Shown here one piece after another: positions 1-64,000 of a stretch of 64,000 nucleotides of DNA (the stretch's first letter is position 1; the number at the start of each line of letters is the position of its first letter). Below the pieces are notes generated by a model, which worked only from the letters and a program-made list of their open reading frames with translations, searched no databases and was not told the origin of the DNA. The stretch lies in assembly GCA_020725555.1 (NCBI GenBank), contig DYEU01000032.1:408949-472948 (forward strand). The letters are read 5' to 3'. This DNA is from Desulfatibacillum sp. (lineage in GTDB: Bacteria; Desulfobacterota; Desulfobacteria; Desulfobacterales; SpSt-501). A program made the position numbers and the translations under genes.

Positions 1-55
1 CTGCCCCGACTTCGCCATCGATGTGCGGGAAAAGTCCGCCGAGGGGAGGTCCTGA
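1..55 (+). CDS. C-terminus of probable 4Fe-4S ferredoxin (delta) subunit of 2-oxoacid:ferredoxin oxidoreductase (partial)
   Basis: Frame 2 reads ...CPDFAIDVREKSAEGRS* and ends just before the alpha subunit; CPDFAI is typical of the second cluster of KorD-like ferredoxins. Confidence 0.55.
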   Translation, partial: CPDFAIDVREKSAEGRS

Positions 56-56
56 T

Positions 57-1232
57 ATGAAACGCTTTCTGGAAACGGGCAATTTCGCCATCACCGAGGG
101 TGCCATCCTGGCCGGGTGCCGTTTTTTCTGCGGCTACCCCATCACCCCCGCCACGGAGCTGGCCGAAGCCATGAGCCTGCGGTTGCCCCAGGTCGGGGGC
201 GTTTACCTGCAGGCCGAGGACGAGTGCGCGGCCATGCATCTGTGCATCGGGGCCTCGCTGGGCGGCATGAAATCGATGACGGCCACCTCCGGGCCCGGCT
301 TTATCCTCTATGCCGACCCCTACGGCTGGGCCCTGGGCTGCGAGACGCCGATGGTGGTCTTGAACTCGGGCCGCGTCGGCCCGGTGTCCGGGATCACCGG
401 GGCGCCGGGACAGGGCGAGTTCTACCTCACCCGCTACCCCACCCAGGGCGGCAACTTCGAGACGGTCGTTCTCGCCCCCAACTCGGCCCAGGAAAGCATG
501 AAGGTCGTGGTCGACGCCTTCTATCTCTCCGAGCGCCTGCGAATGCCGATCACCGTGCTCGCCGACCAGCTGATCACCGACGGCATGGAGGACATCTCCG
601 TTCCGGAGACCGAGGAAGAGATGAAGGAGATGGGCTTCCGCGTTTGGCCGCGGAGCTACCACCGCGGCCCGGATTTCTATCCGGCGACCGACGCCCTGGA
701 CATCCCGCCGGTGCAGATGGGCCACAACACGGGGGCGCTCTGCTCGGACTGGACCCCCACCGAGGAAGGCTACGACATCGAGGAGGTCGAAGCCCACCAC
801 AAGCACGCCTACCGCCTGATCTACAAGGTCCGCAACAACCGCCACCTGTTCAGCGACATGCACGAGAAGCGGCATATGGGCGACGACCCGGATCTCGTGG
901 TGGTCTCCTTCGGCACCCCCTCCCGCGTCGTCAACACCGCGGTCGACCGCGCCCGCGCCGAAGGCCTCAAGGTCGGCGCCCTGAGGCTGATCAACCTCTG
1001 GCCTTTCCCCGACGAGCTCTTCCGGCGGCGCACGACCTACCTCGTGGTCGAACTCAACTGGGACGGGCAGCTGGTCCGGGAAGTCCAGCGGGCGGCCGCC
1101 GAGGGGTCCAAGGTCCACTTCCTGGGCGTCTGCGGGGACCTGCCGACCATCCCCGACCTGATGGAGACCTTTACCAAACTGCTCAAGAACCAGCCCCTTT
1201 CCCGCAAGGGCTGGGAGTTGGAGGCATGGTGA
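57..1232 (+). CDS. korA: 2-oxoacid:ferredoxin oxidoreductase alpha subunit
   Basis: MKRFLETGNFAITEGAILAGCRFFCGYPITPATELAE; GYPITPATE motif; SD gggagg upstream. Confidence 0.9.
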   Translation: MKRFLETGNFAITEGAILAGCRFFCGYPITPATELAEAMSLRLPQVGGVYLQAEDECAAMHLCIGASLGGMKSMTATSGPGFILYADPYGWALGCETPMVVLNSGRVGPVSGITGAPGQGEFYLTRYPTQGGNFETVVLAPNSAQESMKVVVDAFYLSERLRMPITVLADQLITDGMEDISVPETEEEMKEMGFRVWPRSYHRGPDFYPATDALDIPPVQMGHNTGALCSDWTPTEEGYDIEEVEAHHKHAYRLIYKVRNNRHLFSDMHEKRHMGDDPDLVVVSFGTPSRVVNTAVDRARAEGLKVGALRLINLWPFPDELFRRRTTYLVVELNWDGQLVREVQRAAAEGSKVHFLGVCGDLPTIPDLMETFTKLLKNQPLSRKGWELEAW

Positions 1233-2080
1233 TGGCATACGCATCCTCGGTTCTCGTCGACAAGTATCTGCGCACCCGGAAGATCCCCTCCACGGCCTGT
1301 TCCGGATGCGGGCTGGGCATGAATCACAAGATCATCGTCCAGGCCATCGCCGAGCTGGGCCTGGAGACCCAGGACATCATCTGGGGGACCTCGATCGGCT
1401 GCGCCGGAAGGCAGACCTTCGGCACCTGGAAGGGCGACGGCTTCGCCGGCACCCACGGCCGCGTCTACGCCATCGCCCGGGGGCTGCGGGTGACCCTGCC
1501 GCCGGAGAAGAAGCTCATCCTGACCGTGGGCGACGGCGACGCCTTCGGCATCGGGCTGCTGCACCTCATCCATTGCGCGCGCTCGAACGCCTCCATGACC
1601 GTCGTCGTCAACGACAACCTGGGCTACCAGTCGACCGGCGGCCAGTTCGGGTTCACCACCCCCCAGGGGGCGAAAACCGACTCCAGCCCCTACGGCATGT
1701 TCGAGCACAACCTGATGTCCGAGGGGATGGATGTGCTCGACATCCTCAAGGCGGCCGGGGCGACCTTCCTGGCGCGCCACGTGGCCATGGAAGGGCAGGC
1801 GGTCGTCGAAACGATGAAAAAGGCGATATCCAACCCGGGCTTTTCGCTCGTCCACATGCCCTACCCCTGCCCGACGAACTTCGCCGCGCGCCACCTCGGC
1901 TCCCGGGTGCAGGTTAACATCTACAACTGGATCAAGGATCATGCCGCGCCCATGGGGCAGGAGAAGCCGGACACCATCTGGCGCACCGGCATCTACCACG
2001 ACGCCCGCGGGGCGAGGCCCGAATTTTCCGAGCACGTCTGGGAAGCGGTCAACCGCATCAGGAGGACGGGAAGACTATGA
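1226..2080 (+). CDS. korB: 2-oxoacid:ferredoxin oxidoreductase beta subunit (TPP-binding)
   Basis: CSGCGLGMNHKI..., GDGDAFGIG TPP motif; overlaps alpha stop. Confidence 0.9.
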   Translation: MVMAYASSVLVDKYLRTRKIPSTACSGCGLGMNHKIIVQAIAELGLETQDIIWGTSIGCAGRQTFGTWKGDGFAGTHGRVYAIARGLRVTLPPEKKLILTVGDGDAFGIGLLHLIHCARSNASMTVVVNDNLGYQSTGGQFGFTTPQGAKTDSSPYGMFEHNLMSEGMDVLDILKAAGATFLARHVAMEGQAVVETMKKAISNPGFSLVHMPYPCPTNFAARHLGSRVQVNIYNWIKDHAAPMGQEKPDTIWRTGIYHDARGARPEFSEHVWEAVNRIRRTGRL

Positions 2081-2613
2081 AAGATCGAACCGAAATCGTC
2101 GCCAGCGGCTTCGGCGGGCAGGGGGTGGTCCGTCTCGGCCAGACCCTCGGTGAGGCGGCCGTCAAGCAGGGGCTGCGGGTCACCATGCTCAAAAGCCATG
2201 GAACCGAGATGCGCGGGGGATACGTCCGCAGCCAGGTCGTGCTCTCCCAAAAGCCGATCGACTCGCCGATGTGCGAGAACCCGGACGTTTTTCTCGCCCT
2301 GTCGGCCGCGGCCTACAAACGCTTCAAGGACACCGTCCCCCCCGAGGGGCTGATCCTCTACGACCCCGCCTTCGTGGCAGAGGTGGACACCGGCCTGAAA
2401 TGCCGGCAGAAGCCGCTTCCGGCGAAGGATCTCGCGGTCAAGCACTTCAAGCGCCCTCTCTTTGCGAACGCGATCGCGCTGGGGGCGTTGTCCCGGCTGC
2501 TCGAGGGCCGCCTCGACAAAGACAAGGTGCTCGAGAGCTTTCTCGAGGTCATCCCGAAGTACAAGGAGGAAAACCGGGCGGCATTCGAGCTGGGCTACCG
2601 GCAGGTCGAGTGA
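2077..2613 (+). CDS. korC: 2-oxoacid:ferredoxin oxidoreductase gamma subunit
   Basis: IVASGFGGQGVVRLGQTLGEAAV...GTEMRGG typical gamma subunit; ATGA overlap. Confidence 0.9.
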   Translation: MKDRTEIVASGFGGQGVVRLGQTLGEAAVKQGLRVTMLKSHGTEMRGGYVRSQVVLSQKPIDSPMCENPDVFLALSAAAYKRFKDTVPPEGLILYDPAFVAEVDTGLKCRQKPLPAKDLAVKHFKRPLFANAIALGALSRLLEGRLDKDKVLESFLEVIPKYKEENRAAFELGYRQVE

Positions 2614-2726
2614 GGATCCGGAGAGCCGGCGCCCCTCGCGGGGTGCCGGCTCCGCCGTTTTTGGAGGCCGAGCGCACGAAAGCGGTCGGCCGGGCGAACC
2701 CCTTCGCTGCGGAGGAGAGCGCAGGA

Positions 2727-4448
2727 ATGCAAAGCAAGCTGATGAGCACCCGCGATGCCGTCGCCCGCTTCATCCGGCCCGGCATGCATGTCGGTTTCGG
2801 CGGATTTTCCCTCTGTCGAAACGCGATGAGCGTTTCGCACGAGATCATCCGTCAGGGGATCGGCGACCTGCATGTCTCAAGCGTCAACCCGGCCTACGCG
2901 GTGGACATCCTGATCGGCGCGGGGCTGGTCCGTGCGGTCGAGTCGGGATGCCTCAACATGGAGCGCCTGGGGCTGCCGCGGAACTTCTGCCGCGCGGTGG
3001 AGGACGGCACCCTCAAGTCCGAGGACTACGAGCACCTGGGGATGACCCTGCGCTATCTCGCGGGCGCCCTCGGGCTCACCTTCATCCCGACCAAGGTGGA
3101 ACTCGGCTCGGACATCATCGCCCACCAGGTCCTCGAGGGAAAGAAGCTGGAAATCGCCCCCTGCCCGTTCACCGGGGAACGCTACGTCGTGTTGCCGGCC
3201 TGCACGCCGGAGGTGGCCGTCATTTTCGTCACCCGGGCCGACGAGACCGGAAACGCGCAGATCGAAGGGACCGCCTTCGCCGACGAGTACATCGCCAAGG
3301 CCTCCCGCCGCATCCTCGTGGTCGCCGAGGAGATCGTCTCGACCGAGGACATCCGCAGCCGGCCTCAGGAGACGGTGATCCCCTCCTACCGGGTCGATGC
3401 GGTGATCCACGAGCCCTGGGGGGCGCACCCCACCTCCTCGCCGGGACATTACGACTACGACTACGAGGCACTGCAGGAATACCAGCACGCCGCCCGCGAC
3501 CCGGAGGCGTTCCGGGGCTACATCCGGCGCTACGTGCTGGAGACGAAGGACTTCAAGGAATACCTCGATCGGGCGCTCACCCCCTCGCGCATGCAGCGGC
3601 TGCGCAACGACCCGCGCCTGGGGTACTCGGCCGAGATCGCCGAGGTGGTCACCTGCGGCGGCTTCACGGGGGACCTGCCCGACGAGTGCACGCGCAACGA
3701 GATGATGATCGCCGCGGCCTCCCGCGAAATCCGCGACGGCGAGGTGGCGATCGTCGGCACGGGGCTGCCGATGGCGGCGACGACGCTCGCCATGCACACC
3801 CACGCCCCGAACCTGAATTACATCGTCGAGACCGGGATCGGCCAGCTCATGCCGATGCACGCCTCGCTCTCCGTCGCCGACACCCGGCTCCTCGGGGCGG
3901 CGCGGCCCGCCTTCGTGCGCAATATCCTCGAGGCCCTGGGCTTCCTCGTCCAGCGCGGGCTGGCCGACCTGGGCTTTCTCGGGGGGGCGCAAATCGACAT
4001 GTACGGGAACCTGAACGCCACCTGCATCGGCGATTACCACCGGCCGAAGAAGCGCTTTCCCGGAAGCGGCGGCGCCAACCCGATCGCCTCGAGCGCCAAG
4101 CGCGTGCTCATCATCATCCGCCACGAGAAACGCCGCTTCCTCGAACGCGTGGAATACATCACGAGCCCCGGCCACCTGAGCGGCGGCGACTCGCGGCAGA
4201 AAGCCGGGCTGCGGGGCGGGGGGCCGGATCGGGTGATCACGGACCTCGGGGTGATGGACTTCGAGCCCGAGACCAAGCGCATGCGCGTCATCTCGCTGCA
4301 CCCGGGCGTCACCCGCGAAAAGATCCAGGAGGCGACCGGCTTTCCGCTCCTGTTTGCCCCCGAAATCGCCACCACGCCGCTGCCCACGGCCGAGGAGCTG
4401 TCGATCCTGCGCACCAAGGTGGGCCGGGTGTATCTGGGGGCGGAGTGA
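2727..4448 (+). CDS. CoA-transferase, alpha and beta halves fused in one polypeptide (glutaconate CoA-transferase-like)
   Basis: N-half GctA-like (AVARFIRPGMHVGFGGFSLCRN...), C-half GctB-like (REIRDGEVAIVGTGLPMAA...GGAQIDMYGNLNAT). Confidence 0.85.
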   Translation: MQSKLMSTRDAVARFIRPGMHVGFGGFSLCRNAMSVSHEIIRQGIGDLHVSSVNPAYAVDILIGAGLVRAVESGCLNMERLGLPRNFCRAVEDGTLKSEDYEHLGMTLRYLAGALGLTFIPTKVELGSDIIAHQVLEGKKLEIAPCPFTGERYVVLPACTPEVAVIFVTRADETGNAQIEGTAFADEYIAKASRRILVVAEEIVSTEDIRSRPQETVIPSYRVDAVIHEPWGAHPTSSPGHYDYDYEALQEYQHAARDPEAFRGYIRRYVLETKDFKEYLDRALTPSRMQRLRNDPRLGYSAEIAEVVTCGGFTGDLPDECTRNEMMIAAASREIRDGEVAIVGTGLPMAATTLAMHTHAPNLNYIVETGIGQLMPMHASLSVADTRLLGAARPAFVRNILEALGFLVQRGLADLGFLGGAQIDMYGNLNATCIGDYHRPKKRFPGSGGANPIASSAKRVLIIIRHEKRRFLERVEYITSPGHLSGGDSRQKAGLRGGGPDRVITDLGVMDFEPETKRMRVISLHPGVTREKIQEATGFPLLFAPEIATTPLPTAEELSILRTKVGRVYLGAE

Positions 4449-4527
4449 GGGCCGCCGGAAAAAGAGAACCGCAACGGCCCCGTCGGGCCGAGCCCAAACC
4501 GCAACCTTGCGACACAAGGAGGCTCCC

Positions 4528-5493
4528 ATGAAGCAACGCTTGCTGCTCTGCGCTTTCCTTTGTTTCCTGGTGCTCTTCGGCGGCTATGCCGGCGCGCTCG
4601 CGCAGGAGAAATACCCCTCGCGGCCCATCGACTTCATCTGCACCTGGGGGGTGGGCGGCGGGTCCGACCAGATGGTCCGCACGCTCGCCAAGCTGACCGA
4701 GCCCATCCTCGGCGTTCCGCTGCCGGTCTCCAACAAGCCGGGGGCCTCGGGGAACTCGGGGACCACGGATCTTCTGGCCGCCAAGGAGGACGGCTACACG
4801 ATCGCCAACTACATCGCCGACACGCTCGCGACCGTCGCCGCCGGGCAAACCCGGTACAAGTCCGAGGACATCGAGTGGATCGTCCGCACCCAGAACATGC
4901 CTTCCTTCCTCTTCGTGAAGACCGACGGCCCCTTCGCCGACATCCACGCCCTGCTCAAGGCCGTCAAGGAAAACCCCAACAAGATCAAAATGGCCGGCCT
5001 GGGTTTCGGGACGATCGACGACATCACCCTGCGTTACCTCGCCAGCAAGGGCTACAAAATGACCCTCGTGCCCAACCCCAACCCGGGCGAGCGCTACGCC
5101 TCGGTTTTGGGCGGGCACAACGAGGTGCTCTACGAGCAGGCGGGGGACATCCGCCAATATCTGGAGGCCAAGCAGCTCAAGCCGGTCATCGTCTTCGCCG
5201 AGAAGCGCTTTCCGGCATTCCCGGAGGTTCCCTGTTCCAAGGAGCTCGGCTTCGAGATCTTCATGCCGCAGTTCCGCTGCGTCATCGCCAAGAAAGGCGT
5301 CCCCGCCGACCGGGTCAAGATCCTCTCCGACGCCTTCGTCAAGGCCATGCAGACGCCCGAGTGGAAGAAGTTCAACCAGGAGCAGTACGCCGATGAGGCC
5401 TCCACGCTGGCCGGCCCCGAGTTCGGCCGGTGGGTGGACGGCGAGCTGAAGACCATGCAGCGGCTGATGAAGGAGTTCGGCATCCTCAAGTAG
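4528..5493 (+). CDS. tctC: Tripartite tricarboxylate transporter substrate-binding protein (TctC/Bug family)
   Basis: Signal peptide, YPSRPIDFICTWGVGGGSDQMVR, KPGASGNSGTTDL. Confidence 0.88.
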   Translation: MKQRLLLCAFLCFLVLFGGYAGALAQEKYPSRPIDFICTWGVGGGSDQMVRTLAKLTEPILGVPLPVSNKPGASGNSGTTDLLAAKEDGYTIANYIADTLATVAAGQTRYKSEDIEWIVRTQNMPSFLFVKTDGPFADIHALLKAVKENPNKIKMAGLGFGTIDDITLRYLASKGYKMTLVPNPNPGERYASVLGGHNEVLYEQAGDIRQYLEAKQLKPVIVFAEKRFPAFPEVPCSKELGFEIFMPQFRCVIAKKGVPADRVKILSDAFVKAMQTPEWKKFNQEQYADEASTLAGPEFGRWVDGELKTMQRLMKEFGILK

Positions 5494-5513
5494 CCGGGGC
5501 TTCGGAGGGGATC

Positions 5514-6047
5514 ATGGATACGTCGAGCGACCGGGCGGGGGCGCGTTGGGCGACCCTGCTGAAAGGGCCGGTGGCGGTCCTTCTCTTCGGCGCCGCGGTC
5601 TACCTGTACGCCGACCGCAGCATCGACCTTCCCCCGCCCGGCCAGCTGGGCGGGGCCTTCTGGCCCAAATTGTGCGCCGTGGGGATGGCCGTCGCCGGCG
5701 TGCTCAAGGCGTGGGAAGCGATCCGCGCCCGGGGGCGGCCCCCGGAAGAGGGGGCCGCCTGCAAAGACATGGACAACCGCAAGCTCTTCCTGATGATTCT
5801 GCTCATCGTGCTTGTGGTGCCGGCGATCGCCATGTTGGGCTTCCCGCTTGCCACCGCACTGTTCATCGGGATCTTTCTCCGCCTCGCGGGCGCCCGGGGG
5901 CGCCTCATGCTGCCGCTGGTCTCGCTGGGGGGGACGGTGTTCCTCCTCTATCTCTTCGTCAAGATCGTCTATCTCCCCCTGCCGAAGGGGGAATGGTTTT
6001 TCGAGGATTTGACCCTCACGCTTTACCGCGCGCTCTTCATTCTGTGA
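5514..6047 (+). CDS. tctB: Tripartite tricarboxylate transporter small membrane subunit TctB
   Basis: About 177 aa hydrophobic protein between TctC and TctA. Confidence 0.8.
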   Translation: MDTSSDRAGARWATLLKGPVAVLLFGAAVYLYADRSIDLPPPGQLGGAFWPKLCAVGMAVAGVLKAWEAIRARGRPPEEGAACKDMDNRKLFLMILLIVLVVPAIAMLGFPLATALFIGIFLRLAGARGRLMLPLVSLGGTVFLLYLFVKIVYLPLPKGEWFFEDLTLTLYRALFIL

Positions 6048-6065
6048 GGCAAGGGGAGGCGCCCC

Positions 6066-7589
6066 ATGAATGGCTTGGAACTGTTTTGGGTCGGTCTGGC
6101 GAACGCGTTTTCCCCGTTGAATTTCCTGATGATGCTCACGGGCCTGGTGATCGGCGTGCTGGCGGGGGCGCTGCCGGGGATCACGATGCTGAACGCCATC
6201 GTGCTCGTCCTCCCCTTCACCTACTCCATGGACATCGTTCCTTCCCTGCTCCTGATGACGGCCGTCTACGGCGGGGGCATTTTCGGCGGCTCGATCACGG
6301 GCATCCTCTTCAACATCCCGGGGGACCCGATGAACGTGCCGGCGACCTGGGAAGGCTACGCCCTGCACCGCAAGGGCCACGTGGCCAAGGCGCTCGGCGT
6401 CGCCATCATGGCCTCCGCCCTGGGGGGGTTTTTGAGCTGCCTCGTGATGACCCTGGTCTCCCCTCCCTTCGCCCGGGTGGCGCTCTCCTTTTCGGCGACC
6501 GAGTATTTCGCGGTCGTCTTTCTCGGTCTCGTCAGCGTGGTCGTCATCAACACCCGCTCCGTCGCCTCCTCGCTGGTGTGCCTCTTTCTGGGGATGCTGC
6601 TCGGCACGATCGGCATCGACGACACCTTCGGCTCGGCGAGGTTCACCTTCAATTCCCGGCTGCTCGAGACCGGGATCAACTTCACCATCGTGCTGATCGG
6701 GCTCTTTGCGATCGGGGAAGTGCTCGAGCAGCTTTGCGAACGCGACAAGATTCCCGACCAGGGGCTCAAGGAGCGGCCGAAGGTTTCGCTCATGACGCCG
6801 CGGGAAGTCTGGGCCTTCAAAGGCCCCCTGCTGCGGGGTTTCGGCAGCGGCACGATGATCGGGATGATTCCCGGCGCGGGCGCGACCGTCGCTTCCTTCG
6901 TGAGCTACGGGATCGAGCGCCAGGTGAGCCGCAAACCGGAAGAGTTCGGCAAAGGCTCCTGGGACGGGTTGAATGCGACCAGCTCGGCCATCAACGCCTC
7001 CACCGGCGGGGCGATGATTCCGCTCTTGACCCTGGGGATCCCGGGGAGCGGGGCGACGGCCGTGATGATGGGCGCTTTTCTCATGCACGGGATCCAGCCC
7101 GGGCCGCTCCTCTTCGACAAGGCGCCCGAGTCGGTCTACACCATTTTCGCCGGCATGCTCCTCTGCAACCTCATCATGATCTTCGCCGGCTGGGTCTGCT
7201 CCAAATTTTTCTCGGAACTGATGCGCGTGCCGGAAACCATCATGGGCGCGTTCATCATCGTCTTCTGCTTCGTCGGCGCCTATGCCTTGCGAAACGACAC
7301 CTCGGACCTCTGGTACATGGCCTTTTTCGGGGTCCTGGGCTACTTCATGCGGCGCTACCGTCTGCCCATCCCCCCCCTCGTCCTGGGCATCATTCTGGGG
7401 CCGCTTGCGGAGCGCTATTTCCTGACGGCGATGATCGCCTCGAACAACGACGTGAGCGTCTTTTTCACCCGCCCGGTGAGCGCGGGGATCCTTCTGGTCT
7501 CGATCGGCATGCTCTTCTGGCCGCTCCTGCAGGCGAGGATGAACCGCCGCAAAGCCGCCGCGCAGGCGGCGGCCGTCGCCGGCTCATGA
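6066..7589 (+). CDS. tctA: Tripartite tricarboxylate transporter large permease TctA
   Basis: GALPGITMLNAIVLVLPFTYSM, GMIPGAGATVASF, typical TctA length. Confidence 0.93.
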   Translation: MNGLELFWVGLANAFSPLNFLMMLTGLVIGVLAGALPGITMLNAIVLVLPFTYSMDIVPSLLLMTAVYGGGIFGGSITGILFNIPGDPMNVPATWEGYALHRKGHVAKALGVAIMASALGGFLSCLVMTLVSPPFARVALSFSATEYFAVVFLGLVSVVVINTRSVASSLVCLFLGMLLGTIGIDDTFGSARFTFNSRLLETGINFTIVLIGLFAIGEVLEQLCERDKIPDQGLKERPKVSLMTPREVWAFKGPLLRGFGSGTMIGMIPGAGATVASFVSYGIERQVSRKPEEFGKGSWDGLNATSSAINASTGGAMIPLLTLGIPGSGATAVMMGAFLMHGIQPGPLLFDKAPESVYTIFAGMLLCNLIMIFAGWVCSKFFSELMRVPETIMGAFIIVFCFVGAYALRNDTSDLWYMAFFGVLGYFMRRYRLPIPPLVLGIILGPLAERYFLTAMIASNNDVSVFFTRPVSAGILLVSIGMLFWPLLQARMNRRKAAAQAAAVAGS

Positions 7590-7619
7590 GCAAGGCGGCC
7601 GCCCGCCCCGGGTTTTCCC

Positions 7620-7648
7620 TTGACAGGCCGGCTTCCCTTTGCCATAAG
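7620..7648 (+). promoter_or_regulatory. sigma70-like promoter for argG leader
   Basis: TTGACA (7620-7625)-N17-CATAAG (7643-7648), just downstream of the tctA stop. Confidence 0.6.
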
Positions 7649-7678
7649 GCGGCAGCAGATGCGAGGAAACGAGCGCAG

Positions 7679-7765
7679 ATGAAGACCGGGTTTGAACGAC
7701 GCCTCCGTACCCGTCGCCGTAGCAGCCGGCCGCGGCCGGGTGTTTTCCGCGTCGGACCCGATTGA
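7679..7765 (+). CDS. Arginine-rich leader peptide [28 protein letters not shown] (28 aa, 9 Arg)
   Basis: SD-like gaggaa at 7663-7668; about 24 nt downstream of predicted TSS; Arg codons CGA CGC CGT CGT CGC CGT CGG CGG CGC; upstream of an Arg biosynthesis operon. Confidence 0.65.
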
Positions 7766-7820
7766 TCCGACCCCTCGTTTCGACGACGACGAAAACCCCG
7801 GCCCAGGCCGGGGTTTTTTT
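7734..7820 (+). promoter_or_regulatory. Candidate attenuator: antiterminator 7734-7747/7791-7803 versus terminator 7792-7803/7806-7817
   Basis: GGCCGGG(U)GUUUUC pairs with GAAAACCCCGGCC; the same 3' segment forms the terminator stem. Confidence 0.6.
7792..7820 (+). terminator. Intrinsic terminator upstream of argG
   Basis: AAAACCCCGGCC-CA-GGCCGGGGTTTTTTT, strong GC stem plus U7 tract, 35 nt before the argG ATG. Confidence 0.85.
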
Positions 7821-7854
7821 ATGCCCCAAGACACAACGGAGGAGGATTCGGCCG

Positions 7855-9120
7855 ATGGCCCAAGAAACGGTGAAGAAGGTGGTGCTCTCCTACAGCGGGG
7901 GCCTGGACACCTCGGTGATCGTGCCCTGGCTCAAGAACAACTACGGCGGCTGCGAGGTGATCTGCTTCACGGCCGATCTCGGCCAGAACGAGGACCTGAG
8001 CGGGCTCGAGAAGAAGGCCGTCGCCTCCGGGGCGAGCAAGCTCGTCCTGATGGATCTGCGGGAGGAATTCCTGCAGCGCTACGTCTTCCCGACGATGCAG
8101 GCCGGCGCCGTCTACGAGCGCGAATACCTCCTGGGGACCTCCATGGCCCGGCCGCTGATCGCCAAGAAACTGGTCGAGGTGGCCGAGGCCGAGGGCGCCG
8201 ACGCCGTGGCGCACGGCTGCACCGGCAAGGGAAACGACCAGGTGCGCTTCGAGCTCACGGTGATGGCCCTCAACCCCAAGTTGCGGGTGATCGCCCCCTG
8301 GCGCGAGTGGGAGATCCGCAGCCGCGAGGACGCGATCGCCTATGCGAAGAAGCACAACGTGCCCATCGCCCAGACCGAAAAGGACATCTACAGCCGCGAC
8401 AGCAACATTTTTCACCTCTCCCACGAGGGCGGCGTCCTCGAGAACCCCTGGAACGAACCCGAGGAGGCGATGTTCCAGCTCACCGTGAGCCCCGAGAAGG
8501 CCCCCGACCGCCCCGAGGTGATCGAGGTCGACTTCGAACAGGGAACCCCCGTGGCCCTGAACGGCGAGCGGCTCTCCGCCGTCGAGTTGTTCACGCGCCT
8601 CAACGCCCTCGCCGGCCGGCACGGGATCGGCCGGGCCGACATCGTCGAAAACCGCCTGGTCGGCATGAAGAGCCGCGGCGTCTACGAGACCCCGGCGGGG
8701 ACCGTCCTGATGCGCGCCCACCAGGCGCTCGAGAGCATCTGCATGGACAAGTACACCATGCGCTACAAGGACGCCGTCGCCGTGCGCTACGCCGAGCTCG
8801 TCTACAACGGGCTCTGGTTCTGCCGCCTGCGCGAGGCGCTCGATGCCTTCGTGCTCGTCACCCAGCAGAACATCACGGGCACCGTGCGGCTGAAACTCTA
8901 CAAGGGCAACGTCATCGTCTCCGGCCGCAAGAGCCCTTTCAGCCTCTACCGCGAAGACTACGCCTCCTTCGGCGAGGAGGACGTCTACAACCAGAAGGAC
9001 GCCCACGGCTTCATCCAGCTCTTCGGGCTGCCGCTCAAGGTGGAGGCGCTGCTCGCGATCGAGGGCGGCGGCGAAAGCCGCTACCGCAGGCCCGATTACT
9101 CGCAATTCAAGCGCGATTGA
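7855..9120 (+). CDS. argG: Argininosuccinate synthase
   Basis: [40 protein letters not shown] ggagga. Confidence 0.97.
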
Positions 9121-9130
9121 GGAGGCCGTA

Positions 9131-10238
9131 ATGAAGGCGCGGCTGATTCTTGCGGACGGCACCTGCTACGAGGGGCTCTCCTTCGGCCACCCGGGCGAAG
9201 CGGTCGGCGAGGTGGTTTTCCACACCGCGCTCTGCGGCTACCAGGAGATCCTGACCGACCCCTCCTACCACTTCCAGCTCGTGGCCATGACCTATCCCCA
9301 GATCGGCAACTACGGCGTGAACCCGAAAGATTTCGAGTCCCGCCGCATCTACGCCGCGGGCTTCATCATCCGCGAGCTGAGCCCCATCGTGAGCCACTGG
9401 CAGGCGAACCGCAGCCTCGACGAGTACCTGCGCCACCACGGCGTCCCCGGCATCCACGACATCGACACGCGGGCGCTCACGCGGCGCCTGCGGGACCGCG
9501 GCGCCCAGATGGGGATGATCACGACCTCGACCGAGCCGCTCGCCGACCTGCTCGCGCGGCTGCGGGCCGGCAAACCCCTCGTCGGCCGCGACATCGTGCA
9601 CGAGGTGACCACCCCCGCCCCCTACCGCTGGCCGATCGCAGAGGGGGACACGCAGGAGACCCCCCCCACGCGGAAGACCTTCCGCGTCGCGGTCTACGAC
9701 TACGGGGTCAAGTTCTCCATCCTGCGCTCGCTCAGGCGCTCGGGATGCCGGCTCCAGGTCTTCCCTGCGGCCACCCCGCCCGAGGAGATCCTCGCCTGGA
9801 ACCCCGACGGCATCTTCCTGTCGAACGGCCCCGGCGACCCTGAGCCCGTGGACTACGCCGTGCAGGCGGTGCGCAAGCTCCTCGGCCGCCGGCCCATCTT
9901 CGGCATCTGCCTCGGCCATCAGATCCTGGGGCTGGCGCTCGGCGGCCGCACCCGCAAGCTGAAATTCGGCCACCACGGGGCGAACCACCCCGTCAAGCAC
10001 CTGCCGACCGGGGCGATCGAGATCACCTCCCAGAACCACGGCTTCATCGTCGACATCGACAGCCTGCCCGCCGACGAGGTGGAGATCACGCACATCAACC
10101 TGAACGACCAGACCCTCGAGGGCTTCCGCCACAAGCGGCTTTCGGCCTTCTCGGTGCAGTACCACCCCGAGTCCGCGCCCGGCCCGCACGACAGCCAGTA
10201 CCTCTTCGACCATTTCATCCAGGAGATGGAGCGCTTCC

Positions 10239-10246
<8 letters not shown>
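9131..10246 (+). CDS. carA: Carbamoyl-phosphate synthase small subunit
   Basis: [15 protein letters not shown]...; GATase motif [16 protein letters not shown]. Confidence 0.97.
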
Positions 10247-13466
<3,220 letters not shown>

Positions 13467-13494
13467 AGACGGCGCAAAGAGGATGGGAGGCGCG

Positions 13495-14073
13495 ATGAAC
13501 GAAGGGTTGCCGGAGCCCCCGCCGGTTGCTTTGCCGGGGGAGAAACGGCCGCAGGTCGCTTACCCGGAGTCCCCAAACGGCGCCGAGACGCTCGACCTGC
13601 CGATCCGCAAGGCGCGCGTCGCGGACGTGGAGGCGATCCTCGCGCTCGTCAACGACTACGCCGCGCGCAACGTCATGCTGCCCCGCGGGCCGCAGTACCT
13701 CTACGAGAACATCCGCGATTTCGCCGTGGTCGTCGACGAGGAGGCGGGCGGGGCGATCGTCGCCTGCGGCAGCCTGCACGTCCTCTGGGAGGACATGGCC
13801 GAGGTGCGCTCGCTCGCCATCCACCCCGCCTACCAGAACCGGGGCCTGGGCCGCAGGCTCGTCGAGCACCTGAAAGCCGAGGCCCTCCGCCTCGGCATCC
13901 GCAGGCTCTTCACCTTCACGCTTTCGGAGGACTTTTTCGCGCGACTGGGCTTCGTGCGCAAGGGGCGCGAGGAGCTTCCCGCCAAGGTCTGGGGCGAGTG
14001 CAGCCGCTGCCCCAAGTATTTCCGCTGCGACGAGGTCGGCATGCTGCTCGATCTCGGAAAGGAGGACCCATGA
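13495..14073 (+). CDS. argA: GNAT N-acetyltransferase, ArgA-like (amino-acid N-acetyltransferase)
   Basis: IRKARVADVEAILALVNDYAARNVMLPRG...YQNRGLGRRLVEHL...CSRCPKYFRCDE; in arginine operon. Confidence 0.8.
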   Translation: MNEGLPEPPPVALPGEKRPQVAYPESPNGAETLDLPIRKARVADVEAILALVNDYAARNVMLPRGPQYLYENIRDFAVVVDEEAGGAIVACGSLHVLWEDMAEVRSLAIHPAYQNRGLGRRLVEHLKAEALRLGIRRLFTFTLSEDFFARLGFVRKGREELPAKVWGECSRCPKYFRCDEVGMLLDLGKEDP

Positions 14074-14633
14074 ACCGGATTCGAATCGCCCCCGGGGACG
14101 CCTACCCCGTTCCCTTGCCGATGACCCTCATCGGCGCGGTGGTCGAGGGAAGGGCCAATTTTCTCGCCGCCGCCTGGGTCACCCGCGTCACCCTGAAGCC
14201 GCCGATGATGCTCGCCGCGTTGGGCAGTCACCACACGAACCGGGGGATCGAGGAGCACGGGGAATTCAGCATCAACGTGCCCGATGTGGCGCTGCTCGCG
14301 AAGACCGACTACTGCGGCATCGTCTCGGGGAGGACGAAGGACAAATCCCGCCTCTTCGAGGTTTTCTTCGGCGCGCTCGCCCACGCCCCGCTGATCGCCG
14401 ACTGCCCGCTCGTCATGGCCTGCCGCTTGGCCGAGAAGGTCGCCCTTCCCGGCGACACGCTCTACATCGGCGAAGTGGTCGAGGCCTTCGCCGCCGAGCA
14501 CGCCTTGACCGAGGGGCGGCCGGACCTGCGCAAGATCGACCCCTTCGTCCTCTCCATGCCGGAAAACCGCTATTTCCGCATCGGGGAGCCCGTGGGGCGC
14601 GCCTGGAGCGCGGGGAAAGCCCTTTCCGGCTGA
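14070..14633 (+). CDS. Flavin reductase-like (FMN-binding split barrel) protein
   Basis: ANFLAAAWVTRVTLKPPMMLAALGSHHTNRGIEEHGEFSINVPD; ATGA overlap with upstream gene. Confidence 0.8.
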   Translation: MNRIRIAPGDAYPVPLPMTLIGAVVEGRANFLAAAWVTRVTLKPPMMLAALGSHHTNRGIEEHGEFSINVPDVALLAKTDYCGIVSGRTKDKSRLFEVFFGALAHAPLIADCPLVMACRLAEKVALPGDTLYIGEVVEAFAAEHALTEGRPDLRKIDPFVLSMPENRYFRIGEPVGRAWSAGKALSG

Positions 14634-14667
14634 TCCGCGGAAAGCCCCCCCGGCGCGCCGCGTGCGC

Positions 14668-15792
14668 TCAGAAGCCGGGGATCTGCCGGGGGAAGTAGTC
14701 CTCGAGGCTCCCCTCGCGGTAGACGTCCGCCGTGGCGCAGTGGAGCCCTCCGCCGAAGGCCGCCACGTCCCAGAACGGCACGGGGATCACCTCGAACCCC
14801 AGCCGGTCGAGCTGCTCCATCTGCTCCACTTCCGAGGCCTCGACGCAGACCGTCTTGGGGTCGAGGACGAGCACGTTCATCGAGAGCCACACGCTGCAGA
14901 AGGAGAGCTTCGCCTTCTTGTCGTGGGCGGGTTTGGCGCACTCGACGATTTCCCAGCCGTTTTTGCGGAAAAGCTCGATCATCTCGGGGGTGAGCGGCTT
15001 GCGCACGCGGTTGGAGAGGGCCAGCCCCGGCCGCAGCGGCACGAAGGTCGCGTCGATGTGCATCGGTTGGTCTTCCTGAAAGATCACGGAGTGGATGCGG
15101 TGGCCGGAGAAGTGGCGCCGCAGCCAGTCGATCCCGGCGGCGTTCGTGACCGTGGACTGCTGGACGAAGAGGTCGCGACCGCAGCGGGCGACGTCGGCGG
15201 CGTCGAAGCAGGGCTCGACCTCGGTGAGGATCCAGTCGCGCCGCCGGGTGCGCTCGAGTTTTTCCTCCTCGCTCAGGCTGTGGAAGATCTTCCAGTAGTC
15301 CTTCTTGTAGGTGCGCTCGGTCAGCCGCGGCTTGGGGGCGGCCTCCCAGCGGAACTCGGGGTCCTCGCGGAAGTAGCGCTCGAGGAGCGGCCGGTAGGCG
15401 AGGTACTCGAACCAGCGGCTGCGGTAGGACATGGTCGCCTCGAGGATCTCGTGGCCGACCGTGAGCAGGACGTCGCGCGGCGGCATGCAGCCGAACATGC
15501 TCTCCTGCCGCCAGTCGGGGGTCTCGACCGGCCGGCTGAAGTCGAGCGGGGTGGGGCGGTCGACGCGGATGCCCCGCCGTTCGAGCAGGGCGGCGAAGTG
15601 GTCGAGCTGCTCGTTCGCCTTGTCTTCCATCTCCTTGGGGAGCCTGCCCCAGCTCCCGCGCGGGAAGCCGTACTCGGGCCAGTCGCGGTCGACGGCGGGC
15701 TCGGGGGCCTGAACCATGGTGCCGTCGGCGCGGCCGACGATGACGTGCCGCAGGGGGTCCCATTCGTTCCAGGAGCAAACCTTGGTGTGCAT
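14668..15792 (-). CDS. Amidinotransferase (glycine/inosamine amidinotransferase-like)
   Basis: KVCSWNEWDPLRHVIVGRADG; EDQPMHIDATFVPLRPG; GGGLHCATADVYREG (catalytic Cys loop). Confidence 0.85.
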   Translation of the reverse strand: MHTKVCSWNEWDPLRHVIVGRADGTMVQAPEPAVDRDWPEYGFPRGSWGRLPKEMEDKANEQLDHFAALLERRGIRVDRPTPLDFSRPVETPDWRQESMFGCMPPRDVLLTVGHEILEATMSYRSRWFEYLAYRPLLERYFREDPEFRWEAAPKPRLTERTYKKDYWKIFHSLSEEEKLERTRRRDWILTEVEPCFDAADVARCGRDLFVQQSTVTNAAGIDWLRRHFSGHRIHSVIFQEDQPMHIDATFVPLRPGLALSNRVRKPLTPEMIELFRKNGWEIVECAKPAHDKKAKLSFCSVWLSMNVLVLDPKTVCVEASEVEQMEQLDRLGFEVIPVPFWDVAAFGGGLHCATADVYREGSLEDYFPRQIPGF

Positions 15793-15907
15793 GGCGATAT
15801 CCTTTCGTTCGGGCTTGGTTCCGCGTCCACCGCCCGGCGGCGACGGCGGCCTGGGCGGCGGCCTCGGCAAGACGGGGGTGGCGTTCGCAACGGACGGGGG
15901 GTGCGGT

Positions 15908-16414
15908 TCAGGGCCCTTTGAGGTGTTTCACGAGATGGCCCAGTTCCGGGAAGATGAGCCGCTCGCAGGCGAGCCGGCAGGCGCCCAGGCTGCCCGGCAT
16001 GCAGAAGACGGCCGTGTGGCCGATGACCCCGGCGGTGGCGCGCGAGAGCATCGCCGCCGGGCCGATCTCCTGCAGGCTGAGTTGGGCGAAGAGCGGGCCG
16101 AAGGCGCTCAGCGTCTTCGTGAAAAGCGGCGCCAGGGCCTCGATGGTCACATCCTGCGGGGTGATGCCCGTCCCGCCGGTGACGAGGAGGACCTCGATCC
16201 CGGGGGTTTCGCTGATTTCGCGCACGGTCATGGCCAGGGCGGCGGCGTCGTCGGGGACCACGCGGTGCAGGGCCACGCGGTGTCCGCGGGCCTCGGCCGC
16301 CTGGCGGATCCAGCGGCCGCTTTCGTCCTCGGCAAGCGTCCGGGTCGTGGAGACGCTGAGAACGGCGACGGTCACGCTACGGGGGGCCCCGTGCTTGTGC
16401 TCGGCGGTACCCAT
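15908..16414 (-). CDS. moaB: Molybdenum cofactor biosynthesis protein MoaB/Mog family
   Basis: VAVLSVSTTRTLAEDESGRWI; LLVTGGTGITPQDVT. Confidence 0.88.
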   Translation of the reverse strand: MGTAEHKHGAPRSVTVAVLSVSTTRTLAEDESGRWIRQAAEARGHRVALHRVVPDDAAALAMTVREISETPGIEVLLVTGGTGITPQDVTIEALAPLFTKTLSAFGPLFAQLSLQEIGPAAMLSRATAGVIGHTAVFCMPGSLGACRLACERLIFPELGHLVKHLKGP

Positions 16415-16509
16415 GGTCGGCTGTCCTTTCCAGAACCCTCGATCGAGGGCGACGGCCCCTGGATGTATCCCAAAAGGTGCCCGGGAATCAATCCGATTCA
16501 TGGCGGTCC

Positions 16510-16538
16510 TTGAACTCGGCGGACGGCTCGACTATCCT
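16510..16538 (+). promoter_or_regulatory. sigma70-like promoter for mobA
   Basis: TTGAAC-N17-TATCCT. Confidence 0.4.
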
Positions 16539-16560
16539 CGGCCGCGTGGGGGAGGGGCCC

Positions 16561-17181
16561 ATGTCTCAGCCCTGCACGGGCGTCATTCTGGCCGGCGGCT
16601 TGAGCACCCGCTACGGCGGCTGCAACAAGGCCCTGCTGCGGGTGGGGGGGGTGCGCATTCTCGACCGCCTCTTCGAGGCCTTCGAGGGCCTCTTCGACGA
16701 GATCATCCTGGTCACCAACCGCCCCGAGGAGTTCCTCGCCTGGGACGCCCTCATCGTGACCGACCTCTTTCCCGTGCGCAGCTCGCTCACCGGGATCCAC
16801 ACGGGGCTTTTCTACGCCGGCCGGCCCCATGCCTTCGTCGCCGCCTGTGACACGCCCTTTTTGCAGCGCGGGGTGATCGAGGCCGTCCTGGAAAGGATCG
16901 AGCCCGCCGTGGATCTCGTCATCCCCCACACCGCCGCGGGCCTCGAGCCGCTTTGCGCGGCCTACTCGAAGCGCTGCCTGCGGGCCGTGGAGGACCATCT
17001 CCGGCGGGGGCTCTTCAAGATCCAGTGGGCGCTTGCGGGCAAGAGGATCCGCGAGATCCCCGAGGAGGTCCTGCGGAGAAGCGACCCCGACCTGCGCTCT
17101 TTCTTCAACGTCAACACCCCCGAGGACCTCGCCCGGGCCGAGGCCCTCCTCGCGGGCACACCGGCGGGAGGCGGGGCGTGA
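16561..17181 (+). CDS. mobA: Molybdenum cofactor guanylyltransferase
   Basis: TGVILAGGLSTRYGGCNKALLRVGG; ACDTPFL. Confidence 0.88.
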   Translation: MSQPCTGVILAGGLSTRYGGCNKALLRVGGVRILDRLFEAFEGLFDEIILVTNRPEEFLAWDALIVTDLFPVRSSLTGIHTGLFYAGRPHAFVAACDTPFLQRGVIEAVLERIEPAVDLVIPHTAAGLEPLCAAYSKRCLRAVEDHLRRGLFKIQWALAGKRIREIPEEVLRRSDPDLRSFFNVNTPEDLARAEALLAGTPAGGGA

Positions 17182-17537
17182 ACCTGCAGGCGCTCGTGGA
17201 GAGGATCCGCAGCCGCCCCGACTTCCCCCGCGCGGGCATGATCCTCGTGCACAACGGGGTCGTGCGCGAGACCGCCCGCGACGGAAGGCGCGTGCGGAGC
17301 CTTCGCGTCGCCGTGGACCGCGAGCGCCTCGCGCTCCTGCTCGAGCGGCAGCGGCGCCGCCCCGGCATCCTCGACGTGCAGGTCGAGATCGCCGAGGGCC
17401 GCGAGCTCGCCGTGGGCGAGGACGTGATGCTGCTCGCCGTGGCGGGTGACGTGCGCGAAAACGTGATCGCCGTTCTGGCCGAGACCCTCGAGCTCATCAA
17501 AACCACGATCACGCACAAAGTCGAGACCTTCGCCTGA
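17178..17537 (+). CDS. moaE: MoaE-like molybdopterin synthase catalytic subunit, short (119 aa, GTG start)
   Basis: GMILVHNGVVRETARDGRRVRSLRV...; GTGA overlap with mobA. Confidence 0.65.
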   Translation: MNLQALVERIRSRPDFPRAGMILVHNGVVRETARDGRRVRSLRVAVDRERLALLLERQRRRPGILDVQVEIAEGRELAVGEDVMLLAVAGDVRENVIAVLAETLELIKTTITHKVETFA

Positions 17538-17542
17538 AGACA

Positions 17543-17944
17543 TCAGGCGAAGGCCCTCCCCGCCAGGAAGCCCGCCGCGGCGACGAGCGTGGTCAGGACC
17601 GTTCCCCACGCCAGGTCCACGACCGTCACGACGAGCGGCCAGTCGCGCGCGGTGGCGAGGTTGGTGAGGTCGTAGGTCGCGTAGGCGACCAGGCCGAAGA
17701 GCGCGCCGCGGGCGAGGGTGCGGCCGAGCGCGCCGGCCTCGAGCCCCGGCAGGACGACGAAGACGAGGATCCCCAGGATGAAGAGCAGGTAGAAGAGGAT
17801 CGCCGCCGCCCAGTTGGGCTCCGCCGCGAGCCAGTGCCCCAGGTGCTTGCGGTAGAAGCCCCGGGCGACCCAGCCCAGCCAGAGCATGTCCACGGCGAAG
17901 AACACGACCAGCATCGCCGCATAGACCTTGAGCGTGTAAGCCAT
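17543..17944 (-). CDS. DUF2177 family membrane protein
   Basis: FFAVDMLWLGWVARGFYRKHLG...LVAYATYDLTNLATARDWP. Confidence 0.8.
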   Translation of the reverse strand: MAYTLKVYAAMLVVFFAVDMLWLGWVARGFYRKHLGHWLAAEPNWAAAILFYLLFILGILVFVVLPGLEAGALGRTLARGALFGLVAYATYDLTNLATARDWPLVVTVVDLAWGTVLTTLVAAAGFLAGRAFA

Positions 17945-18055
17945 CTTCGGGTTCTCCTTCCGCACGGGCTGCATTAAGGCCAAAAGATGCGACGGCTCGG
18001 GCGGAAGGCAACACCCGCCGGAGGAAACGCACCTCAGGGGCGGCCTCGATGGCGG

Positions 18056-20182
18056 TCAGGCGCCCGGCGGGGGGGCCTCGTCGGCGATGGGGGAGGCCAC
18101 CGCCGCCAGGGTCTCCAGGCGGTGGTGGCAGAGGATCCGGTGCCCCGGCAGAGGCTCGAGCACGGGGGGGGCGACCGTACGGCAGATCTCCCCCAGCAGC
18201 CGCGGGCAGCGGCCCTGGAAGCGGCATCCCCGGCCGGCGAACTCCGGCGCGGGCCCCTCTTCCCGCAGCCGAATGCGCGCGCGCTCGCCGTCGATCCGCG
18301 GGACGGCGGACAGCAGGGCCTCGGTGTAGGGATGGAAGGGGGGGCGGAGCACCTGGGCGATCGTTCCTTCCTCGCAGATTCCTCCGCGGTACATCACCAT
18401 CACGCGGTGGGCGAGGTGGGCGACGACCGAGAGGTCGTGGGTGATGAAGAGAAAGGCGAGCCCCAGCTCCCGGCGCAGGTCTTCGAGCAGGTTGAGCACG
18501 GCCGCCTGCACGGAGACGTCGAGCGCCGATACGGCCTCGTCGCAGACGAGGAAACGCGGGGAGGTGGCGAGCGCGCGGGCGATGCCGACCCGCTGCTTTT
18601 CCCCGCCGCTCAATTGGTGCGGGTAGCGCGAGGCATAGGACGGCGCAAGGCGCACCATGTCCAGGAGTTCCCCCACGCGCCGGCGGAGCCCGGCGCCCGA
18701 GGCGATCCGGAAGCGCTCGAGGGGACGGCCGATGATCTCGCCCACGGTCTTGCGCGGGTTGAGGGAGGAGTCCGGGTTCTGAAAGACGATCTGGGCCGCC
18801 CGCCGCACCGGCCGCAGCTCCCTTTCGGGGGCCCGGGCGATGGCGCGGCCGTCGATTACGATCTCGCCCCCGTCGGGGTCGATCAGCCGCAGGATCGTGC
18901 GGCCCAGCGTGGTTTTGCCGCACCCCGACTCGCCCACGAGCCCGAGAACCTCGCCGGCGGCGATCGCCAGCGAGACGCCGTCGAGCGCCCGCAGAAATTT
19001 CGGCTCCCACGCGGGGCGGGGCCACCCCTGGCCTCCGGGTTTTTCCCAGACCAGCGCGTCCCAGAACCCCCCCAGCCGGTAGCGCTTCCTCAGATCGCGG
19101 ACGATCACCAGCGGCGCGACGGCCTGATCCGCCGGCTCGTCCCCCCGTGCGGCGGGCCTCCCGTTCCCGCCCGCGGCCTCCTCCCAGGCAACACCCCGGA
19201 TCTCCTGCGCCTTCCAGCAGCGGACCGAACGCTCCGGGCCGGGGGAGGAAAGCAGGGGCGACTGCTCGCCGCAGCGTTTGTCGCCGTAGGGGCAGCGCGG
19301 GTGGAACAGGCACCCCGGCGGCGGCTTTTCCAGGTCGGGGAGGGTGCCCGGGATCGGGGAGAGGCGCTTGCGGGAGCCGAGGGCGAGCCGCGGCAGGCTG
19401 GCGAGCAGGCCGCGCGTGTAGGGGTGGGCCGGGTCGCGGAAGACGGCTTTCGTGGGGCCCGTCTCGCAGACCTCCCCCGCGTAGAGGATGCAGACCGAGT
19501 CGCACAGGCGATGGATGACGCCCAGGTTGTGGGAGATGAAGAGGATGGAAAGCCGTCGGGATCGGCGCAGGCTCTCGAGCAGGTCGAGGATCTGGGCCTC
19601 GATGGTGACGTCGAGGGCGGTGGTGGGCTCATCCAGGATGAGCAGTTCGGGTTCGGCGGCGAGGGCCGTGGCGATCAGGGCCCGCTGCTGCATGCCGCCC
19701 GAGAGCTGGTGGGGATAGGAACGGGCGACGACCTCCGGCCGGGGGATCCCCACCTGGTGAAGAAGGCCGATCGCCGCGGCGAGGGCCTCGGATTCCGCAA
19801 GCCCCCGGTGGAAGACCATGGGCTCGGCCACCTGGCGCCCGACCGGGAGCGAGGGGTTGAGCGCCGTGAAGGGGTCCTGGAAGACGATCGCCATCGCGCC
19901 GCCGCGAAGCCGCCGCCTTTCCTCGGGCGAAAGGGAAAGAAGATCCCGGCCCCCGAAGCGCAGCCGGCGCGCGGAAAGGGCGGCCTCCGGGCCGAGGAGG
20001 CCCAGGAGGGCGAGGGCGACCGTGCTCTTGCCCGACCCGGATTCGCCCGCCAGCCCCAGGGCCTCCCCCGGCTGCAGGCGGAAGGAGACCCCGCTCAGGG
20101 CCCGCAGCGTGCCCCCGGCGGTGGCGTAGGAGACACAGAGCCCCTCGATCTCGAGAAGGGGGGGGGAGGGCGGGGAGGCCAT
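18056..20182 (-). CDS. Peptide ABC transporter, two ATP-binding domains fused (DppD-DppF)
   Basis: Two Walker A motifs ([18 protein letters not shown]) and two signature motifs ([16 protein letters not shown]). Confidence 0.92.
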
Positions 20183-21033
20183 CAGGCGCCTCCGTGGCGA
20201 AGCCGGGGGTCGAGCCATTCCCGCAGGCCGTCGCCCAGGAGGTTGATCCCCACGACGGTGAGGCACATGACGAGCCCCGGGAAGACCGCCATCCACCAGG
20301 CCTGGTCGAGGTAGGAGCGGGCCTCGCTGATCATGAGGCCCCAGTCCGAGCTGGGCGGTTGGGCGCCCATGCCCAGAAAGGAGAGGGCGGCGCCGAGGAG
20401 AATCGCGAAAGTGACCCGCAGGCTTGCCTCCACGATGATCGGCGGCCAGGCGTTCGGCAGGATTTCGCGGAAGAGAATGTAGCCGGCGTTTTCCCCGCGG
20501 GCGCGGGCGGCGAGGATGAACTCCTCCTGGGCGAGCTCGAGGGTGACCGAGCGGGTGACGCGGACGATCGCCGGGATGTAGACGATGCCTACGGCGAGCA
20601 CCGTTTTCCAGAGGCTGGGCGGGGTGACCGCCAGGATGAGCAGCCCGAGGATGACCGGCGGGAAAGACATCAGCAGATCCATGAGGCGCATGAGCCACTC
20701 GTCGATCCGGCCGCGGAAGAAGCCGGCGGTCAACCCGAGGGCGACGCCGCAGAAGAGGCTCACCGCGGTCGCCGCGACCCCCATGAAGAGGGAAATCCGG
20801 GATCCTGCCAAGACGCGGCTGAAGACGTCGCGGCCGTACTCGTCGGTGCCGAACCAGTAGACGGCGTCCGGCGCCTTCAGACGGTCGCGGATGTGGAACT
20901 CGTCGTAGGGGAACGGGGCGACCCAGGGCCCGACCAGCGCCGCTGCGGCGATCACCAGCACGAGGGCGGCGCCGGCGAGGAGGTTTCCGGGGAGGCGGCG
21001 TCGCGCGCCGGGCTCAGGAGGTCCTGCGGGCAT
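20182..21033 (-). CDS. dppC: Peptide ABC transporter permease (DppC-like)
   Basis: YWFGTDEYGRDVFSRVLAGSRISLFMG. Confidence 0.93.
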   Translation of the reverse strand: MPAGPPEPGARRRLPGNLLAGAALVLVIAAAALVGPWVAPFPYDEFHIRDRLKAPDAVYWFGTDEYGRDVFSRVLAGSRISLFMGVAATAVSLFCGVALGLTAGFFRGRIDEWLMRLMDLLMSFPPVILGLLILAVTPPSLWKTVLAVGIVYIPAIVRVTRSVTLELAQEEFILAARARGENAGYILFREILPNAWPPIIVEASLRVTFAILLGAALSFLGMGAQPPSSDWGLMISEARSYLDQAWWMAVFPGLVMCLTVVGINLLGDGLREWLDPRLRHGGA

Positions 21034-21970
21034 AGCGGATCCGGGGGTTCAGGGCGGCGTAGAGCAGGTCGGCCGCAAGGTTGGCGAGGCAATAGATGGC
21101 CGTGATGACCAGCAGCGTGGCCTGGATGAGCGGCAAGTCCCGGCGCTCGATGGCGAAGGCGACCAGCCGGCCGAGCCCGGGGAAGGCGAAGACGGTTTCC
21201 ACGACGACGATCCCGCCGAAGAGCCAGCCCACGTCGATCGCCAGCACCGTGATCGTGGGCAGCAGCGCGTTCCGCAGGGCGTGCCGGAAGAGGATCACCC
21301 GTTCCGGCAGGCCCTTGGCGCGGGCGGCGAGCACGTAGCGGGAGCGCAGGGTCTCGAGCATGGAGGAGCGCGTGAGGCGGGAGATGTGGGCGATCAGCGT
21401 GAAGGTGAGGGTCAGGGTGGGGCCGATCAGGCGGGAGAACCAGCTCCAGAGGCCCTCGTCTAGGGGGCTGTAGCCGGCCGAGGGAAGCCACCCCAGAAAG
21501 CGGGCGAAGACGAGGATGAAGACGATCCCCCAGAAAAACTCGGGCACGGAGATGCCGAGGTAGGAAAAGACCGAGACGGCATGGTCGACCGGCCGGTTCT
21601 TGCGGACCGCGGCGATCACGCCGAGGAGGATGCCGGCCGAGGCCACGAGAACGAAACTCAGGCAGGCCAAAATCGCCGAACGGCCGAGCGCCTCGGAGAG
21701 CAACGGCCCGATCGGCCGTTCCATGATGAGCGACTGGCCGAAATCCCCCCGGATCAGGTTCGAAAACCAGCGGCCGTATTGAACGGCCAGGGGGTCTTTC
21801 AGCCCGAGCTTCGTCTCGACCGCCTCGATCGCATCGGCGGTGGCGAACTGCCCGAGGATCATGCGCGCCACGTTCCCCGGCAGCACCTGGGTGATGGCGA
21901 ACAGCAAAACGGACATCACCCAGAGCAGAAGGACGATCAGGGCGAGCCGCCGCAGCGTGTAGAGGATCAT
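21014..21970 (-). CDS. dppB: Peptide ABC transporter permease (DppB-like)
   Basis: MILYTLRRLALIVLLLWVMSVLLFAITQVLPG. Confidence 0.93.
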   Translation of the reverse strand: MILYTLRRLALIVLLLWVMSVLLFAITQVLPGNVARMILGQFATADAIEAVETKLGLKDPLAVQYGRWFSNLIRGDFGQSLIMERPIGPLLSEALGRSAILACLSFVLVASAGILLGVIAAVRKNRPVDHAVSVFSYLGISVPEFFWGIVFILVFARFLGWLPSAGYSPLDEGLWSWFSRLIGPTLTLTFTLIAHISRLTRSSMLETLRSRYVLAARAKGLPERVILFRHALRNALLPTITVLAIDVGWLFGGIVVVETVFAFPGLGRLVAFAIERRDLPLIQATLLVITAIYCLANLAADLLYAALNPRIRYARRTS

Positions 21971-22058
21971 GGCGCAACGCCTGCGGCCGGGGGGCCGGCG
22001 CGCAAGGACTTCCCCCGGCGGGGCGGGGGGGCCCCGCCCCGCCGGGCTCCGGAGCGGA

Positions 22059-23552
22059 TCATTCGAGGGTCACCTGGCGCACGTCGAACCAGAGCATCGG
22101 GTTTGAGCGCAACCCCTTGACTTCTTTTCGGAAGCCGTCGACCTGGTTCACGACGTAGGGCACGACCGAGGGCGGGTCCTCGGCGACCACCTGCTGCAGC
22201 TCGCGGTAGAGCTTGCGCCGTTCCTCAAGCGAGGCGGTCTGGCGGGCCGTGTCCAGGAGCCGGTCGACGCGCTCGTTTTTGTAGTGCCACAGCCCCGTGT
22301 TCCAGGATCCGGAGCTGTGGTACCAGGGATAGAGCGAGGTGTCGACGGTCGGGCGGCTGAAAAAGCCGTTGATCGAGAAGGCGGCCTTGCCCTCGACGTC
22401 GGCCAGGAACTTGTCCCAGGGGACGCGCTGGATGTTCACCTTCACGCCCACCGCCTTGAGCATGTCGCGCACGGCCAGCCCCAGGCGCTCGCGTTCCGGC
22501 CGGCCCTCGGGGACGATGAGCGTGGTTTCGAAGCCGTTCGGGTACCCGGCCTCGGCAAGGAGTTTTTTCGCTTGGGCGAGATCGGCCTTCAGCGAGATCC
22601 CCTCGTTGAAGAAGGGATGGCTGGGGGGAATGGGCGTGAGGGTGGGGCTGCCGTGCCCGAACAGGGCGATCTCGGCGGCCTGGGCCTTGTCGATCGCCAG
22701 GAAGACGGCCTTGCGCACCTTCGGGTTGTCGAACGGCGGCATGCGGTTGTGCATGATGATGCCGTCCCAGCTCGAGGTCGGCACCTCGTCCACCACCACC
22801 TGGGGGTGTTTCTTGAGCCGGTCGATCGCTTCGAGGGGAAGCTTCCAGACGGCGTGCACCTCGCCGGTTTCGAGCGCCGCGATCCGCGTCGCGCTCTCGG
22901 GGATGACGAGCAGCGTGACGGCATCGAGCTTGGGAAGGCCGGCCTCGAAGTAGTCGGGGTTCTTCGTCAGCTCCACGCGGTCCCCCGGCTTGAAGGACTT
23001 GAAGCGGAAGGGGCCCGTGCCGACCGGCTGGGTGGGCAGCGCGGCGATCCGATCCCGGGCAACGATGCGGGCCTGCCGCTCGCCCAGGATTTCCGGGAAA
23101 GCGGCATAGGGGAACGCGAGGGTGAATTTCACGGTGTGCCGGTCCGGCGTTTCGACCTTTTCGACCATCAGGAAATTGACGCGCGCCGTGGAGCCGGTCG
23201 CCTTGTCCTGGATGCGCTCGATGGTCGCCTTCACATCCTCGGCCTCGAGCTCGCGGCCGTGGTGGAAGCGCACCCCTTTGCGCAGGTGGAAGGTCCAGGT
23301 CTTGAGATCGGCGCTCGCCTCCCAGCGCTCGGCGAGATCGGGCTGAACGCTCATGTCGGGGGCGATCCGCGTCAGGGCGTTGAAGACCATGAACATGTAG
23401 AGGTACTCGTCCCCGCTTTTGGCCTTGGCCGGGTCGAGCGTGTTCAGGTTTGCGGTGAGGGCGATCTTCAGGTGGCCGCCCGCGGCCTCGAGCCGGGGGA
23501 TAAAGAAAAGGCCAAGGAGCAACACGAGGAAAACGGCTGTCGCCTTGCGCAT
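22059..23552 (-). CDS. dppA: Peptide ABC transporter substrate-binding protein (SBP family 5)
   Basis: Signal peptide; LNTLDPAKAKSGDEYLYMFMVFNALTRI; WTFHLRKGVRFHHG. Confidence 0.93.
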   Translation of the reverse strand: MRKATAVFLVLLLGLFFIPRLEAAGGHLKIALTANLNTLDPAKAKSGDEYLYMFMVFNALTRIAPDMSVQPDLAERWEASADLKTWTFHLRKGVRFHHGRELEAEDVKATIERIQDKATGSTARVNFLMVEKVETPDRHTVKFTLAFPYAAFPEILGERQARIVARDRIAALPTQPVGTGPFRFKSFKPGDRVELTKNPDYFEAGLPKLDAVTLLVIPESATRIAALETGEVHAVWKLPLEAIDRLKKHPQVVVDEVPTSSWDGIIMHNRMPPFDNPKVRKAVFLAIDKAQAAEIALFGHGSPTLTPIPPSHPFFNEGISLKADLAQAKKLLAEAGYPNGFETTLIVPEGRPERERLGLAVRDMLKAVGVKVNIQRVPWDKFLADVEGKAAFSINGFFSRPTVDTSLYPWYHSSGSWNTGLWHYKNERVDRLLDTARQTASLEERRKLYRELQQVVAEDPPSVVPYVVNQVDGFRKEVKGLRSNPMLWFDVRQVTLE

Positions 23553-23641
23553 GGGGGCGCCTCCTTCGGGTGGGGGTGAGAGGGCGGTTTCGACCGCGGC
23601 AACGGCACCCCGCGGCCGGGATCCCGATTCCGGGTTTTTCG

Positions 23642-23671
23642 TTCATAGCGGCCCCGGCGCGCCGCTGTCAA
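23642..23671 (-). promoter_or_regulatory. sigma70-like promoter for dpp operon
   Basis: Minus strand TTGACA-N18-TATGAA. Confidence 0.5.
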
Positions 23672-24598
23672 TCACCACCAGCGCCGGAGCCAGGCGATCG
23701 TGTCGCCGAGCGGGACGGCCTCGGCGAAACGGACGAGGGCGGGGATCTTGTCCACCCCGTCCATGGGGAAGGTGGTCCCGGGCGGGAAGATGGGGCAGAG
23801 GCGGTGGTAGCGGTCGCCCAGGATCTGGCGGCACTGGTAGTCGGCGATCCCCGCGGTCCCGTCGAGCATGAGGTTCACCAGCGGCTTTGCCCACTGGGCG
23901 TAGCCCCAGTCGTTCGCCTTGCCCTTGATGTGCTGCAGGTTGAGGCCCGTTCCGAGCGAAAACAACCGCACCTCGCCCAGGTCGGCGGGCGGGCCGTGGC
24001 GCCGGTCTTGGGTCTGGGCGAGGGCGCACATGGCGGGGTTGTTGGCGTAGACCCCGCCGTCGATGAAGCCGTCGACGGAGGGAAAGTAGGTCGGGGCGGC
24101 GCAGGTGTAGAGGCCCACGTCCGCCGCGCGCATCCCGGCATCGGTCCCCGGGCCGGGCAGGTTATGGAAGAGCTTGGGTTTCCATTGCCGCTTGCCCGGG
24201 TCGGGGTCCTCGTTGTCGAGATCGAAGCTGGGGATCAAAACCGGCTTCGCGAGATCCCCGAGGGTCGTCTCGCCGAAGAGACGGCGCAGTTCGCGGCGCA
24301 GGCCCTTGATGTCGTACTCGGCGCCGCGGAGCCGCCCCAGGTCCACGAGGTCGTCCAGCCAGGTGTCGTCGAAGATCGCCTCCGCCTTTTCCTCGTAAAG
24401 CCTGCGGATCTCGGCGAGATCGATCCCGCGGGCCACGGCGAGCGCGATCAGCCCGCCCGTCGAGGTCCCGGCCAGGAGATCGGCCGCCGCGAGGAAGGTT
24501 TCGAGTCCCGGGGTCGCGGTGAGCCGCTGCAGGATCACGGTCGCCAGCAGCCCCCGGATGCCGCCGCCGTCGAGGGAAAGAACGCGGGTGATGGCCAT
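23672..24598 (-). CDS. Patatin-like phospholipase
   Basis: VLSLDGGGIRGLLATVIL; GTSTGG; DGGVYANNPA. Confidence 0.92.
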   Translation of the reverse strand: MAITRVLSLDGGGIRGLLATVILQRLTATPGLETFLAAADLLAGTSTGGLIALAVARGIDLAEIRRLYEEKAEAIFDDTWLDDLVDLGRLRGAEYDIKGLRRELRRLFGETTLGDLAKPVLIPSFDLDNEDPDPGKRQWKPKLFHNLPGPGTDAGMRAADVGLYTCAAPTYFPSVDGFIDGGVYANNPAMCALAQTQDRRHGPPADLGEVRLFSLGTGLNLQHIKGKANDWGYAQWAKPLVNLMLDGTAGIADYQCRQILGDRYHRLCPIFPPGTTFPMDGVDKIPALVRFAEAVPLGDTIAWLRRWW

Positions 24599-24689
24599 GG
24601 CAGGCTCCTGGGTTCGAGGGTTCCTCCCCCCGGGAGGGGGGCGGGTTTTGCGGAAAAGGGGCCGCAAGGCGCGCCCCCCCTGGCGGGGG

Positions 24690-26015
24690 TCAGCGCGGAT
24701 CCGGCCCCCGCAGCGCCCATTTCTCCCGCGGGGGGTTGAAGTAGCCGAATTTCAGGCGCGGGAACTCGCGGCGCACGGCGGCCAGGAGCTCCCGCATGCC
24801 GAAAGGGATCTCCGGCCGGGCGGCCCGCGCCATGGCCTCCCGGTAGCGGAGCGGGTCGTAATTGAGGTTGCGCCACTGGATCATGTGCACCGGGTGGCGG
24901 CGCAGAAAGGCGCACAGCGCCTTGAACTCGGAAGGGGTGTCGGTGAAGCCCGGGGCGTTCAGGTAATTGATCGCCACGAAGAGCCCGCGCTCGAGGGCGA
25001 GGTCGATGCTGCGCAGGACATCCCGGAAGCGGAAGTCGCGGGGCCGGAAGTACGCCTCGTAGCAGGCGGGCCGCAGGCTGTTGACGCTGACGCGGATGCT
25101 GTCGAGCCCCGCCGCGCAGAGCGCGGCCAGCTCTCCGGGGAGGCTGGCGTTCGTGTTCAGGTGGATCGTGCCCCGGGCGGTCTTCTCGCGGATGCGGCGG
25201 ATGGCGGGGGCGATCGCCCGGGCGGCGGTCAGCGGCTCGCCCTCGCAGCCCTGGCCGAAGCTCACCACCGGCCGGCGCGCGCGCGCGATGTGGGCGAGGG
25301 CGACCTCGGCGATCTCCGCCGGGCTGGGGGTGAAGCGGATCCGCTCCTGGGTGCAGGGGATCTCGCCCCCCGGCTGGTGCGAGAGGCACCCCAGGCAGCG
25401 GGCGTTGCAGGCGACGGCGGTGGGCAGGGGGGCCTCGTAGCGGCCGAGGAAGAAGTTTTTCCCGGCCGGGCAGCCGTAGACGAGGGCGCAGGTCTCGAGG
25501 TGACGCCGCAGGCGGTTTTGCGGGAGCATCCGCCGCAGCCGGCGCACGCCGGCGCGCACCGCGCCAAGCGGCATGCGCCGCAGGTCCTGGCGCGGCTCCC
25601 AGTCGACCCGCACCGCCGCCGCTCGGAAGCGCCCCCCGCCCCAGCCGACCGCGCCGTAGCAGAAGAGCGGCAAGGCCCGCGCCCCGGGCCGCTCGCGGTA
25701 GGCGGCGTTCCAGGTGGCGACGACCCCCGGCGAGTTGAAGGCCGCGACCGCAAGCAGCGGGGTGCCGGGGTCCTCGGGATGGGTCGGGACCGGCTCAAGA
25801 CGCCTTCTCTCCAGGTGGTAGAGGAGCGGCACGCGCTCCGGGAGCAGCATCAGCTCGCTGGCGTGAGGAAGCGGCATCGTCTCCGCGATGGAAAGCGGCG
25901 CGAAGAACCCGCCCGCCATGCCGACCGCGGCGTAGCCGGGGAGGTCAAAGACCCGGCCTCCGGCATCGGCGGCGAGGCCGCGGACGTAGCCCTGGGGGGA
26001 AGTTTGCGACTCCAT
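24690..26015 (-). CDS. Radical SAM protein with unassigned N-terminal domain
   Basis: CNARCLGC (CX3CX2C); FGQGCEGEPLTA; rSAM TIM-barrel-like remainder. Confidence 0.82.
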   Translation of the reverse strand: MESQTSPQGYVRGLAADAGGRVFDLPGYAAVGMAGGFFAPLSIAETMPLPHASELMLLPERVPLLYHLERRRLEPVPTHPEDPGTPLLAVAAFNSPGVVATWNAAYRERPGARALPLFCYGAVGWGGGRFRAAAVRVDWEPRQDLRRMPLGAVRAGVRRLRRMLPQNRLRRHLETCALVYGCPAGKNFFLGRYEAPLPTAVACNARCLGCLSHQPGGEIPCTQERIRFTPSPAEIAEVALAHIARARRPVVSFGQGCEGEPLTAARAIAPAIRRIREKTARGTIHLNTNASLPGELAALCAAGLDSIRVSVNSLRPACYEAYFRPRDFRFRDVLRSIDLALERGLFVAINYLNAPGFTDTPSEFKALCAFLRRHPVHMIQWRNLNYDPLRYREAMARAARPEIPFGMRELLAAVRREFPRLKFGYFNPPREKWALRGPDPR

Positions 26016-26076
26016 CGGGGATCAAGCCTTCTTCGCCCGGCGGGCGGCGGCACGCCTCCTCGCCACGCTTCGGCCA

Positions 26077-26151
26077 CTTGTAAAAGGCGGCGGGCGGCTT
26101 GTCAAAGGGGGCGGCCGGCCCTTGACCCGCCCGGGATCCCGATGCTAACAG
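26077..26151. promoter_or_regulatory. Divergent promoter pair, radical SAM (-) / gctA (+)
   Basis: Minus TTGACA(26105-26100)-N17-TACAAG; plus TTGACC(26122-26127) with a TGcTAACAg-like -10. Confidence 0.4.
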
Positions 26152-26215
26152 GCAAAGGCCGACCGCGGAAACCCGGACGCGGCCGGCGCCGAAAAAGGAG
26201 AGGGGATCCGAGGCG

Positions 26216-27187
26216 ATGAGGATTGCGCCCGACAAGGTCATGGGGCTCGAGGAGGCCGTCTCGCGGTTCGTCCCCGACGGGGCCCACCTCGCGCTCGGCG
26301 GCTTCACCTGCAACAGAAACCCCATGGCCGCCGTTTACGAGATCATCCGCCGGCGCCGGAAAAATCTCCATATCTACGCCCATTCGAACGGCCAGGGGGT
26401 GGACGAGCTCGTGGGCGCGGGCTGTGTCGCCCGCATCGAAATCGCTTACGCCGGAACGGGCCGCTTCGCCCCCACCTGCATCCGCTTCCGCAAGGCGATC
26501 GAGGAAGGCCGCATCGCGTTCGAGGACTACTCCAACTACCAGATGACGCTCCGTTTCCTTGCCGGGGCGATGGGGGTCCCTTTTCTGCCGACGCGCTCGG
26601 GGCTGGGGACGGATATCCTTGCCCGCTGGGGGTTTTCGGAAGAGGTGCGTGCGGCCGACCCGCGGCTTCCGAAGAAGAAGCTCGTCGTCTGCGAGAACCC
26701 CTTCGGCGACTGGGCGGAAACCGATCGCGTGGTCCTCGTGCCCGCGATCCGGCCCGACGTCACCCTGCTCCATGTGCAGAAGGCCGCCCCGGACGGCACC
26801 TGCCGCATCGCCGGGCTCGCCTTCGCCGACATGGAACAGGCCCGCGCCGCGCATCACGTCGTCGTGACCTGCGAGGAGCTTGTCGGGCCGGAGGCGCTGC
26901 GCGACGAGCCCGAGCGCAACCAGATCCCGGGGGTGGTCGTGGACGCCGTGGTGCCGGTCCCCTACGGCGCCTATCCCACGGCCTGTTACCGCTACTACGA
27001 CTACGACCCCGTCTTCCTGAACGACTACCGCACGGCGGCGACCGACGAGCGGCGCTGGGCGGAATACCTCGAACGCTGGGTCTACGCCATGCCGGACCAC
27101 GCCGCGCGCATCGCCGCGGTGAAGGAGCGGCTTTCCGCCATCCAGGCCGACCCCCGCACGGGCTATGCCACCGGCCTCAAGCGCTGA
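26216..27187 (+). CDS. gctA: Glutaconate-type CoA-transferase subunit A
   Basis: MGLEEAVSRFVPDGAHLALGGFTCNRNPMAAVYEIIR. Confidence 0.85.
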   Translation: MRIAPDKVMGLEEAVSRFVPDGAHLALGGFTCNRNPMAAVYEIIRRRRKNLHIYAHSNGQGVDELVGAGCVARIEIAYAGTGRFAPTCIRFRKAIEEGRIAFEDYSNYQMTLRFLAGAMGVPFLPTRSGLGTDILARWGFSEEVRAADPRLPKKKLVVCENPFGDWAETDRVVLVPAIRPDVTLLHVQKAAPDGTCRIAGLAFADMEQARAAHHVVVTCEELVGPEALRDEPERNQIPGVVVDAVVPVPYGAYPTACYRYYDYDPVFLNDYRTAATDERRWAEYLERWVYAMPDHAARIAAVKERLSAIQADPRTGYATGLKR

Positions 27188-27221
27188 GGCGGGCGGGGGC
27201 CGTCAGGCGAGGGAGCACTTC

Positions 27222-27986
27222 ATGGAATACACGCGCCGGGAGCTGATGACGCTGGCCGCCGCGCGCAAGATCCGCGACGGCGAGATCGTGTTCTGCGGCA
27301 CGGGCATCTCGATGCTCGCCGCGATGGCGGCGAAACACATCTACGCCCCCAACAGCGTGATCATCTTCGAGACCGGGGCTGTCGACTCGCGCCTCGAGGA
27401 GATCCCCCTCGCCGTGGGCGACCCCCGCGTCATGTACGGCGCCTCCTCGTGCACGGGGCTCGCCGACGCCTTCGCCCTGATGCAGAACCCGACGACCGGG
27501 TGCCATGTGGTCGGCATCCTGGGTGCGGCGCAGATCGACCGCTACGGCAACCTCAATTCCACCGCGATCGGCGAATACCTCCGCCCGAAGGTGCGCTTTT
27601 CGGGCAGCGGCGGGGCCTGCGACGTCGCCTCCTTCGTCGACCGCACGATCCTCTTCATGCAGCACGAGCGCCGCAAGTTCGTCAACCGGGTCGATTACCT
27701 GACGAGCCCCGGCTGGCTCGACGGCAAGGACGGCCGCCGCCGCGCGGGGCTCCCCGGCGTAGGGCCGGAAGCCGTGATCACCGACCTGGCGGTGATGGCC
27801 TTCGACCCCGAGAGCCGCGAGATGTTCCTCGAGGCCTGGTACCCGGGGGGAAGCCCGCAGGAGGTCCTGGCGCACATGGAGTTCGCCGTGGACGTCTCAC
27901 GCGCCCGCGAGCTCGAGCCGCCGAGCGCGCGCGAGCTCAAGATCCTGCGCGAGGTCGTGGACCCCCAGCGGCTGATTCTCGGGTAG
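27222..27986 (+). CDS. gctB: Glutaconate-type CoA-transferase subunit B
   Basis: IRDGEIVFCGTGISMLAAMAAK...GAAQIDRYGNLNSTAIG. Confidence 0.85.
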   Translation: MEYTRRELMTLAAARKIRDGEIVFCGTGISMLAAMAAKHIYAPNSVIIFETGAVDSRLEEIPLAVGDPRVMYGASSCTGLADAFALMQNPTTGCHVVGILGAAQIDRYGNLNSTAIGEYLRPKVRFSGSGGACDVASFVDRTILFMQHERRKFVNRVDYLTSPGWLDGKDGRRRAGLPGVGPEAVITDLAVMAFDPESREMFLEAWYPGGSPQEVLAHMEFAVDVSRARELEPPSARELKILREVVDPQRLILG

Positions 27987-28032
27987 GCGGCCGGCGGAGG
28001 GCTCGCCCCCCGCGGCCGACCGGAAACGTCCT

Positions 28033-28050
28033 GGGGGGGGGGGGCGGGCG
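28033..28050 (+). other. G12 homopolymer plus GGG tracts (G-quadruplex-capable) between convergent genes
   Basis: ctGGGGGGGGGGGGcGGGcGGG. Confidence 0.6.
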
Positions 28051-28069
28051 GGCCGCCGCCCGGGAGGTT

Positions 28070-29350
28070 TCAGCCCGCGTTCTTGCCGCCGATCTCCTCC
28101 AGCCCCGCCTCCAGGATGGAGAGTCCCTGTTCCAGCTCCGCGTCGGTGATGACGAAGGGCGCAAGGACGCGGATCACGTTGCTGTAGGTTCCGCAGACGA
28201 GCAGGATGAGGCCGCGCTCGAGGCAGAAGGAAGCGAGCCGTTTGGCCTCCTCGGCCGCCGGCGTGCGCGCCTCCCCCCGCACCAGGGTGAAGCCCAGCAT
28301 CGCCCCCAGGCCGCGGATTTCGCCGATGATCGGATAGCGCCGCCGCCACGCCTCGAAGCGCGCGCCCAGTTTTTCCCCGAGCCTGCGGGCTTTCCCGAGC
28401 ATGTCCTCTTTCTCGAAGACCTCGAGCACGGCGAGGGCCGCGGCGCAGGCCACGGGGTTTGCGCCGTAGGTGCCGCCCAGGCCCCAGGGGTGCACGGAGT
28501 CGAGGATCTCCGCCCGGCCGACCACGGCCGCGATCGGCATGCCGGCCCCCAGGCTCTTGGCGACCGTGAGGAGATCGGGCTCGACCCCCCAGTGCTCGAT
28601 CGCGAACATCCGGCCCGTGCGGCCCATGCCGCTTTGGATCTCGTCGGCGATCAAGAGGATGCCGTGCTCGCGGCAGATGCGGGCGAGTTCCTGGAAGTAG
28701 CCCGGGGGCGGCGCGATGAAGCCGCCCTCGCCCTGGACCGGCTCGGCCACCACACAGGCGACGGCCTCGGGGTTGACGTGCTTGACGAAGAAGTCGTTCA
28801 GCTTCTCCGGGCCGACCGTGTCGCCGAAGGGCATGCGGTAGACCTCGGGGGCGAAGGGGCCGAAGCCGAGCTTGTAGGGCTTGACCTTGCTCGTCATGGT
28901 CATCGTGAGCAGGGTCCGGCCGTGATAGGCGTTCTCGAAGACGATCACCGCGGGCCGTTTCGTGGCATAGCGCGCGATCTTGACCGCGTTTTCCACGGCC
29001 TCGGCCCCGCTGTTCACGAAGAGGGCCTTCTTGGGAAAGGCGCCCGGGGTCACGCGGCAGAGCGCTTCGGCGAGCCGCACGGCGACCTCGTAGGGGCTCA
29101 CCATGAAGCAGGTGTGGTGGAATTTCTCGGCCTGCTCGCGGATGGCGGCGACCACCCGCGGGTGGCAGTGGCCGATGTTCATGACGCCGATGCCGCCGCC
29201 GAAGTCGATGTACTCCCGGCCCTCCACGTCGCGCACGATCGCCCCGCGGGCGGAGGCGACGTAGACGGGGGTGAGGCTGGCGACGCCGGCGGAGATGGCC
29301 GCGGCCCGGCGTTCCTGGAGGCTCTGGTTCGTGGCGGATGGGGACGGCAT
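28070..29350 (-). CDS. gabT: Class III aminotransferase (4-aminobutyrate aminotransferase-like)
   Basis: EYIDFGGGIGVMNIGHCHPRVV; LLIADEIQSGMGRTGRMFA; TVAKSLGAGMPIAAV. Confidence 0.88.
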   Translation of the reverse strand: MPSPSATNQSLQERRAAAISAGVASLTPVYVASARGAIVRDVEGREYIDFGGGIGVMNIGHCHPRVVAAIREQAEKFHHTCFMVSPYEVAVRLAEALCRVTPGAFPKKALFVNSGAEAVENAVKIARYATKRPAVIVFENAYHGRTLLTMTMTSKVKPYKLGFGPFAPEVYRMPFGDTVGPEKLNDFFVKHVNPEAVACVVAEPVQGEGGFIAPPPGYFQELARICREHGILLIADEIQSGMGRTGRMFAIEHWGVEPDLLTVAKSLGAGMPIAAVVGRAEILDSVHPWGLGGTYGANPVACAAALAVLEVFEKEDMLGKARRLGEKLGARFEAWRRRYPIIGEIRGLGAMLGFTLVRGEARTPAAEEAKRLASFCLERGLILLVCGTYSNVIRVLAPFVITDAELEQGLSILEAGLEEIGGKNAG

Positions 29351-29380
29351 GGCGATCTTCTCCTTGTGGGTGTTGGGGGT

Positions 29381-30091
29381 TCAGATGCCGAGATAGGCGG
29401 TCCGGATGTGGGGGTTCCCGAGCAGCTCCGCGGCTGGCCCCTCGAGCACGACCCGGCCGTGCTCGAGCACATAGCCGCGGTGGGAGAGCTCGAGGGAGTG
29501 CTTGACGTCCTGCTCGACGAGGAGCACGGTCGTGCCCTGGGCGGCGACCTGACGGACGGTGTCGAAGATGCTGCGGATGACGATCGGCGCCAGGCCGAGC
29601 GAGGGCTCGTCGAGCATGAGCAGCCGCGGCCGCGCCATGAGCCCCCGGCCGATGGCGAGCATCTGCTGCTCGCCCCCGGAGAGGGTCATGGCCATCTGCG
29701 CGGTCCGCTCCTTGAGGCGCGGAAACAGGCCGAAGACCCTCTCCAGGGTCTCTTCCTCGTGCGCCGCCGCCCGGGGGTTGTAGGCGCCGGTCCGCAGGTT
29801 GTCCTCGACCGACATCAGCCCGAAGAGGCGGCGGCCCTCGGGGACGTGGACCAGGCCCTCGGCCACGATCCGCTCCGGCGGGAGAGCCTGGATGGGGCGG
29901 CCGTCGAAGCGGATCTCGCCCCGCCGCGGGCGGAGCAGCCCCGAGATCGCGCGCAGCAGGGTCGATTTTCCGGCGCCGTTGCCGCCGATGATGCTCACGA
30001 CCTCCCCTTCCTCCACGCGCAGCGAGAGGTCGAAGAGCACCTGCACGTCCCCGTAGCTCACCTCGAGGCGGTCGACCTCAAGCAGCGCCAT
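29381..30091 (-). CDS. livF: Branched-chain amino-acid-type ABC transporter ATP-binding protein LivF
   Basis: GGNGAGKSTLLRAISGL; LSGGEQQMLAIGRGLM. Confidence 0.92.
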   Translation of the reverse strand: MALLEVDRLEVSYGDVQVLFDLSLRVEEGEVVSIIGGNGAGKSTLLRAISGLLRPRRGEIRFDGRPIQALPPERIVAEGLVHVPEGRRLFGLMSVEDNLRTGAYNPRAAAHEEETLERVFGLFPRLKERTAQMAMTLSGGEQQMLAIGRGLMARPRLLMLDEPSLGLAPIVIRSIFDTVRQVAAQGTTVLLVEQDVKHSLELSHRGYVLEHGRVVLEGPAAELLGNPHIRTAYLGI

Positions 30092-30803
30092 AGTCCTCTC
30101 CGAGGTAGGCCTTGATCACGCGCTCGTCGCGGGCGATCTCCTGCGGGGCGCCCTCGGCGATCTTGTGGCCGAAGTGCAAGACGGCGATGCGGTCGGAGAG
30201 CGCCATCACCGCGCGCATGATGTGCTCGATCAGGAAGAAGGTGATGCCCGACTCCCGCAGGCGGCGGATGACGGCCACCATCTCGTCGACCTCGGTCGGC
30301 CTGAGCCCCGCCATCACCTCGTCGAGGAGCAGGAGCCGGGGCCGGGTGGCGAGCGCCCGGGCGATTTCCAGGCGCTTGCGGTCGGCGATCGCGAGGTTGG
30401 CGGCCCGCATGTCGGCCTTGTCTTCCAGGCGCAGCAATCTCAGGACCTCGAGGGCCCACCGCTCGGCCTCGCCGAGCCGCGAGGTCACGGCGAAGGCGCC
30501 CACGGTGACGTTGTAGAGCACGGTGCGCGAGGCGAAGGGCTTGACGATCTGGAAGGTGCGGCCGATTCCCATGCGGCAGAGGTCCCAGGGCTTGCGGCCG
30601 TCGATCCGTCTGCCCTGGAAGACGATCTCGCCGGAGGTCGGCGGGAAGACGCCCGCGACGCAGTTGAAGAGCGTGGATTTCCCCGCGCCGTTCGGCCCGA
30701 TCAGGCCCACGATCTCGCCGGCCTGCACCTCGAGGCTGAACTCCTCGACGGCGCGGATCCCGCCGAAGTGCTTGCTCACGCGGTGGAGCTCGAGCAGCGT
30801 CAT
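30078..30803 (-). CDS. livG: Branched-chain amino-acid-type ABC transporter ATP-binding protein LivG
   Basis: GPNGAGKSTLFNCVAGV; DEVMAGLRPTEVDEM. Confidence 0.92.
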   Translation of the reverse strand: MTLLELHRVSKHFGGIRAVEEFSLEVQAGEIVGLIGPNGAGKSTLFNCVAGVFPPTSGEIVFQGRRIDGRKPWDLCRMGIGRTFQIVKPFASRTVLYNVTVGAFAVTSRLGEAERWALEVLRLLRLEDKADMRAANLAIADRKRLEIARALATRPRLLLLDEVMAGLRPTEVDEMVAVIRRLRESGITFFLIEHIMRAVMALSDRIAVLHFGHKIAEGAPQEIARDERVIKAYLGEDYGAA

Positions 30804-31846
30804 CCCCTCTCCCGCATCCCGGCCGAGCGCGCCAGCGCGCGGCGGTAAAGGCGCGTCAGCGGCTCCTGCAGGCCGCGCGGCTGGTAGAGCATGACGAGGA
30901 TGAGGACCCCCCCGAAGATCACCAGGTGCAGCCCGGGCAGCGTGTCCCCGAAATGGATGCGCGAAAAATCGCTCACCGGCCGCAGCAGCAGCGCCCCGAG
31001 CAGCGGCCCGGCGATCGAGCCGCGGCCGCCGATCAGGGCGATGAAGGCGATCTCGAAGGAAATGTCCAGGCTCATGACGCTCTTGGGGTGGATGTAGAGC
31101 GTGAACTGGGCCCAGAAGGTGCCGGCGAGCGAGGTGAGAAAGGAGCTGATCGCCATGGCGACCAGCTTCACCCGGGCGACGTTGATCCCCAGGGACTGCG
31201 CCGCCTCGGGCTCCTCGCCTCCCGCCGCGAGGCAGTATCCCAGCTTGGAGCGCGACACGGCCCAGGTGATTCCCACGGCCAGGACGAGCATCGCCAGGAT
31301 GATGTAGTAGTAGGGCTCCTTCTCGGCGAACATGAAGCGGCCGAAGCCGAGCTCCAGCGGCGGGATCTGGAGCCCCCGCGGGCCGTTCAGGAGAAAGGGC
31401 CCGAGCCGGTCGATGTTCTCGACCATGACGCGCAGCCCCTCGGCGAAGGCGATCGTCGCCAGCGCGAAATAGGCTCCCCGCATCTTGAAGGTGGGAAGAC
31501 CGATCAGCACGCCGACCAGGGTCGAGAGGAAGCCCCCCACGATCATCCCGACCCAGGGGCTGACCCCGTATTGCAGCGAAAGGACGGTCGAGGTGTAGGC
31601 CCCGATCCCGACGAAGGCGGCGTGGCCGAGCGGCAGGACCCCGGCGAAGCCGCCGACCAGGTTCCAGCTCGTCGTGAGGTAGGCGTAGAGGAGGAGCAGG
31701 ATCAGGATGTGGAGGTAGGTCGCGCTGCGCACGAAAAGCGGCACGGCGAGGGCGACGGCGAGCAGGAGGAGAAGCGGCGCCCGCGAAGGCCAGGCGGAGC
31801 CTGGGGGACGCAGCGGCGACGTTGCGGTTGCGGTCGAGGCGTTCAC
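30800..31846 (-). CDS. livM: Branched-chain amino-acid-type ABC transporter permease LivM
   Basis: NLVGGFAGVLPLGHAAFVGIGAYTS; GGRGSIAGPLLGA. Confidence 0.92.
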   Translation of the reverse strand: MNASTATATSPLRPPGSAWPSRAPLLLLLAVALAVPLFVRSATYLHILILLLLYAYLTTSWNLVGGFAGVLPLGHAAFVGIGAYTSTVLSLQYGVSPWVGMIVGGFLSTLVGVLIGLPTFKMRGAYFALATIAFAEGLRVMVENIDRLGPFLLNGPRGLQIPPLELGFGRFMFAEKEPYYYIILAMLVLAVGITWAVSRSKLGYCLAAGGEEPEAAQSLGINVARVKLVAMAISSFLTSLAGTFWAQFTLYIHPKSVMSLDISFEIAFIALIGGRGSIAGPLLGALLLRPVSDFSRIHFGDTLPGLHLVIFGGVLILVMLYQPRGLQEPLTRLYRRALARSAGMRERG

Positions 31847-32730
31847 CAGTCGTACTTCACGCCGAAGAGGCCCGAGGGCCTAAGGAAGAGAAATCCCAGA
31901 AACAGGCCGTAGACGATCGCCTCGGTCCAGGTCGCGGTCATGAACTGCGGCCCGACCGACTCGATCACCCCGATGATCATCCCGCCGAGGAGCGCGCCCC
32001 CGATGCTGCCCAGCCCCCCCAGGACCACGATGATGAAGCACTTGATGTCGAAGAGCACCCCGACCGTGGGGAAGACGTTGTAGAAGGGCACGAGGGCCAC
32101 CCCCGCCACCCCGGCCACGGCCGTCCCCAGGCCGAAGGCGATGTTGTAGATCCGGTAGGGGTTGATCCCCTGGAGGCTCGCCGCATCGCGGTCGAGGCTC
32201 GTCGCCCGCACCGCCCGGCCCATGCGGGTCTTCTGGAGAAAGAGCCAGACCAGGGCCGCGGTGACGAGGGCGGCGCAGAACCCCCAGAGCTTGGGGACCG
32301 AGATGAGCATCTCGCCGGCCTCGATCATCTTGCCGCGCAGGGGGTTGTCCTGGATGTTGCGGTACTGGGGACCGAACACGAGGAGCCCCAGGTTGTCCAG
32401 GATGTACCAGACGCCGGTCGTGACGATGATGACCGTGATCGGCTCGCGCACCTCGCGCTCGGCCTTGAAGATCGGCTGGATCACGACCGCCTGCAGGAGG
32501 TAGCCGAAGGCGAACATGAGCGGCAGCACGATGACCAGGGCGAGGTAGGGGTGGGCGCCCGTGAGCAGCACCGCCCAGTAGGCGGCGTACATCCCCACCA
32601 TGAGGAGCGAGCCGTGGGCGAAGTTGATCACCTTGAGGACCCCGAAGATGAGCGTGAGCCCGAGGGCCGCCAGCCCGTAGATCGAGCCCATGAGGATGCC
32701 GTTGATCGCGTCTTCGAGGAGATAGATCAT
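31843..32730 (-). CDS. livH: Branched-chain amino-acid-type ABC transporter permease LivH
   Basis: INGILMGSIYGLAALGLTLIFGVLKVINFAHG; GGLGSIGGALLGG. Confidence 0.93.
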   Translation of the reverse strand: MIYLLEDAINGILMGSIYGLAALGLTLIFGVLKVINFAHGSLLMVGMYAAYWAVLLTGAHPYLALVIVLPLMFAFGYLLQAVVIQPIFKAEREVREPITVIIVTTGVWYILDNLGLLVFGPQYRNIQDNPLRGKMIEAGEMLISVPKLWGFCAALVTAALVWLFLQKTRMGRAVRATSLDRDAASLQGINPYRIYNIAFGLGTAVAGVAGVALVPFYNVFPTVGVLFDIKCFIIVVLGGLGSIGGALLGGMIIGVIESVGPQFMTATWTEAIVYGLFLGFLFLRPSGLFGVKYDW

Positions 32731-32800
32731 GGCTTGCGCCGCAGGGGAGCGCCCGCCCGCCGGCCCCGGAAAGGGGGCGCCCCCCGGCGTCCGGTCGGGG

Positions 32801-34033
32801 TCACGGGATCGGGAAGACCGGCTTGTAGCCCGCGCGCCGCGAGGCCTTCGGCCAGACGGTGATCCGCTCGAGGCCCTTGCCGAGGTCGTTCACCTGGACC
32901 ATGACCAGGGCGGCGTGCTTGTTCTGGCCGCTTTCGTCGAACTCGATCGCGTCGTAGCCCACGATCATCGCCGGGCCCTTCGTCAGCCGCGTCTTGGCGA
33001 GCGCGTCGCGGATCGCTTTCGGGTCGGTCGAGGCGGCGCGCTCGAGGGCGTCGGCGAGCACGTACATGGCCGCATAGGCGTCGACCGACTCGCCCGTCAG
33101 GTTGTAGCCGTAGAGCTTCTTGAACTTCTCGTTGGTCTCCTTCGCCCCCGGCTTGTTCACGTCGGTCTCCCACTCCACGATGTCGAAGAGGTAGCGGGCG
33201 TTCTTGCCGGCGGCCTTGAGGTAGGAGGGGTCGGCGTGCCCGCCGCCGCTGGCGATGATCGCCTTGGGCTTGACCTTGTACTCGGCCATGGTGTTCGTGA
33301 GGAGAATCGCGTCGGCCGCGTTCGAGGTGAGCAGCAGGACGTCGGGGTTGGCGCGCTTGATCTTCTGCACGACGGGGCTCAAATCGGTCGCGGTCGAGGG
33401 GTAGGGCTCGTCGAGCACGACCTTGTACCCGCCCGCCTGGGCGTGCTTTTTCCAGCCCTCGGCGAAGCCCTTGCCCCAGTCGCCGTTTTCGTAGACAAAG
33501 GCGAGGGTCGAGATCTTCGTGTTGAACTCGGCCTGGAGGTCTTTGAGGAAGGCGAACTGGTCGCGGGTCCACCAGCTGTCCTTGGCGGCGATGCGGAAGA
33601 CGTACTTGAAGCCCTGCTCGGTGATCTTGTCCGCGACCGACACCGGGACGAGGAAGGGGATCTGGTAGCGCTCGGCCACGGCGGAAACCGGGTAGGAGAC
33701 GGCCGAGTTCCAGGCGCCGGTCAGGATGTGAACCTTCTCGGTGTTGATGAAGCGCTCGGCCTCGGCGACCCCCTTTTCGGGCTTGGACTCCGAGTCCGCG
33801 TAGAGCATCTGGATCTTGGCCCCGCCGAGCGATTTGATCCCCCCGGCGTCGTTGATCTCCTGGACGGCCATGTCCTGAGCCTGCTTGTTCTGCAGGCCGA
33901 CCGAGGCCGAGGGACCGGAGAGGGGCAGGATGTTTCCGACCTTGACGACGGCCTGCGCCGGGGCTTCCGCGGCGGCCCAGAGAAGTAAGCCGCAGCAGAG
34001 GGCGGAAACGGCGAGGATGCGATAGCTCTTCAT
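32801..34033 (-). CDS. livK: ABC transporter substrate-binding protein (LivK-like, periplasmic type I)
   Basis: VVKVGNILPLSGPSASVGLQNKQAQDMAVQEINDAGGI. Confidence 0.92.
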   Translation of the reverse strand: MKSYRILAVSALCCGLLLWAAAEAPAQAVVKVGNILPLSGPSASVGLQNKQAQDMAVQEINDAGGIKSLGGAKIQMLYADSESKPEKGVAEAERFINTEKVHILTGAWNSAVSYPVSAVAERYQIPFLVPVSVADKITEQGFKYVFRIAAKDSWWTRDQFAFLKDLQAEFNTKISTLAFVYENGDWGKGFAEGWKKHAQAGGYKVVLDEPYPSTATDLSPVVQKIKRANPDVLLLTSNAADAILLTNTMAEYKVKPKAIIASGGGHADPSYLKAAGKNARYLFDIVEWETDVNKPGAKETNEKFKKLYGYNLTGESVDAYAAMYVLADALERAASTDPKAIRDALAKTRLTKGPAMIVGYDAIEFDESGQNKHAALVMVQVNDLGKGLERITVWPKASRRAGYKPVFPIP

Positions 34034-34133
34034 GGCATTCCTCCTTTCTTCGGCCTGCGAGGCGTTGGGGGTCAAGTGACGGGAAAACGGGTCGGGGAAA
34101 CCGGGGGGCGTCTTTCCTCCCCCCTGCCCATCG

Positions 34134-34162
34134 CCTCTACCACCGCGGAAAGCCCCGATCAA
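34134..34162 (-). promoter_or_regulatory. Candidate livK promoter
   Basis: Minus strand TTGATC-N17-TAGAGG. Confidence 0.3.
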
Positions 34163-34186
34163 GGGGGAAGGCGGCGCTTCCTTTTC

Positions 34187-34215
34187 TTGACAGCCCCGGG
34201 GGGGTTTGCGATAGT
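34187..34215 (+). promoter_or_regulatory. Candidate potD promoter
   Basis: TTGACA-N17-GATAGT. Confidence 0.5.
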
Positions 34216-34266
34216 CCGGCTGCCTTTTACCCCCCGGTTCGCCAACCTTTTCGCTGGAGGTGGCCC

Positions 34267-35337
34267 ATGGTCCGCTCGCGCATCCTTTCCGCCGTCAGCC
34301 TCGTTCTCCTTGCCGCGCTCGTTTTCCTCCCCGCCGCGTCCTTCGGCGCCGCAAAATCGATCAAGGTCGGCGTCTACGGCGGCTACTTCAAAGATTCCTT
34401 CGACAAGCACATCTTCCCCGATTTCACCAAGGAAACCGGCATCCAGGTCGAATCCGTGGCCGAGCCGACCGGCGAGGCCTGGCTCGTGCAGCTCGAGCAG
34501 GCCGCCAAGGCCGGGGTCGCCCCCGCGGACGTGAACATGATCGCCCAGACCCCGATGCTGCGCGGCCAGAAGACGAACCTCTGGATGCCCCTCGACCTGA
34601 AGAAGATCCCCAACCACAAGAACCTGCTGCCGGTCTTCATCCACAAGTACCCCGACGGCCGCGTGGACGGGATCGGGGCGGTCTCCTGGTACATCACGCT
34701 CGTCTCCAACACCAAGGTCTTCCCCGAGGCGCCGAAGTCTTGGGCCGACATGTGGGCGGCCGACAAGAAGGACAAGCTCGGGCTGCTGGCGCTCGCCTCG
34801 AACTCTTTTCTGCTCGAGGTGACGGCCAAGACCTTCTTCGGCGGCACCCAGATCCTCGACACCCGGGAGGGGATCCAGAAGGCACTCGACAAGCTCGCCG
34901 CCCTCAAGCCCAACGTGAAGCTCTGGTACCGCGACGAGGCCCAGTTCGAGCAGGCGCTCAAGGCGGGCGAGATCCCTATGGGCCAGTACTACCACGACGT
35001 CGCCACCCTCGCCGCCAAGGAGCACCCGGTGCGCTCGACCTTCCCCAAGGAGGGCGGGATCCTCGACTCCGGCATCTGGGCGGTCACCAAGGCCTGCAAG
35101 AAGGTGGAGGAGGCCCACGTCTTCATCAACTACATGAGCCGTCCCGACATCCAGAAGAAGCTCGCCCTCAAGGTGGGGACCGCGCCGACGGTGAAGCGCG
35201 AGCTGACCGGGCTGACCGACGCCGAGTTCGCCGCGGTCTCGAGCGAAATCCCGCCCATTCTGCCGCGCTACGACATCTACACCGGCGAGCTGAGCGATTG
35301 GATCAACCAGAAGTGGACGGAGATGATCACCCGGTGA
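34267..35337 (+). CDS. potD: Spermidine/putrescine-type ABC transporter substrate-binding protein
   Basis: Signal peptide; IKVGVYGGYFKDSFDKHIFPDFTKETGIQVE... Confidence 0.88.
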   Translation: MVRSRILSAVSLVLLAALVFLPAASFGAAKSIKVGVYGGYFKDSFDKHIFPDFTKETGIQVESVAEPTGEAWLVQLEQAAKAGVAPADVNMIAQTPMLRGQKTNLWMPLDLKKIPNHKNLLPVFIHKYPDGRVDGIGAVSWYITLVSNTKVFPEAPKSWADMWAADKKDKLGLLALASNSFLLEVTAKTFFGGTQILDTREGIQKALDKLAALKPNVKLWYRDEAQFEQALKAGEIPMGQYYHDVATLAAKEHPVRSTFPKEGGILDSGIWAVTKACKKVEEAHVFINYMSRPDIQKKLALKVGTAPTVKRELTGLTDAEFAAVSSEIPPILPRYDIYTGELSDWINQKWTEMITR

Positions 35338-35404
35338 GGGCGGGATCGGTCCCGCCGCCGCCCGGAAGCGGCCCCCCGCCGCGCCGGTTGCGATGAGCCC
35401 CCGA

Positions 35405-35431
35405 CCCCCGCCGCCCGCCGGGCGGCGGGGG
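35405..35431 (+). repeat. Perfect GC-only inverted repeat (stem-loop) between potD and potA
   Basis: CCCCCGCCGCCCG-C-CGGGCGGCGGGGG. Confidence 0.7.
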
Positions 35432-35443
35432 CGTGTCGCCTGC

Positions 35444-36502
35444 ATGCCCGGTCTGTTCCTCGAGAAGATCGAAAAGCGCTTCGGCGGCGTGGTCGCCGTG
35501 CGGGACGTGACGCTGGAGGTCCCCCACGGGCGGCTCGTCTGTTTCCTCGGGCCCTCGGGGTGCGGCAAGACCACGCTGTTGCGGATGATCGCCGGGCTCG
35601 AGCGCCCCAGCCGGGGGCGGATCCTGCTCGACGGCGAAGACATCACCGACCAGCCCGCCCACCGCCGCCGTTTCGGGATGGTCTTCCAGTCGCTTGCCCT
35701 CTTTCCCCACCTCACGGTCGCCGAAAACATCGCCTACAGCCTGAGAATCCGCAACGTCCCCGCCGCCGAGCGCCGCCGGCGGTCGGAGGAGCTGCTCGAG
35801 CTCGTGAGGCTTCCGGGCTACGGCGGCCGCGGCGTCTCCCAGCTCTCCGGCGGCCAGCGCCAGCGGGTGGCGATCGCGCGCGCGCTGGCGATCGAGCCGC
35901 GCCTTTTTTTGCTCGATGAGCCGCTCTCCGCCCTCGATGCCAAGCTGCGCGAGGAGATGCAGCTCGAGCTCCGGCTCCTCCAGCAGCGGCTGGGCATCAC
36001 GACCATCCTCGTCACCCACGACCAGCGCGAGGCGATGACCATGGCGGACTGGATCGTGGTCATGGGAACCGACAACCGCGTGCACCAGACGGGGACCCCC
36101 CTGGAGATCTACCGCCGGCCGGCGGACGCCTTCGTCGCGGGGTTCATCGGGACGAGCAACCTGCTGCCGGGGAGGCTGGGGGAGGACGGCCGGGTCACGG
36201 TCGGCCGCGTGACGCTGCGGGTCGAGGCGCTTCCCGCCGGGGCCCTGCCGGGCTGCGCCGTCACGCTCTCGGTGCGGCCCGAGGAGATCCCGGTTCTTCC
36301 CGGGGAGACGGCGGGCGAAAACCACCTGCCCGGACGGGTGACCTTCGTGCGCGACGTCGGCTCGAGCGTCGAGATCCACCTCGACTGCGGCGGGATGGCG
36401 ATCGTGAGCGCCTCCACACCGAAAAACCGCCCCGCCCTGCGCCAGGGCGACGCGGCGACGGCCGTCCTGCCGCCCGCCGCGTGTGTCGTGCTCGCCGCAT
36501 GA
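35444..36502 (+). CDS. potA: Spermidine/putrescine-type ABC transporter ATP-binding protein
   Basis: [54 protein letters not shown]. Confidence 0.93.
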   Translation: MPGLFLEKIEKRFGGVVAVRDVTLEVPHGRLVCFLGPSGCGKTTLLRMIAGLERPSRGRILLDGEDITDQPAHRRRFGMVFQSLALFPHLTVAENIAYSLRIRNVPAAERRRRSEELLELVRLPGYGGRGVSQLSGGQRQRVAIARALAIEPRLFLLDEPLSALDAKLREEMQLELRLLQQRLGITTILVTHDQREAMTMADWIVVMGTDNRVHQTGTPLEIYRRPADAFVAGFIGTSNLLPGRLGEDGRVTVGRVTLRVEALPAGALPGCAVTLSVRPEEIPVLPGETAGENHLPGRVTFVRDVGSSVEIHLDCGGMAIVSASTPKNRPALRQGDAATAVLPPAACVVLAA

Positions 36503-37359
36503 TCGCCGAACGCCCGCAGGGGGCCCTGGCCCGCTTGACGCTCCTCTACCCCGCCGCGGTGCTCCTCGTCTTTTTCGTGATCCCCTTCGGCATCATGCTC
36601 GCGGTGAGCTTTTTCCGGCGCGAGCCGGGCGGCTTTTACCTCGTCGAGTTCTCGCTCGCAAACTACGGGAACCTCTTCACCGCCCTCTTCGGCCGGGTGC
36701 TCGCCTTTTCGCTCCTCATCTCGGCCTTCTGCGCGCTGCTCTGCGTCGCGGCGGGCTTTCCCTTCACCTACCTGCTCACGCGCATGCCGCGGCGCCGGCA
36801 GGTGGTCTGGCTCGTGATCCTCGTCTCCGTCCTCTCCCTCTCGGCGGTGATCGTGGCCTTCGCCTGGTCGATCATGCTGTCGCAGACCGCGGGGGTCTCC
36901 AACCTGTTCGTGCGGCTGGGCCTCCTCGATCGGCCCCAGAGCTGGTCCCCGGGCTTCTGGGCGCTCACCTGCGGCATGTGCTACGTCGCCTTTCCCTACA
37001 CCGTGCTCGTGCTGTACCCGCCGCTTGCGCGGCTCGACCCGCACCTGCCGGAGGCGGCGCGCACGCTCGGGGCCTCGCCCCTCGTCACCTTTTTCACCGT
37101 GATCGTGGGGTCGCTGCGCAGCGCGATCGTCGCCGCCCTCGTCATGGTCTTCGCCTTCAACCTGGGGACCTACCTCATCCCCCAGATCCTGGGGAAGCCC
37201 CAGCACTGGACGCTTTCGGTCCTGATCACCGACGAGGCGATCTACCGCTCGAACCTGCCGCTCGCCGCGGCGATGGCCGTCTTCTTCATGGGGGTGAGCC
37301 TGGCGCTCGTGGGGATGGCGATGCTGGGCGGGCGGCGACGGCCGGGGGGTGCCGCATGA
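36499..37359 (+). CDS. potB: Polyamine-type ABC transporter permease
   Basis: YPAAVLLVFFVIPFGIMLAVSFF; EAARTLGASPLVTFFTVI EAA loop. Confidence 0.9.
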   Translation: MIAERPQGALARLTLLYPAAVLLVFFVIPFGIMLAVSFFRREPGGFYLVEFSLANYGNLFTALFGRVLAFSLLISAFCALLCVAAGFPFTYLLTRMPRRRQVVWLVILVSVLSLSAVIVAFAWSIMLSQTAGVSNLFVRLGLLDRPQSWSPGFWALTCGMCYVAFPYTVLVLYPPLARLDPHLPEAARTLGASPLVTFFTVIVGSLRSAIVAALVMVFAFNLGTYLIPQILGKPQHWTLSVLITDEAIYRSNLPLAAAMAVFFMGVSLALVGMAMLGGRRRPGGAA

Positions 37360-38162
37360 GCCGGGCGCTGCGCGGCCTTTTCCTCGGCGCGGTCCTCGTC
37401 TTTCTCCTCAGCCCGATCGTGGTCGTGGGCGGGGTCTCGCTCAACGCGAAAAAGGCGCTCTATTTCCCGCCAAAGGGGGTGTCGCTCGCCTGGTACGCCG
37501 AGCTCTTCGGCGAGCCGGAGTGGCTTCTCCCCATCGCCAACAGCCTCGCGGTCGCGCTCCTCTCCAGCCTGGGGGCGATTTCGATCGCCTTGCCGCTCAG
37601 CTACGCCCTGTGGCGCTACCGCGTCTTCTATGCGCGGGCCCTCGTTCTCCTCGGCATCGCCCCCTTCATGCTGCCGCCCGTGATCACGGCGCTGGGGTTT
37701 CTCGCCTTCTGGGCGACGGTCGGGCTCTACGGGACGATGGCCGCGACCGTCGTCTCCCACGCCGTGTTCTTCGTCACCCTGCCGCTCGTCACCCTCTCGC
37801 TCGGCTTCGAGTCGATCGATCGCGAGATCGTGGAGGCGGCCCAGGTTCTCGGGGCCGACAACCGCGAGGTCTTCCGCTCGATCGTCTTCCCCATGATCCG
37901 CTCCTACCTCGTCTCGGGCTTCGCCTTCGCCTTCGTCCTCAGCCTGAACGAGTACATCGTGGCCTACATGGTCGCGGGGTTCACGGTGGAGACGCTTCCC
38001 ATCAAGATCTTCAACGCCTTGCGCTACGGCTACACCCCGGTCATGGCCGCGGTGACGATCGTCTTCGTCCTGCTCGCCGCGCTCGTCTTCGGCCTGATCG
38101 GCCGCTTCGGGGACCTGCCGCGCCTCATGGGGGCGCTCACCCCCGAGAGCCGGGCCTCCTGA
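37356..38162 (+). CDS. potC: Polyamine-type ABC transporter permease
   Basis: LSPIVVVGGVSLNAKKALYFPPKGVSLAWYAELF; EAAQVLGADNREVFRSIVFP. Confidence 0.9.
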   Translation: MSRALRGLFLGAVLVFLLSPIVVVGGVSLNAKKALYFPPKGVSLAWYAELFGEPEWLLPIANSLAVALLSSLGAISIALPLSYALWRYRVFYARALVLLGIAPFMLPPVITALGFLAFWATVGLYGTMAATVVSHAVFFVTLPLVTLSLGFESIDREIVEAAQVLGADNREVFRSIVFPMIRSYLVSGFAFAFVLSLNEYIVAYMVAGFTVETLPIKIFNALRYGYTPVMAAVTIVFVLLAALVFGLIGRFGDLPRLMGALTPESRAS

Positions 38163-38181
38163 ACCCCTCACCCCCCGGGCC

Positions 38182-38979
38182 GTGAAGATCGCCGTGTACC
38201 AGGCCAAGGGGGTGGGGGGGGACAAGGAGGCGGCGCTTGCGATCCTCGAGCGGCAGGCCCGCAGGGCCGCATCCCGCGGGGTGCGGCTGCTCGTCTTCCC
38301 GGAGCTCTTTCTCAGCGGCTACGCGATCGGCGAAGCCGTCGCCCGGCTCGCCGAGCCGGCGGACGGCCCCTCGGCCGCCCGCGCCGCCGCGGCGGCGCGG
38401 CGGGAGGGGATCGCCCTGCTTTACGGGTTTCCGGAGCGGGAAGGCGAGCGCCTCTACGATGCGGCGCTCCTCCTGGACGCGCAGGGCCGCCTGCGGGGTT
38501 GCCACCGCAAGCGGCATCTTTACGGCGAAGAGGAAAAACGCCGTTTCACCCGCGGGGAGGCGTGGACGATCCTGGAGCTCGAGGGCTGGCGCATCGGGGT
38601 GCTGATCTGCCTGGAGGTCGAGTTCCCCGAGACGGTGCGCCGGCTGGCCCTCGCCGGCGCCGATCTGGTCCTCGTCCCCGCGGCCCTGCCCAAGCCCGCG
38701 GACATCGTCGCCCGGAGCGTGGTGCCGGTCCGAGCCCTGGAAAACGGGGTCTTTCTCGCCTACGCGGACCTCTGCGGGGAGGAAGGCCGGGCCGCCTACT
38801 GCGGCCGGAGCGCGATCGTCGGCCCGGCCGGCGAGGTCCTCGCGCGGGCGGGTGCGAGCCGGCCGGGGCTCATCGCGGCCGAGCTCGATCCCGCACGCCT
38901 CGCCGCGACGCGAGGGTCCCTGTCCTACCTGGCCGAGCTGCGCGCGGATCCCGATTTCCCGGGCGGCCGCCCGCGCTGA
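38182..38979 (+). CDS. Carbon-nitrogen hydrolase (nitrilase family; N-carbamoylputrescine amidase-like)
   Basis: LLVFPELFLSGYAIG (Glu); KRHLYGEEEKRRFTRG (Lys); IGVLICLEVEFPE (Cys). Confidence 0.87.
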   Translation: MKIAVYQAKGVGGDKEAALAILERQARRAASRGVRLLVFPELFLSGYAIGEAVARLAEPADGPSAARAAAAARREGIALLYGFPEREGERLYDAALLLDAQGRLRGCHRKRHLYGEEEKRRFTRGEAWTILELEGWRIGVLICLEVEFPETVRRLALAGADLVLVPAALPKPADIVARSVVPVRALENGVFLAYADLCGEEGRAAYCGRSAIVGPAGEVLARAGASRPGLIAAELDPARLAATRGSLSYLAELRADPDFPGGRPR

Positions 38980-39036
38980 GACCAAACGGCCCTCCGGCGG
39001 TCCCCGCGGACGGGGGGCCGCCGTCGCCTCCCCGCC

Positions 39037-39456
39037 CTATTCGCCGAGGAGGCGTTTTAGCTTTTCGCGGTTTTTTTTCTCCACAAAGAGCAGGCGGCCG
39101 GCCCGCGCCTGGCGGATCTTTTCGGTCAGCTCGTTTACGTCCACCGGTTTGGGGATGAAGTCGAGGGCGCCGAGCTTCATCGCCTCCACGCCCCGGGACA
39201 CGGAAGGGTGCCCGGTGAGAAAGATCACCTGGGTTTCGGGCCTCTTTTCCAGCATCCGCTTCAGGGCCTCGATGCCGTCCATTTCCGGCATCATCAGGTC
39301 CAGCAGCACCGCATCGAAGGTTTCCTTCTCGATGAGCTCCAGCGCTTCCGCCGCCGAAGAGGCCGTTTGCACCTCCAGCTGCCGATTCCGCATTCGCTCC
39401 GCCAGGATCCGGCGGAAGGCCTCGTCGTCGTCCACGATCAAGACTTTTTCGGTCAT
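39037..39456 (-). CDS. Single-domain response regulator (REC plus C-terminal basic helix)
   Basis: KVLIVDDDEAFRRIL; AVLLDLMMPEMDG; FLTGHPS; IPKPVD. Confidence 0.92.
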   Translation of the reverse strand: MTEKVLIVDDDEAFRRILAERMRNRQLEVQTASSAAEALELIEKETFDAVLLDLMMPEMDGIEALKRMLEKRPETQVIFLTGHPSVSRGVEAMKLGALDFIPKPVDVNELTEKIRQARAGRLLFVEKKNREKLKRLLGE

Positions 39457-40172
39457 GTTTTTTCTCCTGCACGGTCCCGGGCCTCGCGGGGATCCCTCGT
39501 GATGGCGCGGGGGCTCGCCGCGGGAAGCCGGATCACCAGCTCGCCGGACCCCGAGGGGCAGGCCAAGGCGGCGCCGAGCGCGGTGCAGAGGTTCCGGGTC
39601 TCCGCCGCCGACAGGAAAACGGCCGCGGCGCCCGAGGGGGGGGCGAACCCCCGGATGCGGAAAGCGAGCCCCTCGCCCGCGCTTTCCCCGGCAAGCTCCA
39701 GGATCTTCGCGGGGCATCCCAGCGATGCGGCCCTCTCCAGACAGGACCACAAGAGGCGGATCAGGAGGAAGGGGCAAGCGGGGAGGGAGGCCGGCGCCGC
39801 AGGCGGCGTGGTCTGCAGCTGCAAGCCCTTGGCGGCCAGAAAACGGGCCGACAGGACGGCGAGCAGCTCGAGCAAGCCGGCCGCGTCCAGCGCCTTGGGT
39901 TCCTCGTCCACGCTGTGCGCGAATCGGTTCATGGCGGAGACGATGCGGTCGCCGCGCCGGACCTGCTGTTGCAGCTCCACCGCCAACCGCATGAGCCGCC
40001 CCGACTCGAGCGGCCGCCCCCTCTCGGCCATCCGGCACAGGTCCTCGAGCAGCCCGGCGTTTTCCTGGATCACGGCGAGCACGTTCTTGAGGTCGTGGGT
40101 GGCCGAGGCACTCACCGTGCCGAAGAACCGCATGGAGTCCCGGCTGAACGAGGAGCCTTCGTCGCCCGCCAT
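39453..40172 (-). CDS. Histidine-kinase-like protein, H-box present and ATPase domain degenerate (possible phosphotransfer protein)
   Basis: ATHDLKNVLAVIQENAGLLEDL H-box; N/G boxes not recognisable; overlaps downstream REC by 4 nt. Confidence 0.7.
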   Translation of the reverse strand: MAGDEGSSFSRDSMRFFGTVSASATHDLKNVLAVIQENAGLLEDLCRMAERGRPLESGRLMRLAVELQQQVRRGDRIVSAMNRFAHSVDEEPKALDAAGLLELLAVLSARFLAAKGLQLQTTPPAAPASLPACPFLLIRLLWSCLERAASLGCPAKILELAGESAGEGLAFRIRGFAPPSGAAAVFLSAAETRNLCTALGAALACPSGSGELVIRLPAASPRAITRDPREARDRAGEKT

Positions 40173-40184
40173 GGCGTTTTCCTC

Positions 40185-40544
40185 CTATCGGCCGAGGACA
40201 TCGTGGATTTTCGCGATCAGCTCCTCGATGTCCAGCGGCTTACCCAGGTAATACTCCTCCCCGACTTCCGTGACCCCGGCCTCGAAATCGCGATCCGACC
40301 CATGACCGGTCAGGAAAAGAAAGCGCATCCCGGGTTGGATTTGCTGCATCCGCTGCTTGAGTTGAATGCCGCCGATCCGGGGCATCTTGATGTCCAGGAC
40401 GGCAACATCGAAGGATTCCTCCGTGGTCAGGCGGAGGGCCTCTTCGCCGGTGACCGCATGGCTGGCCTTCATTCCCCGGAGGCGCAGTCGTTCGGCGAGC
40501 GTGCTCGCCAGCTCCTCTTCGTCGTCGACGATCAGAATGTTCAT
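40185..40544 (-). CDS. Single-domain response regulator (REC)
   Basis: MNILIVDDEEELASTLAERL; VAVLDIKMPRIGG; FLTGHGSD; LGKPLD. Confidence 0.92.
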   Translation of the reverse strand: MNILIVDDEEELASTLAERLRLRGMKASHAVTGEEALRLTTEESFDVAVLDIKMPRIGGIQLKQRMQQIQPGMRFLFLTGHGSDRDFEAGVTEVGEEYYLGKPLDIEELIAKIHDVLGR

Positions 40545-42280
40545 GGCGACGCGTTCCTCGAAGTCTCGGGCGGTGCGGTCTGCGGAAAGAAGAGGCGGAA
40601 TTCGGTTCCTTTCCCGGGCGCGCTCGACACCTCGATCCGTCCGCCGGCGTCCTTGACCAGCCCGTAGGTGATCGACAAGCCCAACCCCGTCCCGCCGGTT
40701 TCCGCCTTGGTGGTGAAAAAGGGCTCGAAGATGCGCTGGAGGTCGGCCGCCGGGATGCCGCAACCGTCGTCCGCGACCCGCACCTGCAGGCCGCCCTCGG
40801 CGGGCCGGGCTTCGATCTCCAGCCGCCCGCCGTCTTCCATGGCGGCGAAGGCATTGTTGATCAGGTTCAGAAAGATCTCCTGCAGCCGGCCCCGGTCGGC
40901 CAGGATGGGCGGGGTCTGCGGGGCGACGGCGACCGAGACCCGGATGGATCGATGCTCGGCCTCTTTGGCCAGGAAGCCCAGAACCTCCTCGATCACCTCC
41001 CCGATCTGCAGTTCCTCACGCCGGCCCGCACTGTGCCGGGCGAAGCGGAGCAGGCGCCGCGTGATCCGGGAGCAGCGTTCCACGGACTTCAGGATCGCCT
41101 CCACCAGGCCGAGGAGCTTGGGGTCCTCGGCGTATTCCCGCTGCAGCGTGAACAGATCCCGGATCAAGCCGGCCTTTTCGTTGATGATCGCCAGGGGGTT
41201 GTTGATTTCGTGGGCGATCCCCGCCGAGAGCCGGCCGAGGGAGGCCATCTTGTTGGCGTATTCCATGTGGTGCAGCATCGCGGTGCGCTCACGATCGGCG
41301 AGGTAGATCTGGTTCACGAGATGGGTGGACACGCCCAGAATGACCAGAACGATGATGAAGAGGCTGCCGGCAAGGAACAAGGTCCACTCGCGGCGGCTTT
41401 TCTTCCAGGCGGTCATCAGGTTTGCCTTGTTCTTCACCGCCATGAGCACGAAGGGGGTCTCGGGGATGAACGCATAGCCGATCACGAACGTCTCGGATCC
41501 GTGCGCCACCTCGATGACCTCGGTCCTTTCGGTGTAAGGGGGCACGGCCAGGGGGATCCTCTCCAGCGCCGGCCCGAACAGCCGCGAGGGCGTCTGCAGC
41601 ACCCCCTCGCGATTCACCAGGAAGAGATCCCCCTGGCCGCTGACTTCGAGCTCCATCAGGATGCGGTTCAGGGTCTGGAGCCCGATCGAGGTGCGGAGCA
41701 CGTAAAAGGATCCCTCCGGCAGGTTGTGCTTCACGGCGACGACGAGATGCGGTTGCCGGCGGAAGCCCAGGAACACCTCGCTGATGTAGACGCCCTTTTC
41801 CTGAACCACCTGGAACCATTCCTCGCCGCGGTAGTTGACCCCCGCTAGGTGAAAGGGCCCGACATAGGTGTGCTGGAGGCCCTCGGCGTTGATTACCCCG
41901 AGCTCGTAGAAATCGCCGAAGCCTTTCTGGAGATTGTCCAGCAAGGCCGTCAGGCGCAGCGGCTTGCTCAACTCCTCGTAAGGGTTGTCCCGGTCGACGA
42001 ACACGAGCGCCGATTTTCGCTCGGCGAGAAAAAAGGCGATGTTTTTGCGGGTGTTGGCGACCAGCCGCGTCGTCTGGTAGCGGATGTCCCCCTCGATCAC
42101 TTCGCGGCTGAGGCGTTGGTCGACGACGGCCATGAACGCCAGGGGGGAGAGCACGACGGCGAGGGTGAGCAGGACGGCGGTTTTCCAAAGGCGGCGGAAT
42201 TGAAACAGCGGTCGGTACGGCCCGGCCGATTCGCTCTCCAGGCTCCAGAAGAGGGGGCGGAAGGCGAATCGCAGGCTCAT
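40541..42280 (-). CDS. Membrane sensor histidine kinase (extracytoplasmic Cache-like domain, HisKA, HATPase)
   Basis: Two TM segments; GIAHEINNPLAIINEKAG; DDGCGIPAADLQRIFEPFFTTK; GTGLGLSITYGLV. Confidence 0.92.
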   Translation of the reverse strand: MSLRFAFRPLFWSLESESAGPYRPLFQFRRLWKTAVLLTLAVVLSPLAFMAVVDQRLSREVIEGDIRYQTTRLVANTRKNIAFFLAERKSALVFVDRDNPYEELSKPLRLTALLDNLQKGFGDFYELGVINAEGLQHTYVGPFHLAGVNYRGEEWFQVVQEKGVYISEVFLGFRRQPHLVVAVKHNLPEGSFYVLRTSIGLQTLNRILMELEVSGQGDLFLVNREGVLQTPSRLFGPALERIPLAVPPYTERTEVIEVAHGSETFVIGYAFIPETPFVLMAVKNKANLMTAWKKSRREWTLFLAGSLFIIVLVILGVSTHLVNQIYLADRERTAMLHHMEYANKMASLGRLSAGIAHEINNPLAIINEKAGLIRDLFTLQREYAEDPKLLGLVEAILKSVERCSRITRRLLRFARHSAGRREELQIGEVIEEVLGFLAKEAEHRSIRVSVAVAPQTPPILADRGRLQEIFLNLINNAFAAMEDGGRLEIEARPAEGGLQVRVADDGCGIPAADLQRIFEPFFTTKAETGGTGLGLSITYGLVKDAGGRIEVSSAPGKGTEFRLFFPQTAPPETSRNASP

Positions 42281-42320
42281 GGGGGGCTTCCTGGGAGATC
42301 CCCTCGGAGGGTCTCCGGAA

Positions 42321-43553
42321 TCAGCTCGATTTGCGGGCGGCGAGGTTCTGGCGCATTTTCTCTTTGGCCTGCCGCAGGGTTTCGGTCAACACCTCGATGT
42401 CCACCGGCTTGTTCAGGTAGGCGAATGCGCCCAACGCCATGCAGGTGACGCGGTCCGCTTCCGTCCCGTGGCCGGTCAGGATGATGACCTCGATCTCGGG
42501 GCGGGTCTGCTTCACGCGGCGCAGGACCTCGATGCCGTCGATGCCGGGCATTTTCAGATCCAGGATCATGACTTCGGGCTCATCCTCCTGGAGCATGGCG
42601 AGGGCCGATTCGCCGTCGTAGGCGACGGTCGACCCCATGTCGCGCATCAAGAGCCGCTCGGACAAGGTTTGCGCGAACTCCCGCTCGTCGTCCACCAGCA
42701 GAATCTTGGAGGGCAGGTTGAAATCGAAACGCCGGTAGACGTCGGCCTGGTGAAAGTCCTTGCCCACCCGCATGCGGACGTCGCGTACCCCGGGCACCGT
42801 GCGGGCGATCGTTTTCAACTCCTCCTCGAGCCGGCTGAGCATCAAGACATACTTGTTGATCGTGATTTCCACGACGCCGTCGGCCGCGGCGACGGCGACC
42901 GTGTGGCCCTCGTTGGCCAGGGCTGTCTCGACGCGGGCCGCAAGAAGGAAATCCGCCGCCGCCCGCCTGGAGTCCTCGGTGGGCTTCACCGCCGGCGACT
43001 CCAGATGCTGCAGGATGAGGTTCCCCGCCGCTTCGGGGGTGGTTTTGTCCGTCGGGAGGAGGATGTCGTGATGCGCGGGCGACCAGGGATCGGTATCGCC
43101 GGACGCCGCCTTGACCCAGGCCGCGAGGGCCTCGTCGTCCTTCTGGAGGATCCGGAGGGCCTCCTTGGCATCCACGCCCCGTTCCCGCGCGGCGACCTCG
43201 GCGCGAAACTTCCGATCCGCGATCAGGCAGACCCGCAGGACGTGGGTGACCGTCTTGGGAACGAGATAGGCCATGCGGCCGCACAGGAGAAGGCCCTCCT
43301 CCGTGAGCCGCCCTGCGAGCGCAAGCCGCAGGCAGGCGACCGAGCGTTCCATTTCGTGGGTGAAGGCGTTGAAGATCGACGTTTTGCCGGTCAGCACGCG
43401 GGAGAGCTTCTCCGCCGCGAAACCGCAGGTATCGGCTGCCGCGGCGATCCAGTCGCTTTCTTCCAGGCGCCGGTAGCCGCTTCGCCGTTCCAGTTCGGCG
43501 ACGAAGGGCTCGCTGCGGCAGTAGCTTCCGTACACCAGACTGATGAGCGGCAT
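42321..43553 (-). CDS. Multidomain response regulator: cytidylate-kinase-like N-domain, BON-like middle domain, C-terminal REC
   Basis: N: GSYCRSEPFVAELERRSGYRRLEESDW...LCGRMAYLVPKTVTHVLRVCLIADRKFRAE; middle: ARVETALANEGHTVAVAAADGVVEITI...GVRDVRMRV; C: ILLVDDEREFAQTL...MILDLKMPGIDG. Confidence 0.75.
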   Translation of the reverse strand: MPLISLVYGSYCRSEPFVAELERRSGYRRLEESDWIAAAADTCGFAAEKLSRVLTGKTSIFNAFTHEMERSVACLRLALAGRLTEEGLLLCGRMAYLVPKTVTHVLRVCLIADRKFRAEVAARERGVDAKEALRILQKDDEALAAWVKAASGDTDPWSPAHHDILLPTDKTTPEAAGNLILQHLESPAVKPTEDSRRAAADFLLAARVETALANEGHTVAVAAADGVVEITINKYVLMLSRLEEELKTIARTVPGVRDVRMRVGKDFHQADVYRRFDFNLPSKILLVDDEREFAQTLSERLLMRDMGSTVAYDGESALAMLQEDEPEVMILDLKMPGIDGIEVLRRVKQTRPEIEVIILTGHGTEADRVTCMALGAFAYLNKPVDIEVLTETLRQAKEKMRQNLAARKSS

Positions 43554-43572
43554 GGGACCCTCTTTCTCCCCC

Positions 43573-45717
43573 TCAACGGCCCCGGAGGCGGGCGCTTTTC
43601 AAAGGGCATTCCGGTTCGCTCTTATCCACGTGCGTCCGGGGGTGGATGGCCTCGATCGCCTTCTCCATGGTCGGGTAAATGTGATCTTCGCCGATCTTGG
43701 CATCGAGATGGGTTCGTTTCAATACCCGCATGACGGTCTCGTTGACTCCGCTCAGCGAGACATCCAGCCCGGCGCTGCGGATGCGGTCGACGAGGAGGGA
43801 GAGGGTCTCCTCGCCGGAGGCGTCGATGTCGTTGATGCCGTTGGCCACGATGACGATGTGCTTGAGCCGGGGGCTGTTTTTCATGCGCTCGGTGATCCGG
43901 TCTTCGAGCCAGCTGGAATTGGCGAAAAAAAGCGGCGCGTCGAAGCGGATCAGGGCGATGAAGGCGCATTCCTCGAGACCGTGGGCCGCAACACAGCGGA
44001 GCGCCTGGTCAGGATGCCGGGCGAGCGTGGCCACCGTGGGGCGCATCACCTTGTAGAGGAAGACCCCCAGCGAAAGCGCGACTCCGACCAGGATCCCCTG
44101 GTCCAGGTGTGGGGCGAAAACCAGGGTGGACACGAAGGTGATCACCGAGATGACACCGTCCGTCGGCTGGGCCTTCCAGGCATGAACAAAGCCGCTGACG
44201 TTCAACAGGCCGATCACCGCCATCATGATCACCGCAGCCAGGACCGATTGGGGCAGGTGGTAGAGAAGCGGTGTGAAAAAGAGCAGCATGACCACCACCG
44301 TAAGGCTGGTGAACACGCTGGATAGGCCGGTGATGGCCCCCGCTTGGAGGTTCACAGCGGAGCGGGAGAAGGAGCCGGAGACGGGAAAGCTTTGGCTGAA
44401 GGCGCCGGACAAGTTGGCCAGGCCCTGGCCGACCAGCTCCTGGTTGGGGTCGAGCCGCTGGCCGGTTTTCGCCGCTATGGCCTTGGCGATCGAGATCGCC
44501 TCCATGAACCCGAGAAAGGAGATGATGATCGCGTAGGGCAAGAGGTTGAGGCCCAGGGCAAGGTCGAATTTCGGCAGGGACATCTCCGGCAGCCCCCTCG
44601 GGACGGTGCCCACCACGTCCCCCCCGCCGACAAGCCGCAAGCGATCTTCCTGCAGCGGGGCGCTGCCCACGTGCAGGCGCCAGCGCCGATCTCCGGGTTT
44701 TTGCTCCGCAGGGAGCCGGTCTTCGGGGACAAAGCGCGCCTCCGCTTCCGTGGGCCCTACGGCCCGGAACACGATTTGCCGCAGGGTCTCGCGGTGGCTC
44801 CTTCGTTGCGCGTTGAGCTGTTCGAGCTCCGCCGTGATCCGCTCCACGGCGTGCCGGGCGTCAAGGACGGCCAATGGATCGCCTTCTTCGTTTCGGCGCT
44901 GCAGCAGGGCCGAAGCCCGGCTGCGCTCTTCCCCGAGCCGGGCGATTTCCATCGAGATGGCGTTGTAGCGCCGGATGTGTTCGTGAACGGCGGGGTCGTC
45001 GATCTGCTGAAGGGGCACCTCCCGGTTGTGCTGGTAGCCGGTCGCCCAGGAGAGGAACGTGGTGAGCGCCACGGCCACCAGGACGTTCGGGATGCGCGGG
45101 TTGAGCCGCTTGAGCGTGTACATGACCGCAAAGGCGAGCGCCCCCAGCCAGAACGTCGGCCAGTGGGTGAAGTGGATCGCGGCCTGGATGACCCGCATCA
45201 CGGTTTCGTAGTGGTGTTCCGCCGTGTCCACGTGAACGCCGAAGATCTTGGATAGCTGCGAGGTGGCGATGATGAGCGCGGCGGCGTTGGTGAAGCCGTT
45301 GACCACGGGATGGGAAAGAAAATTCACGACGAGACCGAGCCGCAGCAGGCCGAGGGCCAGCTGAATCACCCCGACCAGGAGGGCGAGGAAGACGGCGAGT
45401 TCGACGAAACGCGGGCTCCCGGCCGGGGCGAACGGGGAGAGCGAAGCGAAGGCCATCAGGGAGACCACGGCTACGGGCCCGGTGGCGAGCTGGCGGCTGG
45501 AACCGAAGAGCGCGGCCACCATCGGCGGGAGAAACGAGGTGTACAACCCGTAATAGGGGGGCAGGCCGGCGAGTTGGGCGTACGCCATCGACTGGGGGAT
45601 CAGGACGAGGGCCACGGTCAGGCCGGCGATCATGTCCGCCTGGAGGGTAGCACGGCGGTAGCCCCGAAACCAAGCGAGAAACGGAAAGAAGCGGCGCAGC
45701 AGGTTTCGTTCCTTCAT
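43573..45717 (-). CDS. SulP family anion transporter with STAS domain and large hydrophilic insertion
   Basis: DMIAGLTVALVLIPQSMAYAQLAGLPPYYGLYTSFLPP; C-terminal STAS; about 140-aa insertion before GTVPRGLPEMSLP. Confidence 0.93.
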   Translation of the reverse strand: MKERNLLRRFFPFLAWFRGYRRATLQADMIAGLTVALVLIPQSMAYAQLAGLPPYYGLYTSFLPPMVAALFGSSRQLATGPVAVVSLMAFASLSPFAPAGSPRFVELAVFLALLVGVIQLALGLLRLGLVVNFLSHPVVNGFTNAAALIIATSQLSKIFGVHVDTAEHHYETVMRVIQAAIHFTHWPTFWLGALAFAVMYTLKRLNPRIPNVLVAVALTTFLSWATGYQHNREVPLQQIDDPAVHEHIRRYNAISMEIARLGEERSRASALLQRRNEEGDPLAVLDARHAVERITAELEQLNAQRRSHRETLRQIVFRAVGPTEAEARFVPEDRLPAEQKPGDRRWRLHVGSAPLQEDRLRLVGGGDVVGTVPRGLPEMSLPKFDLALGLNLLPYAIIISFLGFMEAISIAKAIAAKTGQRLDPNQELVGQGLANLSGAFSQSFPVSGSFSRSAVNLQAGAITGLSSVFTSLTVVVMLLFFTPLLYHLPQSVLAAVIMMAVIGLLNVSGFVHAWKAQPTDGVISVITFVSTLVFAPHLDQGILVGVALSLGVFLYKVMRPTVATLARHPDQALRCVAAHGLEECAFIALIRFDAPLFFANSSWLEDRITERMKNSPRLKHIVIVANGINDIDASGEETLSLLVDRIRSAGLDVSLSGVNETVMRVLKRTHLDAKIGEDHIYPTMEKAIEAIHPRTHVDKSEPECPLKSARLRGR

Positions 45718-46343
45718 GGAGGGTGCGGCTCCTTTTCCAGCATGCGTCGGGTGAGGGCGAGGGCCTCGTAGTAGAGAGCCCCCGCCTCGTAAAGATGAAA
45801 GGTATGGACCTTGATGATGCCGTCGACCAGGGCGAAGAGGACCATGGCGATTCGGCGCGGGTCTCCGGGGATGACGGATCCCTCCGCCTGACCGAGACGC
45901 ACCGCCTCTTCGAAGAGCCCGGTGAACAAGGTGTGGATTTGTTCCAGCCGCTGCCGGCACGTGGGGTTGGCCACGGCAAGCTCGTAGGGAAAACGGTGAT
46001 GCAGGATCAGAAAAATCTCGGCACGGCTTCCGGCCAGCCGCAGAAGGAAGTCGACCACGGCGAGTACACGCTCGATGCCCGTGACGGGCCGCTTGCAGAA
46101 CTGGAGCTCGTGCTCGTGGAGCGCCTGCCGGATTTCTTCTTCTACGCGTTCAAGGATCGCAAGAAAGATGTCTTCCTTGGTCTTGAAATGGTAGAAGACC
46201 GTGCTTCCCGCGGCTCCCACGCGGGCCGCCACCTCGCCCATCGTGGTGTCCCGAAATCCCTTGGCGGCAAAGAGCGCGGTGGCCGCCTTCAGGATGTCAT
46301 CCCGTTTGGATGCGGCTCGAGGGCCGGTCGCTTTCTTCGGCAT
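45714..46343 (-). CDS. TetR/AcrR family transcriptional regulator
   Basis: RDDILKAATALFAAKGFRDTTMGEVAARVGAAGSTVFYHFKTKEDIFLAIL. Confidence 0.93.
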   Translation of the reverse strand: MPKKATGPRAASKRDDILKAATALFAAKGFRDTTMGEVAARVGAAGSTVFYHFKTKEDIFLAILERVEEEIRQALHEHELQFCKRPVTGIERVLAVVDFLLRLAGSRAEIFLILHHRFPYELAVANPTCRQRLEQIHTLFTGLFEEAVRLGQAEGSVIPGDPRRIAMVLFALVDGIIKVHTFHLYEAGALYYEALALTRRMLEKEPHPP

Positions 46344-46647
46344 GTGGGCCTCCCCCGGCGTGTGGGCCCCAAGGGGACTTTTCATGCCGGGGTTCAGAGA
46401 GAAGCTGGGTGCATGCACCTTCAGGCCGAGACCGCAAACGGAACCCCGGCCCCAGGCTCAAAAAGGCCCTGACATCACAATCATTTTCCACCACAGGGGG
46501 GGTCGGGGCGCCCACTTGCGAAAAGCACTGGGCACCCCTGGTCCCCCAGGTGGCGATGGTTTTTGACGGGGGTGAAGGCGAGGACTCCAAGCTGGGAGCG
46601 TCTTTTGACATGCGGTTTTCTTAAACTGCCGAAACCCGAGATCAAAA

Positions 46648-46667
46648 AACTGACTGATCAGTCAGTT
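46648..46667. promoter_or_regulatory. Perfect 20-bp palindrome, candidate TetR-family operator
   Basis: AACTGACTGATCAGTCAGTT; next to minus-strand TTGACA (46698-46693) plus AT-rich -10 (about 46668-46675). Confidence 0.65.
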
Positions 46668-46705
46668 GAATATTGGTCTAAAAGAATCCCTTTGTCAAGA
46701 AAATT

Positions 46706-47467
46706 TTAAGGTTCCGTTACGGAACGAACAAATTGCCCATGGTGCAGCCGGTGGGTGTCCCCCGGGATCTGAAGCTTCAGGCCGGCAAAGCTCACGCAAT
46801 GGTCATTGCCCACAACCCGCTCGTGATGCTCGCATAAGATTTCCCCCAGATCACCCCCCTGATCGGGCACAAAAGCCGAGCCCTGGTCCCGGGGGGCGCG
46901 CTTGAACTCGGCATTATAGGCCGGCAGATAGACCTCCCGCAGATACCGGTTGGCCTCCTCGATCTCGGTGATCCCCGCCAGGGCCAGCTCCTTGACCAAC
47001 CGATCCTGGTGCGTCTCAAAGGCCCGCTCACTTCGCCCCCGGGCCTGCGGAGAATAGGCCGGGATCATCTCAATACCTAACTGCTGCATCGCGCGACCAA
47101 ACTGCGTCAACGCCCCTTTGTCCACCTTGCCCCCGGCTTGCCCCGTGTGCCAATAGTGGCTGCCGCGGTCGGTGTATAACGAACAAAATAACCCCCACCC
47201 CTCGATCACCTCCCGGATCCCTTGAAAACTCGAGGCCGTACCCTCCTCCTCCACAAAAAACATCGAATAGTGCTCGTTGGTCGCATCGTCCATCGTGACC
47301 ATCAAATCCCAGTACACCCCCGGCACCCATTGATGGCGACTGCCGTCCTGGTGCAACATCATCCACGGCCAGGCCGCCTCATAGCGATGCATGGAGCGGC
47401 GAAAACTGCGCTCACCGACCCCCAACCACCGCGCCGCCTCCGCCTGCAGCAACTCCGTCCGTCTCAT
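46706..47467 (-). pseudogene. Decayed ISNCY-type transposase (integrase core) with internal and C-terminal loss
   Basis: MMLHQDGSRHQWVPGVYWDLMVTMDDATNEHYSMFFVEEEGTASSFQGIREV...AYSPQARGRSERAFETHQ; short N-part and abnormal C-terminus. Confidence 0.75.
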
Positions 47468-47489
47468 CGGCCACCTCCTCGGCAGCCTA

Positions 47490-47540
47490 CGAAACCGGAC
47501 AGATCATGGGCTACAACGGCGGACAGCTGATCTGTTCTCT
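47490..47540. mobile_element. Probable terminal sequence of the decayed IS (duplicated CGGACAG motifs)
   Basis: gaaacCGGACAGatcatgggctacaacggCGGACAGctgatctgttctctaca. Confidence 0.35.
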
Positions 47541-48260
47541 ACAGCGCGGCCACTTCGCTCTTGACGTGAGCACCCCGGGTGAGGTCTATTGCAACCTGCC
47601 TCATCCGTTCGCGCAGGCAGCCTGATGCCTCACCAAAAAGAAACCAAACCAATCAGAGCGTATCCCACCCGTCAGGCTGTCCAACCAACGGGCTCCATCG
47701 CCGTCGCCGGCGCCGTGGAATCTGCCTTAGGCAGCCTTGTCTTGTCTGAGCGGCTGGGGGGCCAGAAAAGACCGTGACGCGAAATTCCCGAGGTGTTACG
47801 CGGGGCAGGCGGCACGCACGCCGTATGGGTGCCGAAAGCGTCCTGAAGGCTCACCCCGAACGGCCCCTGACGCAGCGGGATCGGCTAGCCGCCTCGGCCG
47901 CCCCAGGAGATCTCTCGTGTCTTTGAGGCGGTCTTGCTGAGCCCTGAAGACGCGACGCACCTTCTCCGGGGGAACATAACGGCACCGCCGCCTGCCGAGG
48001 TAGGCCAGTCGGACCATGTGGGCAAGCCGGCCGGCGTGAATGTCTCCGGGGTGCCGGGAGGGCGCATCCATCCGCATGAGGCCCCAGAGGAGCCCGGCGC
48101 CGCGATCAAGGAGATCCTCACCCTTGCGGCCGACCTCCGGACGGCAGGCAACGGGCTGCGCCTCACGCCGCGGGTGCAGAGCGATAGCGTTCGGCAGAAG
48201 ATACGAAACGGGGCGCGTATCGGTGCCGGGTCATCTACAGCCCCAAAGGAGGAGACAAAC

Positions 48261-48674
48261 ATGACAGACCAGCTGATCACGCCCGAGAACCTATCTAAGG
48301 AGCTGCTCAAATCCGTCTTGGACGCCGCATTCATCGAAACATCCTTTGACAGTGATGGAGATCTCAAAGTGAGAGAGGGGGTGAACTGTTTTGTCTTCCC
48401 CAACGACGAACGAAAAGACAGAGTCCGGTTGTTGGCGTTATTTCGCTTTAAACCGGAGGCTTCAGAGTTGCTCCGCCTTCAAGCCGTGAACAGAATAAAT
48501 GCCGAGTACATTATCGTTAGAGCAGTCGTCGGCAAGAATGACACGCTGCAATTCACTTGGGACATCCCCATCGCCGGAGGGATCACCAAGAAGGCATTTG
48601 CTCTTGCCGTGAAACGCTTCTGCTCCATTCCGCATGCTTCCATCGCCGACTGCGCCAATGATGTGGTTGCCTGA
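48261..48674 (+). CDS. YbjN-like domain protein
   Basis: SD aaaggagga; LLKSVLDAAFIETSFDSDGDLKVREGVNCFVFPNDERKDRVRLLALFRFKPEASELLRLQAVNRINAEY... Confidence 0.65.
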   Translation: MTDQLITPENLSKELLKSVLDAAFIETSFDSDGDLKVREGVNCFVFPNDERKDRVRLLALFRFKPEASELLRLQAVNRINAEYIIVRAVVGKNDTLQFTWDIPIAGGITKKAFALAVKRFCSIPHASIADCANDVVA

Positions 48675-48913
48675 GATTGTGATTGCAGCACCGAACCACG
48701 GTGTGACGCCTACTCGGCGCCCGCGGCAGGCACCGGGAGGCAAACGCCGAACGCTAGCTGTGAAAGGCCATACCTGATCTGACAGAAGTGCGTTGGTTCC
48801 TTCGGGGTACAGGGTTCTCCTCGGCCGGGGAAAGACCGTGTTCGTGGCATTGCCTTCTCCAGAGCGCCACTTCCGGCTTTCCGGCAAGATATACCCATCC
48901 TGAGCGCCTTTGC

Positions 48914-49065
48914 CGGTGCGCGGTGGATAAGCCACCCGCACCGTTGCCCCAAGCTCGTTTGCTCTCACCCGCAAGCGGGTGACCGGCTCATGCCGGGCCC
49001 GCCGCCGGGGATTCCCCCTTCGAGGTCGGTGAACCCTCTTCCGCTCACGCCGGGGAGCCCCTCTT
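48914..49065. other. Cluster of consecutive stem-loops in non-coding sequence (candidate structured RNA or element remnant)
   Basis: GGTGCGcGGTGG/CCACCCGCACC; TCACCCGC-AA-GCGGGTGA; CCGGC-TCAT-GCCGG; GGGG-ATT-CCCC; CCCC-TCTT-GGGG. Confidence 0.35.
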
Positions 49066-49320
49066 GGGGAAGGTTTCGCGGGGGGATCCAATGGCCAGAG
49101 GGGGAGGGTGCGGCGCTTGTTGCAATCTTGCGGCCGCGCCGCCTCCACGTCCAGGAGTTGAACATCGCCGGTTGCGACGGGCGCAAAAAGCCGGGAGCGG
49201 ATGGGATCGGAGAGGCCGTGGACGGCGGCATCATCCGGCGCTATCCTCCTGGCCGACACCCAGGGGGTATGTTCGACCCTCGGAATGCAATCGCCGCCGG
49301 AGCCGGAAAAGGAGGGCACG

Positions 49321-50136
49321 ATGGACCGCGCGCGGATCGAGGTCGTGCGGAGCGTGATCTGGCAGATGACGAGCACGATCGTGGTTTGCGGGCCAAGCGC
49401 GCTCGTCGTCGACCCGGGCGTCTTCCCCGCGGAAGCGGAGGCGATCCGCCGCCGCATCCCGGCCGGGGTGAGGGTCGAGGCGCTTGTCTTCACCCACCAT
49501 CACTGGGATCACGTGGTGGGGCATTTCGCCTTTCCCGGCGTGCCGGTCTATGCCTCCTCCACGCTGGTTCGCGCCGTGGCCGAACAGGGAGCGCTCGCGC
49601 GCGAGGCCCTGGAAGAGGCCCGGCGGCGCGACGGGGAGTGGTACGTGGAGCGGCCCGGCGGGTACCGCTGGCCGGAGGATCTGCGCGGGCTCGAGGACGG
49701 GTTCCACTTCAACGTGGGCGATCTGGACGTCGAGGTCCTCGGGCTCCCCGGGCATGCCCCCGACGCCATCGGCTTGCGGGCGGAGGAGACCCTGATCGTG
49801 GGCGACTACCTTTCCCCGCTCGAGATCCCCTTCGTGGACGATCTCGAGGCCTACCGCCGCACGCTGCGGCGGCTGCTGGCCCTTTCGGCCGCGGGGGTCG
49901 AGCGGGTGATCCCGGGGCACGGCCCCCCCCTGACGGCGGAAGAGGCCCGGCGCATCGGCCGCGAGGATCTGGGCTACCTCGACGCGCTCGCGCGCTGCCG
50001 GGTGCCGGGCGACGCGGAGGCCGCCCTGCGGATTCCGCTGCCGCGCGCCTCTACGGTGCCCGGGATGGCGGGGCACCACCGCGAGAACTGCCGCCGCGCG
50101 GGGTGGGTCATTCCTGCGGATGGAAGCGGCGGATGA
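49321..50136 (+). CDS. MBL-fold metallo-hydrolase
   Basis: VFTHHHWDHVVGH (HxHxDH variant); GLPGHAPDAIGLR; VIPGHGPPL. Confidence 0.9.
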   Translation: MDRARIEVVRSVIWQMTSTIVVCGPSALVVDPGVFPAEAEAIRRRIPAGVRVEALVFTHHHWDHVVGHFAFPGVPVYASSTLVRAVAEQGALAREALEEARRRDGEWYVERPGGYRWPEDLRGLEDGFHFNVGDLDVEVLGLPGHAPDAIGLRAEETLIVGDYLSPLEIPFVDDLEAYRRTLRRLLALSAAGVERVIPGHGPPLTAEEARRIGREDLGYLDALARCRVPGDAEAALRIPLPRASTVPGMAGHHRENCRRAGWVIPADGSGG

Positions 50137-50938
50137 TGTAGCCCCCGGATTTCTCGTCGGGCTCGAGCTCGAGGAGTCCCCGGGAGGCCGCCTCTTCGAG
50201 CAGCCGGTTGAAGGAGCGGAACCCGTAGTAGGACTCGTTGAACCCGGGCCGGCGGCGCTTGAGCGCCTGCTTGACCATCGAGCCCCAGATCTTTTCCTCC
50301 GCGCCGCGCTCCTCGGCAAGCGCCTCGAGGGTCTCCATGACCAGGGCGAGCGCCTGGCGCGTGCGCTCCTCGCCTTCCGGGTCGGCTGCCGCGGCGGCCG
50401 CCGCGGCCTTCTTGCCCGCTGCGGCACGCGCGGGCCGGCGGGCGGGCTTCGGCGCCGGCTGTTTCTTGCGCACGAGGTCGTCGTAGTAGATGAACTCGTC
50501 GCAGTTGGCGATCAGCAGATCCGAGCTCGAGCTCTTCACCCCCACGCCGATCACCTTCTTGTTGTTTTCACGCAGCTTGCTCACGAGCGGCGAGAAGTCC
50601 GAGTCCCCGCTCACGATCACGAAGGTGTCCACGTGGGACTTGGTGTAGCAGAGGTCGAGGGCGTCGACGACGAGCCGGATGTCGGCCGAGTTTTTTCCCG
50701 ACTGGCGCACATGGGGGATTTCGATCAGCTCGAAGGCGGCCTCGTGCATCGTGGCCTTGAACTCCTTGTAGCGCTCCCAGTCGCAGTAGGCCTTCTTGAC
50801 GACGATGGTGCCCTTGAGGAGCAGCCGCTCGAGCACCTTGCGGATGTCGAACTGGGCGTAGCGCGCATCCCGCACGCCGAGGGCCACGTTTTCGAAATCG
50901 CAGAAGACGGCCATGATGTCGGTCTGCTCTTTGCTCAT
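50108..50938 (-). CDS. NYN (PIN-like RNase) domain protein with C-terminal OST-HTH/LOTUS domain (LabA/DUF88)
   Basis: MAVFCDFENVALGVRDARY; DIRLVVDALDLCYTKSHVDTFVIVSGDSDFSPLVSKLREN; C-term KQALKRRRPGFNESYYGFRSFNRLLEEA. Confidence 0.9.
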   Translation of the reverse strand: MSKEQTDIMAVFCDFENVALGVRDARYAQFDIRKVLERLLLKGTIVVKKAYCDWERYKEFKATMHEAAFELIEIPHVRQSGKNSADIRLVVDALDLCYTKSHVDTFVIVSGDSDFSPLVSKLRENNKKVIGVGVKSSSSDLLIANCDEFIYYDDLVRKKQPAPKPARRPARAAAGKKAAAAAAAADPEGEERTRQALALVMETLEALAEERGAEEKIWGSMVKQALKRRRPGFNESYYGFRSFNRLLEEAASRGLLELEPDEKSGGYIIRRFHPQE

Positions 50939-50984
50939 GGAAACGACCTCCCGTTGCGCCGCGGGACGAACCCCCCCGCGGCGG

Positions 50985-51413
50985 TCAGCGCGGCTGCCCC
51001 GCGAGGATGGTGGCCCCGCAGAGGATCATCAGGATGGAGAGCGCCTTGAGCCAGCTCATGCGGTCTCCGAGAAAGACCCCCGCGAGCGTCACCACGAGGA
51101 TGCTGCCCCCGATGATGATCGGGCCGCCGATCGAGACCGGAAGCCCCTCCTTGTAGGCCTTCAGGATGAAGAAATCGGCCAAAAGGACCGAAAGCCCCGC
51201 CCCGGCGCAGAGCAGCACGGCCTGGGCCGAGGCCTCCGGCCGCCCCGCGCGCAGCGTGGGCAGAAAGATGAGCAGCCCCGCGGAAAAGGCGGTGATCTCG
51301 GTGATGAGGGCCCCGAGCAGCGGGTGCATCTGCCGCGAGGCGGCGGAGATGAAGACGTTCCACAGGCCCGTTCCCAGGGCGCCGATGGCCACGAAGGCGA
51401 TCCGCGTCAGCAT
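50985..51413 (-). CDS. EamA/DMT-like transporter, single-repeat (about 142 aa)
   Basis: ISAASRQMHPLLGALITEITAFSAGLLIFL...PIIIGGSILVVTLAGVFLGDRMSWLKALSILMILCGATIL. Confidence 0.8.
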   Translation of the reverse strand: MLTRIAFVAIGALGTGLWNVFISAASRQMHPLLGALITEITAFSAGLLIFLPTLRAGRPEASAQAVLLCAGAGLSVLLADFFILKAYKEGLPVSIGGPIIIGGSILVVTLAGVFLGDRMSWLKALSILMILCGATILAGQPR

Positions 51414-52792
51414 CGGGGGTCCTTTCGGCGGGAGGGGGTCGCCCCCCGGCGGCGGGGCCCGCCCCGGCCGCGCAGGAAGTCCGCGAGCACGGCCTCCAGG
51501 TCGGGGCTGCCGATCTCCTGGAGGCGGTAGTGGACGCGGGTCGCGGGCCGGCCGATGGGGATGAGGCGGGCGAGGTCGATCGGGGTCCCGATGACGACGG
51601 CGTCGCAATCGGTGCGGCGGATCGTCGCCGCGAGATCCCGAAGCTGCCGCCGCCCGTAGCCCATGGCCGGCAGCACGGAGCCGATCCCGGGGTAGGTGCG
51701 GAAGGTCTCGCGCAGCGTGCCCACGAGGAAGGGCCGCGGGTCGACGAGGGCCGCGGCGCCGAACTTGCGCGCGGCGACGACCGCCGCCCCGAAGGTCATT
51801 TCGCCGTGGGTGAGGGTCGGGCCGTCCTCCACGGCGAGCACGCGCTTGCCGCGGATCACCGCGGGGTTGTCGACCGCGATCACCGAGGCCGCCTCGATCA
51901 CCACCGCGCGCGGGTTGTCGCGGGCGATGCTCTGCCTCACGGCCTCGATGCCTTCCGGCGGGGCGCTGTCGATCTTGTTGATCACCACGGCGTCGGCGAG
52001 CCGCAGGGTGACGTTGCCCGGGTGGTAGAGCCGCTCGTGGCCGGGGCGCAGGGGGTCGACGACGGTGATCATCCGGTCCGGCCGGAAGAACGGGAAGTCG
52101 TTGTTGCCGCCGTCCCAGACGATGACGTCGCAGCCTTGCGGGTCGTTCTCCGCGGCCCGCAGCACCTCCGCGTAATCGACCCCGGCGTAGACGACGTTGC
52201 CGCGCGCGATGTGCGGCTCGTACTCCTCGCGCTCCTCGATCGTGCAGCGGTGGCGGTCGAGGTCGGCCGGGACGGCGAAGCGCTGCACCCGCTGCCGCCG
52301 GAGATCCCCGTAGGGCATCGGGTGGCGCACGGCGACCACCTTCCAGCCGCGGGCGAGGCAAAGCTCGATCACCCGGCGCGCGGTCTGGCTCTTGCCGCAG
52401 CCGGTGCGCACGGCGCCGATCGCGATGACGGGCTTGCGGCTCTCGAGCATGGTGTCGCGCGGGCCAAGCAGCGTGAAGCTCGCGCCCGCCGCCTGGACGC
52501 GCGCGGCCACGTCCATCACGTGCTGGCAGGAGACGTCGCTGTAGGCAAAGACGCACTCGTCGGCCCCGAAGCGGCCGATGAGGGACTCGAGCTCCTCCTC
52601 GGGGAAGATGGGGATCCCCCGGGGGTAGCGCTTCCCCGCGAGGGCGGCGGGGTAGCGCCGGCCGGCGATCTCGGGGATCTGGGCCGCGGTGAAGGCCACG
52701 ACCTCGCAGGCGGGGTCGTCGCGGTAGCGGACGTTGAAGTTGTGGAAATCGCGCCCGGCGGCGCCCAGGATGATCACCTTCCGGCGTGGCAT
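51407..52792 (-). CDS. Cyclic 2,3-diphosphoglycerate synthetase-like P-loop protein
   Basis: KVIILGAAGRDFHNFNVRYRDDP; IGAVRTGCGKSQTARR; VWDGGNNDFPFFRPD; ADAVVINKIDSAP. Confidence 0.8.
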   Translation of the reverse strand: MPRRKVIILGAAGRDFHNFNVRYRDDPACEVVAFTAAQIPEIAGRRYPAALAGKRYPRGIPIFPEEELESLIGRFGADECVFAYSDVSCQHVMDVAARVQAAGASFTLLGPRDTMLESRKPVIAIGAVRTGCGKSQTARRVIELCLARGWKVVAVRHPMPYGDLRRQRVQRFAVPADLDRHRCTIEEREEYEPHIARGNVVYAGVDYAEVLRAAENDPQGCDVIVWDGGNNDFPFFRPDRMITVVDPLRPGHERLYHPGNVTLRLADAVVINKIDSAPPEGIEAVRQSIARDNPRAVVIEAASVIAVDNPAVIRGKRVLAVEDGPTLTHGEMTFGAAVVAARKFGAAALVDPRPFLVGTLRETFRTYPGIGSVLPAMGYGRRQLRDLAATIRRTDCDAVVIGTPIDLARLIPIGRPATRVHYRLQEIGSPDLEAVLADFLRGRGGPRRRGATPSRRKDPRC

Positions 52793-52806
52793 CGTTCGGT
52801 TTCCCC

Positions 52807-53733
52807 TCAGGCGACGACCCGGGTCCCCGCCTCGCCGCGGACGGCCGCCTCGATCTCCTCCAGGCGGCAGATGACCCCGGGGTTTCCGGTTTTGCGGTGG
52901 AACTGCAGGATCGCCTCCACCTTGGGGCCCATGGAGCCCGCGGGAAACTGCCCCCGGGCGTGATGGCGCGCGAGCTCCTCCGCCCGCACCTCGGTCAGCA
53001 GGCGGGCCTGGGGGGTCCCGTGGTCGAGGCAGACCCCCGGGACATCGGTGGCGATGACGAAGAGGTCGGCGGGAATGTCGGCGGCCAGCACGGCGCTGGC
53101 GAGGTCCTTGTCGATCACGGCGTCGACCCCGCGGAAGGTGCGCTCCCCGCGCACCACGGGAATGCCCCCGCCGCCGCAGCAGATGACGATGAACCCCGCC
53201 GCCAGCAGATGCTTGATCTCGCGGTGCTCGACGATCGAGAGCGGCCGCGGGCTGGCGACGACGCGGCGAAAGCCCTTCTCGGTCCGCACCGTGGGGTAGG
53301 GCAGCCGGCGGGCCTCCTCCTCGGTGTAGACGGGCCCGATCGGCTTGGTGGGGTTGCGGAAGGCGGGGTCCTCGGGGTCGACGACGACGTAGGAAATGAG
53401 CGAAACGAAGAGCTGCTCGGTCATGACCCCGATTTCCATGAGCGCCTCGTCGAGCGAGGACTCGATCATGTAGCCGATCTGGCCCTGGGTCATGGCGACG
53501 ATGATCTCCAGCGGCATGCTCGGCACCTCGCGGCAGCTCTCCTGCTGCAGCAGCAGGTTGCCCACCTGGGGGCCGTTGCCGTGGGTGATCACGAGGCGGT
53601 GGGTGCGCGACAGGCGCGCGATCTGGCGCATGGGGATTTTCAGGTTGGCGAACTGCTCCTCGGCCGTGCCGCGCTGCCCCTTGCGGATGAGGGCGTTGCC
53701 GCCGAGGGCGATCAGGACGAGCTTCGGGTCCAT
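52807..53733 (-). CDS. arcC: Carbamate kinase
   Basis: LVLIALGGNALIRKGQRGTAEEQ; VITHGNGPQVGNLLLQQE; ICCGGGGIPV. Confidence 0.95.
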   Translation of the reverse strand: MDPKLVLIALGGNALIRKGQRGTAEEQFANLKIPMRQIARLSRTHRLVITHGNGPQVGNLLLQQESCREVPSMPLEIIVAMTQGQIGYMIESSLDEALMEIGVMTEQLFVSLISYVVVDPEDPAFRNPTKPIGPVYTEEEARRLPYPTVRTEKGFRRVVASPRPLSIVEHREIKHLLAAGFIVICCGGGGIPVVRGERTFRGVDAVIDKDLASAVLAADIPADLFVIATDVPGVCLDHGTPQARLLTEVRAEELARHHARGQFPAGSMGPKVEAILQFHRKTGNPGVICRLEEIEAAVRGEAGTRVVA

Positions 53734-53738
53734 CGTCT

Positions 53739-54746
<1,008 letters not shown>

Positions 54747-54773
54747 CGCACACCTCGCGCCTTGCAGGAAATA

Positions 54774-54814
54774 GGGCCAAGGGCCGGTTCCCGCGGGGAG
54801 ACCGCCCTTGGCCC
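54774..54814 (-). repeat. 11-bp perfect inverted repeat in argF 5' leader
   Basis: GGGCCAAGGGC (54774-54784)/GCCCTTGGCCC (54804-54814), 28-68 nt upstream of argF ATG. Confidence 0.7.
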
Positions 54815-54892
54815 GAACCCATTCAGGCTATCAGAAAGGGGCCGCTCGTTCAACCCGCCGCCGGGCGCTTTTCCCGGCGCGAGGCCTGTGGT

Positions 54893-55483
54893 ATGGGGAA
54901 GCAAACCGGCGTTTCGACCGCCGGCAATCCATCCCGCCCGGAGGACCCGGCCGTGACCATCCCCAAGCCCTTGAGCCGCAGCGAGGCGGATGCGGGGCTC
55001 GAAGGCCTCTACCGCGACATGCACGCCGCCATCGGCAAGATGCCCAACATCTTCGGCGTCATGGCGCACTTCCCCGCCGCCCTGAAGGCCTTCATCCCCT
55101 TCTACACCGCGGTCATGACCCAGGGCAAGGTGCCGGCGCGCCTCAAGGAGCTGGCGTACCTCAAGACCGCGAGCATCAACGCCTGCCGCTATTGCATGAA
55201 AGCGCACAGCGCCTCCGCCCGTCAGGCGGGCGTGAGCGAGCGGCAGATCGAGGACCTCCGCTTCTACCAGAGCAGCCCGGCTTACGACGAAAAGGAGCGG
55301 GCGACCATCCGCTTCGCCGACCTCGTCACCCGCGGGGCGGCGGCCGTGGACGCCTCGGTGCTCGAGTGGCTGGGCACGTATTACGACGAGGCGGAAATCG
55401 TGGAGCTGGTCCTGGTCATCGGCCTGGCCAACCTCGTCAACCGCTTCAACGACACGCTGCAGATCGAGCCCGACCTCGGCTGA
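54893..55483 (+). CDS. Carboxymuconolactone decarboxylase/AhpD-like alkylhydroperoxidase family protein
   Basis: LKELAYLKTASINACRYCMKAHSASARQAGVS (CxxCxxxH). Confidence 0.88.
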   Translation: MGKQTGVSTAGNPSRPEDPAVTIPKPLSRSEADAGLEGLYRDMHAAIGKMPNIFGVMAHFPAALKAFIPFYTAVMTQGKVPARLKELAYLKTASINACRYCMKAHSASARQAGVSERQIEDLRFYQSSPAYDEKERATIRFADLVTRGAAAVDASVLEWLGTYYDEAEIVELVLVIGLANLVNRFNDTLQIEPDLG

Positions 55484-55501
55484 ACGCGGCGGCCCCGCCG
55501 G

Positions 55502-56317
55502 TCACGGGGTTGAGGCCGCCCCCTCGAGCTCCGCCCGCCGCCGCAGGAAGGCCCGCACGCGGCCCTCCGCCACGCGGCCTTCGGCCCTTCCGCCCCTCTT
55601 GAAGCAGCTGCCCACGATGAACCCCTGGGCCCGCGCATAGAAGCGCGCGAGGTTTTCCGGCGTGAGGCCGCTTCCGACGAGGACCGGAAGGCGCGTGTTC
55701 TTGCAGGCGTCCTCCAGCTCCGCCGGGTCCGCCGCGGCGCCGGTGCGCTCGCCGGTGACGATCAGCGCATCGGCGAGCCCGCGCTCGGCGAGATCACGCG
55801 CTTCGGCGGCGAGACCCCGCGGGGCGAGCGGGGCGGCGTGCTTGACGCGCAGGTCGGCGAAGACGAGGACCGGGGATTTGAGGGCGGCCCGCCTTCTCAG
55901 CGTCTCGTGGCCTTTCCCCTCGAGGATCCCCGAATCGCAGACGGCGGCCCCCAGGTGCACGTTCACGCGGATGAAGTGCGCCCCGGCGGCCGTGGCGACG
56001 GCGAGGGCGGCCAGGGCGTCGTTGCGCAGGACGTTCACCCCGACCGGGAGGCCCGCGGCGCGGACCACCTCGCGCGTCACCGCGGCCATCGCGGCCACGG
56101 TCTCGGGGGGAACCCGGTCCGGAAAGAAAGGGGTGTCGCGGAAGTTCTCGACGAGCAACCCCTCCACCCCCGCTCGGCGGAACAGCGCGGCCTCCTCCAG
56201 GGCGGCGTCGTAGACGCGGCCGATCTTTCCGGCGTAGCGCGGGGACCCGGGAAGCGGGGGCAGGTGGATGCAGGCGATCACGGGTTTCCGGTCGCCGAAG
56301 AGGCTCCGCCAGCGCAC
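55502..56317 (-). CDS. BtpA/SgcQ family protein
   Basis: KPVIACIHLPPLPGSPRYAG...GVEGLLVENFRDTPFFPDRVPPETVAAM. Confidence 0.88.
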   Translation of the reverse strand: MRWRSLFGDRKPVIACIHLPPLPGSPRYAGKIGRVYDAALEEAALFRRAGVEGLLVENFRDTPFFPDRVPPETVAAMAAVTREVVRAAGLPVGVNVLRNDALAALAVATAAGAHFIRVNVHLGAAVCDSGILEGKGHETLRRRAALKSPVLVFADLRVKHAAPLAPRGLAAEARDLAERGLADALIVTGERTGAAADPAELEDACKNTRLPVLVGSGLTPENLARFYARAQGFIVGSCFKRGGRAEGRVAEGRVRAFLRRRAELEGAASTP

Positions 56318-56338
56318 GGTGGGGTTCCCCTTCTCGGC

Positions 56339-57472
56339 TCACTGGCAGCGGCCGCGCAGGTCGATCGGCCAGACGTCGATCACCCGCTCGGCCCGCGTGA
56401 CGAGAAACTGGTCGAAGAGGTTCACCGTCGGGTCGCAGTGCGAGACGATGAGCTCGAGCACCGTCCCCGGCGCGGGCAGCAGGCAGGCGCGGTCCGGGGC
56501 GACGAGGCGGCCGTATTCGTCGCCGAACCACTCGTACTGCAGGCGGCGGTAATCGGGGTGGATCACCCGCGGCTTTCCGCCGTCGCGGTAGATCGCCTTG
56601 AGCCCCGCGTCCACGGTCACCTGCCGGCCGTGGGGGCCGCTCACGACCGTGGTGAGCAGGGTGAGTGCCGGGGTGTAGTCGGCTTCTTCCGAGCCGTCGG
56701 CCGATTCGATGGCGAGGTACTCGGCGTCCATGAGGGCGTAGGACCCGGCCTGAAGCTCGGTCAGCTCGGGGATGGCGAGATCGATGCGCGCCGTGCCGGT
56801 GCCGGAGCCGCTGAAGATGTCGCAGGAGGACGCGCGCTCCCGGAGCTCGCGGAACACGGCCGCGGCCTGCCGCAGGGCCTCGCGCGAGGCGAGCTTGCGG
56901 TCCGCGTAGCGGGGGATGTGCTGCAGGTGGCCGGCGTAGGCCTGCACGCCGCGCAGCCTGAGGTGGGGGCAAGCCAGAATCGTTTCCGCAAGCGCCGCGG
57001 CGCGGGCGGGGGGCACCCCCGTGCGGTGCTGGCCGACGTCGAGGTCGAGCAGCACGTCGAGGCGGCGGCCGGCCGCCGCGAGGCGGGCTTCCAAGAGCTC
57101 GATCCCCGCGGGGTCGTCGACGACGGCGATCAGAAAGGGCGCCCGCTCGAGGAGCGCGACCAGCCGGTCGGCCTTGGTGCGGCCGGCCACGGGCCCGGTG
57201 AGGAGGACCCCGGAGATCCCGGCCGTGACGAGGGCTTCGGCCTCGGCGATCTTGGCCGCGCAGGTGCCGATCGCGCCGTTGGCGATCTGCATCTTGGCGA
57301 GGGTGGAGCATTTGTGCGTCTTGGCATGGGGCCGCAGCGCCTTGCCCGCCGCCTTCACCCGCCCCTGCATCTTCTGGAGGTTCTCGTCCAGGCGGTCGAG
57401 ATCGATGAGGAGGCAAGGGGTGTCGAGCTCGGTTTTGCGGCGGCCGATGGCTTCCCGTGGGTTCGGCGTCAT
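56339..57472 (-). CDS. PLP-dependent D-threonine aldolase/D-serine dehydratase-like (alanine racemase fold)
   Basis: LDTPCLLIDLDRLDENLQKMQGRVKAAGKALRPHAKTHKC. Confidence 0.87.
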   Translation of the reverse strand: MTPNPREAIGRRKTELDTPCLLIDLDRLDENLQKMQGRVKAAGKALRPHAKTHKCSTLAKMQIANGAIGTCAAKIAEAEALVTAGISGVLLTGPVAGRTKADRLVALLERAPFLIAVVDDPAGIELLEARLAAAGRRLDVLLDLDVGQHRTGVPPARAAALAETILACPHLRLRGVQAYAGHLQHIPRYADRKLASREALRQAAAVFRELRERASSCDIFSGSGTGTARIDLAIPELTELQAGSYALMDAEYLAIESADGSEEADYTPALTLLTTVVSGPHGRQVTVDAGLKAIYRDGGKPRVIHPDYRRLQYEWFGDEYGRLVAPDRACLLPAPGTVLELIVSHCDPTVNLFDQFLVTRAERVIDVWPIDLRGRCQ

Positions 57473-57475
57473 GGG

Positions 57476-58003
57476 TCAGAGCCCCTGTTTCTCGAAAAAC
57501 ACAAAGCACAGCAGGAACACCGCGGCCACGGCGGGGATCACGGCCCAGGGGGAGAGGCCGAGCACGCCCGGCAGGGTGATCTTGCCGAGATTCCCCCAGG
57601 CCAGGAGCGTCTTTTCCAGCCGCGGGTAGGCCTCGGCGTAAAGGGCCGCCCCGACCATCATCCCCAGGATGGCGAAGAGCGCATGCCAGCGGCCCTCGGC
57701 CACCGCGCCGACCGAGGTCCCCGGGCAGAAGCCCATCACCGCCCAGCCCAGGCCGAAGAGGATGCCGCCCAGCACGTTCGCGCCGAGCTGGGTGGCCTTG
57801 GGGCTGAGGGCGGCGAGGTCGAGCGCCACCGCGGCGTGGATGCCGACCATCCCGACGAGGATCGCGGACATCATGAACTTGAGGATGGTCATGTCCTCCA
57901 GGCGCATGGCCGCCACCTGCTTTTCAAAGCGCAGCACCCGGCCCTGCTGGAGAAGGGCGCCGAAGGCGATCCCCGTGATCAAACCCAGCCAATGCTCGCT
58001 CAT
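57476..58003 (-). CDS. YeeE/YedE (TsuA-like) membrane protein
   Basis: GAVAEGRWHALFAILGMMVGA; GLGWAVMGFCPGTSVG. Confidence 0.82.
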   Translation of the reverse strand: MSEHWLGLITGIAFGALLQQGRVLRFEKQVAAMRLEDMTILKFMMSAILVGMVGIHAAVALDLAALSPKATQLGANVLGGILFGLGWAVMGFCPGTSVGAVAEGRWHALFAILGMMVGAALYAEAYPRLEKTLLAWGNLGKITLPGVLGLSPWAVIPAVAAVFLLCFVFFEKQGL

Positions 58004-58539
58004 CGGCGGCCTCCTTTCCCGCCGTAGACCCAGGCGGCCATGAGCACCCCGGCCCCGAAAAAGCAGCCGAGCGCGATGAACCCGCTGACCGAAAGCTGCA
58101 TCAGCCCGCTCAGGCCGTGGCCGCTCGGGCAGCCGTCGGCCATGCGCGCGCCGAACATGGCGACGATCCCGCCCAGAAAAGCGCCCGCGGCGCGAAGCGC
58201 GACGCTGTCTCCGAAGCGCTCGCGCCAGATCGGGGGCACCGCCTCGAGGCGGAAGCTCCCGTCGAGAATCGAGGCGGCGAGCGCGCCGATGAAGATTCCG
58301 GCAATCAGCATGAATTGCCAGTCGATCTTGATTTTTTCCTTGGCGAAGTAAGGGTTCTGCCGCACGTGGTCGGGGGCCGCCGCCTGTTCCACGAACCCCG
58401 CGGCGCGCACGAAGGTGGTCGAAGCCCCCAGGAAGTGAGTTTTCCCAAGAACCCGGGTCGTGACCACGACGGAAACGGTCGCCAGCACCCCGACCAGTGC
58501 GCCGGCGACGTAGGGCCTCCAGTCGATGCGTCGCTTCAT
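58000..58539 (-). CDS. YeeE/YedE (TsuA-like) membrane protein
   Basis: GGIVAMFGARMADGCPSGHGLSGLMQLSVSG. Confidence 0.85.
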   Translation of the reverse strand: MKRRIDWRPYVAGALVGVLATVSVVVTTRVLGKTHFLGASTTFVRAAGFVEQAAAPDHVRQNPYFAKEKIKIDWQFMLIAGIFIGALAASILDGSFRLEAVPPIWRERFGDSVALRAAGAFLGGIVAMFGARMADGCPSGHGLSGLMQLSVSGFIALGCFFGAGVLMAAWVYGGKGGRR

Positions 58540-58785
58540 GACCCCTCTCCCTTCGGTACGGGTTGCCGGAAGAGCCTCCGGTAGGGTTTCTCTTAGACCG
58601 ATTCGCGGCGGGGCTCAACCGCAACGCCGCGGAGGTGCGGAGCGGATCGCCGACATGGGCCGTCGGCGGGGGACGCAAGCGGGGCGGCGGGCCGTCGGGG
58701 CCTGCGCTGCGCTCCGGGGGCGATCCCCCGGCGGAATCGCTAGGCGGTGCGGAAGAGCCCAGGGAGTCTCCTTCCCTGGGCGGGG

Positions 58786-58814
58786 TTGTTGCCCGCTCGA
58801 TGGTGTTCTACTAT
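58786..58814 (+). promoter_or_regulatory. Candidate promoter for acetyltransferase-TraB operon
   Basis: TTGTTG-N17-TACTAT. Confidence 0.35.
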
Positions 58815-58869
58815 GGGAGCCGGCCGGAATGTCAATCGTTTCCTGGCACCTGGAGGAAGGGCCCCTTCG

Positions 58870-60561
58870 TTGTCCCCCGCCGAGGTCAACGCCATTCTCG
58901 ACCGGGCCGCCGTCCCCGAGCACTCGGTGTCCTTCATGGCCGCCGTCTCCGGGGGGGAGCCGCTCGCGATCGGCGGGTTTCTCTTTTTCGCGGCCGAGGA
59001 CTGGCTGATCGCTGTGGGCTACCCACTCGACGGCGGGGGCGGGGAGGGCGACTTCGAGGAGGCGCTCGCCGCAGCCCTGGCCTCAACCCGCGCCCGCGAC
59101 TGCTGGGCCATCGCCCCGCGGCTTCCCCCACGGCTGGCCGAGCGCCGCGTGGAAGCGGACCGGTATTACGTCCTGGACGCCGACACCCCGCTTCCGCCGC
59201 GCCTCGAGCGGCTCGCCGAGCGCGCAGCGGCCCGTCTCGCGGTCGAGGAGTCGCAGGCCTTCGGCCCCGGCCACCGCCGCCTGTGGGCCGAGTTTCTCGG
59301 CCGCGTCGATCTCCCGCCGCGGGTGCGCGAGCTCTACGCCCGCACCCCCGCCGTGCTGGGGCGGGTCCCGGGGTTATCGCTTCTCAGCGCCCGCGACCCC
59401 GAGGGCCGCATCGCCGCCTGCCTGCTCATCGACCGCGCCCCGCGGCGCTTCACGAGCTACCTCCTCGGCGCACACGCGCGCGAGCCTTACACCCCGCACG
59501 CGACCGACCTCCTCTTCCGGGAGATGATCCGCGGCGCGCGGCGCGAGGGCAAGGCGTTTTTGCACCTCGGGCTGGGGGTGAACGAGGGGATCCGCCGTTT
59601 CAAGACGAAGTGGGGGGCGCGGCCCGGCCCGGCCTACGAGATGGCCGCCTGGCGCGAGGGGGGCGGCTGGCGCGGGGAGCTCGGCGATCTCGCCCTCGGC
59701 CTTGCTAGACTGCCGCGGGAGCCCGTCTCCCGGCAGGAGTTTCTCGCGAGCCTCCCGCGCCAGCGGCGGTTTGCGATGCTCTGGGAAGTCGAGCGCGGCG
59801 GGCGGCGCTCCTTCATCGGCGGGACGGCCCATTTCTTCGGCTTCAGCTTCGAGCGCTCCTTCCGCCGGCTCTTCGAGGAGGTGGAGACGGTCCTCTTCGA
59901 GGGCCCGCTCGACCCGGCAAGCCTCGAGCGCGTGGCCCGTTGCGGGCGGGCACCCGAGCCGGACGGACCCCGGCTGGCGGCGCTGCTCGACGAAGGGGAG
60001 ACCGCACGGCTCGAGCGCGTGGTCTGCGGTCCCCGGGGGAGATGGGCGCGCTTCTTCGGCCTCGAGCACCCCGACCCGCCCGACGTGCGCGGGCTGCTCG
60101 CCGTGACGCGGCCGTGGTACGCCTTTTTCTCCCTGTGGACCGCCTTTGTCGCCCGCAAGGGGTGGAAGGAGTCGGTCGATCTCGAGGCCTGGCGGATCGC
60201 CCGGGAGATGGGCAAGGCCGTGGTCGCCCTGGAACGGATCGAGGAGCAGCTCGCGACCCTGGAGGGCATTCCGCTGGCGCGGATCGTCAACTTCCTGCGC
60301 GGCTGCCGCCGCTGGGGGCGCATGATGCGGCGCTACGAGCGCCACTACCTCCGGGGCGAGGTGGAGCGCCTCTTCGGGACGAGCATCGAGTTCCCGACGC
60401 GCACCGAGCTTGTGATCCACCGCCGCGACGCCCGCTTCCTCGAGCGCATGCGGCCCTACCTCGAACAGGGGGGGGCCGCCGTGCTCGTGGGCTCCGCCCA
60501 CCTGATCGGGCTCCGCGGCCTGCTGGCCGAGGCCGGCTTCCGCGTGCGGAAGGTGCGATGA
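58870..60561 (+). CDS. Fusion: N-terminal GNAT/FemAB-like acetyltransferase plus C-terminal TraB/GumN-like domain (TTG start proposed)
   Basis: N: RMIRGARREGKAFLHLGLGVNEGIRRFKTKWG-type fold; C: SFIGGTAHFFGFSFERSFRRLFEEVETVLFEGPLD and AAVLVGSAHLIGLRGLLAEAGFRV. Confidence 0.72.
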   Translation: MSPAEVNAILDRAAVPEHSVSFMAAVSGGEPLAIGGFLFFAAEDWLIAVGYPLDGGGGEGDFEEALAAALASTRARDCWAIAPRLPPRLAERRVEADRYYVLDADTPLPPRLERLAERAAARLAVEESQAFGPGHRRLWAEFLGRVDLPPRVRELYARTPAVLGRVPGLSLLSARDPEGRIAACLLIDRAPRRFTSYLLGAHAREPYTPHATDLLFREMIRGARREGKAFLHLGLGVNEGIRRFKTKWGARPGPAYEMAAWREGGGWRGELGDLALGLARLPREPVSRQEFLASLPRQRRFAMLWEVERGGRRSFIGGTAHFFGFSFERSFRRLFEEVETVLFEGPLDPASLERVARCGRAPEPDGPRLAALLDEGETARLERVVCGPRGRWARFFGLEHPDPPDVRGLLAVTRPWYAFFSLWTAFVARKGWKESVDLEAWRIAREMGKAVVALERIEEQLATLEGIPLARIVNFLRGCRRWGRMMRRYERHYLRGEVERLFGTSIEFPTRTELVIHRRDARFLERMRPYLEQGGAAVLVGSAHLIGLRGLLAEAGFRVRKVR

Positions 60562-61424
60562 TCGGCCCCGACCGGCTCGAGCGGGTCACGGCCGGGGCGG
60601 TCGTCCCCGAGCAGGTGATCGCCTACGTGCGCGCCGTCTCCGAGGCGGCGCCGTCGCTGTTCGGCTCCTGCGTGGGCTACCGCAGCGGGGAGCGGATCGT
60701 CCTGGTCGGCTACCCGCTCGAGGACCCTCGCGACGAGGCCCGCATGTCCCGAGCGGTGGAGGAGGCGCTTTCCTCCCCGGGACTCGGCCGGATCACCGTG
60801 CTCGGCCCGGCGCGGCCGACCCAGGCCCCGCCGGCGGCGGAAAGCCGCGAGGACGCCTATTTCGCCCTTGCGCTTCCCGCCCCGCCGCGGGAGCCGAAGC
60901 TGCGCAGCCTGCTGCGCCGGGCGGCGCGCGAGCTCGTCCTGGAAACGGAAGGGCCCTTCGGCCGGGAGCATGCCGAGCTGGTCGCGCGCTACCTGCAGGA
61001 GCGCGAGCTCGCGGAGGGGACGCGCCGCATCTTCAGGCGCATCCCCCGGGTGCTCGAGACCTGCCCGGAGGCCCGGCTCTTTTCGGCGCGCCTTGCCGAC
61101 GGAAGGCTTGCCGCCTTCGCCGTGGGCGAGTTTTCGCCGCTCACGACGGCCTGTTTTCTCTTCTGTTTCCGCGACAAAGACCTCGCCCCCCCGGGGAGCG
61201 CCGATTTCGTGCTCGCCGCGCTCGTCGCCGAGGCCGAGCGCCGGGGCCATGTGCGGGTGAACCTCGGGCTGGGGGTGAACGGCGGCATCGCCTTTTTCAA
61301 GCGCAAGTGGGGGGCCGCGGCCTTCCTGCCCTGCATCGAGACGAGCTGGGCGCCCGGTCGCCCGCAGGCCGGCCGGAGGGGCGGCATCCTCACGCGTTTG
61401 CGGAGGCGGCTATGGGATGGGTAG
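60558..61424 (+). CDS. GNAT/FemAB-like protein, paralogous to the N-domain of the preceding gene
   Basis: VNLGLGVNGGIAFFKRKWGAAAF matches LHLGLGVNEGIRRFKTKWGARPG upstream; ATGA overlap. Confidence 0.72.
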   Translation: MIGPDRLERVTAGAVVPEQVIAYVRAVSEAAPSLFGSCVGYRSGERIVLVGYPLEDPRDEARMSRAVEEALSSPGLGRITVLGPARPTQAPPAAESREDAYFALALPAPPREPKLRSLLRRAARELVLETEGPFGREHAELVARYLQERELAEGTRRIFRRIPRVLETCPEARLFSARLADGRLAAFAVGEFSPLTTACFLFCFRDKDLAPPGSADFVLAALVAEAERRGHVRVNLGLGVNGGIAFFKRKWGAAAFLPCIETSWAPGRPQAGRRGGILTRLRRRLWDG

Positions 61425-62476
61425 TCGACGAGGCGTTTCTCCGCCGCTTTCCGTCCCCCGGGCTGCGGGAGACGGTGAAGGAGGCGATCTTCGGGCTCCG
61501 GCGGCCTCTCGCCTGCCTCCAGGTCGAGGTGAGCTCGCGCTGCCCCGGCCGCTGCCTCTACTGTCCCCGCACGGTGTTCCGGGACTCCTGGCGCGGCCGC
61601 GACCTCGACCGCGACACCTTCGGCCGCCTCTGGCCGCTCATGCGCAAGAGCCAGCGCGTGCATCTCCAGGGCTGGGGGGAGCCGCTTCTCAACGCGGAGT
61701 TTTTCACCTTCGCGGAGCTTGCGCGCCGGGCCGGCTGCCAGGTGTCCACCACGACCTGCGGGCTGCGCCTGGATGCGGAGACCGCCCGCCGGATCGTCGC
61801 CAGCGGCATCGACATCGTGGCCTTCTCGCTCGCCGGCTGCGACCCCGCGACCCACGAGGCCGCGCGCTGCGGGGTCGGCCTGGACCGGGTGCTGCAGGCG
61901 GTCGAGACCCTGCAGGCGGAGCGGAAAAGACGGCAGGCCGTGCACCTGGAGATTCATTTCGCCTACCTCCTCCTCTACTCCGCGCTCGACTCCGTGGCCG
62001 GGCTGCCGGCGCTCATGGAACGGCTCGGCGTGCACGCGGCGGTGGTTTCGACCCTCGACTTCCTCCCCGACCCGAAGCTGGCCGCGGAGGCGATCCTGCC
62101 GGGCGAGGTGGAGAAGATCGCCCGCGCCGAGGACGTCCTCTCCCGGGCGGCGGCCGCGGCGGCCGCCCGCGGACTTGCCTTCGACTACGCGCTGGCCGTC
62201 CGCGAGATCCGGGGCGCCTCCTGCCGCGAACGGATCGACCGGACCGTCTTCGTCGCCGCCGACGGGACGGTCTCGCCCTGCGTCTATCGCAACGTGCCGG
62301 CCGGGGCCCTCGAAGGGCGGCGGCTCCTCTTCGGCGATCTGCGCGCGGAGGATCCGGTCGCGATCTGGGAGAAGGAGGGCTTCCGGCGCTTCCGGGAGCG
62401 GCTCACGGCGGGCGACCCCGACCCCGTCTGCCGCGCGTGCCCCAAGCGCTATCGCAATCCCCGGGACACCGGCTGA
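61412..62476 (+). CDS. Radical SAM/SPASM-type protein
   Basis: VSSRCPGRCLYCPRTVF (CX3CX2C); VHLQGWGEPLLN; C-terminal CVYRNV...CRACPKRY. Confidence 0.88.
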   Translation: MGWVVDEAFLRRFPSPGLRETVKEAIFGLRRPLACLQVEVSSRCPGRCLYCPRTVFRDSWRGRDLDRDTFGRLWPLMRKSQRVHLQGWGEPLLNAEFFTFAELARRAGCQVSTTTCGLRLDAETARRIVASGIDIVAFSLAGCDPATHEAARCGVGLDRVLQAVETLQAERKRRQAVHLEIHFAYLLLYSALDSVAGLPALMERLGVHAAVVSTLDFLPDPKLAAEAILPGEVEKIARAEDVLSRAAAAAAARGLAFDYALAVREIRGASCRERIDRTVFVAADGTVSPCVYRNVPAGALEGRRLLFGDLRAEDPVAIWEKEGFRRFRERLTAGDPDPVCRACPKRYRNPRDTG

Positions 62477-62539
62477 CCCGCTTCCGGGGGGAACGCGGCG
62501 CTCGGGGCCGCCGACCCCCCGCCAGAAAGGAAGGATGCC

Positions 62540-63826
62540 ATGCACTACGACACCGCGCTCCGGGGCTACACCGCCAAGCGGATCGAGGAAATCGACTCGG
62601 CCGACATCCTGGTCGGGATCCCCTGCTACAACAACGAGAAGACCATCGCCCACGTGATCCAGATGGTGAGCCACGGGCTGGCGCGCCATTATGGCGGAAA
62701 GCGCTCCGTCATTTTCGTGGCCGACGGCGGCTCCACCGACGACACCCGCGAGGCGGCCAAGGAATTCCAGCTCAAGCCCTGGCAGGAGAAGATCGTCTCG
62801 ATCTACCGCGGCCCGGCGGGCAAGGGGACGGCGCTGCGCTCGGTGTTCGAAGCGGCCAGCCGGCTCAAGGTCCAGGTCTGCGCCATGGTGGATGCCGACC
62901 TGCGCAGCATCACGCCCGACTGGGTGAAATACCTGATCGACCCCGTGCTCGAGGGCGGGTTCCAGTTCGTCGCCCCCGTCTACCTGCGCCACAAATACGA
63001 CGGGACGATCACCAACAACATCGTCTACAACCTCACCCGCGCGCTCTACGGCAAACGCATCCGCCAGCCGATCGGCGGCGACTTCGCCATCTCCCGCGAG
63101 ACGGCCCGCTTCTACGCCGACCAGGACGTCTGGCTGACCGACGTCGCCCGCTTCGGGATCGACATCTGGATGACGACGACCGCGGTCACCCAGGGCTTCC
63201 GCATCTGCCAGTCGAACCTGGGGGTCAAGATCCATGACGGGAAAGACCCGGGGCAGCACCTCGGGCCCATGTTCCGGCAGGTCCTCTCGGCGCTCTTTTC
63301 GCTCATGGAGCGCTACGAAAGCCACTGGCGCGAGGTCCGGGGGAGCGAGCCGGTGGCGACCTTCGGCTTCGAGGGGGCGGTCGAGCCGGAGCCGGTCCAG
63401 GTGAACCTCGAGCTCCTCGTCGAGCTCTTCAAGACCGGCTACCAGCAATTCTCGGCCCTCTGGCGCGAGATCTTCGACGCGGAGAGCTTCCGGGAGATCA
63501 CCGCCGCGGCTTGCCGCCAGGCGCCGGACTTCCACCTGCCCACCGAGTCCTGGGTGCGCATCCTCTACGAGATCGCGGCCACCTTCCACGCCTGGACCGT
63601 GAACCGCGGCAAGCTCCTCGACATGCTGACCCCCCTCTACTTCGCCCGCGTCGCCTCCTTCGTGCGCGAGACCTGGACCCTGTCCTCCGAGGAGGCCGAG
63701 GCGCTGGTCGAGGAGCAGGCGCTGCTCTTCGAAAAACAAAAAGGGGAATTGGTCCGCCTCTGGGACGAGCGGGCGCAGGCGGCAAGGGAGGCTCGCGGGC
63801 CGGAGTCCTGCCCGGTCCCGTCGTGA
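62540..63826 (+). CDS. Glycosyltransferase family 2-like (glucosyl/mannosylglycerate synthase-like)
   Basis: DILVGIPCYNNEKTIAHVIQMV; FVADGGSTDDTREAA; AMVDADLRSITPDWV; PIGGDFAISRE. Confidence 0.85.
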   Translation: MHYDTALRGYTAKRIEEIDSADILVGIPCYNNEKTIAHVIQMVSHGLARHYGGKRSVIFVADGGSTDDTREAAKEFQLKPWQEKIVSIYRGPAGKGTALRSVFEAASRLKVQVCAMVDADLRSITPDWVKYLIDPVLEGGFQFVAPVYLRHKYDGTITNNIVYNLTRALYGKRIRQPIGGDFAISRETARFYADQDVWLTDVARFGIDIWMTTTAVTQGFRICQSNLGVKIHDGKDPGQHLGPMFRQVLSALFSLMERYESHWREVRGSEPVATFGFEGAVEPEPVQVNLELLVELFKTGYQQFSALWREIFDAESFREITAAACRQAPDFHLPTESWVRILYEIAATFHAWTVNRGKLLDMLTPLYFARVASFVRETWTLSSEEAEALVEEQALLFEKQKGELVRLWDERAQAAREARGPESCPVPS

Positions 63827-63837
63827 GGCGCTCCGGC

Positions 63838-64000
63838 TCAGGGAGCGCGGCGGGCGAGTTCGCGGCAGGCCAGCACGATGTGCCGCGGGCCGAAGCCGTG
63901 CTTGTCGAAGAGGTAGTCCTGGTCGGCCACCTCCCCGAAGCGGTCGGGGACGCCGAGCCGCCGCACGCGCACGGGGTGGCGCTCGCTCAAGACCTCGCAC
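63838..64000 (-). CDS. C-terminus of transketolase C-terminal-like protein (partial)
   Basis: Minus strand CEVLSERHPVRVRRLGVPDRFGEVADQDYLFDKHGFGPRHIVLACRELARRAP*. Confidence 0.6.
   Translation of the reverse strand, partial: CEVLSERHPVRVRRLGVPDRFGEVADQDYLFDKHGFGPRHIVLACRELARRAP

Follow-up and report, generated by a model that had tools for sequence, protein, structure and literature searches.

The seven genes at positions 39037-46343 of the window (the whole 64,000-nucleotide stretch of Desulfatibacillum sp. DNA analysed here) can be read as a self-contained module for the control of sulfate uptake, in which a relay similar to Spo0F and Spo0B would gate a SulP transporter through its STAS domain. 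Judged from sequence, we give this reading about an even chance. That the seven genes form one functional, transporter-linked unit is supported. Sulfate reduction begins with the uptake of sulfate, whose regulation in these bacteria is poorly known.

The system had been put forward in a preliminary description as a candidate undescribed one, which is not borne out. A SulP cluster with a two-component system and TetR, linked to sulfate uptake, has been published from the Desulfobacteraceae and Dv. salexigens (PMC11887813, Sci Adv 2025). By that paper's description the cluster comprises a Cache-sensor kinase (IPR033479), response regulators and a TetR repressor with an upstream palindromic operator, and on this description the present operon is almost certainly the same cluster, sharing SulP, the Cache-domain kinase, response regulators, TetR and a sulfate-reducing host. 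The published regulators, on the other hand, are called WalR-type and drawn at promoters, whereas the receivers of the operon lack an output domain; a pseudo-cytidylate kinase, a kinase-dead phosphotransferase and a STAS-receiver fusion find no mention in the main text of the paper. New here are the lack of DNA-binding outputs, the fusion of a receiver to STAS, the transporter swaps, the conserved SulP insert and the wider distribution.

Gene content and spread of the operon

The open reading frames (Table 1) are all intact and lie on the minus strand in the order TetR, SulP-STAS, CK/REC, HK, REC1, dHK and REC2. Three junctions (TetR/SulP, HK/REC1 and dHK/REC2) are 4-nt ATGA overlaps, and the remaining three are gaps of 19, 40 and 12 nt, in line with the 4-nt overlaps or short gaps first described; Pfam likewise agrees with the original domain calls of TetR, SulP-STAS, cytidylate-kinase-like, REC and Cache kinase. 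In the mechanical list of open reading frames, SulP begins with the GTG at 45960, but the true start is likely the ATG at 45717, since alignments with relatives begin there. The 18-bp palindrome ACTGACTGATCAGTCAGT stands about 300 nt upstream of tetR, beside a promoter-like site. In relatives, tetR is preceded at a distance of 17-58 nt by related palindromes (GACTGA-N4-TCAGTC), but ACTGACTGATCAGTCAGT does not have their 4-nt spacer and could be a weak terminator instead of a TetR operator.

Table 1. Features of the operon and its upstream region (window positions)
Feature	Position	Strand	Evidence
TetR-family regulator, operon gene 1	45714..46343	-	TetR_N E 1.7e-15 (Pfam)
SulP/SLC26 anion transporter with C-terminal STAS, 714 aa	43573..45717	-	Sulfate_transp 3e-106, STAS 1e-14
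SulP insert, residues 225-362, about 130 residues, TM7-TM8	44632..45045	-	Predicted periplasmic helical hairpin and small beta region
Pseudo-cytidylate-kinase/BON-like/receiver protein (CK/REC), 410 aa	42321..43553	-	Cytidylate_kin2 and Response_reg
Membrane sensor histidine kinase (HK), 579 aa	40541..42280	-	dCache_1 (E 3e-12), HisKA and HATPase_c
Stand-alone receiver REC1, 119 aa, Spo0F-like size	40185..40544	-	Response_reg 7e-24
Kinase-dead DHp/CA-fold protein (dHK), 239 aa	39453..40172	-	HisKA, DHp-CA fold
Stand-alone receiver REC2, 139 aa	39037..39456	-	Response_reg 4e-33
18-bp perfect palindrome, candidate TetR operator	46649..46666		14-bp core: 0 matches in 100 shuffles
Sigma-70-like promoter TTGACA-N18-AATATT, directly before the palindrome	46669..46698	-	10/12 matches, 0.1 expected by chance

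The module is conserved far beyond close strains, and therefore the objection that the preliminary description had raised against itself, that the cluster might be confined to such strains, falls away. Of 297 genomes sampled from the phylum, 37 have the CK/REC protein, which is thereby present in 30 of 199 genera, and the module extends over 17 families of this sample, compared with the Desulfobacteraceae and Dv. salexigens named in PMC11887813. SulP lies directly upstream of CK/REC in 33 loci, and the exact seven-gene order is kept in at least 12. The set of three receivers and two His-box proteins that had been noted from the one sequence recurs, in the same gene order, in divergent genomes at about 30-72% identity, and this recurrence of content and order is far above chance. 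Where SulP is missing, TauE or DASS, which are sulfite/sulfate-type transporters, is found near the module in 6 of 8 loci, and the adaptor module may have been swapped onto unrelated sulfate transporters. The gene dsrA is carried by 35 of the 37 module genomes, as against roughly half of the genomes overall (Fisher p 1e-9), an association that is not corrected for phylogeny and is confounded by it.

Among other published systems, the nitrate-resistance cluster of sulfate reducers (DVU0251-DVU0245 and Dde_0597-0605, with TauE, PtxB-like and PPDK proteins; PMC4001038) also combines a sulfur-oxyanion-type transporter with a kinase and a receiver protein. It was rejected as a match and serves as a parallel only, having TauE and PPDK and lacking SulP, CK/REC and a kinase-dead DHp protein, all three of which the operon has. 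The survey of sulfate transporters by Marietou (2018) was searched for mentions of kinases, response regulators and gene neighbourhoods, and none came up.

Receivers, the kinase-dead protein and the STAS fusion

Cytidylate_kin2 and Response_reg were matched by Pfam in 10 of 10 CK/REC orthologues. What is missing for a true cytidylate kinase is the N-terminal ATP-binding P-loop: the alignment has no GxxxxGK[ST] at the N-terminus, and of 43 of these proteins only 3 have the motif at any place within their first 120 residues. The receiver Asp, Thr and Lys, by comparison, are invariant (51/51). The BON part of the original call is only weakly suggested, by a single Pfam match among the ten orthologues (0.075) and by the best PDB matches of the middle-region profile, which are the BON proteins YraP (0.015) and OsmY (0.064). 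On the receiver tree, REC1 forms its own clade (100/97) and REC2 a separate group. The phosphorylation site of the stand-alone REC1 is intact in the alignment, as is that of REC2, in which Asp53 is invariant (32/32) and Thr and Lys are conserved too. In agreement with the first reading of the sequence, Pfam found no DNA-binding domain on any of the three receivers, and all three types are devoid of an output domain across the loci examined.

Fusions of a receiver to the STAS end of SulP occur in three genomes. One of these is a Desulfatibacillum, where the fusion was checked with Pfam, and two belong to another family. The fused receivers cluster with those of the CK proteins (starred branch, 100/98), apart from REC1 and REC2, and since the three form one clade, a single fusion event may account for all of them. 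These natural fusions lend support to the earlier guess that the output falls on STAS; the post-translational mechanism itself is something that we infer.

Seven sensor residues of HK (R88, S167, R174, H178, R196, Q229 and T230) are 97-100% conserved in 39 orthologues. The dHK protein on its own matches HisKA weakly (E 0.0015, Pfam), but the domain is matched in all nine orthologues scanned, at best with 1.6e-6. Its phospho-acceptor, His26, is kept in 34 of 34 proteins, and the ATP-binding glycine box (G-box) is absent from the same number. With an AF2 model (pLDDT 83) that adopts the DHp-CA histidine-kinase fold, dHK is likely a histidine phosphotransferase or phosphatase. Its top fold match is LvrB, for which a role as a REC-controlled histidine kinase has been described; the match therefore supports the DHp-CA fold only and was rejected as proof of phosphotransferase function.

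Multistep phosphorelays of the Spo0F/Spo0B kind operate in Bacillus sporulation, and ChpT is found in alphaproteobacteria. The operon resembles the former in having a kinase, a stand-alone receiver, a kinase-dead DHp protein with a CA-like domain and a further receiver, and its proteins would presumably carry out His-Asp-His-Asp phosphotransfer, although the choice of partner among the receivers is not readable from sequence. The Bacillus relay, however, ends in the DNA-binding Spo0A, whereas the operon has no such end point and is built around a transporter.

The transporter and its anion

The best solved relative of SulP is the plant transporter AtSULTR4;1 (PDB 7lhv; 1e-98), with which it shares the SulP fold, the STAS domain and the residues of the sulfate and proton sites: Q42, Y46, E406, S451 and R452 correspond to Q112, Y116, E347, S392 and R393. 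These Gln, Tyr, Glu, Ser and Arg residues are invariant in the 34 operon SulPs, but according to the AtSULTR4;1 structure paper, such residues alone do not separate sulfate from other anions. Because the dsrA linkage and the TauE/DASS swaps point the same way as these residues, sulfate is most likely the transported anion, and SulP is likely an H+/sulfate symporter. The link to a transporter thus stands as originally drawn, while the question of the anion, then left open, now has a most likely answer.

AtSULTR4;1 lacks two things that the operon SulP has, receiver partners and the insert between TM7 and TM8. In each of the 34 operon SulPs the insert measures 136-142 residues, whereas the same region has only 7-11 in two SulP paralogues from the same genome. 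Topology places it on the predicted periplasmic side. The AF2 model of SulP is poor overall (mean pLDDT 47), so only the insert hairpin, whose two helices reach 77-85, and the STAS domain are usable.

A proposed relay and its alternatives

How would such a module work? SulP would bring in sulfate together with protons, and the dCache kinase would autophosphorylate on sensing a ligand in the periplasm, which is most likely sulfate itself. The phosphoryl group would pass from HK to the Spo0F-like REC1, from there to His26 of the Spo0B-like dHK, and on to the remaining receivers. The output would not be on DNA; rather, the CK/REC receiver would dock on the STAS domain of SulP and alter transport activity in a phosphorylation-dependent manner, while the amount of the module would be set by TetR, or by an NtrC-type pair in some relatives. 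In one family, an HK and an NtrC-type regulator take the place of TetR with the receiver core unchanged. The kinase ligand, the order of the relay, the direction of regulation and the STAS contact are all elements that we infer. That the relay ends at an SLC26/SulP transporter, which the CK/REC adaptor or, in some lineages, a fused receiver would control directly through STAS according to phosphorylation, is a tentative proposal with somewhat less than an even chance.

Alternatively, the receivers could pair with TetR or with a DNA-binding protein whose gene lies elsewhere. According to the model put forward in PMC11887813 for the sulP cluster of the Desulfobacteraceae, the promoter of the transporter operon is switched by the kinase and response regulators in answer to sulfate outside the cell, and TetR adds a second level of control. 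TetR and a palindromic candidate operator are indeed present, but with three receivers that have no DNA-binding domain, REC types that are output-less across loci, and a formation of SulP that the paper itself calls abundant and constitutive, this is unlikely. A little less likely again is an indirect transcriptional output, in which a phosphorylated receiver would act on TetR as an anti-repressor. The tetR orthologue is the first operon gene in 21 loci and is kept with the module in loci L103-L105, where SulP is absent. Several loci, including the fusion loci, nevertheless have no TetR and a complete receiver core, and no TetR-receiver fusion was seen.

Other readings concern the transporter itself. 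SulP might serve mainly as a co-sensor, its insert or transport state setting the dCache kinase while the receivers signal to targets elsewhere. The insert, found in all operon SulPs and missing from the two paralogues, would fit this role, and there is precedent in E. coli, where DctA and DauA tune the kinase DcuS, with DcuR acting on DNA as the output (PMC5703999). These, too, are secondary transporters coupled to a two-component system, and DauA is a SulP protein, but unlike the operon SulP it is not known to have receivers encoded alongside it. The module is kept where TauE or DASS replaces SulP, and the STAS-receiver fusion argues that the signal runs toward the transporter, which makes a co-sensor less likely still. 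Least likely is that SulP carries bicarbonate, thiosulfate or a carboxylate and that the link to sulfate is a by-product of taxonomy. Characterised bacterial SulPs do include bicarbonate and dicarboxylate carriers (PMC5840216, PMC5703999), but the solved structure nearest to this SulP is that of a plant H+/sulfate symporter whose site residues are all kept, and both the DASS/TauE substitutions and the occurrence of dsrA speak against another anion.

Receivers that lack DNA-binding domains and travel with the SulP STAS domain, or are sometimes fused to it, argue against the published promoter-binding model, and the module makes the regulation of sulfate uptake in sulfate reducers testable. If SulP is indeed gated through STAS, dissimilatory sulfate uptake would be switched by a receiver that acts directly on the transporter.

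Operon conservation and prior description

The preliminary description of this minus-strand stretch as one operon is confirmed: seven intact genes follow one another in tandem, and since they meet in three ATGA overlaps or across gaps of 12–40 nt, their co-transcription is very likely. That these genes form a unit, and that the unit is conserved, is nearly certain. In a GTDB contig scan, the query CK/REC protein (pseudo-cytidylate-kinase, BON-like and receiver parts) found ten relatives at 50–63% identity, all complete or nearly complete in length, with most or all neighbouring genes shared where the contig was long enough. Such neighbourhoods occur in Desulfobacterales, Desulfobulbus, Desulfovibrio/Pseudodesulfovibrio and Desulfatibacillum. 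CK/REC is present in 37 of 297 sampled genomes of the phylum (30 of 199 genera; 17 families), well beyond close strains. By gene order in the fetched loci, SulP lies immediately upstream of CK/REC in 33, TetR precedes SulP in 21 and the identical seven-gene order recurs in at least 12, a few loci possibly being one genome present in two collections. In one locus (L078), an extra CK-like protein without a receiver follows the operon. Next after the window operon is an opposite-strand ORF of 265 aa which, judged by eye, may encode a nitrilase-type amidohydrolase.

The system had been put forward as a candidate undescribed one, which does not hold. A SulP cluster with two-component genes, Cache sensor kinases, a TetR repressor and a 16-bp palindromic operator is widespread in Desulfobacteraceae (Sci Adv 2025; PMC11887813), and the window operon almost certainly belongs to that family. 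The mechanism proposed there, sulfate-responsive promoter control through WalR-type regulators plus TetR, disagrees with the receivers encoded here, which lack DNA-binding domains. No report of a SulP–receiver fusion or of the CK/REC protein was found in the open-access papers searched.

Features of the operon, its flanks and related loci (window positions unless an L-numbered locus of a relative is named)
Feature	Position	Strand	Remarks
Gene 1, TetR	45714-46343	-	regulator
Gene 2, SulP	43573-45717	-	transporter with STAS domain
Gene 3, CK/REC	42321-43553	-	410 residues: Cytidylate_kin2-like part, BON-like middle, receiver
Gene 4, HK	40541-42280	-	dCache histidine kinase
Gene 5, REC1	40185-40544	-	receiver, 119 residues
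Gene 6, dHK	39453-40172	-	degenerate kinase, 239 residues
Gene 7, REC2	39037-39456	-	receiver, 139 residues
Perfect palindrome	46649-46666		ACTGACTGATCAGTCAGT
Transposase-like ORF	46706-47467	-	single copy found in genome
265-aa ORF	38182-38979	+	
SulP-STAS-receiver fusion	L013:5844-8381		Desulfatibacillum alkenivorans; 846 residues; Pfam Sulfate_transp, STAS, Response_reg
Sigma-54 NtrC-type regulator	L101:2569-3918		
PPDK_N/PEP-utiliser protein	L112:1606-4221		
PPDK_N/PEP-utiliser protein	L116:3393-6014		
CK-like protein	L078:9154-10026		coordinates turned to CK strand
Second sulfur-oxyanion-type cluster	L117 (G000:C31:14000-33900)		same genome as window

The proposed phosphorelay and its output

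On a tree, each of the three receivers forms a group of its own that persists throughout the phylum (support 100/97 for REC1 and 100/98 for the branch with CK receivers plus fusions; weaker for REC2), and all retain their phosphorylation residues. All 34 dHK orthologues keep the phospho-acceptor His26 as well as His86, also invariant, and none of the 34 has the ATP-binding glycine box. The predicted dHK fold is a DHp plus CA-like domain (AF2 pLDDT 83; the Foldseek matches are histidine kinases). Spo0B and ChpT are built in this way. By this analogy, a relay from kinase to REC1, dHK and a receiver would be the natural reading; the H-box also permits dHK to be a phosphatase instead of a phosphotransferase, which is equally allowed.

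In the dCache sensor, certain Arg, His, Ser, Thr and Gln residues are kept in 97–100% of 39 orthologues, a pattern compatible with one common small anionic ligand, as PMC11887813 also argues. The operon SulPs (all 34) carry ~138 residues between TM7 and TM8, against 7–11 in two other SulPs of the same genome. Given seven TM segments before it and an N-terminus in the cytoplasm (7+7 fold), this insert should face the periplasm. AF2 predicts a helical hairpin there (pLDDT 77–85), the rest of the SulP model being poor; contact with the dCache sensor is speculation.

Where would the relay deliver its output? As originally noted, no receiver has a classic DNA-binding output domain; indeed, all three lack any output domain. 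In D. alkenivorans, SulP, STAS and receiver form a single protein, and the same three parts are joined in one frame in two genomes of another family (L094, L097). The fused receivers cluster with CK-protein receivers, and the CK/REC gene adjoins sulP in almost every locus. The fusions, their tree grouping and the missing DNA-binding domains make the strongest case for an action of the CK/REC receiver on the STAS domain of SulP. The original suggestion of output on STAS thus gains from the fusions. A non-transcriptional main output is somewhat favoured. The full model, a Spo0F/Spo0B-like phosphorelay whose CK/REC receiver gates SulP via STAS while TetR sets expression, stands at an even chance or slightly below, and the earlier interpretation overall is partly supported.

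Transcriptional control

In one family, TetR is swapped for a kinase and a sigma-54 NtrC-type regulator (L101; gene positions and sizes suggest the same arrangement in L100, L102, L106 and L108). As the receiver core stays, transcriptional control separates from the core relay. About half of the TetR-bearing relatives have GACTGA-N4-TCAGTC-type palindromes 17–58 nt ahead of tetR, and at the family level the case for an upstream TetR operator is good. The window palindrome, just past a promoter-like TTGACA-18-AATATT, is a tentative operator candidate in this genome; because it has no 4-nt spacer, is separated from tetR by ~300 nt, neighbours a transposase-like gene and has a T run after it, it might instead be a terminator. 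That transposase-like ORF, a short way upstream of the operon, may have caused a rearrangement of the tetR promoter region.

The transported anion

What does SulP carry? Among solved structures, the plant H+/sulfate symporter AtSULTR4;1 is its closest relative; the sulfate site there is formed by Q112, Y116, S392 and R393, and the proton residue is E347 (PMC8298490). SulP Q42, Y46, S451, R452 and E406, respectively, align with these and are invariant across the 34 operon SulPs. In eight loci SulP does not adjoin the module, and six of these have another sulfur-oxyanion-type transporter nearby, TauE (L104, L105, L116) or Na_sulph_symp/CitMHS (L109, L110, L112). In L112 and L116, where CK/REC variants are accompanied by DASS or TauE transporters, PPDK_N/PEP-utiliser proteins of 872–874 aa adjoin these variants and may be one more partner of the module. 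The second cluster of the window's genome (L117) holds two TauE transporters, a PPDK_N/PEP-utiliser protein, a dCache kinase and several stand-alone receivers, and resembles the Desulfovibrio nitrate cluster (PMC4001038) in gene content.

The window's genome carries dsrA ~23 kb before the window, so the organism is probably a sulfate reducer. Among module-bearing genomes, 35 of 37 have dsrA, compared with roughly half of the whole genome sample (Fisher p 1e-9, uncorrected for phylogeny); the other two have weak dsrA matches, one genome being 67% complete. The conserved AtSULTR4;1 site residues, the linkage to dsrA and the substitute transporters therefore point to sulfate as the likely substrate of SulP.
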